From an uncultured Burkholderiales bacterium (GTDB taxonomy: Bacteria; Pseudomonadota; Gammaproteobacteria; Burkholderiales; Burkholderiaceae_C), in assembly GCA_903933115.1 (NCBI GenBank), contig CAIZIT010000113.1, positions 1 to 42,213 on the forward strand: DNA of 42,213 bases, given 5' to 3'. Below are positions 1-42,213 of this stretch, one piece after another. The notes beneath the pieces are model-generated. The model had not been told where the DNA came from, did no database searches, and saw only the letters and a list, made by a program, of their open reading frames with translations. Positions within the stretch are counted from its first letter, which is position 1, and the number at the start of each line of letters is the position of its first letter. A program made the translations under genes and the position numbers.

Positions 1-234
1 CCATTTGGTCTCCGTACCGTAGAGCTGAATGTAGTGGCCCTTGCCCCCGGTGCGCTTCCAAGGCATCAGGGGTAGATTTTGCACCTTGCTGATACCCACG
101 CCCCTAAAGACTGGAATGCCCTCCTCTTCCATGAAGGCGTCATAGGGTGTGGGTTGCTTTTTGAACTCGCCAAAACCGGCTTTTTTATTGCCCGCTGGCT
201 CGTGCCAGTGGCTGGTGTCTTTATCGTGGGGCAT
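1..234 (-). CDS. Cupin-like protein, N-terminal 78 residues only (cut by window edge)
   Basis: An open frame begins with ATG at 232-234 and runs off the left edge without a stop. The visible residues begin MPHDKDTSHWHEP and include a stretch around FMEEEGIPVFRGVGISKVQ followed by LPLMPWKRTGGKGHYIQLYG. From memory, this combination of 'EGIP' and 'W-K-R-T-G-G-x-G' followed by a beta strand is typical of the start of a family of cupin proteins, some of which are annotated as ethanolamine ammonia-lyase-activating or gentisate-dioxygenase-like. The metal-binding cupin motifs would lie outside the window, so no activity can be assigned. It is divergent from the porin gene, with about 345 bases between the two starts. 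Confidence 0.5.
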   Translation of the reverse strand, partial: MPHDKDTSHWHEPAGNKKAGFGEFKKQPTPYDAFMEEEGIPVFRGVGISKVQNLPLMPWKRTGGKGHYIQLYGTETKW

Positions 235-515
235 GAAGTTTCTTTGAAAGTTTAAAAATTGGAGCATGCCGACTTGCGTTCAGCATGAAGGAACATCGTT
301 CTTCCATCATAAATAATTCGCGCTCAAGGGTCAATCAGGACAACCCGCAGTCAGGTGAAAGTGCCCTTGATTTTTCATCCCCCCCAAAAAAAATTCAAAC
401 CGAAAAATACTGGCACCGAGCGTTGTCTTTACACAACTTAACAAATCTTTGCGGGAAAACACGAATTTTGCATTTCTTGCAATTTTTGCTTAATACGGAA
501 TTGTGAATTTTTAAA

Positions 516-536
516 TGGAACAGCTTTCCATATAAA
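516..536 (+). promoter_or_regulatory. Inverted repeat beside a TATAAA box upstream of the porin
   Basis: TGGAA-CAGCT-TTCCA (516-530) is a perfect 5-base inverted repeat directly followed by TATAAA (531-536), about 44 bases before the porin start. It lies in the AT-rich 235-579 gap between the divergent cupin-like and porin genes. The gap holds no convincing gene: a 73-codon frame at 285-506 has no family resemblance. A -10 box plus a regulator site is an inference, and no clear -35 box at good spacing is seen. Confidence 0.3.
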
Positions 537-579
537 AGAACAAAAAAACATAAAACAACATCAACCTCTTGGAGATCCT

Positions 580-1842
580 ATGAAATTTTCTCGCTGCGCC
601 GTTGCCATTGCTTCTCTGACGCTTATGGGCATTGCTCAACAAGCCTCAGCCATCCAAGTCATTGGAGACAACTTGGAGGTCTATGGCGTTCTTTATCCTG
701 AATTGAACAACACCTCTTACAGCGGAAGCTCCCCCACAGGCACGGCCATGAGCTCCATGACCAAAGGCTTGGTCACACCCGGTACAGGCACCGCCTCTGC
801 TGGCGCCATCACCAAAGACCAAACCAACTGGTCACAGTCCTATGTGGGCGTTAAAGGTGCGAAGACCTATGGCGATGTCAAAATTGGCTACGACTTCCAA
901 GGCGTGCTGGCCCCCAACAAAACCGTTGACTCCTCCATCGCGACAGGCGGCCAACAAAGTTTGTTTGGCGACATGAGAGACGCTTTTGTATCGATCGGGC
1001 ACAAAAGCATTGGTACTTTCCAATTCGGTCAAATGGACACCATTTACAAAGAATACGGTGACCGCGTTCGCATGCTGGATGTGAGCTCGAGCAACTTCAC
1101 CTCCACATCCGGTGTACTCTCCGGCGTGGGCTGGAAGGGCGCAACAGGTGCAGGCACCACATCTTTCAACACCCGCATTGGTAGCCAAGTGCGTTGGGAG
1201 AGCCCCTCTTACAACAACATCAATGCCGGCATCACCGTTCGCAAAGACCCCAACCGCACAGCCACGCAAGACACCTCTTTGTCTGCAGCAGCATTGCGCT
1301 GGACAGACGGCACCTACTACGTTTCTGTTCAACAAGAAACACACAACAATTACCACTCTTTCAGCGGCACAGGCTTGAGCGCTTTGTCCGCCACCACCAT
1401 TTACAACTTGGCCACGGCCAACTCCAAAGACACTGGACAACGCCTCTCCTTGGGTTACACCAAAGGGGACTTGCGCTTGGCTGCTGACTTTGCAACGCTC
1501 AAGTACACCGAGGAAGCCTCTGCAGTAGGCAAGTTCTCCTCTTACACCACCAACACCTACCAAGTCAGCGCGGACTATGCAGCCAATGCCCAGTGGAATT
1601 TGGCGGCCAACTTTGCCAGCGGTGCAGCAGGCAGCTGTGAAGTCATGGGCGGCGGTGCTTGCTCCACAGTCGGCCAAGGCGGTACATTGCTCAGCTTGGG
1701 TGCGAAATACAACCTTGAGAAAAACGTCGGCATTTTTGCCATGTACGGCTTGAACAAATCCAATGGCAGCGCAACATTTGCCAGCAGCGCCATTGGTGGC
1801 AACACCACCAACCTGGGCTTGGGCCTTTTGGTGAAATTCTAA
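580..1842 (+). CDS. Outer-membrane general porin (Gram-negative porin family)
   Basis: This is a 420-residue beta-barrel porin, expected to form a trimeric channel for small solutes in the outer membrane. A signal peptide is clear: MKFSRC, a hydrophobic core, then cleavage after QQASA near residue 24. The mature chain is rich in Gly, Ser, Thr and Asn with alternating aromatic residues. It contains the porin-typical stretches SYVGVKGAKTYGDVKIGYDF and FVSIGHKSIGTFQFGQMDT, and it ends in a phenylalanine (LGLLVKF), the usual outer-membrane assembly signal. The start is supported by GGAGA at 571-575. The gene stands alone, with a hairpin terminator directly behind it. Length and style match the Omp32-like porins of Comamonadaceae; substrate selectivity cannot be read. 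Confidence 0.92.
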   Translation: MKFSRCAVAIASLTLMGIAQQASAIQVIGDNLEVYGVLYPELNNTSYSGSSPTGTAMSSMTKGLVTPGTGTASAGAITKDQTNWSQSYVGVKGAKTYGDVKIGYDFQGVLAPNKTVDSSIATGGQQSLFGDMRDAFVSIGHKSIGTFQFGQMDTIYKEYGDRVRMLDVSSSNFTSTSGVLSGVGWKGATGAGTTSFNTRIGSQVRWESPSYNNINAGITVRKDPNRTATQDTSLSAAALRWTDGTYYVSVQQETHNNYHSFSGTGLSALSATTIYNLATANSKDTGQRLSLGYTKGDLRLAADFATLKYTEEASAVGKFSSYTTNTYQVSADYAANAQWNLAANFASGAAGSCEVMGGGACSTVGQGGTLLSLGAKYNLEKNVGIFAMYGLNKSNGSATFASSAIGGNTTNLGLGLLVKF

Positions 1843-1880
1843 GTTCTAAATCGCAAGTTCTTTAGAACCGCTCTGCCCTA

Positions 1881-1913
1881 AAGGGTGCCAGTTCAACTGG
1901 CACCCTTTTTTTA
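1881..1913 (+). terminator. Rho-independent terminator of the porin gene
   Basis: AAGGGTGCCAGTT and AACTGGCACCCTT are complementary and form a long perfect stem with almost no loop, running into a T-rich tail to about 1913. It begins about 40 bases after the porin stop. Confidence 0.9.
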
Positions 1914-1923
1914 TGCCTTATCC

Positions 1924-1951
1924 ACTTTCCACTTTCCACTTTCCACTTTCC
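1924..1951. repeat. Four tandem copies of a 7-base unit (ACTTTCC)
   Basis: ACTTTCC occurs four times without interruption between the porin terminator and the permease gene. It is non-coding and could vary in copy number by slippage. No function is apparent. Confidence 0.85.
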
Positions 1952-2071
1952 CGCCACTTTGAAAGCCTAAGCCTCCCACCCCCCCCGATCGAGAAACTTT
2001 GAGCAAATTCTTGTCAATTGTGATCCAATGATCATTTGCCCACCACCTTCAACATTGGACGCCTCACCACC

Positions 2072-4651
2072 ATGCACCTCATCCTCATCGCTTGGAGATC
2101 GCTCCTAAGGGACGCGCGCTCAGGGGAATTGAAGCTCTTGTTTTTTGCGGTCACCTTGGCCGTGACCGCCATGAGCTCGGTCTCTTTCTTGGCCGATCGG
2201 CTCGAGAGAGGCTTGGAGCGAGATGCGGGCAAGCTCTTGGGCGGCGATGTGGTGGTGGCCAGTGATCAAGCTACGCCTCTAGAGTTTTCAAACTGGGCTC
2301 AAGAAGCGGGCTTCAAAAGCGCTCAAACGGTGAGTTTTCCCACCATGGCCAGGGCTCCGAGTGAAAAAGGTGGCAACACTCGTCTGGTGGCCCTGAAGGC
2401 GGTCACGAGCGAGTACCCTCTCAGGGGTGAAATTGAATTGAGAGCCCCATCGGAGCGGTTGAGCCGAACGGTCGAACCGAGCAAATCGAGCGAAGCGCCC
2501 AAAGTGAACCCGCTCGAACCCAGCTTGAATCCTAAAACCAAAAATCCCCCACCTGGCCAAGCCTGGGTCGATGTGCAAGTCCTTGAGAGCTTGAACTTGA
2601 AGGAGGGAGATGCGCTTCTTTTGGGCGACCAGACCCTCCTCATCACAGGGGTGATTGAAAACGAGCCCGACCGCGGAGCAGGTTTCATGAATTTCGCGCC
2701 TCGGGTCATGATCAACCGTGCCGATTTGGAGAGCACCCATCTCATACAACCCGCCAGTCGAATCAATTGGCGACTGGCGGTGACGGGCGAGCCTTTGGCC
2801 ATACAAGCGTATCAAGAGCGCATCACCCAACGCATCTCGGCTGGACAACTGCGAGGCGTGCGATTAGAGACCCTTCGGCAAGGTCGCCCCGAGATGCGCG
2901 TCACCCTTGAACGTGCATCGGAATTTCTCCACTTGGTGGCACTCTTGTGCGCCATGCTCTGTGCGGTCGCGGTGGCTTTGGCAGCCCGTGAGTTTGCACA
3001 AAAGAGAACCGATGAATGCGCCATGTACAGAGTTCTTGGGCAAAGCCAAAGAAGCATCGAGCTTGGCTTTTTGTTTGAATTTTTTACAGTGGGTTTGCTC
3101 GCCTCTTTGCTCGGGGGTGCTTTGGGCTACAGCATTCATGGGGGGTTCATCTACATTTTGAGGGGCTTGGTGAACACCGATTTACCAAGCCCTTCATGGA
3201 GTCCTTTGATCCAAGGCATCGGTGTAGGAGCCACTTTGCTCTTGGCTTTTGGCTGGCCACCGATCATGCAACTGGCCAAAGTTCCCGCACTACGGGTGAT
3301 GAGAAAAGATCTCGGCCCACAAAAGAAAAGCTCGCTGGGCGTCTTCGCTGCGGGTTTGGTGGGGTTTTCAGCACTCTTGATTGCATACGCTCAAAACCTC
3401 AAACTGGGTTTGATGGTGGTGGGCGGCTTCTTTGGGGCACTGGTCTTTTTTGCACTCATCACCTATGGATTGCTGATGCTCTTGAGGCGGCTCTTGGAGC
3501 TCAAGACCTTGTCTTTGGGCTTGAATTTGGCATTCAAGCAAATGTGCGCGAGGCCCATTTACACCATGATCCAAGTGAGCGCCTTGTCGGTGGGTCTTTT
3601 GGCCATCACGCTCTTGATTCTCATCAGAACCGATTTGATCAACAGTTGGCAAGAAAGCTCTCCAAGCAATGCCCCCAACCGCTTTGTCATCAACATCATG
3701 CCCGAGCAAAGTGAGCCCTTCCAACAAAAGTTACATGCGCTGGGTGTGAGCGAATTCGATTGGTACCCGATGATCAGGGGACGACTGATCGAGGTCAATG
3801 GTCATCCCATTTCTAGCGAGAACTTCACTGATGAACAAGCCAAACGCATGGTCGATCGAGAGTTCAATTTGTCTTACAGCCCCCAACTGCCTGAGCACAA
3901 CCGTGTCGTTCAAGGCCAATGGCAGCCCTTGGAGGAGAACGCCTTGAGCATCGAGCAAAACATTGCCAAGACCTTAGGGCTTCATCTTGGGGACCGTTTG
4001 CGGTTTGACATCGCAGGCGTCAGCAAGGAGGCGCGCATCACCTCCGTGAGGCAACTGAACTGGACCTCCATGCGAGCGAATTTCTTTGTCATGTACCCCT
4101 TGTCTCAAATGGAGCAATTCCCCAGCACCTTCATCGCTGCTTTTAAAGCGCCCCCAAGGACCGGCTTTGACAACGAACTGCTCAACACATTCCCCAACGT
4201 CACGAACGTCGACATGAGCAGCACCCTGATCCAAGTTCAATCGGTGCTGTCTCAAGTGAGTGCTGCCATCCAGGGTCTTTTTGTGTTCACACTGGGGGCG
4301 GGCATGGTGGTCCTTTTTGCAGCCATCACCCTCACCCGTCAAGAGCGCATGAGAGACCACGCGGTGCTGCGGGCTTTGGGTGCGAGGCAATCGCTCTTGG
4401 TGAAGGTTCAACGCATCGAACTCTTGAGCATCGGGGCCATTGCGGGCTTGATGTCGAGCCTCGTGGCCTTGATTCTTGGAGGGGCCTTGGTGAGGTATGT
4501 GTTCGAGTTTGCATGGAACCCCAATCCGCTCTTGGTCTTGGAGGCCGCAGCGGCTGGAGCATTGATGGCATGGTGGTGTGGCAACTGGGGCCTGAGAGGC
4601 GTGCTGCACCGACCGGTGGTGGAAACGCTCAGGGATGCCACGCAAGCTTGA
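2072..4651 (+). CDS. FtsX-type ABC transporter permease, YbbP-like (859 residues)
   Basis: A large inner-membrane permease of the MacB/FtsX superfamily. The N-terminal segment LKLLFFAVTLAVTAMSSVSF is followed by a long periplasmic part (GGDVVVASDQATP onward). Then come a first membrane block (about residues 285-475), a second membrane block with another periplasmic part, and a last FtsX core containing GLFVFTLGAGMVVLFAAITL and RDHAVLRALGA. About ten membrane segments are visible, as in YbbP, which works with the ATPase YbbA and probably acts on lipids or lipoproteins. I chose ATG 2072 (MHLILIAWRS) because the frame further upstream begins only with TTG at 2036. No partner ATPase lies next to it here. 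The following gene is an unrelated globin. Confidence 0.85.
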   Translation: MHLILIAWRSLLRDARSGELKLLFFAVTLAVTAMSSVSFLADRLERGLERDAGKLLGGDVVVASDQATPLEFSNWAQEAGFKSAQTVSFPTMARAPSEKGGNTRLVALKAVTSEYPLRGEIELRAPSERLSRTVEPSKSSEAPKVNPLEPSLNPKTKNPPPGQAWVDVQVLESLNLKEGDALLLGDQTLLITGVIENEPDRGAGFMNFAPRVMINRADLESTHLIQPASRINWRLAVTGEPLAIQAYQERITQRISAGQLRGVRLETLRQGRPEMRVTLERASEFLHLVALLCAMLCAVAVALAAREFAQKRTDECAMYRVLGQSQRSIELGFLFEFFTVGLLASLLGGALGYSIHGGFIYILRGLVNTDLPSPSWSPLIQGIGVGATLLLAFGWPPIMQLAKVPALRVMRKDLGPQKKSSLGVFAAGLVGFSALLIAYAQNLKLGLMVVGGFFGALVFFALITYGLLMLLRRLLELKTLSLGLNLAFKQMCARPIYTMIQVSALSVGLLAITLLILIRTDLINSWQESSPSNAPNRFVINIMPEQSEPFQQKLHALGVSEFDWYPMIRGRLIEVNGHPISSENFTDEQAKRMVDREFNLSYSPQLPEHNRVVQGQWQPLEENALSIEQNIAKTLGLHLGDRLRFDIAGVSKEARITSVRQLNWTSMRANFFVMYPLSQMEQFPSTFIAAFKAPPRTGFDNELLNTFPNVTNVDMSSTLIQVQSVLSQVSAAIQGLFVFTLGAGMVVLFAAITLTRQERMRDHAVLRALGARQSLLVKVQRIELLSIGAIAGLMSSLVALILGGALVRYVFEFAWNPNPLLVLEAAAAGALMAWWCGNWGLRGVLHRPVVETLRDATQA

Positions 4652-4872
4652 GCTGATTTTTTTTGATGGCCTTAGGACTGTTCGCCATGGAGCACTTCCC
4701 TTGAGGCCAGTGGAAGAAACCCTGTGCGTTGGAACATGCCAACGCCATTCGACGCAGTTGCATTAAACTTGGCTCTGAACCACTTCAATTTTCAAAGCGT
4801 CAAAAGACTTGAGCGTTACTTATGATGACCCTCCTCATCCACGCTCGCGACAACAATTTTCCCCATTGAGCC

Positions 4873-5388
4873 ATGAACGCACCCCAAGAGCCCTCCAGCG
4901 ATTCGACACAAGATGCCAACCGAGCAACTTCAGCCGAGCCAAACCTACAAACATCAACACCAACACCAAACCCTGTCCCAACGACTCCTTATGAACAATT
5001 GGGCGGTGAGCGTCGACTGAGAGCGGTCACCACAAGGTTTTACGCCCTGATGGACAGCAAGCCCCAATATCAAGAACTCAGAGCGGCTCACGGAGCGGAG
5101 CTGACCAGGGCCGAAGAGCGTCTCTTTTGGTTTTTAAGTGGCTGGCTGGGAGGCCCCTCTCTTTACATTGAAAAAGTAGGCCACCCCATGCTCAGAGCTC
5201 GGCACATGCCCTTCTCCATTGGTGAGATCGAGCGAGATCAATGGGTCACATGCATGTACGAAGCAATGATGGTCGAAGGGGTGGATGAGAAAACACGCGA
5301 CGACTTGGCCCCCCACTTTTACAAAACGGCCGACTGGATGCGCAACAGGGCAGAGACCTCTGGCATGCAAGACGCCAAAGAGGGCTAG
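4873..5388 (+). CDS. Group II truncated haemoglobin (trHbO type)
   Basis: 171 residues. After a roughly 38-residue Pro/Thr/Asn-rich start, the globin fold begins at YEQLGGERRLRAVTTRFYALM. Landmark residues of group II truncated globins are visible: the B10 tyrosine in RFYALMD (Tyr57), the proximal F8 histidine in RARHMPFSI (His111), and the G8 tryptophan in DQWVTCM (Trp124). The family binds haem and handles O2, NO or peroxide in the cytoplasm. A later internal start near the YEQLGG segment is possible, but ATG 4873 is the only good ATG upstream. The gene appears to be a single transcription unit and faces the Smr gene tail to tail. Confidence 0.88.
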   Translation: MNAPQEPSSDSTQDANRATSAEPNLQTSTPTPNPVPTTPYEQLGGERRLRAVTTRFYALMDSKPQYQELRAAHGAELTRAEERLFWFLSGWLGGPSLYIEKVGHPMLRARHMPFSIGEIERDQWVTCMYEAMMVEGVDEKTRDDLAPHFYKTADWMRNRAETSGMQDAKEG

Positions 5389-5522
5389 ACACCCAGCCGT
5401 GTCCAATAGGACGAATGGTCCTATCAGCCAAGAAACCGCAGCCCAGAAAAATTCCCTCAAGCAAGGACTCTCGATGAGAAGTCGCGCGACGACTCAAGTC
5501 CGGAGAAATGAACTCCAAACCC

Positions 5523-6173
5523 TCAAGTCGCGCCCTTTAAAAGGACCAACAAAGCCCCAGCCCCCCCTTGATCGGGCTTGGCTTGCACGAAGGCGAGCAC
5601 TTCGTTTTTTTGAATGAGCCAAGCCAAGGTTTTGGATTTGAGCACCGGCATCTTACCGGGGGAGCCCAGGCCTTTGCCGTGAATGACGCGCACACATCTC
5701 CAACCCATCTTCATCGCGTCTCTGATGAATTGCCCAAGCGTCTCGCGTGCCTCATCGCGCCTCAGTCCATGGAGATCAATTTCAGACTGGATGCTCCACC
5801 CCCCGGTTCTGAGCTTTTTGGTCACATCCAGGCCAATGCCCGGACGCCTAAAGCTCAATTGATCATCGACATCCAAGAGGGTGGTGGCGTCAAACTCATC
5901 GCTCAAGCTCTCTCGCATGACCGCTTCGTCATCGAGCTTTTTTTGCAAAGCCAGGGGCTTGGGGGACTGGCGCTTCAAGGGGACAGGTGCCATGTGTGCA
6001 ATGGGCTGCACAGCACCGACCGCTCGGGAGAACAGGTTTTTTTCAGCCAACTCCTTTTTCTTGCGCGCCTCAAGCTCCTTTTGTTCTTGAAGGCGTTTTT
6101 CATGGGCCAGTGCCAAATCCTTCTTGATTTGGGCCAAGTCTTTGAGGGATTTTGATTTCAAGGGTCGATCCAA
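5523..6173 (-). CDS. Smr-domain protein (MutS2 C-terminal-like nuclease domain)
   Basis: 216 residues. The first half (about 1-60) is highly charged and helical, rich in Lys, Glu and Leu. The C-terminal part (about 131-213) is a complete Smr domain with the conserved EIDLHGL strand-turn (His135), the VIHGKGLG loop and a closing ALLVLLK strand. Smr domains bind and nick nucleic acids, and stand-alone bacterial versions have been linked to DNA repair or RNA cleavage. The longest frame starts with TTG at 6173 and no ATG occurs before residue 61, so a TTG start is likely. It points away from fkpB-ispH and converges on the globin gene. Confidence 0.85.
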   Translation of the reverse strand: MDRPLKSKSLKDLAQIKKDLALAHEKRLQEQKELEARKKKELAEKNLFSRAVGAVQPIAHMAPVPLKRQSPKPLALQKKLDDEAVMRESLSDEFDATTLLDVDDQLSFRRPGIGLDVTKKLRTGGWSIQSEIDLHGLRRDEARETLGQFIRDAMKMGWRCVRVIHGKGLGSPGKMPVLKSKTLAWLIQKNEVLAFVQAKPDQGGAGALLVLLKGAT

Positions 6174-6560
6174 GGTACTGGTGAATGAAAAAGAGGGCGT
6201 CTAGAGCTTGCACAAAGCCCTTGAGGACCATTGGGATTGAACAGGGCTTGAACTGGGCTTGAACTGGTCTTGGGATGGCCGATCAGGCCAAGCAGTAGAA
6301 AAAGGTCATTCGGCAGGCAGATCCCCATCACGCTCGATGTCACAACGGGTGTCTCCAATCTGCATCTCAAGCTCCACACCTGCTGGCCATCTCCCCCCAT
6401 AAGCCTTTAGCCATCAGGCCACAGGCGAATCTTAACTTTTTTCAGCGAATTTCAATTTCTTTCCGTCCTAAAGCCTTAAGGTGTGCGAGTCATGGGAAAA
6501 TATTCAATAATCATGGTCTGAAGGTCCTTGGACTTGGGCCCCACCTCAATCACTGCCATT
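6174..6560. other. Gap between divergent Smr and fkpB genes, with an 11-base tandem duplication
   Basis: No supported gene. GGGCTTGAACT is duplicated head to tail at 6244-6265. An 80-codon minus-strand frame across the gap has no recognisable features. Promoters for both neighbours must lie here, but I see no convincing -35/-10 pair. Confidence 0.5.
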
Positions 6561-7007
6561 ATGTCAACACCCAAAATTGAAAACCACTCCTTTGTGACCT
6601 TGCATTATCGGCTTGCTGGCCCCCATGGCGACTTGATCAACACCTTCACCGACAAGCCTGCCACCTTGACCCTTGGCGCGAGCGAACTCTCGCCTGCGCT
6701 CGAGAGCGCTTTGGTGGGCCTCGAAGAGGGTTGCCACACGACACTGCACATTGCACCCGCAGAGGCCTTTGGCCCCAGAAATCCAGACATGATCCAGTGG
6801 GTCAAGCACACTTTGTTGGCACAATTGAGCGATCCCACTCAAGTCTATCAAGCCGGCGACGTGGTGCAGTTCCCCACCCCCAATGGCGACGGACAGTATG
6901 CAGGCACGGTGCTCGAGACAAGCGAGAGCGCCGTTTTGTTTGACTTCAACCACCCCCTGGCTGGACAGGCCGTGACCTTTGAAGTCCAGGTTCTGGGAGT
7001 GCTTTGA
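6561..7007 (+). CDS. fkpB: FKBP-type peptidyl-prolyl isomerase, SlpA/FkpB type
   Basis: 148 residues from ATG 6561; a longer version would need TTG 6528. FKBP-fold proline isomerases of the SlyD/SlpA subgroup carry an inserted flap domain and act as folding helpers. Diagnostic stretches are FVTLHYRLAGPHGDLINTF at the start, the ALVGLEEGCHTTLHI core strand, and the C-terminal FDFNHPLAGQAVTFEVQVLGV, which is the family signature. The stop codon overlaps the ispH start (TGATG), so the two genes are translationally coupled. fkpB next to ispH is a widespread pairing in proteobacteria. Confidence 0.92.
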   Translation: MSTPKIENHSFVTLHYRLAGPHGDLINTFTDKPATLTLGASELSPALESALVGLEEGCHTTLHIAPAEAFGPRNPDMIQWVKHTLLAQLSDPTQVYQAGDVVQFPTPNGDGQYAGTVLETSESAVLFDFNHPLAGQAVTFEVQVLGVL

Positions 7008-7963
7008 TGCAAGAGCTCACACCCACTCGAGAAATCCTATTGGCCGAGCCCCGCGGGTTTTGCGCAGGCGTTGACCGTGCCATTGAGATCGTTCAAAGGG
7101 CCTTGGATAAATTTGGCTCTCCCGTTTACGTTCGCCATGAAATTGTGCACAACACCTACGTGGTCAACGATCTCAAATCCAAGGGCGCCATCTTCATCGA
7201 AGATTTGGCAGATGTTCCCGCTGGCGCCACACTGGTCTTCAGCGCCCACGGTGTGCCCAAATCTGTCGAAAAAAATGCCCAAGAACGGGGCTTCAACGTC
7301 TTCGATGCCACCTGCCCCTTGGTCACCAAAGTCCATGTCGAAGTCGCCAAATTGTCCAAACTCGGCTACGAGTTCATCATGATTGGACACAAGGGCCACC
7401 CCGAGGTCGAGGGCACGATGGGGCAGTTGGAGTTTGGCATCCATTTGGTCGAGGACGTTGAGGACGTTCAAAAAGTCCAGCCCCAACAAACCGAGAAACT
7501 GGCTGTCGTGACACAAACGACCCTGTCCATGGACGATGCGGCGGAGATTTTGAGCGCCGTTAAAGCTCGGTTTCCCCTCATTTTGTCGCCCAAGCAGCAA
7601 GACATCTGCTACGCGACACAAAATCGCCAAGATGCGGTCAAACTGATGAGCCCTCAAGTGGATTTGGTGATCGTGGTGGGCTCACCCACAAGCTCCAACA
7701 GCAACCGATTGAAGGACGTCGCCGCCAAATTTGGAACCCCCAGTTACATGGTGGACGATGACTCAGAGCTGCAAGAGCATTGGTTTCAAGGCAAGTCCAA
7801 AGTGGGTCTGACAGCAGGCGCATCGGCCCCTGACGTTTTGGTCCAAGCGGTCATCGCTAGAATCAGATCTTTTGGTGCGGTGAGCGTGAGGCAACTTGAT
7901 GGCGAGAAAGAGACCATTAAATTTCCTCTGCCCAAAGGGCTCAAGCCTGATGCACCCCAATGA
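7007..7963 (+). CDS. ispH: 4-hydroxy-3-methylbut-2-enyl diphosphate reductase (IspH/LytB)
   Basis: 318 residues. It catalyses the last step of the non-mevalonate isoprenoid pathway, reducing HMBPP to IPP and DMAPP with an Fe-S cluster. The three cluster cysteines are seen in RGFCAGVDRA (Cys19), DATCPLVTKVH (Cys103) and QQDICYATQNRQ (Cys201). Active-site stretches YVRHEIVHN, HKGHPEVEG and VVGSPTSSNSNRL are intact. The start is ATG 7007, sharing one base with the fkpB stop; TTG 7004 is less likely. Length is normal for the family. Confidence 0.97.
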   Translation: MQELTPTREILLAEPRGFCAGVDRAIEIVQRALDKFGSPVYVRHEIVHNTYVVNDLKSKGAIFIEDLADVPAGATLVFSAHGVPKSVEKNAQERGFNVFDATCPLVTKVHVEVAKLSKLGYEFIMIGHKGHPEVEGTMGQLEFGIHLVEDVEDVQKVQPQQTEKLAVVTQTTLSMDDAAEILSAVKARFPLILSPKQQDICYATQNRQDAVKLMSPQVDLVIVVGSPTSSNSNRLKDVAAKFGTPSYMVDDDSELQEHWFQGKSKVGLTAGASAPDVLVQAVIARIRSFGAVSVRQLDGEKETIKFPLPKGLKPDAPQ

Positions 7964-8037
7964 GGTCCTTCAGGTGCTTTCAAGAGCTCCCCAGACCTTC
8001 GTGGATTTTTTAAGCGCTCTTGAACACGCGCGCCTAG

Positions 8038-9432
<1,395 letters not shown>

Positions 9433-9505
9433 AAACAATGCGTGTCAGCGACGAAGGGGCTTACAGCGTGGATGACTTCATGACGCAAGAGGGGATCTCT
9501 TTGCC

Positions 9506-9907
9506 ATGAGAGTTGACAAATGGCTTTGGGCCGCACGCTTTTTTAAAACCCGCTCCTTGGCCAGCGAAGAAATTCAAAAGGGCCGAGTCAAAATCAACGA
9601 CATCCCCGCCAAACCGGCCAAGGATGTCAAGCTTGGCGACATTTTGCATTTGCGCCAGGGCGCTTACTTCAAAACCGTGGTGGTCGAGGGCTTGAACCCC
9701 ACACGGGGCTCGGCCAGTGTGGCGCAGTTGATGTACACCGAAACACCTGAAAGCGTGGCTCTTCGAGAGGCGCAAGCCCTCGCTCACAAAACGTCCCGTG
9801 AACCCGCTCTGAGCATCGAGCACGGACGCCCCACCAAAAAGCAAAGACGCAATATCGATCTCGTTCAACACGACTGGAACGATCGTTGGAGTGCATCTGT
9901 CGACTGA
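9506..9907 (+). CDS. hslR: S4-domain RNA-binding heat-shock protein Hsp15 (HslR)
   Basis: 133 residues. The N-terminal S4 domain (about residues 1-65) reads MRVDKWLWAARFFKTRSLA and GRVKINDIPAKPAKDVKLGD, the standard Hsp15 pattern. A basic tail (RPTKKQRRNID) follows. Hsp15 binds stalled 50S subunits carrying nascent peptidyl-tRNA and helps recycle them. ATG 9506 directly begins the S4 domain, so the start is secure. It lies 73 bases after serS on the same strand and may share its transcript. Confidence 0.9.
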   Translation: MRVDKWLWAARFFKTRSLASEEIQKGRVKINDIPAKPAKDVKLGDILHLRQGAYFKTVVVEGLNPTRGSASVAQLMYTETPESVALREAQALAHKTSREPALSIEHGRPTKKQRRNIDLVQHDWNDRWSASVD

Positions 9908-10061
9908 GATGGGTCGTGTGTCGGGCAACGGCGCTATGAGTGAGCTTGAGAGCGCTTGAGCGGCATTTGACAACCTTGGGTGGCATTGGGCGCCTCCACC
10001 CGAGAGTCACCCCCTTTTACCTTCAGATCAAAATGATGAGTGTCACGCCATAAAGTTGTCC

Positions 10062-10104
10062 ATTAACAACAACTTACTTTGACTTACTACTGCAAGTTGT
10101 TAAT
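10062..10104. promoter_or_regulatory. Interrupted inverted repeat ATTAACAAC / GTTGTTAAT
   Basis: A perfect 9-base inverted repeat with arms at 10062-10070 and 10096-10104. Within it, ACTTACT is directly repeated at 10072-10078 and 10082-10088. It lies 120-165 bases before the ParA-like gene in an otherwise empty 317-base gap. An operator or a partition-type site is possible; nothing in the sequence decides between them. Confidence 0.35.
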
Positions 10105-10182
10105 ATCCTCAACCCGGCCTTGAATTTTTGATGGGGATCACGTTCAAAGGTCAAACATTCCTTCAAACAGTACAGCGGTACA

Positions 10183-10200
10183 AAAGTATCCAAGTACTTT
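10183..10200. promoter_or_regulatory. Inverted repeat AAAGTA-N6-TACTTT just before the ParA-like gene
   Basis: A perfect 6-base inverted repeat with a 6-base spacer, ending 24 bases before the start codon at 10225. The spacing suits an operator over the promoter or leader. The role is inferred. Confidence 0.35.
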
Positions 10201-10224
10201 GGGTCTTCATGGAGCTAGTCGAAC

Positions 10225-11172
10225 ATGGCATTTAAAATTTTGGTGACCAGTCAAAAGGGCGGCGTGGGCAAGAGCACCATCGCAGCCAATTTAAGTGCCT
10301 ACTTGGCCTACCAGATGGGCTTGTCCACGACCTTGATCGACTGGGATCCCCATGGATCCTCAAGCAACTGGCTGCGACGAGCGCCCAATGTGGGCGTCTT
10401 GGTCCAGCACCTGACCCTGCCCATTGAAATGGGCGGTAACCGGCCCGTGTTTGAAGCCCGTATGCACCTCAGACGAGCCACCCAAGGCAGCGACATTGTG
10501 GTTGCCGATCTGACCTGGACGGATGCCTTGGCGGGCGAGTTGATGTTTGAATTTGACATGGTCTTGGTCCCCACGTCTGTCTCCGAAATCGAGCTCTCCG
10601 CCACCTCTGGTTTTTTAAGCAAGAACCGCTGGGTGTTTGACTCTGCCATTGCCAAAGCTCCCGCACTGCTCGTGTGTCCAACAAGGGTGTTGCCCGAGCA
10701 ACTGAGCTCGAACATTTTCACCCGTCAGCGTTTTCCCGTGAGCTTCATGTTGGCGCCTCCCATTTTGGAGTCACAAACCGCGCGTGAGATGTACGAACAA
10801 GGCTATTTGATGAATTTGTCCAACGCTTGTGGCGAATCTTTTCAATCCTTTGCCCAAGCCGTTGTGGCCGCCAAAGACATTCGCATGAGCATGGTCGCCC
10901 AAGAAGCGGCCAACAAGTCCTTGAAGTCGCAAGTCTTACCAAAGAACCCTGGCGTGCTTCAAAGACCGCTGGAGCGCTCACCCTCTGGCTCTTTTCCCAA
11001 ATCGACATCGCCCAGCTTCAGCGTGGTGCCACCCACGGCGACCTATTCCGTCTTGGGCCGCCATCGCCAAAGAAAGGTTCAAGAAGAGAGCGAACAAAGC
11101 AAGGTCTCGACGGGCATCAACATTCCTGAGTTCTTGAAGCGTTTTACCCGTCAATCGACCACCAAGGTCTGA
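10225..11172 (+). CDS. ParA/MinD-family ATPase with a Pro/Ser-rich basic tail
   Basis: 315 residues. The deviant Walker A motif QKGGVGKST (residues 10-18, signature Lys11 and Lys16), the switch region TLIDWDPHGSSSNWL (36-50) and a Walker B-like strand IVVADLTW are all present, so it should bind ATP and dimerise like ParA proteins. From about residue 225 the chain becomes Ser/Pro/Lys-rich and probably disordered, ending in NIPEFLKRFTRQSTTKV. Such ATPases position DNA, chemoreceptor arrays, flagella or other cargo. No parB, flhF or minC is nearby; the only co-oriented partner is the coiled-coil gene 90 bases downstream. Cargo is unknown. GGAG at 10211-10214 supports the start. Confidence 0.8.
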   Translation: MAFKILVTSQKGGVGKSTIAANLSAYLAYQMGLSTTLIDWDPHGSSSNWLRRAPNVGVLVQHLTLPIEMGGNRPVFEARMHLRRATQGSDIVVADLTWTDALAGELMFEFDMVLVPTSVSEIELSATSGFLSKNRWVFDSAIAKAPALLVCPTRVLPEQLSSNIFTRQRFPVSFMLAPPILESQTAREMYEQGYLMNLSNACGESFQSFAQAVVAAKDIRMSMVAQEAANKSLKSQVLPKNPGVLQRPLERSPSGSFPKSTSPSFSVVPPTATYSVLGRHRQRKVQEESEQSKVSTGINIPEFLKRFTRQSTTKV

Positions 11173-11262
11173 GCGACTTGACTGGGTTGTGCTTTCTATT
11201 AAAAAAACCAGCCCAGACCCTTTGACCCATTCAACGCTCATCTTCGCTCCTCATAGCTCCTC

Positions 11263-11865
11263 ATGACACCCGACTTGGAAGACATCATGGATCAAGACAA
11301 ATTTCTTGCTTTCAAAGGCCTCAAACAGTACTCCCCCGAGTCAGGCTGGGAGTCTGTGGGCCATGCCCACGAGGGTCAAGGCCAAGCTCAAAACCATGAC
11401 TTGCTCCAAGCCACGCTCAACAGCACCTTGCCCTTGGGTGCACAAACGGGCGGCCCCTATGCCCATGCAAGCACCAAATCCGTCCCAGTCCAGCAAAGCA
11501 TGAATGCCATGCACACGGCGGATGGACTCCAAACCTTCAAGAACCCCAGACATCATCAAGATGACCCCTTGATCACCGAGCTCTTTGACCAATTGCGTCA
11601 ACCGGTGGAAGATGAGCTCTCAGCAAGTTGGAAGTTGATCGCGAGCAATGTCAACTTGTTGACCCAGCGCATGGACCAAGAGCGTCTTCTTAAAGCCCAG
11701 TTGAAAGCCTTGGAAGAAGAGACCCAGACCCTCAGAGCGCAGATTTTGACCCACTTGGAAGATGTCCAAAAAACAGCGGATCGTCAACTGTCGGTCGCAA
11801 GGCTTCGGGTGGAGGTCTCCAACATGGCCAAGAGCAAACTCTCCGACAAGTTGCAAAAGATTTGA
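11263..11865 (+). CDS. Unrecognised protein with C-terminal coiled coil, next to the ParA-like ATPase
   Basis: 200 residues with no family that I recognise. The first 105 residues are polar, rich in Gln, His, Ser and Pro, and probably unstructured. Residues 110-200 form a long amphipathic helix or coiled coil (ERLLKAQLKALEEETQTLRAQ). No membrane segment is seen. A second ATG at 11287 has a Shine-Dalgarno-like GGAAGA at 11277-11282, so the true protein may be eight residues shorter. It follows the ParA-like gene on the same strand, and co-transcription is likely. An adaptor or cargo partner of that ATPase is a guess from position. Confidence 0.65.
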   Translation: MTPDLEDIMDQDKFLAFKGLKQYSPESGWESVGHAHEGQGQAQNHDLLQATLNSTLPLGAQTGGPYAHASTKSVPVQQSMNAMHTADGLQTFKNPRHHQDDPLITELFDQLRQPVEDELSASWKLIASNVNLLTQRMDQERLLKAQLKALEEETQTLRAQILTHLEDVQKTADRQLSVARLRVEVSNMAKSKLSDKLQKI

Positions 11866-12177
11866 AACTGGTTGAAGGTTTCATTCAGTTGTCAAAGTTT
11901 GACGATAAAAATCGACTTTAGGGCTCTTGCTTGTGCTCATGCTTAAGCTCGTGCTCGTGTTCGTGGTTTTTTAATCGGTCCATCTTCACTCAGCGCGTGC
12001 TAGCATTGCACCATGAAGAACGGCCAGCACACTTGTGTTCCATGCCATGCTTGAAACCTCACAGCCCACCCCTTTGAATGGCCATCCTTCGTAAAAAACT
12101 TTTCCTACAAAAACACTTCGTACAGCAACCCTTTACACCGTCACCATTCTTCCCTCCCAACCCAAGGCCTGCCCCCC
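11866..12177. other. Non-coding gap with a degenerate GCTCGT-type repeat
   Basis: No supported gene in 312 bases. Around 11927-11965 a degenerate hexamer (GCTTGT, GCTCAT, GCTCGT, GTTCGT) is repeated. No clear promoter or terminator is seen. Confidence 0.4.
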
Positions 12178-13902
12178 ATGCTTGAACGACTCAATCAACA
12201 CTACCCCATCCGCTTCACGGTGTTTTTCTTGGCACTTGCTGGACTGAGCGTTTCCTTCATCAAATTCTTCTTGTTCTCTCAAGGGGCCTTGGAGTTGCTG
12301 GTCTTTGCCGCATTGACGGGCCTGGGCATTCACGATCTTCAACAAAAGAACCATGCCATCCTCAGGAACTACCCCATCATTGGACACTTGCGCTTTTTGC
12401 TTGAATTCATCCGCCCAGAGATTCGTCAATACTTCATTGAAAGCGAAAGCGATGAGGCGCCCTTTTCCAGAGCGCAAAGAACCATCGTCTATCAAAGGGC
12501 TAAAAACGAGTCCGACAAGCGCCCTTTTGGCACACAAACCAACATCCATGCATCGGGCTACGAGTGGATCACCCACAGCATTTCCCCCAGCAGCATCGCC
12601 CACAGCGACTTTCGCGTCAAGGTTGGGGGGCCCCTTTGCAAAAAACCCTATGACATCAGTTTGTTCAACGTCTCGGCCATGAGCTTTGGCGCACTGAGCG
12701 CCAACGCCATCATGGCCTTGAACCAAGGTGCCAAATTGGGTGGCTTTGCTCACGACACCGGTGAGGGCTCGATCTCCGAGTACCACCGTGTCCACGGAGG
12801 AGATCTCATTTGGGAGGTGGCTTCGGGATACTTCGGCTGTAGGGACGAAGAGGGCCATTTCAGCCCCGAAAAGTTCGTGGTGAACGCCTCCAACGATCAA
12901 GTCAAGATGATTGAGATCAAATTGAGCCAAGGCGCTAAACCGGGCCACGGGGGAGTGCTCCTGGGCCCTAAAGTCACGCCCGAAATTGCCAGTGCAAGAG
13001 GAGTACCCGCTTGGACCGACTGCGTCTCGCCCAATAGCCACAGCAAATTCTCCAACCCCCTGGAGCTCATGGCATTCATCCAAGAATTGAGGGAGTTGTC
13101 TGAAGGCAAGCCCGTGGGATTCAAGCTCTGCATCGGACATCCCTGGGAGTGGTTTGCCATCGCCAAGGCGATGGTGACCACTGGCATCCAACCCGACTTC
13201 ATCGTGGTCGATGGCTCAGAGGGTGGTACAGGTGCTGCGCCCTTGGAGTTCTCTGACCACATGGGCACCCCCATGCAAGAGGGCTTGCGACTGGTGCACA
13301 ACACGCTCGTTGGGCTCCATCTGCGGGACAAGATCAAATTGGGCGCCAGTGGCAAAATCATCACCGCCTTTGACATGGCCAGGACTCTGGCCCTGGGCGC
13401 CGATTGGTGCAACAGTGCACGAGGCTTTATGTTCTCCATCGGCTGCATTCAGGCGCAGACTTGCCACACCGGTAACTGCCCAACGGGCGTGGCCACCCAA
13501 GACCCCAAACGACAAGTGGCCCTGGTGGTGGAGACGAAGGCTGAGCGGGTGAAGAATTTTCACCACAACACCCTGCACTCTTTGCTCGAGCTCACCGAGG
13601 CCACAGGCCTCAAAGACCCGAGTGAATTTGATTTGCACCACTTCATGCGTCGCATCAATCAAACCCAATCACACTCTTTGTCCACGCTTATTGCCAGCAT
13701 GGAGCCCGGCGCATTGCTCACGAGCAAAGGGTTCAAACAAACCGATAAATCTTGGCCAGGCGTCTTTCAAGAGTATTGGTCTCATGCCACTGAGTCGAGC
13801 TTTAGTGAGCACAAACCCAAAACGCCTCCCCCTACAGAAAAAGGTTCTAAAGCGCCCACTGTCGCTGAACCACCCGAGAACGCTGCACCGAGCTTGATTT
13901 AA
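12178..13902 (+). CDS. Membrane-anchored FMN-binding glutamate synthase-domain protein
   Basis: 574 residues. Two hydrophobic segments lie near the N-terminus (RFTVFFLALAGLSVSFIKFF and GALELLVFAALTGLGI), followed by the FMN-binding TIM-barrel domain of the glutamate synthase large subunit: NVSAMSFGALSANAI, HDTGEGSISEYHRVHGGDL, ARGVPAW, KLCIGHPWEW, VVDGSEGGTGAAP and KLGASGKI. The cysteine pattern of a 3Fe-4S cluster is intact near residue 423 (GCIQAQTCHTGNCPTGVA). The amidotransferase domain and the C-terminal GXGXG domain are absent, so it is not a complete glutamate synthase. This is a known stand-alone family whose physiological reaction is unsettled. The C-terminal 60 residues are Pro/Lys-rich. 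Confidence 0.88.
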   Translation: MLERLNQHYPIRFTVFFLALAGLSVSFIKFFLFSQGALELLVFAALTGLGIHDLQQKNHAILRNYPIIGHLRFLLEFIRPEIRQYFIESESDEAPFSRAQRTIVYQRAKNESDKRPFGTQTNIHASGYEWITHSISPSSIAHSDFRVKVGGPLCKKPYDISLFNVSAMSFGALSANAIMALNQGAKLGGFAHDTGEGSISEYHRVHGGDLIWEVASGYFGCRDEEGHFSPEKFVVNASNDQVKMIEIKLSQGAKPGHGGVLLGPKVTPEIASARGVPAWTDCVSPNSHSKFSNPLELMAFIQELRELSEGKPVGFKLCIGHPWEWFAIAKAMVTTGIQPDFIVVDGSEGGTGAAPLEFSDHMGTPMQEGLRLVHNTLVGLHLRDKIKLGASGKIITAFDMARTLALGADWCNSARGFMFSIGCIQAQTCHTGNCPTGVATQDPKRQVALVVETKAERVKNFHHNTLHSLLELTEATGLKDPSEFDLHHFMRRINQTQSHSLSTLIASMEPGALLTSKGFKQTDKSWPGVFQEYWSHATESSFSEHKPKTPPPTEKGSKAPTVAEPPENAAPSLI

Positions 13903-14442
13903 AGCGCCTATCTCTTTTTTCTTCTCCCTTGAGCCTTCAAGCGAACGTTTGAAGAAATGAAAGGTACCCAGCCACCAGACCCTTGATGGTTGGGTTTTTA
14001 AAACCTCTAGACGTGCCCAACCCACAAAATGCTTGGGTCCTTGGGTCCTTGGGTCCTTGGGTGCTTGGTTTTTCGGGTCCTCCGATCTAACTTTGTTCTC
14101 TCTCTTTCTTCCTGAGCGCATCACACGCTCCACATCTCCTCACCCCCATCAGGGCAAGCCTACCCCCTGGCCAGGCTCGAGACCATTCGGACTTGTCCAT
14201 GGGGCAGGTGTCGGCCGGCCACTCAGCCCTTGAGTACAGTTACGCAGCGTTACGCCGCGTTACAACTTCTTACGCCGATTACCTACTAAAAAGACTCAAG
14301 TTTTTTGACTTCGTGATTTAAACTGATTTTTACCCCTCTCCAACAGATGGTTGTATTGACCCATGATCACTGAATCGGACTCACTCTTGAATACTTGAGG
14401 GTTGAAGTCAAAAAAATTGAACTTTTTTGCGGGAACATATTT
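13903..14442. other. 540-base non-coding region before the divergent flagellin
   Basis: No gene is supported. It contains a four-copy 8-base tandem repeat (14032-14063) and a small cluster of TTACGC-type repeats (14239-14276). I looked for sigma-54 (GG-N10-GC) and sigma-28 (TAAAGTTT-N11-GCCGATAA) elements before the flagellin. GCCGATTA at 14274-14281 has the right -10 look but no matching -35 eleven bases upstream. Confidence 0.5.
14032..14063. repeat. Tandem 8-base repeat, CTTGGGTC x3 plus CTTGGGTG
   Basis: Four adjacent copies, the last differing at one base, in the gap between the glutamate-synthase-like gene and the flagellin gene. It could expand or contract by slippage. No role is visible. 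Confidence 0.85.
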
Positions 14443-16575
14443 ATGAGCACCATCGCCACTGGATCTTCCAACATCAACGCTTTGATCGCGGGCAACGCCA
14501 TGGCCGCGGCCAACACGGCCATCGCGACCTCCACTCAACGCCTGTCCACCCTCAAAAGAATCAACAGCTCAGCCGACGACCCCTCTGGCATCGGCATGGC
14601 CAGCACCCTGAGTGCACAAATATTGGGCTATGCACAAGCCAATAAAAACATCAATCAAGGCATCGCGATGACACAAATCGTGGACACGTCTTTGAGCAAT
14701 ATTCAAACCGCTTTGGCCAGCATGAGAACCCTGGCCTTGTCCTCCGCTTCTACGCTCTCCCCGACTACACTGGCCTCCAACCAGGCCGCCTTCACGCAGT
14801 ACTTGGCTCAAATCAACACCATCACCTCGCAGGCGAACTACAACGGCTTTAATTTGATGAACGGCTCCCTCACAAGCGCCCCCCTTCAAGTGGGCACGAA
14901 TGCAGGCAACAGCGTCACCCTCAATTTACCGACCACCACCACGTCAGCCTTGGGACTGGGGACCCCTTTGGCCCTGAGCTCCGTGGGCTCCAGCACCACG
15001 GCATTGGCACAAGGCGACCTGGTGATCAACAGCTACGCCATTGGCCCAAGCCTGGCCTCCTACGACACCTTGTCTTACAGCGGGAATGCGGGCAGCGCCA
15101 TTGCCAAAGCCAACGCGGTGAACTTGCAACAAAACTTAACGGGTGTGACCGCTACTGTTGGTGCGACCACTGTGGGTGGAAGCGCCATGACCTCTTTGCC
15201 CGCCTCGGCTGTGACCGGCACGTTCACGCTCAATGGCAAAACCCTGAGCGTGACCTTGGGCTCGACCACCGACTATTCAGTGAACAGGGCCAGTGTGGTC
15301 GATGTGATCAATCGAAACAGTGGTGCAACAGGTGTCACCGCAATCGACTCTGGCGACGCCGCACACGGGATCGTTTTGAAGGCTGCCGATGGACGCAACA
15401 TCAACTTGACGCTCGGCGATGTCAACATCACGTCGGCCAATACAGGCTTGGCCGCAGCGGGGACGTATGTGGGCACTTATTCCCTGTACAGCAACTTGGG
15501 CAACGCCATCACCATCGGCACAACGCCTGGGCAAAACTTAAGCAACTCCGATTTCGCCATTGGCACCTATGCGGCCAATTCTGCGCAATTCGCCACCAAG
15601 GCGCCTGCAGCTTCGGCCTTGGCCCCCAGCGTGCTCACCAGCAGCGACCTCAAAATCAACGGCTACAGCATCATTGGGGCCTTGTCCAGCGATGACAGCT
15701 CCACCTTTGCGACAACCACCTCGGTCACGAAAGCCTCGAGCGCCATCGCAACCGCTGCAGCGATCAACAAAAGCACCGCTGACACGGGCGTGAGTGCCCG
15801 AGCCAATGCCAACGTCTTGGTGGGCAATGGCTTTACCACGCCCGTTGGGACGTCCACTTACTCTATGTATTTGAACGGGAGCACTTTTGATCTGACCATC
15901 ACCACGGGCAGCAGCTTGGCGAGCATTGCCTCTGACATCAACACCTACACTGGCAGCACGGGCGTGGTGGCCAGTGACAACGGCTCAGGTCTCACGCTCA
16001 CCGCGAGCGATGGAAGAAGCATTTCTCTTGGGGCGCCCACCTCGATCGCTGCGACCAACGTGGGCCTAGGCGGTCTTGGTGTGACCGACAGCAGCAATAC
16101 CGCTGGCACCGCACTGGGCTATGTGGCCAGTGTCAGCTTGAGCTCCAGCAAACCCTTCACCCTCTCCAGCGGGAGTGCGGGCAACTCCAATTTTGAGAAA
16201 TTGGGTTTTAAAAATGGAACCTTTGGCGGGACCTCTCAAAACCTTAAACTCTCAAGCGCAGATGTCTCGAGCAATGCGACGGCAACCAAAGCACTCAACA
16301 TCATCGATGGCGCCATCTCCCAAGTCTCGACGCTTCAGGGCTACACAGGCGCCATGATCAACAGATTGACCTATCAAAACAACCTGGACACCAGCATGGG
16401 CACCTACAACACCTCTGCTTATTCGAGCCTCACCAGCGCAGACACAGCGGCCGAGACCACGGCACTGGCCAAAGCGCAAATCATTCAAGCCTCCGCCACC
16501 GCCATGTTGGCCCAAGCCAACTTGTCCGATCAAACGGTGTTGAATTTACTGAAATATGAGTTTTTAAGCCACTGA
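14443..16575 (+). CDS. Divergent flagellin with duplicated Flagellin_IN modules
   Basis: 710 residues from ATG 14443; the frame extends to TTG 14395, but ATG fits better and is preceded by GGGAA. The N-terminal helical D0/D1 region is flagellin-like (TQRLSTLKRINSSADDPSGIGMAS, split around LSTLKRINSSADD), but it lacks the usual MA-x-INTN start and has LSTLKR where LSTGKR is normal. The C-terminal D1/D0 region ends AQANLSDQTVLNLLK followed by an unusual YEFLSH extension. Between them are two copies (about residues 191-324 and 402-530) of a bipartite module: D-L-x-I-N-x-Y then V-N/I-N...TGV, and LNG...TGV...DGR-N/S-I. It is alone on the plus strand, with no visible promoter of flagellar type. 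Confidence 0.88.
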   Translation: MSTIATGSSNINALIAGNAMAAANTAIATSTQRLSTLKRINSSADDPSGIGMASTLSAQILGYAQANKNINQGIAMTQIVDTSLSNIQTALASMRTLALSSASTLSPTTLASNQAAFTQYLAQINTITSQANYNGFNLMNGSLTSAPLQVGTNAGNSVTLNLPTTTTSALGLGTPLALSSVGSSTTALAQGDLVINSYAIGPSLASYDTLSYSGNAGSAIAKANAVNLQQNLTGVTATVGATTVGGSAMTSLPASAVTGTFTLNGKTLSVTLGSTTDYSVNRASVVDVINRNSGATGVTAIDSGDAAHGIVLKAADGRNINLTLGDVNITSANTGLAAAGTYVGTYSLYSNLGNAITIGTTPGQNLSNSDFAIGTYAANSAQFATKAPAASALAPSVLTSSDLKINGYSIIGALSSDDSSTFATTTSVTKASSAIATAAAINKSTADTGVSARANANVLVGNGFTTPVGTSTYSMYLNGSTFDLTITTGSSLASIASDINTYTGSTGVVASDNGSGLTLTASDGRSISLGAPTSIAATNVGLGGLGVTDSSNTAGTALGYVASVSLSSSKPFTLSSGSAGNSNFEKLGFKNGTFGGTSQNLKLSSADVSSNATATKALNIIDGAISQVSTLQGYTGAMINRLTYQNNLDTSMGTYNTSAYSSLTSADTAAETTALAKAQIIQASATAMLAQANLSDQTVLNLLKYEFLSH

Positions 16576-16697
16576 TGTCCATCCCCCAACAGCCCATTTT
16601 CAACTGCTGATCTCGCCCTGAAATAGGCGTGGTTTAGCAGCGATAGAGCACTGAAAGAGGGTCGATTGAGAACGATACAAGAGGCGCCAAAGAGGCG

Positions 16698-17753
16698 TTA
16701 CTCGTTGTTGGGTCTGGGGTAGACGAGCATTTTTTCTCTGGCTGGCTGGAACTGCGGCATGGGTGCTGGAGCCGCTTGAGCGGCGGGGGCTGGTGCAGGC
16801 GCAGCCACACTTGCAGCAACTGGGACTGGCGCTGTCTTGGCCTCCACTTTAGGTTCTGATTTTTTTTCAGCCTTGGCTTCAGTGGACGATTTGTTGTCGG
16901 CTTTGCTGTCCACTTTACTGTCCAATTTAGGCATGGGCTTGATGTCCTCTTTGGGCTTGGGCACCACCGCAGGCGCTTCACGAGGCGCCTTCAGCGCTGT
17001 TTGCTCGAGTTCTTTCTTGAGCTTTTGCAGCTCCGCTGACAATGCCTGCTGGCTCAAGCCAGGTGCAGGTGGAGCGGGCTGGGGTTTGTTGCTCAATGCG
17101 ACAATCTTTGCATCCAAGGCTTGCATTTGTTTTTCAATGGACGCGAACTTGCCATCCAGCCCCTTGCCCGACTGTTCAGCGATTTGCCCAGGAACAGTGG
17201 TGACCGCTTTGGTGACTTCGTCGAACTTTTTCTCAATGCCGCTTTGTGCCTCACTCAGCTTCTCAAGCTTTTCGGTCAACTCATTGAAAGACTGAGTGGA
17301 CTCGGTGAAGGTGCCCAGGGTCGCATCCAAATCCACCACGCGCTTACCCACCGCCATGGACAAGGCATCGAGTTGAATGATGTTTTGTCTCATCCGGGTA
17401 GATATTGCAAAGAATGTCCCCACAGAAATCAAAATGAAAATGAGCATGGCGCCCAGCATGATGCGCGAATGAGAGACACTTCTTTGATGAGCCGCATTGA
17501 TGCTGGCCATGACTTTTTGCAAGTCACCAGAGACGTCTGCAGCAACTGAGGCCGAGCGTGTCGAAGCCTCTGCTGAATTGAGCACCACGCCGGTCAAATC
17601 TTCGAGCTGCCTGGCCAATTCATTGCTGTCCATGGAGACATCTTTCAGATCGTTCAAACCCGACTCAATTTGAGCCAAATCCAAATGCAAATCCGCGCCG
17701 TCATTGACCTCGATCTCTGAGTGCTCTTCACTGGGGGCTGTATCTGTACTCAT
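16698..17753 (-). CDS. Unrecognised single-pass membrane protein with coiled coils and a Lys/Pro/Ala-rich tail
   Basis: 351 residues from ATG 17753; a GTG at 17831 would add 26. Residues 1-95 are acidic and predicted cytoplasmic. A clear membrane segment follows (about 98-118, MLGAMLIFILISVGTFFAIS), then a long heptad-like region (140-250). From about 225 the chain is Pro-, Lys- and Ala-rich, with a short VDSKADNKS type repeat and AAPAPAPAAQAAPAP, and it ends in REKMLVYPRPNNE. No catalytic motif is seen. It is the last of three unrecognised or accessory genes on the same strand downstream of flhB, which suggests a structural or positioning role at the envelope. Confidence 0.72.
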   Translation of the reverse strand: MSTDTAPSEEHSEIEVNDGADLHLDLAQIESGLNDLKDVSMDSNELARQLEDLTGVVLNSAEASTRSASVAADVSGDLQKVMASINAAHQRSVSHSRIMLGAMLIFILISVGTFFAISTRMRQNIIQLDALSMAVGKRVVDLDATLGTFTESTQSFNELTEKLEKLSEAQSGIEKKFDEVTKAVTTVPGQIAEQSGKGLDGKFASIEKQMQALDAKIVALSNKPQPAPPAPGLSQQALSAELQKLKKELEQTALKAPREAPAVVPKPKEDIKPMPKLDSKVDSKADNKSSTEAKAEKKSEPKVEAKTAPVPVAASVAAPAPAPAAQAAPAPMPQFQPAREKMLVYPRPNNE

Positions 17754-17860
17754 GAGAATTGACTTTATAAATAGGGAGAAAAAGGGATCATGTATAAAGC
17801 TGGTGGAGCCTTCAACCTGGCCGGTCATCACCGGGCTCTCAAGTCCGCTTTGAAACTTGG

Positions 17861-18250
17861 TCAGACTCGTTGACGCTTAAAGGCATCGAGCTTGGCATTC
17901 AATTCATCCACCGATTGGCGCAAAGCATCCATTCTTACTTTATATTCTTCATTCCATTTATCGGCATTGAAGAGTGCAACTTTAGCGACAGGCACTTGGG
18001 CGTCGTCCATCGACTCCAGCACCTCGGGTTGCTGCATGAGCTCCAGAGCACGCTCATCTCCATCGAGGATTTCGGTACGAATTTGATCGACCACGACCTC
18101 AATGTCGTCCAGGGTTTTAACCAACTCTTGACGTTGCGCGCCATCGCTGGCGAGCACAGCATCGCTGTGTGCGGGCTCACCCAAGGGATTGGCAAAAGAA
18201 GGAGCAACAGGATGGCCATCATCTTGGTGATTGTGGGTTCCCGTGTTCAT
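17861..18250 (-). CDS. Unrecognised small acidic helical protein
   Basis: 129 residues. It has a His/Asp-rich start (MNTGTHNHQDDGHPV) and then long helices: QELVKTLDDIEVVVDQIRTEI and a C-terminal KVRMDALRQSVDELNAKLDAF. There is no signal peptide or membrane segment. ATG 18250 has AAGGAA ten bases before it. A sigma-28-like promoter lies 30-56 bases upstream, so it may belong to the late flagellar regulon. Size and helical make-up would fit an export chaperone or an adaptor, but no family match can be claimed. Confidence 0.65.
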   Translation of the reverse strand: MNTGTHNHQDDGHPVAPSFANPLGEPAHSDAVLASDGAQRQELVKTLDDIEVVVDQIRTEILDGDERALELMQQPEVLESMDDAQVPVAKVALFNADKWNEEYKVRMDALRQSVDELNAKLDAFKRQRV

Positions 18251-18279
18251 CCTGTCGTTCCTTTATCGTGATCCTAAAT

Positions 18280-18306
18280 ACATCGACCTGTTGGCGCCCA
18301 ACTTTA
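18280..18306 (-). promoter_or_regulatory. Sigma-28 (FliA)-like promoter before the small acidic gene
   Basis: Read on the minus strand: TAAAGTTG, exactly 11 bases, then GTCGATGT. The FliA consensus is TAAAGTTT-N11-GCCGATAA, so 7 of 8 and 5 of 8 positions agree at the correct spacing. The implied transcript would start about 25 bases before ATG 18250. Confidence 0.45.
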
Positions 18307-18420
18307 ACATTGAATGCCCATTGAAAGATGCATTCAGTCCAATGAACCCCCCCGGGGCCTGCGCCCCATGCAAGCTGTTGTGCGAAGCCAAAAGGTCTCA
18401 ACAAGGCCCCGCCCTTGCGA

Positions 18421-20325
18421 TCAATTGCCTTTGAACTGTGTCTGGAGGGACTTGGAGGACCTGAGCCAAGCGCCGGATAGCCCAGAGCCCGCAGTCATCA
18501 AAGACTGCGCCTCCTCTTTGGAGGAGATGGGCCCTTTGATCAAAATGAAGTACGTTTTACCCGAGGTGGGATTCTTGGTGAACAATATTCGAGCACCCTC
18601 AAAAGCCGGTTGTGAGGCTTGAAGCGCTTTCAAATCGGCCTTGCTTGGCATGGCCGCGAGTTGAAGCACCCAAGACTTCTCAGGCAAAGCGTTCACCCAG
18701 TCGACATCCGATTTGGGCACCGTGCTGGAGGACTTGGGGCCCGACTCGGCGTCAGAAGGTTTGGGGTTGCCTTTGGCGACTTTCACCTCCTTCACTTCTT
18801 TCACGGGTTCTTTCACGGGTTCTTTCACGGGTTCTTTGGCTGGATCCTTCGCAGACTCTTTCAAAGCAGACTTAGAACCCACCCCACTGCTTGGCCCGAG
18901 CGGCATGGGATCCTTCAAAATGGGGATCTTCAAGGGCTCCTCTTTGATCGCAGGCTTGATGCTGCTCAGAGAAGGGGGAGCTTTGAGATCAGGCTTATCG
19001 GCCAACTTCAAAGAAGGGGAAGAAGAAGGGGAAGAGGGGGGGCTGGATGAGGCAGCGGGCGCGTTGCTGAGGATCTCCAGGCGATCTCGGCTTTGCAACT
19101 TGGCCTTGTCCTTCATCTCTTGAGCACTTAAAACGGCCTCCTTGTCAGGAATCAAAGAGTCGTCCAGTTTGATGGGCAGTTTGGTGGTGCTGGACATGCC
19201 CACTGAGGGTTGTTTGTCTTTGCCTTTTTCTTTCCCATTGTCTTGAGCTTCAGGCAATGTGGGCTCGCCTTCAACAGTTGAGGTGGAAGCATCCACTGCA
19301 CCATCCCTTGAAGGGTTCTCGCCTGTCGCAAGGGTGGATGCTGAGGAGCCTTCTGCGGAAGGTTTCTCCTGGGCTTTTTTCTCCCACTTTGGCCCCTCCA
19401 AATACTCTTTCATGTGGTCGATTTCTAGGGCAATTTTGTCTTTATAGACAGCACCCAAAACACCCATCGAAACCAATAGGCCAAAGAGCAAGCCCCAACC
19501 GAGCCAACTCGTTTTAGAGCTGCTTGGCTGACTCGCCTCATCGGCCGCTTCAAGCGCCAGCGACTCTTGATCCAATTGGTCTTGGACCGATTTCACAGCG
19601 GCCATCAACTCTTCGGGCGTCAAAACGGGATCGATTCGACCCAAGTCCTGATCGTGATCGTATTCGTGGCCGTGGCTTTGCAAATTCGCTTCCAGTTGTT
19701 TATCCCCTAGAGGACTTTGATTGAGAAAATCGTCTCCACCCTCGGCGCCGAGGAACGCCTTTTGGCGCGCCTTGAAATCCCTGGCACTCATGACCTCTTC
19801 TTGGCGATCTTGCCCCCATTCTTTGGCATGAGAGAAATTCTGCTCTTGAGAGGGGTGTTCGCTCTCAAGCACCCATTGAACCAAATTCTTGCCAAAGGAC
19901 TGCAGCTTTTTTTCGTAGGGCTCACGCTTATTGAAAATAAGCACCACAAAAAGATTGCTGGCCGGCAGGCCATTGATCAATCTGGCCAAGAGCTGGAGCT
20001 CAAAGTCTTGGATGAACTGGGTATCGGGAAAGATCAAAAATCGCTTTTGCGGGGTCTTGAGGGATTTGTCCAAGGCCTCATCCAAGGTCAATTCCGACAA
20101 AATTTGATTGAACCGCTGCACCAATTTCTCTGCATCTGCAGACAAACACAAATCCACCTGCGCGTTGGGCTCGGCTTTGAGGTGCTCGTAGATCTTCCTG
20201 GCGTAAAAGGCCAAGGCCACCTCGTCGTCGCCCAAAATGGCCAAATTCAAGTCCCCCGCACTCAAGGACTTGAGCATCATCTCGAGTCGAAGCTTGTCAC
20301 TGGGACTTTGGAAAAAATCGGTCAA
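18421..20325 (-). CDS. DamX-like membrane protein with C-terminal SPOR domain
   Basis: 634 residues. The N-terminal 155 residues look like a folded cytoplasmic alpha/beta domain (NLAILGDDEVALAFYARKIYEHL, KRFLIFPDTQFIQDFELQLLARLI, NLFVVLIFNKR). This resembles the ATPase-like fold of DamX or ExeA proteins but has no Walker A motif. A charged linker leads to one membrane segment (about 273-294, SWLGWGLLFGLLVSMGVLGAVY), then a long Ser/Pro/Lys-rich periplasmic linker with KEPV repeats. A SPOR domain closes the protein (about 550-628: WVLQLAAMPSKADLKALQ, TYFILIKGPISSKEEAQSLM, AWLRSSKSLQ). SPOR domains bind denuded peptidoglycan at division sites. The start is TTG 20325, preceded by AGAAGG. It follows flhB by 46 bases on the same strand. 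Confidence 0.8.
   Translation of the reverse strand: MTDFFQSPSDKLRLEMMLKSLSAGDLNLAILGDDEVALAFYARKIYEHLKAEPNAQVDLCLSADAEKLVQRFNQILSELTLDEALDKSLKTPQKRFLIFPDTQFIQDFELQLLARLINGLPASNLFVVLIFNKREPYEKKLQSFGKNLVQWVLESEHPSQEQNFSHAKEWGQDRQEEVMSARDFKARQKAFLGAEGGDDFLNQSPLGDKQLEANLQSHGHEYDHDQDLGRIDPVLTPEELMAAVKSVQDQLDQESLALEAADEASQPSSSKTSWLGWGLLFGLLVSMGVLGAVYKDKIALEIDHMKEYLEGPKWEKKAQEKPSAEGSSASTLATGENPSRDGAVDASTSTVEGEPTLPEAQDNGKEKGKDKQPSVGMSSTTKLPIKLDDSLIPDKEAVLSAQEMKDKAKLQSRDRLEILSNAPAASSSPPSSPSSSPSLKLADKPDLKAPPSLSSIKPAIKEEPLKIPILKDPMPLGPSSGVGSKSALKESAKDPAKEPVKEPVKEPVKEVKEVKVAKGNPKPSDAESGPKSSSTVPKSDVDWVNALPEKSWVLQLAAMPSKADLKALQASQPAFEGARILFTKNPTSGKTYFILIKGPISSKEEAQSLMTAGSGLSGAWLRSSKSLQTQFKGN
18799..18834. 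repeat. Three 12-base tandem copies within the SPOR-protein gene
   Basis: TTTCACGGGTTC occurs three times in a row and encodes the repeated Glu-Pro-Val-Lys motif in the periplasmic linker (about residues 498-509). The length is in frame, so copy-number change would only lengthen or shorten the linker. Confidence 0.85.
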
Positions 20326-20371
20326 TTCGAGGCCTTCTGAATAAGAGCAGTGGTGTTGAAATACAAGTCCA

Positions 20372-21529
20372 TCATGCTACCGCATTGTCCAGCAAGTAGC
20401 CGTTTTCATCAAACCGCATATTTTCCGGTATTTTGGGCTTGGGTTTGACGAATCGAGAGGATTTGGAATAAGCATCGTTCAAACTGAAGACATACGCAAT
20501 GACCTGCGCCACCGCATGGTACAGCTCCTCTGGAATGATCGATTCCAACTTGGTCGTGAAGTAAAGCGCACGGGCCAATTCCGGCGCCTCAAAGATCTCA
20601 ACCCCCTCCTCTTTGGCGATTTCACGGATCTTTCTGGCCAATTCATCCGCCCCTTTGGCAATCAAAATCGGCGCACCATCTGAGGTGGGGTCGTATTGCA
20701 GGGCCACAGCAAAGTGCTGAGGATTGGTGATCACGACATCCGCATCTTTGACCTTGCTCATCATTTTGTTATTGGCCATCTCTCTTTGACGACGTCGAAT
20801 TTGAGCCTTGATCTCTGGGCGACCCTCGGAGTCTTTCATCTCATCTTTGACCTCTTGCTTGGTCATTTTGAGCTTTTTATTGACCTGGTAAATTTGAAGA
20901 GGCACATCCAGGAGCGCAATGAGCACAAGCCCCATGCTCATCCAAAAACAAGCATCCACAATCATGCTGCCCGCTTGTTTGACCGCCACATTCAGGTCCA
21001 TTCGGTTCAAATTCAGCAAGGCCTCCATGTTGTGCATCACGGTCAAATACAAAATCACCGTGACAATGGAGAACTTCAAAATGGATTTACCGAGCTCAAT
21101 GACCGCTTTGATGCCAAAGATCCTGGCCAAACCACTCATGGGATTGAGCTTGGCAAAGTTGGGCATCAGCAACTTGGCCGAAAAGATGAAGCCACCCGTC
21201 AAGCCCGTGGACAAAATGGCCAGCACCGCCAAAGTGATCATGATGGGGAAAATGATGACATAGCCGTCCAAGACACTTTGCGCAAAAACAGCTGGCAGCA
21301 ACTCGGCTTTGTCCATGACTTTACGGTCAAACTGAAGTTGCGAGACAAAGAGTTGGCCCAATTTATCAAACATCCACTGCCCCGAAAAGGTAAAGAACAT
21401 CGTGGCGGTCACCAAAAGCACAGCCGTGTTGAGTTCGACAGACCTGGCAATCTGTCCCTCCTCGCGCGCCTTTTCTAGGCGCCTGGCCGTCGGCTCTTCT
21501 GTCCGTTCTGATGAACTTTCTTCACTCAT
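20372..21529 (-). CDS. flhB: Flagellar export switch protein FlhB
   Basis: 385 residues, normal for FlhB. It starts MSEESSSERTEEPTARRLEKAREEGQ, continues with four membrane segments (about 35-210), and has the cytoplasmic domain with the autocleavage loop. FlhB belongs to the export gate and changes substrate class from rod/hook to filament after self-cleavage between Asn and Pro of NPTH. Here the loop reads ITNPQHFAVALQYD, so the third position is Gln271 rather than Thr, while Asn269, Pro270 and His272 remain. The GADELARKIREIAKEEGVEIFE segment matches the family. It follows fliR by 83 bases in the same operon. Confidence 0.96.
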   Translation of the reverse strand: MSEESSSERTEEPTARRLEKAREEGQIARSVELNTAVLLVTATMFFTFSGQWMFDKLGQLFVSQLQFDRKVMDKAELLPAVFAQSVLDGYVIIFPIMITLAVLAILSTGLTGGFIFSAKLLMPNFAKLNPMSGLARIFGIKAVIELGKSILKFSIVTVILYLTVMHNMEALLNLNRMDLNVAVKQAGSMIVDACFWMSMGLVLIALLDVPLQIYQVNKKLKMTKQEVKDEMKDSEGRPEIKAQIRRRQREMANNKMMSKVKDADVVITNPQHFAVALQYDPTSDGAPILIAKGADELARKIREIAKEEGVEIFEAPELARALYFTTKLESIIPEELYHAVAQVIAYVFSLNDAYSKSSRFVKPKPKIPENMRFDENGYLLDNAVA

Positions 21530-21612
21530 CTCTTAGCAATCTCTTTCTTTTGATTCATGGGTGGTCTATGAGGACTCCAAAGGTGTCAATACAAGGGTTG
21601 CAGATCTTTGCA

Positions 21613-22386
21613 TCATGGGTGCATCATGGCCCGCATTTCATTGAAGGTCTGAACCCACAACCAATCGATTCTGGACAAAATGCTGGGAATGGCCAACCAC
21701 AGGACCAAAAAGCCTGTGAACATCATGGCTGGAAAACCGACCGAGAAAATATTCAAACTCGGCGCCGCTCGGGTCACAAACCCCAAACCCACGTTGACAA
21801 AAAGCAGCGTGATCATGACGGGCAAAGACACCAAGACCGAGCCCACAAACACAATGGAGCTCCAAGAAATCATCTTGCCCATCAAGTCTTGACTGAACAT
21901 GGTCTTGCCGATTGGAAAGTACTGGAAAGAATCGAGCAAAATCCCAAACACGATCAAATCACCCCCCGTGGAGACAAAGATGAGTGTTCCCAAAATCGTG
22001 AAAAACTGAGACGTCAAGGGCACACTGCCCAAGGTGGGATCGATCATGTTGGCGATGGACAGCCCCATGGAGTTCGACACCGCTTGACCGGCCACCACCA
22101 CAGAGGCCGTGGCCAATTGCATGATGAGTGCCATCGTAAAGCCGATGAAGAGTTGATTGAAAATCTCTCTGAGACCCTCCACCGTCAAGGGATCGATTTT
22201 GGGCAAATCAAGCCTCAACTGCAAGACCAAAAAGATCGTGAGCACCAAAGCCAAGGTGATCCTCACGCGCAAATTGACCGCTCGGATGGAGTAAATCGAT
22301 GCGAACGTTAAAAACGCTGAAATGCGCAGGAGCGGCCAAATCAGCGAATAAAACTGCTCGACCAAATTGGCGGCCAGTAAATTCAT
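21613..22386 (-). CDS. fliR: Flagellar export gate protein FliR
   Basis: 257 residues from ATG 22386 (MNLLAANLVEQFYS); a TTG at 22422 would overlap fliQ and is less likely. It is a polytopic membrane protein with typical FliR stretches: RISAFLTFASIYSIRAVNLRVR, GFTMALIMQLATASVVVAGQ and SMGLSIANMIDPTLG. FliR joins FliP and FliQ in the helical export channel core inside the MS ring. It starts seven bases after the fliQ stop, so tight coupling is expected. Confidence 0.95.
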   Translation of the reverse strand: MNLLAANLVEQFYSLIWPLLRISAFLTFASIYSIRAVNLRVRITLALVLTIFLVLQLRLDLPKIDPLTVEGLREIFNQLFIGFTMALIMQLATASVVVAGQAVSNSMGLSIANMIDPTLGSVPLTSQFFTILGTLIFVSTGGDLIVFGILLDSFQYFPIGKTMFSQDLMGKMISWSSIVFVGSVLVSLPVMITLLFVNVGLGFVTRAAPSLNIFSVGFPAMMFTGFLVLWLAIPSILSRIDWLWVQTFNEMRAMMHP

Positions 22387-22393
22387 CTTGTTT

Positions 22394-22663
22394 TTAACCA
22401 AAAAGTGTCGGAATACGGCCAAATAGCACCTTGGTGTAATCCACCAAGGTGTTGATCATCCAGCCCCCAAAGACACTCAACGTGAGCCCCAAAGCCACCA
22501 GCTTGGGGATGAAACTCAGGGTTTGTTCATTGATCGACGTCGCTGCTTGAAAGATCCCCACCAAAAGACCCACCACCAAAGCCACACCCAGCAAAGGCGC
22601 ACAAATGAGCATGGTCATCCAAAGGGCTTGTCGACCCAAATCCACCACCATGGCTGTATCCAT
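22394..22663 (-). CDS. fliQ: Flagellar export gate protein FliQ
   Basis: 89 residues with two membrane helices: ALWMTMLICAPLLGVALVVGLLVG, and a second at LVALGLTLSVFGGWMINTLV. The connecting FQAATSINEQTLSFIPK is the strongly conserved FliQ hairpin. Normal length. It lies between fliP (52-base gap) and fliR. Confidence 0.96.
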   Translation of the reverse strand: MDTAMVVDLGRQALWMTMLICAPLLGVALVVGLLVGIFQAATSINEQTLSFIPKLVALGLTLSVFGGWMINTLVDYTKVLFGRIPTLFG

Positions 22664-22715
22664 TGAAAACCTCTTTTTGTAAAAATGAAAACCTATCGCC
22701 CCTTTTGGAGGACAC

Positions 22716-23453
22716 TCATTTAAAAATAAAACTCGATGCCAGCGACCCCATCAAAAGCGTCCAGCCATCCACCAACACAAAAAGCATCAATTTAAAAGGC
22801 ATGGAGATGATCATGGGTGAGAGCATCATCATGCCCATCGACATCAGTACACTGGCCACCACCAAATCGATCACCACAAAGGGGATGTAGATCATGAAAC
22901 CGATCATGAACGCACTCTTGAGCTCAGAGGTGATGAAAGCGGGCATCAAGGTCGTGAAGGGCACATCCTCTGCACTCACCACGTCTCTTTTTTGGGCGAT
23001 TTGCATGAACATGGTGATGTCGTCCTCACGGGTTTGGAGCATCATGAATTGACGCACTGGCGCCTCCGCTTTGGCCAGCGCCTTTTCAAAGGACATTTTT
23101 TCATTCATGTAAGGCGACAAAGCGTTTTGATAGATGTCATCAAACACAGGCGACATGATGAAAAACGTCAAAAACAAGGCCAATCCCACCAAGACGGTGT
23201 TGGGTGGCGTTTGCCCCGTACCAAGCGCTTGGCGTAAAAGCGATAAAACGATGATGATTCGCACAAAAGAGGTCATCATCAACAGCATGGAGGGCAGCAA
23301 AGTGAGGGTCGTCATCAGGGCCAAGAGCTGTAAGCTCAGGCTGTACTGCTGACCATTTTTGCCGCCTGTCACGTTGACCATCGGGATGCCCTGGGCCAAA
23401 GCGCTTTGGGTGGCACCCACCATCAGCGCCACCAAGGTCAAGCCAACGAGCAT
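22716..23453 (-). CDS. fliP: Flagellar export gate protein FliP
   Basis: 245 residues from ATG 23453, the same length as the enterobacterial protein. It begins with a cleavable signal sequence (MLVGLTLVALMVGATQSALAQG), which is typical of FliP. Core motifs are MTSFVRIIIVLSLLRQALGTGQTPPN, FLTFFIMSPVFDDIY and FVVIDLVVASVLMSMGMMMLSP. FliP is the scaffold of the FliPQR export gate. GAGGGG eight bases upstream supports this start. The same frame stays open for 59 more codons up to ATG 23630, two bases after the fliO stop, so a longer product is possible but lacks a Shine-Dalgarno. Confidence 0.93.
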   Translation of the reverse strand: MLVGLTLVALMVGATQSALAQGIPMVNVTGGKNGQQYSLSLQLLALMTTLTLLPSMLLMMTSFVRIIIVLSLLRQALGTGQTPPNTVLVGLALFLTFFIMSPVFDDIYQNALSPYMNEKMSFEKALAKAEAPVRQFMMLQTREDDITMFMQIAQKRDVVSAEDVPFTTLMPAFITSELKSAFMIGFMIYIPFVVIDLVVASVLMSMGMMMLSPMIISMPFKLMLFVLVDGWTLLMGSLASSFIFK

Positions 23454-23632
23454 GTGCAACACCCCTCGAACCCATTGTCGGTCTTCATCCAGTGTTCTTG
23501 TCCAGCTGGAGGGGTGTCCCAAGACACCGGTTGGACGTGTTGGAGGTGTTGCGCTTCTTTGGATGGCTGCTCTTTGTGGCATGAAGCCTTTGAGTGCATT
23601 CCAAGACCGCTTGATGGAGAAAGAGCTCATGG

Positions 23633-24025
23633 CTAGGAGGTGCTTTCAAGGTGTTGTGAAGGGGGGGACTCGTGACCAGGGCTCCAGGAAGTGATGGGAG
23701 CCTTGGCGTTGGAATTCGCAGGGGCCATGTCTTGCTCTTGGCTTGTGGCGTCTTGAACTTCTCTGCTGGTGCAAGTCCAAGCATGAAGGGTCCGGATGTC
23801 TTGGGTGTTCATGCTGAGCAGCATTCTTTGGTCATCGACTTGAACCAACATCATCTTGTTCTTCAGGCCCATGGGGTAGACCTCTAGAATCTGTATCCTT
23901 TTGTCCAAATGCTTGGCAAAGGGCAGGCCTCTTTTTTTATTGAGCCACCATAAAAAAGCGCCTAAAAGACCAAAAACCCAAAGTGCACTGAGGGCATAAC
24001 GGCCTATGTCGTGCAGATCACCCAA
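23633..24025 (-). CDS. fliO: Flagellar export gate assembly protein FliO
   Basis: 130 residues from TTG 24025, which has a perfect GGAGG six bases upstream (24032-24036). The longer frame begins with TTG at 24088 and has no good ribosome site. One membrane segment (YALSALWVFGLLGAFLWWL) is followed by the small FliO beta domain (KRIQILEVYPMGLKNKMMLVQ and VDDQRMLLSM). A Ser/Pro/Gln-rich tail closes it. FliO stabilises FliP during gate assembly. It is the first gene of the fliOPQR-flhB block; fliM and fliN, usually directly upstream, are not here. Confidence 0.85.
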   Translation of the reverse strand: MGDLHDIGRYALSALWVFGLLGAFLWWLNKKRGLPFAKHLDKRIQILEVYPMGLKNKMMLVQVDDQRMLLSMNTQDIRTLHAWTCTSREVQDATSQEQDMAPANSNAKAPITSWSPGHESPPSQHLESTS

Positions 24026-24150
24026 AGCAGTCCTCCAAAGTCCAACCCAAGGGGCTGTGTTGAGGAGGGCTTTGAGGTGTCGACCCAAGAGAAGAAATCA
24101 AGCTCAATCCTAAAAAAATGACAGGAGTTGGGTAAAAATAGACCTTGCGC

Positions 24151-24165
24151 GCAAGTCCCTCTCCA
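24151..24165 (-). promoter_or_regulatory. Weak sigma-54-like element before fliO
   Basis: On the minus strand: TGGAGAGGGACTTGC, which keeps the GG-N10-GC core and TTGC but loses CAC of the -24 box. It lies about 125 bases before the preferred fliO start. This is much weaker than the three other sigma-54 candidates in the window. Confidence 0.3.
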
Positions 24166-24258
24166 ATCCCTCAAAGGGGGGATCAAAAAGAAGTACTGCA
24201 CACGGCCTATTTTAGACCTCTGAATTAAAGGGCATTATCGCCCACGAGAGCAAAAAAG

Positions 24259-24705
24259 ATGAAAATTTTTACACATTTGAGCAATTCCCTGAAGCCAACC
24301 GGGTCAGGAGGAAGACACCTGCTCTTGGCCTTAGGGCTTTGCCTTTCATGGAATGCACAGGCTGTTGACTGGCAATCCATGGGCTTGATGGATTTGGGGG
24401 TCTTCTACATTGACAAAGACTCCATCACAAGCCCAGAAGCCAGCAACAAGCACATTCGCCAAGTCTGGAGCATGCTCGACTACCGCGAACCCCAAAAAAA
24501 CGCACTGGGCAAAACCTATCGCTCCAGCCGCTCCTTGATTGAAATCGATTGTGAGGCCAACCGGACCAAAACCGTCTCCCTGAGTTTGCACGCAGGAGCC
24601 CGACTGGGCGGGGAGATCTTGACGAGTGAGGGCGTCATTGGGCCTTGGCAAGCCATTCCACCCGATACGCCACTGGTGCACATCAAAAAAGCCATCTGTC
24701 CTTGA
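24259..24705 (+). CDS. Exported surface-adhesin-E-like protein
   Basis: 148 residues. A signal peptide ends near LSWNAQA (residues 28-36). The mature chain has the pattern of the adhesin-E-like family: a Tyr-Ile-Asp strand (VFYIDKDSI), VWSMLDYREPQ, SSRSLIEIDCEANRTKT, then GPWQAIPPDTPLVHIKKAIC. Two cysteines (in IDCEA and the C-terminal AICP) probably form a disulphide. Many small periplasmic proteins with this fold have no known function. It is divergent from fliO, with about 230 bases between the starts. Confidence 0.7.
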   Translation: MKIFTHLSNSLKPTGSGGRHLLLALGLCLSWNAQAVDWQSMGLMDLGVFYIDKDSITSPEASNKHIRQVWSMLDYREPQKNALGKTYRSSRSLIEIDCEANRTKTVSLSLHAGARLGGEILTSEGVIGPWQAIPPDTPLVHIKKAICP

Positions 24706-24877
24706 CCCGAGGTCAAGTTGCTTGTATAAAAGAATAGAAAAGCAAAGAACCCCAAGCCAAAAGTCTCCAACGCATTCACCCCAGCCATTCCAACCAGATT
24801 CCCCAGTTTCCTCGGTCTCGCCGAACCCACCAACGCCTTGGGCGGCCCGATCACACAACCCCAACCTGTACCCCCCC

Positions 24878-25852
24878 ATGAGCCTCCACCCTTCAGACCC
24901 GCCCCCCCAACATGCACTTCGCAGACGTGCATTGCATTGGCTCGGCGATGCAATTCATGCTCAAGAAACGGGCGGATTGTCCTGGCACTGGAGCGCCTTC
25001 AGGTCTCGCAAAGCTTGGCAGCCCACCCAAGCAGCCATTGAGCGATTTTTACTCTCTCAAAAGTACCCCTTTGAAGAGTTGCTGTTGATCGGAGGAAGTG
25101 CCGGCTGGATGATGTCAAGCGCTTGGCTCCAACAATTCAAATCCATCAAAATCGTTGATATCGATCCTTTGGCGAGCCTATTTTTTAGACTCCTTCATGG
25201 CCAAGCGCTCAAGTCGAGCGAGACGAGATGGTCGTTTGAGCGAAGAGATGCGTTGCAAGAATTACCCACTCTTTTAAAAGAGCAGCCCAAAGCACTTGTC
25301 TTTTTTGACAATGTGCTGGGTCAGCAATGCTTTCGCCTCAAAGATGAGGAACTGGTCGAGAGACTGCTGCGACAGATCAAAGTGACCTTAAAAGGCCGGT
25401 CTTGGGGAAGTGTTCATGATGTCTACTCGGGTCCCATCGATGAGGTGCTCAGCTCACCCAGTATCAAGCCGACTTTGATCACCCCCAGCCAACTGAAGAC
25501 TTTTTCATGTCAATTTGGTGAAATGAGACGAGACTTGGCTCAAAAGGCTCCTCCAAGTCGCGGTAATGGCACGAGCGCTCAACCCCACTCAGGCTCCCAA
25601 AGGGACGGGGAGGCTGAAACCGACACGCACAGCGATACAGACACCAAGCCTGAACACATGATCATCAACGGAGAGCGCAAAAACTTTGACGATGGCGCTC
25701 AAATACTGCTCCAAGCGGTCAATGCGACTGGAGAGTGGAAAGATCACTTGAGTGTGGAGGTCTTTGCCCCCGATACTCCGAGCGTCTTGATGCCTTGGTT
25801 TTTCAAACCCAATTACTGCCATTGGCTTCAAGCGGCCATGGTCTTTGAGTGA
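24878..25852 (+). CDS. Spermidine-synthase-like Rossmann methyltransferase-fold protein
   Basis: 324 residues from ATG 24878. The frame is open back to 24626, but that part is low-complexity and lacks a ribosome site. The central part resembles the SAM/polyamine fold: LLLIGGSAGWMM in place of the glycine loop, IKIVDIDPLAS with the acidic residues at the end of strand 2, ALVFFDNVLGQ for strand 4. The usual spermidine-synthase catalytic Asp stretch is not evident, so a methyltransferase or a degenerate relative is as likely. A Ser/Asp/Thr-rich loop (about 225-265) interrupts the C-terminal half. Function is unknown. Confidence 0.55.
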   Translation: MSLHPSDPPPQHALRRRALHWLGDAIHAQETGGLSWHWSAFRSRKAWQPTQAAIERFLLSQKYPFEELLLIGGSAGWMMSSAWLQQFKSIKIVDIDPLASLFFRLLHGQALKSSETRWSFERRDALQELPTLLKEQPKALVFFDNVLGQQCFRLKDEELVERLLRQIKVTLKGRSWGSVHDVYSGPIDEVLSSPSIKPTLITPSQLKTFSCQFGEMRRDLAQKAPPSRGNGTSAQPHSGSQRDGEAETDTHSDTDTKPEHMIINGERKNFDDGAQILLQAVNATGEWKDHLSVEVFAPDTPSVLMPWFFKPNYCHWLQAAMVFE

Positions 25853-25923
25853 ACTGCGGCATTTGAGGCTCAAAAGACTTATCATCCCTTGGACACCTTG
25901 AATTTTTCTTGAGGCACCCTTGC

Positions 25924-27342
25924 ATGATGGACGATTCCCACACCGAAAAGACACCCTTTGATCCATCTGCCTACAGCCTCTTGTGCGTGGACGATGAAGC
26001 CAATATTTTGTCGGCGCTCAAACGCATGTTGAGCTTCAAGGGCTACCAAGTGAGCACCGCTGAGAGCGCCAAAGAGGCCAAGGAGCTGCTGTCCACCAAC
26101 ACCTTTGACTTGATCGTGACCGATCTTCGCATGCCGGAGATGGACGGCATTGCCCTTTTAAAGGACATCAAAGATCTTTACCCCTCGATGACCCGGATGA
26201 TGCTCACCGGTAACGCAGACTTGGAGAGTGCAAAAGCCGCCATCAATCAAGGTCAAGTCTTTAAATACCTCAGTAAGCCCTGGGATGAAGATGAGACCTT
26301 TGCCCTGATTCAAGAGGCGGTGTTGATGTCGGCCAAGAAAAAAGAAGCTTTGGCATTGAGCGAGACCGTCAATGCTCTAGAGGATCGCATCCACGAGTAT
26401 TTCGTCACCACCATCAAGATTTTTTCAAATCTCATGGATCTGAGAGCCCCTAAGCTTTTGCTGCACTCCAAAAACGTCGCGCTGCTGAGCAGCCAAGTCG
26501 CCAAACTGATGGGTCTGTCCGAAGAGGAGGTTCAAGAAATCTACATCTCAGGCCTTTTGCATGACATTGGGAAAATCGGTTTCAGCGATCGACTCCTTCG
26601 CACCTCAAGCCACGATTTGCCGCACAGTGACTTTGATATTTACAGGAAACACCCCATTTTTGGAGCCTCGTGCCTGAAGAATTTAGACCGCATGAAAGGC
26701 ATTGCGGCCAATATCCGCTCTCACCACGAGCACCTCGATGGAGAGGGTTTCCCCGATGGATTGAAAGGCGCACAAATCCCTTTGGGCGCTCAGATCCTGG
26801 GGGTAGTCGAGACCTATTTTGAGCTGATGGAGGGTGAGCTCACGGGCAGCACCATGACCTCCATGCAAGCGATCAAGGCCCTTTACACACAAGGGGAGTC
26901 GGCTTTTGATCGAAAAATTCTGGATCAGTTTTTAATTGCCGCCAAAAAAATGGCCGCCAGCATCGAGCAGCAAACCAAAAGCGCCCAAGCCTTGGGGGCG
27001 ACAGCGTCCGCCTTGCACGCGTCACCAGCCATACCCTCCCCCCCCTCGCCACCAATCTCTGAGTCGAGCCAGAACGCACAGCCCGAGAAAAAATCCAGCT
27101 ACCGTCCAGGTCGCGGGCAAGACCCTTTGAAAAAAACCTTCACCTATACAATTCTTAATGCCTTGGTCAACACCTACGCTGGCACCAAAATTGACGACCG
27201 AAGAGATGAAAAAAATGGCTTTCTTTGGGTTTACTCCGGATCCAAGAGAAGCGAGGACAACCAAAAGCTTGACGATTGGTTGAAGAAAAATGGCTTCATC
27301 TACGACAACAAGCTGAGCGGCTGGTACTACCCCTTCGATTGA
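25924..27342 (+). CDS. Response regulator with HD-GYP domain and an extra C-terminal domain
   Basis: 472 residues from ATG 25924, with GAGG nine bases upstream. The receiver domain (about 15-135) has the acidic pair VDDE, phospho-acceptor Asp67 in IVTDLRMPEMDG, and Lys118 in YLSKPW. The HD-GYP phosphodiesterase domain (about 155-345) has LLHDIGKIGFSDRLL (His213-Asp214), YRKHPIFGA and SHHEHLDGEGFPDGLKG, so GYP is GFP. VVETYFELMEG replaces the usual VADVFDAL. Enzymes of this type degrade cyclic di-GMP. A Pro/Ser linker leads to about 80 extra residues with GFLWVYSG and LKKNGFIYDNKLSGWYYPFD. It converges on fliJ, so a role in motility is likely. Confidence 0.88.
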   Translation: MMDDSHTEKTPFDPSAYSLLCVDDEANILSALKRMLSFKGYQVSTAESAKEAKELLSTNTFDLIVTDLRMPEMDGIALLKDIKDLYPSMTRMMLTGNADLESAKAAINQGQVFKYLSKPWDEDETFALIQEAVLMSAKKKEALALSETVNALEDRIHEYFVTTIKIFSNLMDLRAPKLLLHSKNVALLSSQVAKLMGLSEEEVQEIYISGLLHDIGKIGFSDRLLRTSSHDLPHSDFDIYRKHPIFGASCLKNLDRMKGIAANIRSHHEHLDGEGFPDGLKGAQIPLGAQILGVVETYFELMEGELTGSTMTSMQAIKALYTQGESAFDRKILDQFLIAAKKMAASIEQQTKSAQALGATASALHASPAIPSPPSPPISESSQNAQPEKKSSYRPGRGQDPLKKTFTYTILNALVNTYAGTKIDDRRDEKNGFLWVYSGSKRSEDNQKLDDWLKKNGFIYDNKLSGWYYPFD

Positions 27343-27385
27343 GGCCCAGCAACCATCGCCTTTCACGAAGAGGTGCCCCTTCGGC

Positions 27386-27847
27386 TCAAGCTCTGCTTTG
27401 CAAGGCAACCGATTTGGTGTTAAAGAGCGTCAAACCGAGCGCGTCCATTTGTTTTTGTTCAAGCTTGCGATGATAGGCTTGAACGGCCAAGAGGTCTTGC
27501 TCGACCAAGGTCTGCATCTTCAAGCGCTCTTGCTCAGATTTTTTCAAAGCTTGAAGTGCCACGTCAAGTTGGGACTGCGCTTGACGAATGTCTTTATCCA
27601 GTCTCTCACTCAACTGCAGCAGTTGGAGCACGAACTGCCTGGCATTGTTGCTCTCGGTGAGAGATTGTGTGGTCGACTCCTTTTCGCGAATTTTTTGCGA
27701 ATACTCAGCCGACATCATCACCAGCCTGTCTTTGCTCGCTTGGAGTTTTTCCAAATTTTCACGAGCACTTTTGACCTTTTGCTGATTCAGTGCGACCAAG
27801 TCCTCGGCTTTGGTCGCCAGCACACTCCAACACTCACGTGGCTTCAT
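27386..27847 (-). CDS. fliJ: FliJ-like export chaperone-escort coiled-coil protein
   Basis: 153 residues, almost entirely an alpha-helical hairpin with many Lys, Glu, Gln and Leu (ARENLEKLQASKDRLVMMS, QLSERLDKDIRQAQSQLDVAL, EQKQMDAL). Length, composition and position directly after fliI fit FliJ, the stalk-like protein inside the FliI hexamer ring that couples it to FlhA. Primary sequence is poorly conserved in this family, so position is the main argument. It starts 34 bases after the fliI stop. Confidence 0.82.
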   Translation of the reverse strand: MKPRECWSVLATKAEDLVALNQQKVKSARENLEKLQASKDRLVMMSAEYSQKIREKESTTQSLTESNNARQFVLQLLQLSERLDKDIRQAQSQLDVALQALKKSEQERLKMQTLVEQDLLAVQAYHRKLEQKQMDALGLTLFNTKSVALQSRA

Positions 27848-27881
27848 GGCATCCCCCTTTTGAGTTGTATCGTCACTTCAA

Positions 27882-29237
27882 TCATCCCTCTTGAGCCATG
27901 AGTTGACGCATCTCTTGTCGAGTGCTTTCATAGTCCTGGGAGATGTGCATGTCTTGTCTTAAAAAATTCACCAACCGCTCATGTAGACGTATGGCCTCAT
28001 CCAACTCCAAGTTAGAACCCATTTGATAGGCGCCGACTTGAACCAAGTCGATATTTTGTTGATACAAAGACCAAAGCCTCCTGAGCTTATTGGCTTGTTT
28101 TAAATCATCTGTGCTCAGTAAAGACTGCATCAACCTTGAAATCGAACCATTGAGTTCGATGGCAGGGTAGTGGGCAGAGTCAGCGAGTTTTCTGGACAAC
28201 ATGACTTGGCCATCCAGGGAGGCGCGAGCGATGTCCACAATAGGATCGGAGGCATCGTCGCCTTCTGCAAGGACGGTGTAGATCGCTGTGATCGACCCCA
28301 CACCGTGGCGGCCCACCCCTCCTCGTTCGATCAAATTGGGCAGCAATGCAAACACAGAGGGTGGATATCCTTTAGCGGTTGGCGGCTCGCCAATGGCCAG
28401 TCCAATTTCCCTTTGCGCATGGGCAACACGGGTCAAACTGTCGCACAACATCAAAACATTCAAACCCTGATCCCTAAAATACTCGGCAATCACATGCGTC
28501 ATGTGGGTGGCTTTGAGTCGCAAAACAGGAGACACATTGGCTGGCGCAGCAACGACCACCGATTTGGCCAAGCCCTCCTCTCCCAAGGACTCGCTGATGA
28601 AGGCTTGAACCTCACGGCCACGCTCTCCAATCAAACCAATCACCACCACATCCGCTTTGGTGAAACGGGTGAGCATGCCCAAAAGTACACTTTTGCCCAC
28701 ACCTGAACCCGCCACCAAACCGATGCGTTGCCCGCGACCAATGGTCAAAACGCCATTGATGGCCTTGACCCCAACATCGAGCACCTCGTGAATGGGACCT
28801 CTCTCCATGGGGTTCAAGGGCTTGCCCATCAAAGCCAAAGTGTCTTTGCATTTGGGTGGCGCTTTGCCATCCAAAGGAAAGCCCCTGCCGTCAATCACAC
28901 GCCCAAGCAACTCTGGCCCCAGAGATACTTGCGAAGACAAGCTCATCACACGGACCATATCACCAGGACCCACGCCCACGGGGTCGTTAAAGGGCATTAA
29001 AAATAGGGTCTTGTCGTTGAAACCCACAACCTCGGCCTCGATGCGGTGACCGTGCTGCCCAATCACCTCGCAGCAAGCGCCCAATGGAGCCATCAAGCCA
29101 CGTGTCTCGAGCGTCATGCCCACCAAGCGCACCAAGGTGCCTGTTCTTTGGGGCTGGGGTGACCTCAGGCGTGAGATGTTGGCATCGACCTCTTGCGCGA
29201 AATCCAACACACCATCCAATACAGTTGATTGCATCAT
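27882..29237 (-). CDS. fliI: Flagellum-specific ATPase FliI
   Basis: 451 residues. An F1-ATPase-beta-like export ATPase with Walker A GLVAGSGVGKSVLLGML (AGSGVGKS at 176-183), GLIGERGREVQAF, LMLCDSLTRVAHAQREIGLA and the type III ATPase signature region GEPPTAKGYPPSVFALLPNL. It powers and times delivery of export substrates at the base of the flagellum. The start has two adjacent ATG codons with AAGG just upstream. It begins 16 bases after the FliF-tail-like gene. Confidence 0.97.
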   Translation of the reverse strand: MMQSTVLDGVLDFAQEVDANISRLRSPQPQRTGTLVRLVGMTLETRGLMAPLGACCEVIGQHGHRIEAEVVGFNDKTLFLMPFNDPVGVGPGDMVRVMSLSSQVSLGPELLGRVIDGRGFPLDGKAPPKCKDTLALMGKPLNPMERGPIHEVLDVGVKAINGVLTIGRGQRIGLVAGSGVGKSVLLGMLTRFTKADVVVIGLIGERGREVQAFISESLGEEGLAKSVVVAAPANVSPVLRLKATHMTHVIAEYFRDQGLNVLMLCDSLTRVAHAQREIGLAIGEPPTAKGYPPSVFALLPNLIERGGVGRHGVGSITAIYTVLAEGDDASDPIVDIARASLDGQVMLSRKLADSAHYPAIELNGSISRLMQSLLSTDDLKQANKLRRLWSLYQQNIDLVQVGAYQMGSNLELDEAIRLHERLVNFLRQDMHISQDYESTRQEMRQLMAQEG

Positions 29238-29253
29238 AGGACCTTAGAAGGGA

Positions 29254-29925
29254 TCAGCCTTGGATCATCTTTTTCAAGACACCGGCAACTCGACCTTGCT
29301 CTTGCTGCACGATCATTTGAACCAGCATCAATTTGTCATCAAAGGAGTTCGCATTGTTCATGAGTTCGGGAGGAATGGTGGGCGGTTTGGCTTTCTTCTT
29401 CTCGGCCGCCATTTTGGCTTTCATCGCCTCCATGGAATTGTCCTCTTCCTCATCCTCAAGCGGGGTCTCGGCCTGAAGCTCGGGTGCTGCGGGTTCATCT
29501 TTGGGCTTGTCCGCTGCTGCATCTCCAGGAGCGGGAGCCAGCACTTCTTCGGCTTTGGCCACTTGAGCGTCCCCCTCAGGGGCAGCTTGTAGCGAATCCT
29601 CAATAGGGGCTTCGATCGGTTGCGCAGGCGACTGAGTCGTCTCCATCTGAGGCTCAGCAAGGGGCAAGGGCTTGCTGAGATCGGGCAACTCCAAATTGGG
29701 GTTGGAAGCCATCATCTCTGCATACTCTGGATTGTCGTAGTAGTGACGACCGTGGTGGACTCGCCATGCGTTAAAAGCAGAGTTCACTGAACTCGCCGCT
29801 GCATCCTCGATCTCCAAGCGATCGACTTCCTTCCTGCTGAAGGCCAGTAACATCGGGCGAACCACCAAAAGCAAAAAGCCCAGACACATTGCAGTTCTCA
29901 ATACCGCGTTGACCCAATCAATCAT
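29254..29925 (-). CDS. Small membrane protein with a FliF-like FliG-binding tail (between fliH and fliI)
   Basis: 223 residues from ATG 29925, which has a strong GGAGG six bases upstream and overlaps the fliH stop by eight bases. One N-terminal membrane segment (about 7-28) reads AMCLGFLLLVVRPMLLAF and resembles the second membrane segment of the FliF in this operon (LFLLFLVVVVRPMVRKL). A Pro/Glu/Ala-rich acidic middle (80-165) follows. The last 43 residues (PELMNNANSFDDKLMLVQMI, then VLKKMIQ) closely match the FliF C-terminus (ADMLNTANTYDDKVALIRMI, then VLKNMIK), which in other bacteria binds FliG. I do not know a described protein like this. Inference: a FliF-derived membrane anchor able to hold FliG or compete with FliF. 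Confidence 0.8.
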   Translation of the reverse strand: MIDWVNAVLRTAMCLGFLLLVVRPMLLAFSRKEVDRLEIEDAAASSVNSAFNAWRVHHGRHYYDNPEYAEMMASNPNLELPDLSKPLPLAEPQMETTQSPAQPIEAPIEDSLQAAPEGDAQVAKAEEVLAPAPGDAAADKPKDEPAAPELQAETPLEDEEEDNSMEAMKAKMAAEKKKAKPPTIPPELMNNANSFDDKLMLVQMIVQQEQGRVAGVLKKMIQG

Positions 29926-31330
29926 CTTGATCCTCCTCGTGTACATCCACCACCGGTGCAAGACGCTGGCGAACGTCCTCAATATCTGTGTCCCTTTGTG
30001 CCAAGGGTTGTTTAAAAAACGGAGACTGCTCACGCCAGAGCTCAGGCTGGGCGAGTAAATTGTTGGCCATGGCCTCGAGTCGGTGGCCAATCAAGTCATC
30101 GACTTGCGTATCGTCCGTGATCACACGCACGCTGCCCGGCTGCATGCTTGAGACGGCATGCAGTTGAATGTGGTTGAACATCTCGCCGCTCATCTCTTGA
30201 AGCCTGGCTTTGTCTTGTGTGTTGAGCTCGACAGTCACCATTTGATTGCTGTGGCTGTTGAGTTCATCCAGGCATCTTTGAATCAAACGCTCAATGGATG
30301 CACCTGATAAATTCAACTCTGCCAACACCAACTGCTCGGCGATATGAATGGCCAGTCGCTTCAAAGGCTCGAACAAGCGCTGCGGATGGTTCACAAAATC
30401 ATCAAGTTTGGAGGTCACCTCCTCCAAGAGTTTCTTTTGCGCATCGAGCGCCGTCGTATTTTGCGCCCTCAAAGCATCTCGCTCAGCCTCTAGACCAGCA
30501 CGTTGCTGCTCGAGGGCAAGCGTCAACTCTTCGATTTTCGCTTGCAGCGAAACCTCACTCGCTTGCAAAGCCTGACTTTGATCCAATGCCTTGGCAATTT
30601 GTTCTTGAAGATCTCTCCTCTCGGCTTCAAACTCCTCCATAGCCTCTGCATGGGCTTGCTCAATTCCCTTCAAGAGACCAAGTTGATAGCCCTCGTCAAA
30701 GCTTGCTGAGCTGTGTACCGATGGCGTTTGCGGCATGCTGGATGCTGCGTCTTGGACAAGCTCATCCGAACCTTGAACGCCTAGGATGGACTCGGCTGAC
30801 GCGTCCCTTGAGACCGATGAAAGCTCATCCTTGGAAGAACCCATCAATGGTGCTTCTAAAGCCGATGGGTTTGAATCTCCTAAGCGCTGTTGAGTCAGAT
30901 CTTCGCCTTGTCCGAGATCCTCTTGGAGATCTTCTTCGGCATCCAAAGTGGTGCTCGTATTTGCTTGCTGAGAACCCAAAACCTGCGACAAAGCCACCTT
31001 GCCCCCTTCGGCGTCCAGAGGTGGTTGCTCTAGGCCTTTAGCTTCATTTAGAGAATCGGCGCCTGAGCGAGTAGCATGGTCATCCAATTGCGGCCTTGGA
31101 GCACCATAGGTTTCCAAAACGAAAGAGCTCGGGTTGGTGACCACTTTGGCCATTCGGGGAGGAGCCAGTTTTCTAAAGAGCGCAGTTTCGTAAGCGACCT
31201 TGGGTACACGGTCCCAGTCTTGTCCACTGAACCCGTGGTCTTCACTCTTTTCAGTGAAGAGCATCGGATCCACTGCCCATGAATCGGTCTGGGTTTTGGG
31301 ATGACTTAAGTTAAACAAAGTCCGCTCCAC
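29918..31330 (-). CDS. fliH: Flagellar export regulator FliH, with long acidic N-terminal extension
   Basis: 470 residues if started at GTG 31330, inside the fliG end; ATG 31264 would give 448. FliH proteins are usually about 230-270 residues. The C-terminal half is recognisable: FDEGYQLGLLKGIEQAHAEA (Gly-x-x-x-Gly-like entry to a coiled coil), a long coiled coil (230-310), and the FliH/V-ATPase-E-like end domain (RLAIHIAEQLVLAELNLSG, IERLIQRCLDEL, GSVRVITDDTQVDD). Residues 80-200 are acidic, rich in Ser, Gln and Leu, and look disordered. FliH binds FliI and docks it to FliN in the C ring. Confidence 0.9.
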   Translation of the reverse strand: MERTLFNLSHPKTQTDSWAVDPMLFTEKSEDHGFSGQDWDRVPKVAYETALFRKLAPPRMAKVVTNPSSFVLETYGAPRPQLDDHATRSGADSLNEAKGLEQPPLDAEGGKVALSQVLGSQQANTSTTLDAEEDLQEDLGQGEDLTQQRLGDSNPSALEAPLMGSSKDELSSVSRDASAESILGVQGSDELVQDAASSMPQTPSVHSSASFDEGYQLGLLKGIEQAHAEAMEEFEAERRDLQEQIAKALDQSQALQASEVSLQAKIEELTLALEQQRAGLEAERDALRAQNTTALDAQKKLLEEVTSKLDDFVNHPQRLFEPLKRLAIHIAEQLVLAELNLSGASIERLIQRCLDELNSHSNQMVTVELNTQDKARLQEMSGEMFNHIQLHAVSSMQPGSVRVITDDTQVDDLIGHRLEAMANNLLAQPELWREQSPFFKQPLAQRDTDIEDVRQRLAPVVDVHEEDQDD

Positions 31331-32357
31331 CCAACATCAACTCGCCAGCATCTGAGAGCTTTCTCGCCAAACGCATGATTTTCTTTTGTGTGTCCTCGAC
31401 ATCGGCCATGCGAACGGGACCCTTGGCTTCCATATCGTCCACGAACATGCCGCGGGCACGCTCGGACATGTTGTCCAAAAAGCGTTGCTTGACTTCGGGG
31501 CTTGCGCCCTTCAAAGCCGTCATCAACTGATCGGGCTCCACATTGCGCATGAGCACTTGAATGCCTTTGTTGTCCACAGAGACCAAATTTTCGAAAGTGA
31601 ACATGTTGTCTTGAATCTTGAGCATGATGTCTGGATCAAGATCAGACAATCCATTCATGATCTCCGCCTCCAAATTGGTCTTCGTCATGTTCATGATTTT
31701 GGCTGCTGCCACCACCCCTCCAAAACTGGAAGATTTGGAAGTGGCTGTTTTGGCAAATTGAGCCAACATGATGTTCTCAAGCTCCACCATCGCTGAGGGC
31801 TGAACGGTATCCAGACTGGCCACACGTTGAATCACTTCGGGTCTGATTTCTGGGGGCAAGTAAATCATCACATCTGCCGCCACATTGGGCTCCAAAAGCG
31901 ACAAGATGATAGCGACCACTTGAGGGTGCTCTGTCCTGATCATCTCTGCAATGCCTCTGGCATCCATCCAACTCAAAATATCCAAACCTTTGGTGGCTTG
32001 GTTGGGCATGATTCGACCCAAAACAGAGGCGGCTTTGCTCTCTCCAAGGGCCTTTTTCATCACATTTTCTACATAGTCTGAATTGCCCAAACTGAGGGAG
32101 GTTTGTTTTTTCAACAAATCCACAAACTCATCGAGCACCACATTGACCGCATCCTGGGAAAGCTCAGCGGCTTGAACCATGGCAGCACCCAAAGCTTGAA
32201 CCTCCTTCGGGCTCAAATACTTGATGATGTCAGCGGCTTGATCTTCTCCCAGCAAGAGCATCAAAACGGCTGCCCTTTGCGTCGAGGTCATCGCCTCCAT
32301 CTCAGCTCTGAGAGCTGGAGACCATGTGGCGGATGATAAGGTGTTGAGTTCAGCCAT
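31311..32357 (-). CDS. fliG: Flagellar motor switch protein FliG
   Basis: 348 residues. All three FliG domains are seen: the N-terminal FliF-binding domain (STQRAAVLMLLLGEDQAADI and LSPKEVQALGAAM), the middle domain with the EHPQ motif (RTEHPQVVAIILSLLEP), and the C-terminal torque domain (MFTFENLVSVDNKGIQVLMR, MTALKGASPEVKQRFLDNMS, GPVRMADVEDTQKKI). The protein forms the upper C ring and meets the stator. GGAG six bases upstream supports the start. It follows fliF by 46 bases. Confidence 0.97.
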   Translation of the reverse strand: MAELNTLSSATWSPALRAEMEAMTSTQRAAVLMLLLGEDQAADIIKYLSPKEVQALGAAMVQAAELSQDAVNVVLDEFVDLLKKQTSLSLGNSDYVENVMKKALGESKAASVLGRIMPNQATKGLDILSWMDARGIAEMIRTEHPQVVAIILSLLEPNVAADVMIYLPPEIRPEVIQRVASLDTVQPSAMVELENIMLAQFAKTATSKSSSFGGVVAAAKIMNMTKTNLEAEIMNGLSDLDPDIMLKIQDNMFTFENLVSVDNKGIQVLMRNVEPDQLMTALKGASPEVKQRFLDNMSERARGMFVDDMEAKGPVRMADVEDTQKKIMRLARKLSDAGELMLGGADFV

Positions 32358-32403
32358 AAAAAGCTCCGAATCCTAAAAATCTATTTTGACGTCTGTTCAT
32401 TGA

Positions 32404-34512
32404 TCATTTGATCATATTCTTTAAAACACTGGCCATTCTGGCTCTGGTGTTTTCTTCAGAAACAATCATTCGTATTAAAGCAACTTTATCGTCATAAGTG
32501 TTCGCTGTGTTGAGCATATCGGCTGAAATTGCGGGCTTTTTCGGCTTCAGGTGTGACATTCTGGCCTTGATTTCTTCCAAAGTCTCACCCTCCTCGATCT
32601 CGATCTCGTCTCCTGCCTCTTCAAGAGCCGCCGCTCTTGCCGCTTCCTCTTCTTGCTTGATGCGCTCGGCCTCTTCGGCCTCAAGGCGCAATCTTTCTTC
32701 CGTTTCCCTTTGGGCTTGGAGTTTGGCCTCTTCTAGAAGTCTCAACCTCTCCGCCTCGGCTGCCTCTTCGGCTGCGGCACGGTCTGCCACCACTTTGGCT
32801 GCCGCTGCTGCAACGGCTTCAGCGATCCTCTCCGCTTTGATTTTCTCGGCTGCAGCCGCTTCTCTGGCTGCTGCTTCGGCCGCTGCGTTGGCCATGGCCA
32901 CTGCATCAAAGGGTGGCGCTGTCAGTTTTCTCACCATGGGTCTGACCACCACGACCAAGAACAACAGGAACAATACGGCGATCACAGAACTGTTGGCCAC
33001 GCCTGCAATGGTCTCGTCTTTGTACCAAGGCACGGCATCAGGGTCAATTTGGGGCTCAAAGTGTGTGGAGATGACGGTGACCACATCGCCACGCTCTTCG
33101 TTGTAACCCACAGCACCGCGAACCAATTGGTTCAAGCGATCAAGCTCTTCTTGGGTATAGGGAATGGTTGTGGCTGGAGGCGTTCCATCAGCTGGTTTTT
33201 CAACCTTCATGCCTGCTGGAATGGGTCTCTCGTTGATCAAAACACCCACACCAATCTTTTGAATGGTGCCCATGGCTGTCTTCGTGTGACGAACGGAACG
33301 ATCCAACTCGTAATTCTTGGTGCTTCTCGCAATGGTTTGAATGCCTTTTTCAGTCACACCCTTGGTGATGTCTGCTGTTGTGTCTGGTGTGGCTGCAGGA
33401 TTTTGTGGAGGGTTGGGCGGCGTGTTGGTGAGTGAACCAGGAATACCCACTGCATCTTTGAACGTTGCACGGTCCTCTACATAAAGCTCTGAACGGGTTT
33501 TGGGGCCCTTGTCTCTTTGGTCAAAGTCTTCAGTCGTGATTTCTTGCTGGTTAAAGTCCATGGACATGCTCACCTGAGCCGACACATTGGTCTCGCCCAC
33601 AATTGGTGCCAACAACTGAATCAAACGCGTTCTGTAGAGATCCTCCATTTGTTGCTTTTGTTGCAATTGCGCAGAGGTCAATCCCAAAGGCTGCTCGGTG
33701 AGCATTTCGTTCATCAAGCTGCCAAAGTTGTCGATCACGGACACATTCTCTGGTGCCAAATAAGGAACGCTTGAAGCGACCAATTGAATAATGGCGCTGA
33801 CGTTGGCAGAGGACACGGCCTTACCAGGTGCTCGGGTGATCACCACAGATGCTTTGGTAGGCACTCTGTCTCTGACGAAAACGCTTTGCTTAGGCGCGGC
33901 CAAGTGCACGCGGGCACTTTTGATACCAGCAATTTGGGAGATGCTTCTTGCCAACTCTTGCTCCATGGCGTTGTTGTAGCGCACTTGCTCCATGAATTGC
34001 GAGGTGGTCATGGCAGGCATGTCTTTCAAACCATCGATGCCTTGAACTTCAGTTCTGGGCAGTCCTTTCGAGGCGATCAACATGCGAGCTTCTTGGTACT
34101 TGTTCTCAGGCACCATGATTTGACCAGTGGTCATGTCCAACTCGGGCTTGAATTCAGCCGTTCTCAAGGCCTCCATCGCCACTTGCTTGTCCGCATCTGA
34201 GAGCATCATGGTCAAAGGCTTCATCGGTGTGGCTTTCATGTTCATGGATGCCAAAGCAAAGGCCGCCAATACAAACATGATCACAAAGAGGGGTAGCAAT
34301 TTCTTGACCGTCGGTTGTCTCACCATGTCTTTGACCATGCCCATGGGGTCGGTCAACATTTGGTTGCCAACTGTTCTGGCCAAGTCGCCGGGTTTCAAGA
34401 GGCTCGAGCCTGGAGGGGATGTCGGTCCAGGCAAAACGGGAGACGCTCCACCCATTTGAGCTTGACTAGGATCTGTCATTGCAGTGTTCATTGTTGCGCT
34501 TGCTGTGGCCAT
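32404..34512 (-). CDS. fliF: Flagellar MS-ring protein FliF with a long Ala/Glu-rich cytoplasmic insertion
   Basis: 702 residues against about 550 in most species. The first membrane segment (72-91, LLPLFVIMFVLAAFALASMN), the ring-building periplasmic domains (FMEQVRYNNAMEQELARSI, VHLAAPKQSVFVRD, NYELDRSVRHTK) and the second segment (508-526) are normal. The cytoplasmic part is about 175 residues instead of about 90: residues 540-650 are a highly charged Ala/Glu/Arg helix (EAAAREAAAAEKIKAERIA) recalling the TolA stalk. The FliG-binding tail follows (660-702, DMLNTANTYDDKVALIRMI). The N-terminus (1-45) is also extended and Pro-rich. Confidence 0.96.
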   Translation of the reverse strand: MATASATMNTAMTDPSQAQMGGASPVLPGPTSPPGSSLLKPGDLARTVGNQMLTDPMGMVKDMVRQPTVKKLLPLFVIMFVLAAFALASMNMKATPMKPLTMMLSDADKQVAMEALRTAEFKPELDMTTGQIMVPENKYQEARMLIASKGLPRTEVQGIDGLKDMPAMTTSQFMEQVRYNNAMEQELARSISQIAGIKSARVHLAAPKQSVFVRDRVPTKASVVITRAPGKAVSSANVSAIIQLVASSVPYLAPENVSVIDNFGSLMNEMLTEQPLGLTSAQLQQKQQMEDLYRTRLIQLLAPIVGETNVSAQVSMSMDFNQQEITTEDFDQRDKGPKTRSELYVEDRATFKDAVGIPGSLTNTPPNPPQNPAATPDTTADITKGVTEKGIQTIARSTKNYELDRSVRHTKTAMGTIQKIGVGVLINERPIPAGMKVEKPADGTPPATTIPYTQEELDRLNQLVRGAVGYNEERGDVVTVISTHFEPQIDPDAVPWYKDETIAGVANSSVIAVLFLLFLVVVVRPMVRKLTAPPFDAVAMANAAAEAAAREAAAAEKIKAERIAEAVAAAAAKVVADRAAAEEAAEAERLRLLEEAKLQAQRETEERLRLEAEEAERIKQEEEAARAAALEEAGDEIEIEEGETLEEIKARMSHLKPKKPAISADMLNTANTYDDKVALIRMIVSEENTRARMASVLKNMIK

Positions 34513-34533
34513 GATGTGTGTACTCTTTCAGCT

Positions 34534-34920
34534 TTAAACCGGCATGTTCATGATTTCTTCGTAGGCCTTGACCACCTTGTTTCTCACTTGGAGAGTGGCT
34601 TCAAAGGACAGAGAGGCTTTTTGCATGCTGAGAACGACATCCGTTAATGGAACGTCCTCACCTCTTTGATAGGCTTCGCCCAAGGCATCCGCCTTGACAT
34701 CTTGCTCATTGACTTTGTCGACCATGGTCTTGACAGAATCAATGAAACTGGGGGTTTTTGCAGTGTTGACCTTGGTCAATTCACTTTGCGAGGTCAAGGC
34801 CTTGGCAAATGCTGACTCTCCTACATTGGCATTGGAGCCAACACCCTTGGCTTGAGTTTGATACTGTCGAATGGTCTCAAGCATCGACTGGATGCTGGAG
34901 GCAGAGGTTGCATCAATCAT
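34534..34920 (-). CDS. fliE: Flagellar MS-ring/rod adaptor FliE
   Basis: 128 residues, slightly longer than usual (about 105). The C-terminal half is the conserved FliE domain (GEDVPLTDVVLSMQKASLSF then EATLQVRNKVVKAYEEIMNM). FliE connects the MS ring or export gate to the proximal rod and is exported through the gate. AAGGAG six bases before ATG 34920 is strong. Only 27 bases separate it from the upstream regulator gene, so fliE is probably co-transcribed with it. Confidence 0.94.
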   Translation of the reverse strand: MIDATSASSIQSMLETIRQYQTQAKGVGSNANVGESAFAKALTSQSELTKVNTAKTPSFIDSVKTMVDKVNEQDVKADALGEAYQRGEDVPLTDVVLSMQKASLSFEATLQVRNKVVKAYEEIMNMPV

Positions 34921-34947
34921 TTATGACTCCTTCAAGGTAGAGAATAT

Positions 34948-36573
34948 TCAATCGGCCAACGAGACGCTCATGCCACGCTCGCGCAATTGAGCGAGCTTGT
35001 AGCGCAGAGTGCGTGGGCTGATACCAAGTTTCTCGGCTGCTTCTGTTCGACTGTTGGTCGACTGTAGAACCGCCAAAATGGCTTGGTGCTCAGAGGACTT
35101 GACCGCATGTGCCAAATTGATGGGCTCTGCAGAGGTGCTTGCTGAGAATACATAGCCAGCGTTCTGAGTGAAGTTCTGGCTGTTGCTGTGGCTTGTAAAT
35201 GCTTGTTCACTTGATACCTGTGCGGGCGATGGAGCCTGGAAGTCCATCGAGCTCAAGCCAGAGTGGCTTTGTGCAGATGTAGATACGGGTGGGAAAATGC
35301 TTGAAAAGCTGGTTTCAAGTCCAGATGCTGAAGTAGCACTTTGCGGTTGACTCGTCACACCATCTGCACTCATCAAGAAATCGTTGATCTGCCCATTCTC
35401 TGTGAGCAAGGGCGCATGAGGATTCATGAGCAACTCTTGGCTTTGCGCCTCATCAAACATCAAGTGGCCTGTAGAGATGGTTTTTCCTGAGCACAGAACC
35501 ACTGCGCGCTGAACAACGTTCTCCAACTCACGAACATTACCGGGCCAAGGATAGGACTGCAGCGCCATTTCTGCATCAGGCGTTAAGACATAAGGTACTT
35601 TGTCCTTGGAGTGCCTTGCAAAGGACTGCATCACCAAAGGAATGATGTCGCCTGGACGTTGAACCAGGGGCAAAATTTTCAATTTGAATGTGCTGATGCG
35701 GAAGTACAAGTCTTCTCTGAATTCACGCTCTAAGATGGCTTTCTTCAGATCTTTGTTGGTTGCAGCCACAATCCGGATATCCAAATCGATGCTGCCCTCA
35801 GAGCCCAAACGGTTCAATTTCTTTTCTTGCAAGACGCGAAGCAGTTTGGCTTGGAGTTGAATGGGCATTTCACCAATTTCATCCAAAAACACCGTTCCGC
35901 CTTGGGCTTGCTCAAACAAGCCCTTGAATTCCTTTTGAGCACCGGTGAAAGCGCCCTTTTCATGACCAAAGAGCATGTCTTCAATCAAATGCTCAGGCAT
36001 GGCTGCGCAGTTCATCGCCACAAAGGGACCTTTGGCTCTGGGTGAAGACTCGTGAATCACTTTGGCCAAGACTTCCTTGCCTGCACCTGTAGGACCCACC
36101 AACAATGCGGCCACATCGGTTTGCGCGACTCTTTGAGCCAAAGCCAATAAATGCTGACTGATGGGGTCTACAAACACATAACTCTTCATTTTGACGTCTG
36201 TTGACGTCAAGCCTTTGACCGCTTCTCTCCAAGCCTTGGGATCCCATTCGTCGCTGGGCAACACGTGAAACGCACCCAAGCGCATGGCATCGACCACCAC
36301 ATTCATGCGTCTTCTCTCAACTCGACAAAGAACGGGTACGTTGTGACCCAATTGATTGACCAGCGTCAAAACCTCTTGAAGCAACTCCGAGCTCTCGACC
36401 AAACGGATGATGAGAACATGCGCCTTTTTGAGCGCTGCATTGAGCTCCCCCAAGGTGTTGACCATGGATACACTGATATCAGCCAACTCCAATTGCGCGC
36501 GCTCTGTGGCGTCAATGGGCTTGAATGGATCAAGCCAAACGGCATGGGTATGATTAATAGAAGAAGAATTCAC
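34948..36573 (-). CDS. Sigma-54-dependent flagellar activator (FleQ/FlrC type) with a degenerate receiver
   Basis: 541 residues. The N-terminal 120 residues have a receiver-like fold, but the usual phospho-acceptor strand reads HVLIIRLVES with no Asp. The AAA+ domain has Walker A GPTGAGKE (160-167), the sigma-54 contact loop GAFTGA (207-212), Walker B VFLDEIGEMP and WPGNVRELENV. A Gln/Ser-rich linker leads to a Fis-type helix-turn-helix (RTEAAEKLGISPRTLRYKLAQ). In Pseudomonas and Vibrio, fleR/flrC sits directly before fliE, as here. The missing Asp is more like the master regulators FleQ/FlrA. No sensor kinase gene is adjacent. It has its own sigma-54 promoter. Confidence 0.9.
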   Translation of the reverse strand: MNSSSINHTHAVWLDPFKPIDATERAQLELADISVSMVNTLGELNAALKKAHVLIIRLVESSELLQEVLTLVNQLGHNVPVLCRVERRRMNVVVDAMRLGAFHVLPSDEWDPKAWREAVKGLTSTDVKMKSYVFVDPISQHLLALAQRVAQTDVAALLVGPTGAGKEVLAKVIHESSPRAKGPFVAMNCAAMPEHLIEDMLFGHEKGAFTGAQKEFKGLFEQAQGGTVFLDEIGEMPIQLQAKLLRVLQEKKLNRLGSEGSIDLDIRIVAATNKDLKKAILEREFREDLYFRISTFKLKILPLVQRPGDIIPLVMQSFARHSKDKVPYVLTPDAEMALQSYPWPGNVRELENVVQRAVVLCSGKTISTGHLMFDEAQSQELLMNPHAPLLTENGQINDFLMSADGVTSQPQSATSASGLETSFSSIFPPVSTSAQSHSGLSSMDFQAPSPAQVSSEQAFTSHSNSQNFTQNAGYVFSASTSAEPINLAHAVKSSEHQAILAVLQSTNSRTEAAEKLGISPRTLRYKLAQLRERGMSVSLAD

Positions 36574-36607
36574 TTTGATCAGCCTTGTAATGAGGTAAGA
36601 CTGATTA

Positions 36608-36622
36608 GCAAAGCCTGTGCCA
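36608..36622 (-). promoter_or_regulatory. Sigma-54 promoter of the activator (and probably the fliE operon)
   Basis: On the minus strand TGGCAC-AGGCT-TTGC followed by T: a full match to the -24/-12 consensus. It lies 35 bases before ATG 36573, giving a leader of roughly 20-25 bases. An AT-rich stretch (36640-36685) lies directly upstream. Confidence 0.85.
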
Positions 36623-36723
36623 GGCTTAAAATGAATACTATATATTTATTTTAATATTCTTAAAATACTACTATTTAAATAAAATAGAAGCTCTTGTCGG
36701 TAAATTGACAGAGCACTTTCACA

Positions 36724-37029
36724 TCAGACCAACCAACTTCTTGAGCCCACTGGATTGGCACTCAAGGACTTCACCGCGGGCTTAGATGCCCCCCTTGAAG
36801 GGTCTGGTGTGCTCACCTTGGAGTCAGCGTTGTTGGGATTTTTGGGATAAAAACACTGGCATGACTGGCCATCGGCTTTAAAAACCTCGCTCGACGGCAA
36901 AGATTTGGATTTAAAACCCATGATTCTGCAACTGTAGGGGCGCTGAATGTCCCAACTGATCGCAAAATGCTCGCACTGCCAGCAATTCGGCACCAGAGGA
37001 TCTGAAGAAGAAGGTTGTGAATGGCTCAT
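36724..37029 (-). CDS. Small cysteine-rich CWQC protein
   Basis: 101 residues. The core PNCWQCEHFAISWDIQRPYSCR followed by MGFKSKSLPSSEVFKADGQSCQCF (broken here at MGF) is a conserved small protein found in many proteobacteria, sometimes annotated as uracil-DNA glycosylase without good reason. Cysteines in CWQC, YSCRIMG and QSCQCF could bind a metal ion. The C-terminal 35 residues are Ser/Pro/Lys-rich. It lies between the giant flagellin and the sigma-54 activator on the same strand. Function is unknown. Confidence 0.65.
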   Translation of the reverse strand: MSHSQPSSSDPLVPNCWQCEHFAISWDIQRPYSCRIMGFKSKSLPSSEVFKADGQSCQCFYPKNPNNADSKVSTPDPSRGASKPAVKSLSANPVGSRSWLV

Positions 37030-37114
37030 GATCAGTGGATAACCCTTTATTTCGAGAGAAATCGAACACCTTTCATCGTTTCAAATCACTCCAGCTCTCG
37101 CTTAGACCCTGGCC

Positions 37115-40100
37115 TTAGGCTTGTAACAGCTTCAATACCGATTGCTGTGAGGTGTTGGCTTGCGCCAAAACCGCTGTCGCAGCTTGCTGCATGATCGAGG
37201 TCTTCGCCAATTGAGTACTGGCAGAGGCGTAATCAGCATCCGTGATCGCACTTTGTGAAGTGGTCATGTTCATGGAGGCATTGGTCAAGTTGCTGACCAC
37301 ATGGTCCAATCGATTCATCACCGCACCCATTGTGGCACGGTTTGCATTGACTTGGTTCAAAACATAATCCAACTTGGCAAGTACATCATTGGCACCAGCC
37401 TTGGATCCAATGAAGCTGCGCGTCATGGGTTGGCCATTGATGATCGGGTTGCCGTTGGGGTCTTGTTGACCGAGTCGTCCGGCGTAAACGCCATCGGGGG
37501 CATTGGCGACAGGTGTCAACACAGGCGAAGCAATCGTGGCACCACTGGCGGATGAGAACTGCAAGTTGCCATTCAAAACCGTCACGGACAAATCGGTATT
37601 GCCGTTTTGTGAGTTGATTTGATTTTGAATATCAGCGGCCAAATCATTGACTGTTTTATCGGTTGCAGTCAGATCAATGGTTTTATTGACGCCACCGATG
37701 CTCACGCTGAAATTACCGAAGGGGTTAGACTTAGGAACACCTGGGCCCATAGACACACCGATCAAGGTTTGGGGGCCTTTAGGTGCGTTCACGATCGTTC
37801 CAGGAGCCAAAGGATCCATGTTCACATCCCAAGTGATTTGTCCTGTGATGGGGCCGTTGGCGCCAAAGTCCGCCAAATCAATGGTCACTGTTTGTTGTGC
37901 ATTGGCACCCACTTGGAAAGCCAAGCGTCCAGTTCTTGGGGGGCTCATTTTTGCCGTTGCTGCGTTCACCTCACCACCAAAATTACCCTCTTGGAACCCA
38001 AGAGTGGTGAAGTTACTGATGTCGGGGTTGTATCCATTGCTTCCAGGGGTCACCACAATGGGTTTACTGGATTTCAAGGTCACACCGCCATACAAGGTAT
38101 TGGCTGAAGTGTAGGTTGCACCTGCTCCAACATCGCCTTTGACGCCAGGAGGGTCACCTGCCGTAACGCCCAAACCGAACATCGCAGCAGAGAGTGCAAC
38201 ACCGCCACCACCAGGAGGCGTGGTGTCGTACCAAACAGATACATTTCGACCGTCCTCAGATGTCAAGGTGATGCCACCACTCACATTCATCGATGCCAAA
38301 ATACCGGTGCTGCCCACTTGTGGGTTCACAGCGTTGATCACTGAGTTCAGGCGATCTGTTGAATTGGTCGAGGACAAATCGACGTAAATACCTTGTCCAT
38401 TGATAAAGAGATTGGGCGTTTTTGTGGCATCAGCGGGTCTGACATTCACCACATCCAATTTGGAGCCAGTGATCACCACAGGGTTGGCTGTAGCTGTGAC
38501 GCCCGTTTGCTGAGAGCTTGCATTAATCGCGGCTGCAATTGCAATGCCACTGGCTTGCTTGGAGCTGCTGACAGATTGAGTGTTGCTCACAGCGTCGTCG
38601 GAAGCCAAAGAGGCTCGAATGGCAATGCCATTCAAAATCAAATCATTGGCACCCAAAGACTTGATGTCAGTGGCATGTGTAAACGTGACGGGACTCGAAG
38701 TGGATAGGTTTGCCGTGACGGGTAAACCCAACGTCACCGTGCCACCATTGATGGCTTTCACAGTTTCACCCACAGGAAAACCTGGGCCAGAAATAATGTC
38801 ACCCACTGCAAGACCAACTGCACTTGCAGGGCTGAAGGTGGTAGCCCCGACAGAGACTGCAGCTGATGGAGTAGTGGTCAAGAAAGGGACCACTGTTGCA
38901 CGGGGAGAAGTACTCAATGAAGAGTTGATTTGACTTGTGTAATTTGCAATCTGCAGACCTGCATTGGTGATGTCACCTTTGCTGGTGGTGTCCACATTCA
39001 CGGGCATATTGACCGCACTCTCTAAAGAGTACGAACCAGCCTGAATGCCTTGCTTCAAGCCCGTATTGGCCGAGAAAGCCGCATTGGCACCAGATGTGTT
39101 GTCTGCTGTATTGAAAGAAATTTGGATATTACGACCATCTTCGGCCACCAAGCTCACACCTTGAGCATCGCTGTTGGTATCAATGGCTTTGACACCCGTG
39201 TATTGAGAGATGAAATTGATGGCTTTGACCACAGCGGCTCTGGATTCACGGGGATTGTTGGGCACAGACGTGATCACTGGGCTGGTATAACCGTTGATGG
39301 ATACTGTGCCAGAGACCGCCGCATTGCCCAAAGTCATGGATGCTCCAGCCATCAAATTGGGATTGACAACGGCAGATACACCTGTTTGCGGCGTGACCAA
39401 ATTAATGGCTGCAGCTTTGGCAATTGCGCTGCCCGCCGCATTGAATGGCAATGATTTGCTATCTGTATTCGCAAAGGAAGCACCGACATTGACACCATTG
39501 ATCACCAAATCATTGGCCGTTAAGGGGTTCAATGTTTGAAAGTTAGAACTTAGAGTGACGGTGTCGTTGTTGAAATCTACAGGCGCTCCGCCGGCTGTTT
39601 TTTGAGAAATAGTAATATTGCCTGTTGTGGCAGTAAACACATTGGGCCATGCAACCACTGAAGTATCTATGGTGACCATACCGCCTGTAGCTGTGAAAGG
39701 AGCCACTGGGTTTCCTGAGGGATCTTGCAATAGATTTAAAACAGCTCCATCTGGTTTGGTAAAAGTAGCTGAATTAATATCAGTGCCGTTAGATCCGACA
39801 CTGACAGTCAACTGACCAGCCATACCAAAAGTTAGGGAAGCAGCAGATCCACCAACAGACATGCCGCCAACGGCATTGTTGGTGGTGTTCAAGCCATTGA
39901 GATAGGTTCCAGCAGCAAAGGGAGGACTGGATTGATAGTTGATATCAGACACTGTTTTATAAACAGGCTTGATACCCACACGCTCACCAGCTGAACCGTT
40001 CAGAATAGGAAAACCGTTCCATTCTGTGTTGTTGGAAATTTGAACAATTTGCTTCTTCAATTGTTGAAACTCCAAATCCAGGTAACTTCTTTGTGAGTCG

Positions 40101-40411
40101 CTATTGGTATCATTGGCTGCTTGAACGGCCAACTCACGCATGCGCTGGAGCATGTCGGTGATTTCATTGGTTGCACCCTCAGCGGTTTGAATCAGATTGA
40201 TCGCATCTCCTGAGTTCCTCACCGCTTGGTTCAGACCACGAATCTGGCTGGTCATTCGAGTTGAAATAGCCGCACCAGCAGCATCGTCCCGAGCAGAATT
40301 AATTCTTTTGCCGGTTGACAATTGCTGCATGGCAATTGTCGAATTTCTGTCATTCGTTGCCAGTGCCATTTGCGAGTAAATCGCTTTTACGTTCGTATTG
40401 ATTACAGCCAT
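37115..40411 (-). CDS. Giant flagellin (1098 residues)
   Basis: The N-terminal D0/D1 region is canonical (MAVINTNVKAIYSQMAL, LSTGKRINSARDDAAGAAIS, residues 1 to about 140), as is the C-terminal region (MGAVMNRLDHVVSNL, QLAKTSIMQQAATAVLAQAN, LLQA). About 850 residues of surface domain lie between; ordinary flagellins have 100-300 here. The surface part contains two bipartite Flagellin_IN modules (about 299-430 and 588-727), each with DLxINGxx...AIN...TGV and INGxx...TGV...EDGRN. AGGAG before ATG 40411 supports the start. A sigma-54 promoter lies 48 bases upstream. Such size predicts a thick filament. Confidence 0.95.
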   Translation of the reverse strand: MAVINTNVKAIYSQMALATNDRNSTIAMQQLSTGKRINSARDDAAGAAISTRMTSQIRGLNQAVRNSGDAINLIQTAEGATNEITDMLQRMRELAVQAANDTNSDSQRSYLDLEFQQLKKQIVQISNNTEWNGFPILNGSAGERVGIKPVYKTVSDINYQSSPPFAAGTYLNGLNTTNNAVGGMSVGGSAASLTFGMAGQLTVSVGSNGTDINSATFTKPDGAVLNLLQDPSGNPVAPFTATGGMVTIDTSVVAWPNVFTATTGNITISQKTAGGAPVDFNNDTVTLSSNFQTLNPLTANDLVINGVNVGASFANTDSKSLPFNAAGSAIAKAAAINLVTPQTGVSAVVNPNLMAGASMTLGNAAVSGTVSINGYTSPVITSVPNNPRESRAAVVKAINFISQYTGVKAIDTNSDAQGVSLVAEDGRNIQISFNTADNTSGANAAFSANTGLKQGIQAGSYSLESAVNMPVNVDTTSKGDITNAGLQIANYTSQINSSLSTSPRATVVPFLTTTPSAAVSVGATTFSPASAVGLAVGDIISGPGFPVGETVKAINGGTVTLGLPVTANLSTSSPVTFTHATDIKSLGANDLILNGIAIRASLASDDAVSNTQSVSSSKQASGIAIAAAINASSQQTGVTATANPVVITGSKLDVVNVRPADATKTPNLFINGQGIYVDLSSTNSTDRLNSVINAVNPQVGSTGILASMNVSGGITLTSEDGRNVSVWYDTTPPGGGGVALSAAMFGLGVTAGDPPGVKGDVGAGATYTSANTLYGGVTLKSSKPIVVTPGSNGYNPDISNFTTLGFQEGNFGGEVNAATAKMSPPRTGRLAFQVGANAQQTVTIDLADFGANGPITGQITWDVNMDPLAPGTIVNAPKGPQTLIGVSMGPGVPKSNPFGNFSVSIGGVNKTIDLTATDKTVNDLAADIQNQINSQNGNTDLSVTVLNGNLQFSSASGATIASPVLTPVANAPDGVYAGRLGQQDPNGNPIINGQPMTRSFIGSKAGANDVLAKLDYVLNQVNANRATMGAVMNRLDHVVSNLTNASMNMTTSQSAITDADYASASTQLAKTSIMQQAATAVLAQANTSQQSVLKLLQA

Positions 40412-40458
40412 TTTAAAATCTCCTGACCATCATGGTCGAATTGGTTTGAGTTAGTTAA

Positions 40459-40473
40459 GCAAACGTTGTGCCA
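40459..40473 (-). promoter_or_regulatory. Sigma-54 promoter of the giant flagellin
   Basis: On the minus strand TTGGCAC-AACGT-TTGCT: a full match to the -24/-12 consensus, ending 48 bases before ATG 40411. No sigma-28 element was found between it and the gene. Confidence 0.88.
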
Positions 40474-40587
40474 AGTTTTAATTAAATCGATTTCAATATA
40501 ATATTGAGCAATTTTCTTGATAATCGGCAATTCTTGTTGCAGTGTTTGGCAAGGTTTTGCCGTTTGCCGTTTACTCAATATTTCTGG

Positions 40588-41052
40588 TTAATGAGCAGAC
40601 TCAGAAACCATCATTGCGTCAGAAAATCCTTCTAAATCAAGGCTTTCTGCCAATAGTTCTGTATGATCTGGATAATAAGACAAGCCTTCTTTGACAACGG
40701 AAAAAGCTTGAGCGGGATCCAAGTTGCAACGCAAAGCGCGAACAAGCATCACATAAGTAAAGGGTTGTGTGTTTTGGCCCTGAAGCGTCTTGAGATCTGT
40801 CAATAATTCAACGCCCATGGACCAATCTTGCTTCATGATGGCCAAAAGACCTGTGATAGCAAGAATATCTTCGGATTGGGGATACAAACTCAAACCCGCA
40901 TCGCCAAGCGCATTGGCCAGATCGATTTGTTCTGAGGCCACCAAAGTCTGAATGGACTCCCTGATTTCTGCAGGTGTGAAGCGCTTAAAGCTAATGGGGT
41001 TCAACAAGCTACCTGTTGCAGCTTGATTCATCAATTCTTGAATGAGAGACAT
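40588..41052 (-). CDS. TPR-like helical-repeat protein between two flagellin genes
   Basis: 154 residues, all-helical, with TPR-like helix pairs (QIDLANALGDAGLSLYPQSED, LLAIMKQDWSMGVELLTDL, PFTYVMLVRALRCNLDPAQA). No signal peptide or membrane segment is seen. It is reminiscent of small TPR proteins of type III secretion loci such as the HrpB1 group, or of chaperones, but I cannot assign a family. AGGAG before ATG 41052 supports the start. A sigma-54-like promoter sits 68 bases upstream. Placement between flagellin genes suggests a cytoplasmic flagellin chaperone or a filament-length or modification factor; this is inference. Confidence 0.75.
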   Translation of the reverse strand: MSLIQELMNQAATGSLLNPISFKRFTPAEIRESIQTLVASEQIDLANALGDAGLSLYPQSEDILAITGLLAIMKQDWSMGVELLTDLKTLQGQNTQPFTYVMLVRALRCNLDPAQAFSVVKEGLSYYPDHTELLAESLDLEGFSDAMMVSESAH

Positions 41053-41119
41053 GTGTTTGCTCCTAAAGTGTCAAAATGCCGTTTTGTGCACTGTGCAAAA
41101 AATCGGATGATCACTTAAA

Positions 41120-41134
41120 GCAAAACATATGCCA
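41120..41134 (-). promoter_or_regulatory. Sigma-54 promoter of the TPR-like gene
   Basis: On the minus strand TTGGCAT-ATGTT-TTGCTT: one mismatch to TGGCAC-N5-TTGC. It ends 67 bases before the start codon. A palindromic stretch (GCAC-T-GTGC with flanking T and A runs, 41082-41100) lies between the promoter and the gene. Confidence 0.75.
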
Positions 41135-41190
41135 ACAAATATTAACTACTTTATATTCAAAAAAATGTAAAAACCGTCCTAAAAACGGCA

Positions 41191-41227
41191 AAAAATAAAA
41201 AAGCCACCAAGCTCAACACTTGGTGGC
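41191..41227 (-). terminator. Rho-independent terminator after the right-edge flagellin
   Basis: On the minus strand GCCACCAAG and CTTGGTGGC (41219-41227 and 41203-41211 on the plus strand) form a perfect 9-base stem with a 7-base loop, followed by TTTTTTATTTTT. It starts 27 bases after the flagellin stop. It separates this flagellin from the TPR-like gene. Confidence 0.92.
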
Positions 41228-41253
41228 TGAAAAAAGAACCTATGACTGATGAA

Positions 41254-42213
41254 TTATTTCAACAGAGCCAATACGTTCTGTGCTGACTGGTTAGCTTGAG
41301 CTAACATGGCAGTCGCAGCCTGAGAAATGATCTGTGACTTGGCCAAGTTCGTTGTCTCAGTGGAGTAGTCGGTGTCCAAAATACGGCTTCTGGAAGCAGT
41401 GATGTTGGTGTTCATTGTGGCCAGGTTGCTGACAACGCTGTCCAAACGGTTCAAATAAGCACCGGCTTTAGATTGATTGAGTGAAACGGTCTTGAGCGCA
41501 GCGTCAATGGCAGTGATTGCATCCTGCGCACCTGACTGAGTAGACACGTCCACTGCAGCAATCTTCAGACCGTTGTCTGCACCGCCATAAGTCCCAGTTT
41601 GGAAACCCAAGGCATTCAAATTGTCATCACCAGTGGTACCGCTGGCCACAGTAAATTGCTTGTCAGATTGCAATGCAACTTGAGCGTAGGTGGTGATCGC
41701 ACCAGCACTTGTAGCTGCTGCACCAACACTTGCTGAACTGGTCGCATCACCTAGACCGATCGCTGCAGCGGATGAGGCAGCATCAACACCAAGTGAAATG
41801 TTACGTCCATCTGCAGCTGTATAAGTCACACCGGTTCCGTTATCAGAAGCAACCACGCCTGTTTGACTAGAGTATTGGTTAACCAAATTGGCCACATCAG
41901 CACGAGTTGAATTCGCACCCAAGCTTGCATTGATGGTCACACCATTCAAGTAAATGCTAGCAACTGCGCCTTGCGTGAAACTACCACCTTGAATGACATT
42001 GGCTTTTGCAACAGCGGTTACACCTGTCAAATTGGTCGACTTGTTAATGGCAGCAGCAATTGCAATTGCACTAGCTGCTTTAGTAGAAGAAGCAGCGCTA
42101 GTGTCAGAAGAGGTGTCATCTGTGCTCAATGCAGCACCAATCACCACTCCATTCCAACTCGCTCTATAGCTTCGTAATAACAACTCTTGATCTTCACAAA
42201 AATAAGGGGCAGG
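41254..42213 (-). CDS. Flagellin, C-terminal part (cut by window edge, abnormal upstream end)
   Basis: 319 codons are open to the right edge. The C-terminal part is a clear flagellin: VSNLATMNTNITASRSRILD, YSTETTNLAKSQIISQAATA and QSAQNVLALLK, preceded by one bipartite Flagellin_IN module (NGVVIGAALSTDDTSSDTS through AADGRNISLG). The canonical N-terminal domain is not in the window. The outermost 25 or so codons (PAPYFCEDQELLLRSYRASW) do not look like flagellin, although the equivalent place in the other two genes reads like DLxIN. This may be an assembly edge or a rearrangement. TTG 42183 is not a credible start. Confidence 0.85.
   Translation of the reverse strand, partial: PAPYFCEDQELLLRSYRASWNGVVIGAALSTDDTSSDTSAASSTKAASAIAIAAAINKSTNLTGVTAVAKANVIQGGSFTQGAVASIYLNGVTINASLGANSTRADVANLVNQYSSQTGVVASDNGTGVTYTAADGRNISLGVDAASSAAAIGLGDATSSASVGAAATSAGAITTYAQVALQSDKQFTVASGTTGDDNLNALGFQTGTYGGADNGLKIAAVDVSTQSGAQDAITAIDAALKTVSLNQSKAGAYLNRLDSVVSNLATMNTNITASRSRILDTDYSTETTNLAKSQIISQAATAMLAQANQSAQNVLALLK

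Follow-up and report, generated by a model that had tools for sequence, protein, structure and literature searches.

A conserved membrane protein with a FliF-type tail, encoded between fliH and fliI in a genus of Burkholderiales, as a candidate second holder of FliG

The C-terminal tail of FliF is bound to, or folded together with, the FliG_N domain of FliG, and this joint links the MS-ring and the C-ring of the flagellar motor (PMC11087270, PMC11528121, PMC6079021). The C-termini of FliF act as the template for the C-ring, and whether the two rings match has long been a puzzle (PMC11087270, PMC10128058, PMC12222027). One study proposes 33 FliF to 34 FliG in its particles and states that the FliF:FliG ratio need not be 1:1 (PMC11087270), and another supports 34 FliF and 34 FliG, that is 1:1, in E. 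coli (PMC10128058). In C. jejuni the C-ring is wider through a wider MS-ring (PMC12222027). Accessory proteins are also known to surround the MS-ring. In H. pylori the membrane protein FlgV rings the MS/C junction with a symmetry of its own (PMC10655999), and the E-ring is said in a review to be lacking in beta- and gamma-proteobacteria (PMC13023049).

Here we describe a gene, called X below, that encodes a small membrane protein ending in a tail like that of FliF. We consider X to be real, conserved and undescribed within the literature that we searched, and our certainty about its function is moderate. Full-text searches of the open-licence literature found no published description of an X-like protein, in agreement with an earlier note on this DNA, whose author knew of none.

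Gene X and its similarity to FliF

The window is a stretch of 42,213 nucleotides (contig CAIZIT010000113.1 of assembly GCA_903933115.1, an uncultured Burkholderiales bacterium) that carries flagellar genes in the order fliE-fliF-fliG-fliH-X-fliI-fliJ (Table 1). The earlier note had pointed out a frame of 223 residues with a strong GGAGG ribosome site and an 8-base overlap with fliH, and we could confirm all three on the minus strand. The overlap joins the start region of X to the stop of fliH, and a gap of 16 bp separates the end of the frame (223 codons) from fliI. That the second tail serves a second FliG was ruled out for this genome: both FliG_N matches fall in a single frame, the later one at the place of FliG_M. 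Elsewhere in the window there is a long frame that we named flagellin-type by eye, and two other frames match it by BLASTP.

Table 1. Positions in the window of gene X, its parts and the other features discussed.
Feature	Position	Strand	Basis or remark
Frame matching the 1098-aa flagellin-type frame	14395-16572	+	BLASTP
Adhesin_E (PF16747)-like gene	24259-24705	+	in the fliJ-fliO gap
fliI	27882-29237	-	downstream neighbour of X
Gene X, 223-aa FliF-tail companion protein	29254-29925	-	between fliH and fliI; start ATG at 29925, stop TGA at 29254-29256
X FliF-type tail, residues 181-222, presumed FliG-binding	29260-29385	-	sequence match to FliF tail
X disordered linker, Ala/Pro/Glu-rich, residues 81-160	29446-29685	-	pLDDT 37-53; weakly constrained
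X second predicted helix, residues 36-57	29755-29820	-	AlphaFold2
X membrane anchor, residues 11-29; contains the FliF TM2 motif VVRPM	29839-29895	-	hydropathy peak; AlphaFold2 helix 2-31; profile match to FliF
GGAGG ribosome-binding site of X	29932-29936	-	6 bases before ATG
fliH (PF02108)	29918-31330	-	8-bp overlap with X
fliG	31311-32357	-	single fliG found in the genome
FliG_N of fliG	31986-32291	-	would be the partner expected for the X tail
fliF, MS-ring protein at full length (702 aa) that has a tail of its own	32404-34512	-	both FliF Pfam domains, PF01514 and PF08345
FliF C-terminal tail, counterpart of the X tail	32407-32541	-	alignment with X tail
FliF region with the two-residue insertion between tail helices	32407-32592	-	
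FliF second membrane helix, VVVVRPM at its end	32944-33000	-	hydropathy peak
1098-aa flagellin-type frame	37115-40411	-	named by eye
Frame matching the 1098-aa flagellin-type frame	41257-42213	-	BLASTP

X has one hydropathy peak compared with two in FliF. This peak contains VVRPM, which confirms the membrane segment with that motif proposed in the earlier note. The periplasmic ring-building domains PF01514 and PF08345, both present in the window's FliF, were not found in X by Pfam, and no Pfam or NCBIfam family matched X at E values up to 1. An AlphaFold2 model of X, made from an alignment of 32 rows, has a mean pLDDT of 65 and a pTM of 0.22 and is confident in the anchor only and moderate in the tail. 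Its helix at 2-31 reaches pLDDT values of about 88-97. Further helices are placed at 36-57, 66-74 and 161-178, with low confidence from about 81 to 160, and the tail is modelled as helices 186-190 and 195-222 (pLDDT about 65-80). Foldseek with this model gave no match, and a search of solved structures with the X profile or the tail profile as query returned chance matches only. Residues 48 to about 82 show strong conservation in 10 of 33 X, those of the window's subclade, and weak conservation in three others.

By BLASTP, residues 169-222 of X align with residues 649-702 of the window's FliF (25/56 identical, E 3e-10 in this single comparison), and in the pairwise run the X anchor had no match to FliF. 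Profile A1, which represents 32 X proteins, matched the window's FliF in a whole-genome scan with an E of 1.4e-27 over profile positions 4-218, which takes in both the anchor (VVRP) and the tail, and it matched the FliF of genome G140 with an E of 8.4e-32. When X alone was searched against 61 genomes, it also matched the C-terminus of a FliF frame of about 700 aa in many relatives and in the window's genome. The match to the FliF tail that the earlier note had claimed is therefore real, and the profile similarity is significant.

A profile of tails from X, from the companions described below and from FliF of this sort aligned with ordinary FliF tails at a probability of 89.5% (E 2e-6, profile comparison). 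A FliF of known structure is reached by way of an ordinary FliF, the tail of which aligned only weakly with chain 8z5s (second domain, 8.3 bits). Two positions, D35 and R52, are invariant across 37 FliF and companion tails. The tail of the window's FliF carries two residues more (SEENTRAR) than that of X (QQEQGR). This insertion between the tail helices, as SEENTRAR or the like, is found in FliF of the window and of seven other loci of the genus, and in none of the X or other FliF tails compared. With one helix and no ring domains, X is not itself a FliF, but it probably works like the FliF tail.

Distribution and selection in the genus

The search for X covered 37 genomes of the genus, with the window's genome among them, and 24 genomes that represent other families of the order. 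Of the 37, 31 gave an X-like match; of the 24, none did, and 18 of these 24 have a FliG_N match. Absence from all close relatives, which the earlier note had named as a finding that would speak against its reading, is thus not the case. All 28 genomes of the genus with a FliG_N match have X, counting a copy cut by a contig edge (G029). Three more (G007, G013 and G025, 69-82% complete) have an X-like match and no FliG_N match; the match in G013, counted among the 31, is a frame of 120 aa that seems to lie at a contig edge and could be X or FliF. The six genomes without X are also without FliG_N and the FliF C-domain; five of them are 62-88% complete and one (G017) is 99% complete. X is also present in G140, a further genome of the genus that is a single contig.

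The earlier note had suggested looking at the fliH-fliI gap in relatives. X lies there in every assembly that we examined (32 loci in 31 assemblies, with G018 and G029 left out). In the protein database it has at least 100 relatives, most of them nameless or hypothetical, two called VirB10-like and one called FliF/YscJ.

For the most part, purifying selection acts more strongly on the anchor and tail of X than on its linker. In 14 species pairs, pN/pS was 0.00-0.30 for residues 1-40, 0.21-0.47 for residues 41-160 and 0.03-0.16 from residue 161 to the end; some species occur in more than one pair, several pairs are close to saturation at synonymous sites, and the gappy alignment makes the linker values rough. 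One of the 14 pairs (L032 and L036) has an anchor value of 0.30, no lower than its linker value of 0.27. The two ends of the protein matter most and the middle acts as a spacer. X does not look like a decaying duplicate: there is no stop inside the X matches, the gene is present in 28 of 28 genomes with FliG_N, and the tail is strongly constrained.

FliF-type tails on other membrane proteins

In two further families of Burkholderiales (f18 and f47), other membrane proteins also have a FliF-type tail at their C-terminus, a finding that goes beyond the earlier note, which dealt with one window. The bodies that bear these tails have 1, 2 or 4 predicted membrane helices by hydropathy. Tail profile A2, which detects FliF tails of this sort only, had matches in 12 of 399 genomes of the order and 16 of 323 of the class, and companions with ordinary tails would be missed by it. 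We ran an ordinary-tail profile (A5) on 200 genomes of the order and on 7 of genus g22. It matched in 134 of the 200, in FliF-sized frames in all but four cases; two of these four are parts of FliF and the other two led us to g22.

Within family f18, genus g18 has a companion that we call Y in 7 of 11 genomes. Y is a frame of 260-443 aa with four predicted membrane helices (a fifth is doubtful in one frame) and a FliF-type tail at its end. FliF with this type of tail is found in 5 of the 11, of which four have Y and one (G402) has a broken copy. Among the other three genomes with Y, G404 has a fragment of FliF, and G406 and G407 (75-76% complete) have no match to the FliF C-domain. G053, G367 and G405 have an ordinary-tail FliF and no match to Y. 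Genus g482 of the same family has a tail-bearing frame of about 260-269 aa in 7 of 8 genomes, including all five with a FliF match; two genomes have this Y and no FliF match, and G882 has neither. Two membrane helices were seen in each of the three g482 companions that we measured. FliF and intact Y are on different contigs in all nine f18 genomes in which both were located.

Two side observations concern these loci. An Adhesin_E (PF16747) gene precedes Y in the three g18 loci scanned (L069, L060 and L083). Of 42 loci searched, 13, among them the window, have Adhesin_E-like genes in the gap between fliJ and fliO, encoded on the other strand from the fli genes. This may be a coincidence. The linker of the g482 companions (L077-L079, residues about 130-180) is made of PDG repeats (YPDGRI/YPDGSI), perhaps as a spacer, and these repeats drew other PDG-repeat proteins into the database search.

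In genus g200 (family f47), FliF of this type occurs in 3 of 14 genomes. G742 has a one-helix companion of 150 aa, Z, between fliF and fliG, and the database holds further members of Z (P0147 and P0149-P0151). G892 (L119) has just a tail remnant, after the fliF stop and immediately before fliG, and G865 has no companion frame at the fliF-fliG site. In genus g22, from a third family, 3 of the 7 genomes (G057 L126, G266 L124 and G371 L134) have a tail-only frame of 49 codons, like the ordinary FliF tail, located between fliF and fliG. It is likely coding only in G057 and G266, because pN/pS is 0.23 between these two and 0.50 and 0.82 against G371. Such frames might possibly give free FliG-binding peptides.

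We rejected several other candidates. The short tail-bearing frame of G444 in the class survey is the 3' part of a FliF gene, as is that of G248, and a 214-aa frame of G038, close to where a contig begins, itself contains a match to the FliF C-domain. Nine of the 16 entries P0152-P0167 were read and look like FliF C-termini, whole or cut. P0115 joins a ribosomal-protein-like sequence to a companion tail; it looks like a contig chimera and was dropped.

When we compared profiles, X and the g482 companions aligned in the tail only (probability 98.5%), and the g482 and g18 companions likewise in the tail alone. The tail trees use about 60 columns. In a tree of 80 rows with a distant FliF outgroup (one row of which, F18_L055, is mislabelled), a 100/100 branch splits X from the FliF and Y tails and places X towards the outgroup, not inside the FliF of its genus. 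The branch between X and FliF tails is long (0.91 changes per column) and that of the outgroup very long, and the position of X could be due to long-branch attraction or to a different partner. In a tree of 45 rows without the distant outgroup, X and the FliF of its genus form one side of a branch (96/86). The Y of g482 groups with the g482 FliF (95/88), and the Y of g18 branches beside the g18 FliF. Z tails do not fall with their own FliF in the best tree. Grouping of companion tails with the FliF of their own genus is what we would expect if both fit the same FliG. Repeated capture of the tail is the better explanation but is unproven, because a single clade of all companion tails is not rejected (p-AU 0.13), and concerted change to fit one FliG is an alternative to it.

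The earlier note had proposed that X is a truncated FliF paralogue that kept the anchor and the hook and lost the ring-building domains. The similarity of tail and anchor, the lack of PF01514 and PF08345, the synteny, the 96/86 branch and the selection mostly on both ends support such an origin.

The arm between membrane and tail has a similar length in X and FliF. In 21 genomes, the VVRP-type motif and the tail are 134-181 residues apart in X (mean 160) and 134-187 apart in FliF (mean 151), with no significant correlation between the two within the genus (rho 0.37, p 0.098). Measured from the hydropathy peak, the arm is 133-187 residues in FliF of the genus. By the same hydropathy measure, FliF and companion have 90 and 91 residues in G742, 153 and 172-176 in g482, and 105-167 and 98-176 in g18 (L051, with a doubtful extra peak, was omitted). 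FliF of the same tail type in four genomes in which we found no companion has 62, 65, 72 and 80 residues (L059, L057, L056 and L076; hydropathy). Ordinary FliF of 15 other Burkholderiales genomes has 57-104 residues in all after the second helix, and three g18 members in which no companion was found have 105-119. This survey of ordinary FliF left out L091 (wrong frame), L105 (a second, 482-aa frame of G057) and L103, L104, L106 and L120 (no measurable frame). The arm-length comparison covers few lineages, which are not independent enough for a test.

Possible roles of X and comparison with known systems

Our best explanation, in which we have about even confidence, is that X is a component of the rotor that would hold FliG beside FliF, as a structural companion of FliF. 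Its single helix would lie in the inner membrane and its C-terminus would be cytoplasmic, in the manner of FliF TM2, given the homology and the positive charges after the helix. Some of the FliG subunits of the C-ring would be held by X instead of FliF, so that the joint between MS-ring and C-ring would be mixed and the FliF:FliG ratio in the finished motor might depart from 1:1. The likeliest benefit would be that FliG has more seats than FliF could offer by itself, or that the joint is stronger.

We favor this role because X is a further membrane protein encoded in the fliF cluster, with a homologous tail and anchor, is kept where FliG is kept (28 of 28 genomes), has a fixed place between fliH and fliI, and is constrained at both ends. 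It is also favored by the distance from membrane to tail, which is alike in X and FliF on average and in G742, and by the return of FliF-type tails on other anchors in two further families. The companion role is weakened by the linker lengths of X and FliF, which are not significantly correlated within the genus, by the long branch that cuts X tails from FliF tails in the 80-row tree, and by the one pair of 14 in which the linker is at least as constrained as the anchor. The two tails may not bind FliG alike, because the two-residue insertion differs between them in the window's subclade. In addition, the 1:1 view of E. coli (PMC10128058) and the wider MS-ring of C. jejuni (PMC12222027) mean that extra FliG seats are not known to be needed.

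More tentatively, we suggest that some motors may have a mixed MS/C-ring interface, in which dedicated companions would have arisen more than once by placing a FliF tail on another anchor, with FliG seats outside the FliF ring and a C-ring size not fixed by the number of FliF.

Of the other explanations, an assembly factor is the likeliest, though we consider it unlikely. Here X would catch FliG, and perhaps FliH/FliI, at the membrane before or during formation of the MS-ring, hand it to FliF and leave the finished rotor. The operon position and the fliH overlap in the window would fit this, and an anchor with a flexible arm and a hook suits a tether; however, a transient tether would not need an arm as long as that of FliF.

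Less probable still is a docking adaptor, in which the FliF tail would clip some other membrane module (residues 36-82 in X, multi-helix bodies elsewhere) onto the C-ring as a FlgV-like accessory ring or a regulator. Tails on bodies with different numbers of predicted helices, unlinked outside the tail in the profile comparisons made, point in this direction, as does the FlgV ring at the MS/C junction of H. pylori (PMC10655999). In the genus of X, however, the body is little more than the anchor, with conservation of residues 48-82 mostly confined to the 10 of 33 X of the window's subclade, and X has one helix compared with two in FlgV and no family match.

We find it improbable that X is a limiter that competes with FliF for FliG and so sets the number of flagella or C-rings. 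Its predicted site is the same as that of FliF, and the tail-only frames of g22 would suit competitors, but a competitor needs neither an anchor nor an arm of FliF length, and a place in FliF's own gene cluster is an odd way to limit FliF. In many polar flagellates the flagellar number is set by FlhF/FlhG.

Least probable, by our estimate, is a tail that no longer binds FliG, with X as a diverged FliF fragment that has an unrelated job or as a decaying duplicate: the long branch in the tail tree and the decay of such genes suggested by the sporadic g200 companion and the broken copy in G402 are in its favor, but the low tail pN/pS, the 28 of 28 presence and the invariant D35 and R52 speak against it.

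If X is indeed a companion of FliF, FliG could be seated in a second way, by a distinct tail donor that is conserved across a genus and has look-alikes on other anchors elsewhere. X bears on the question of what sets the size of the C-ring.

Compared with FliF, X has the TM2-like helix with VVRPM, a homologous tail of about 40 residues and a cytoplasmic arm of similar length, but it is without the first membrane helix and the periplasmic domains and is encoded by a separate gene, with an intact FliF in the same cluster. It resembles FlgV of Campylobacterota as a small accessory protein of the inner membrane at the MS/C-ring junction, a position shown for FlgV and proposed for X (PMC10655999). 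From its description, FlgV has two membrane helices and a GFFxG motif and contacts FliF by helices in a model, unlike X, and the passages on FlgV in that report mention no FliF-like tail (PMC10655999). The E-ring proteins FlgY, FlbB and MotE are likewise accessory proteins around the MS-ring, many of them with one membrane helix, but the E-ring surrounds the periplasmic collar and its proteins have an ARM-like MgtE_N domain, PF03448 (PMC13023049), which Pfam did not find in X and for which Foldseek gave no structural match either.

In the literature searched, the nearest described protein is the FliF paralogue of Chlamydia, which is also altered and reduced (PMC4768692). In contrast to X, it keeps two ring-building motifs and has a C-terminal fusion to a FliG domain, and the account of it in that paper's relevant passages does not present it as a companion to a full FliF (PMC4768692). 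FliF-FliG gene fusions support the joint of FliF tail and FliG_N as the connection between MS-ring and C-ring (PMC6079021, PMC10128058). Those fusions are 1:1, whereas X would be an additional and separate donor of the tail.
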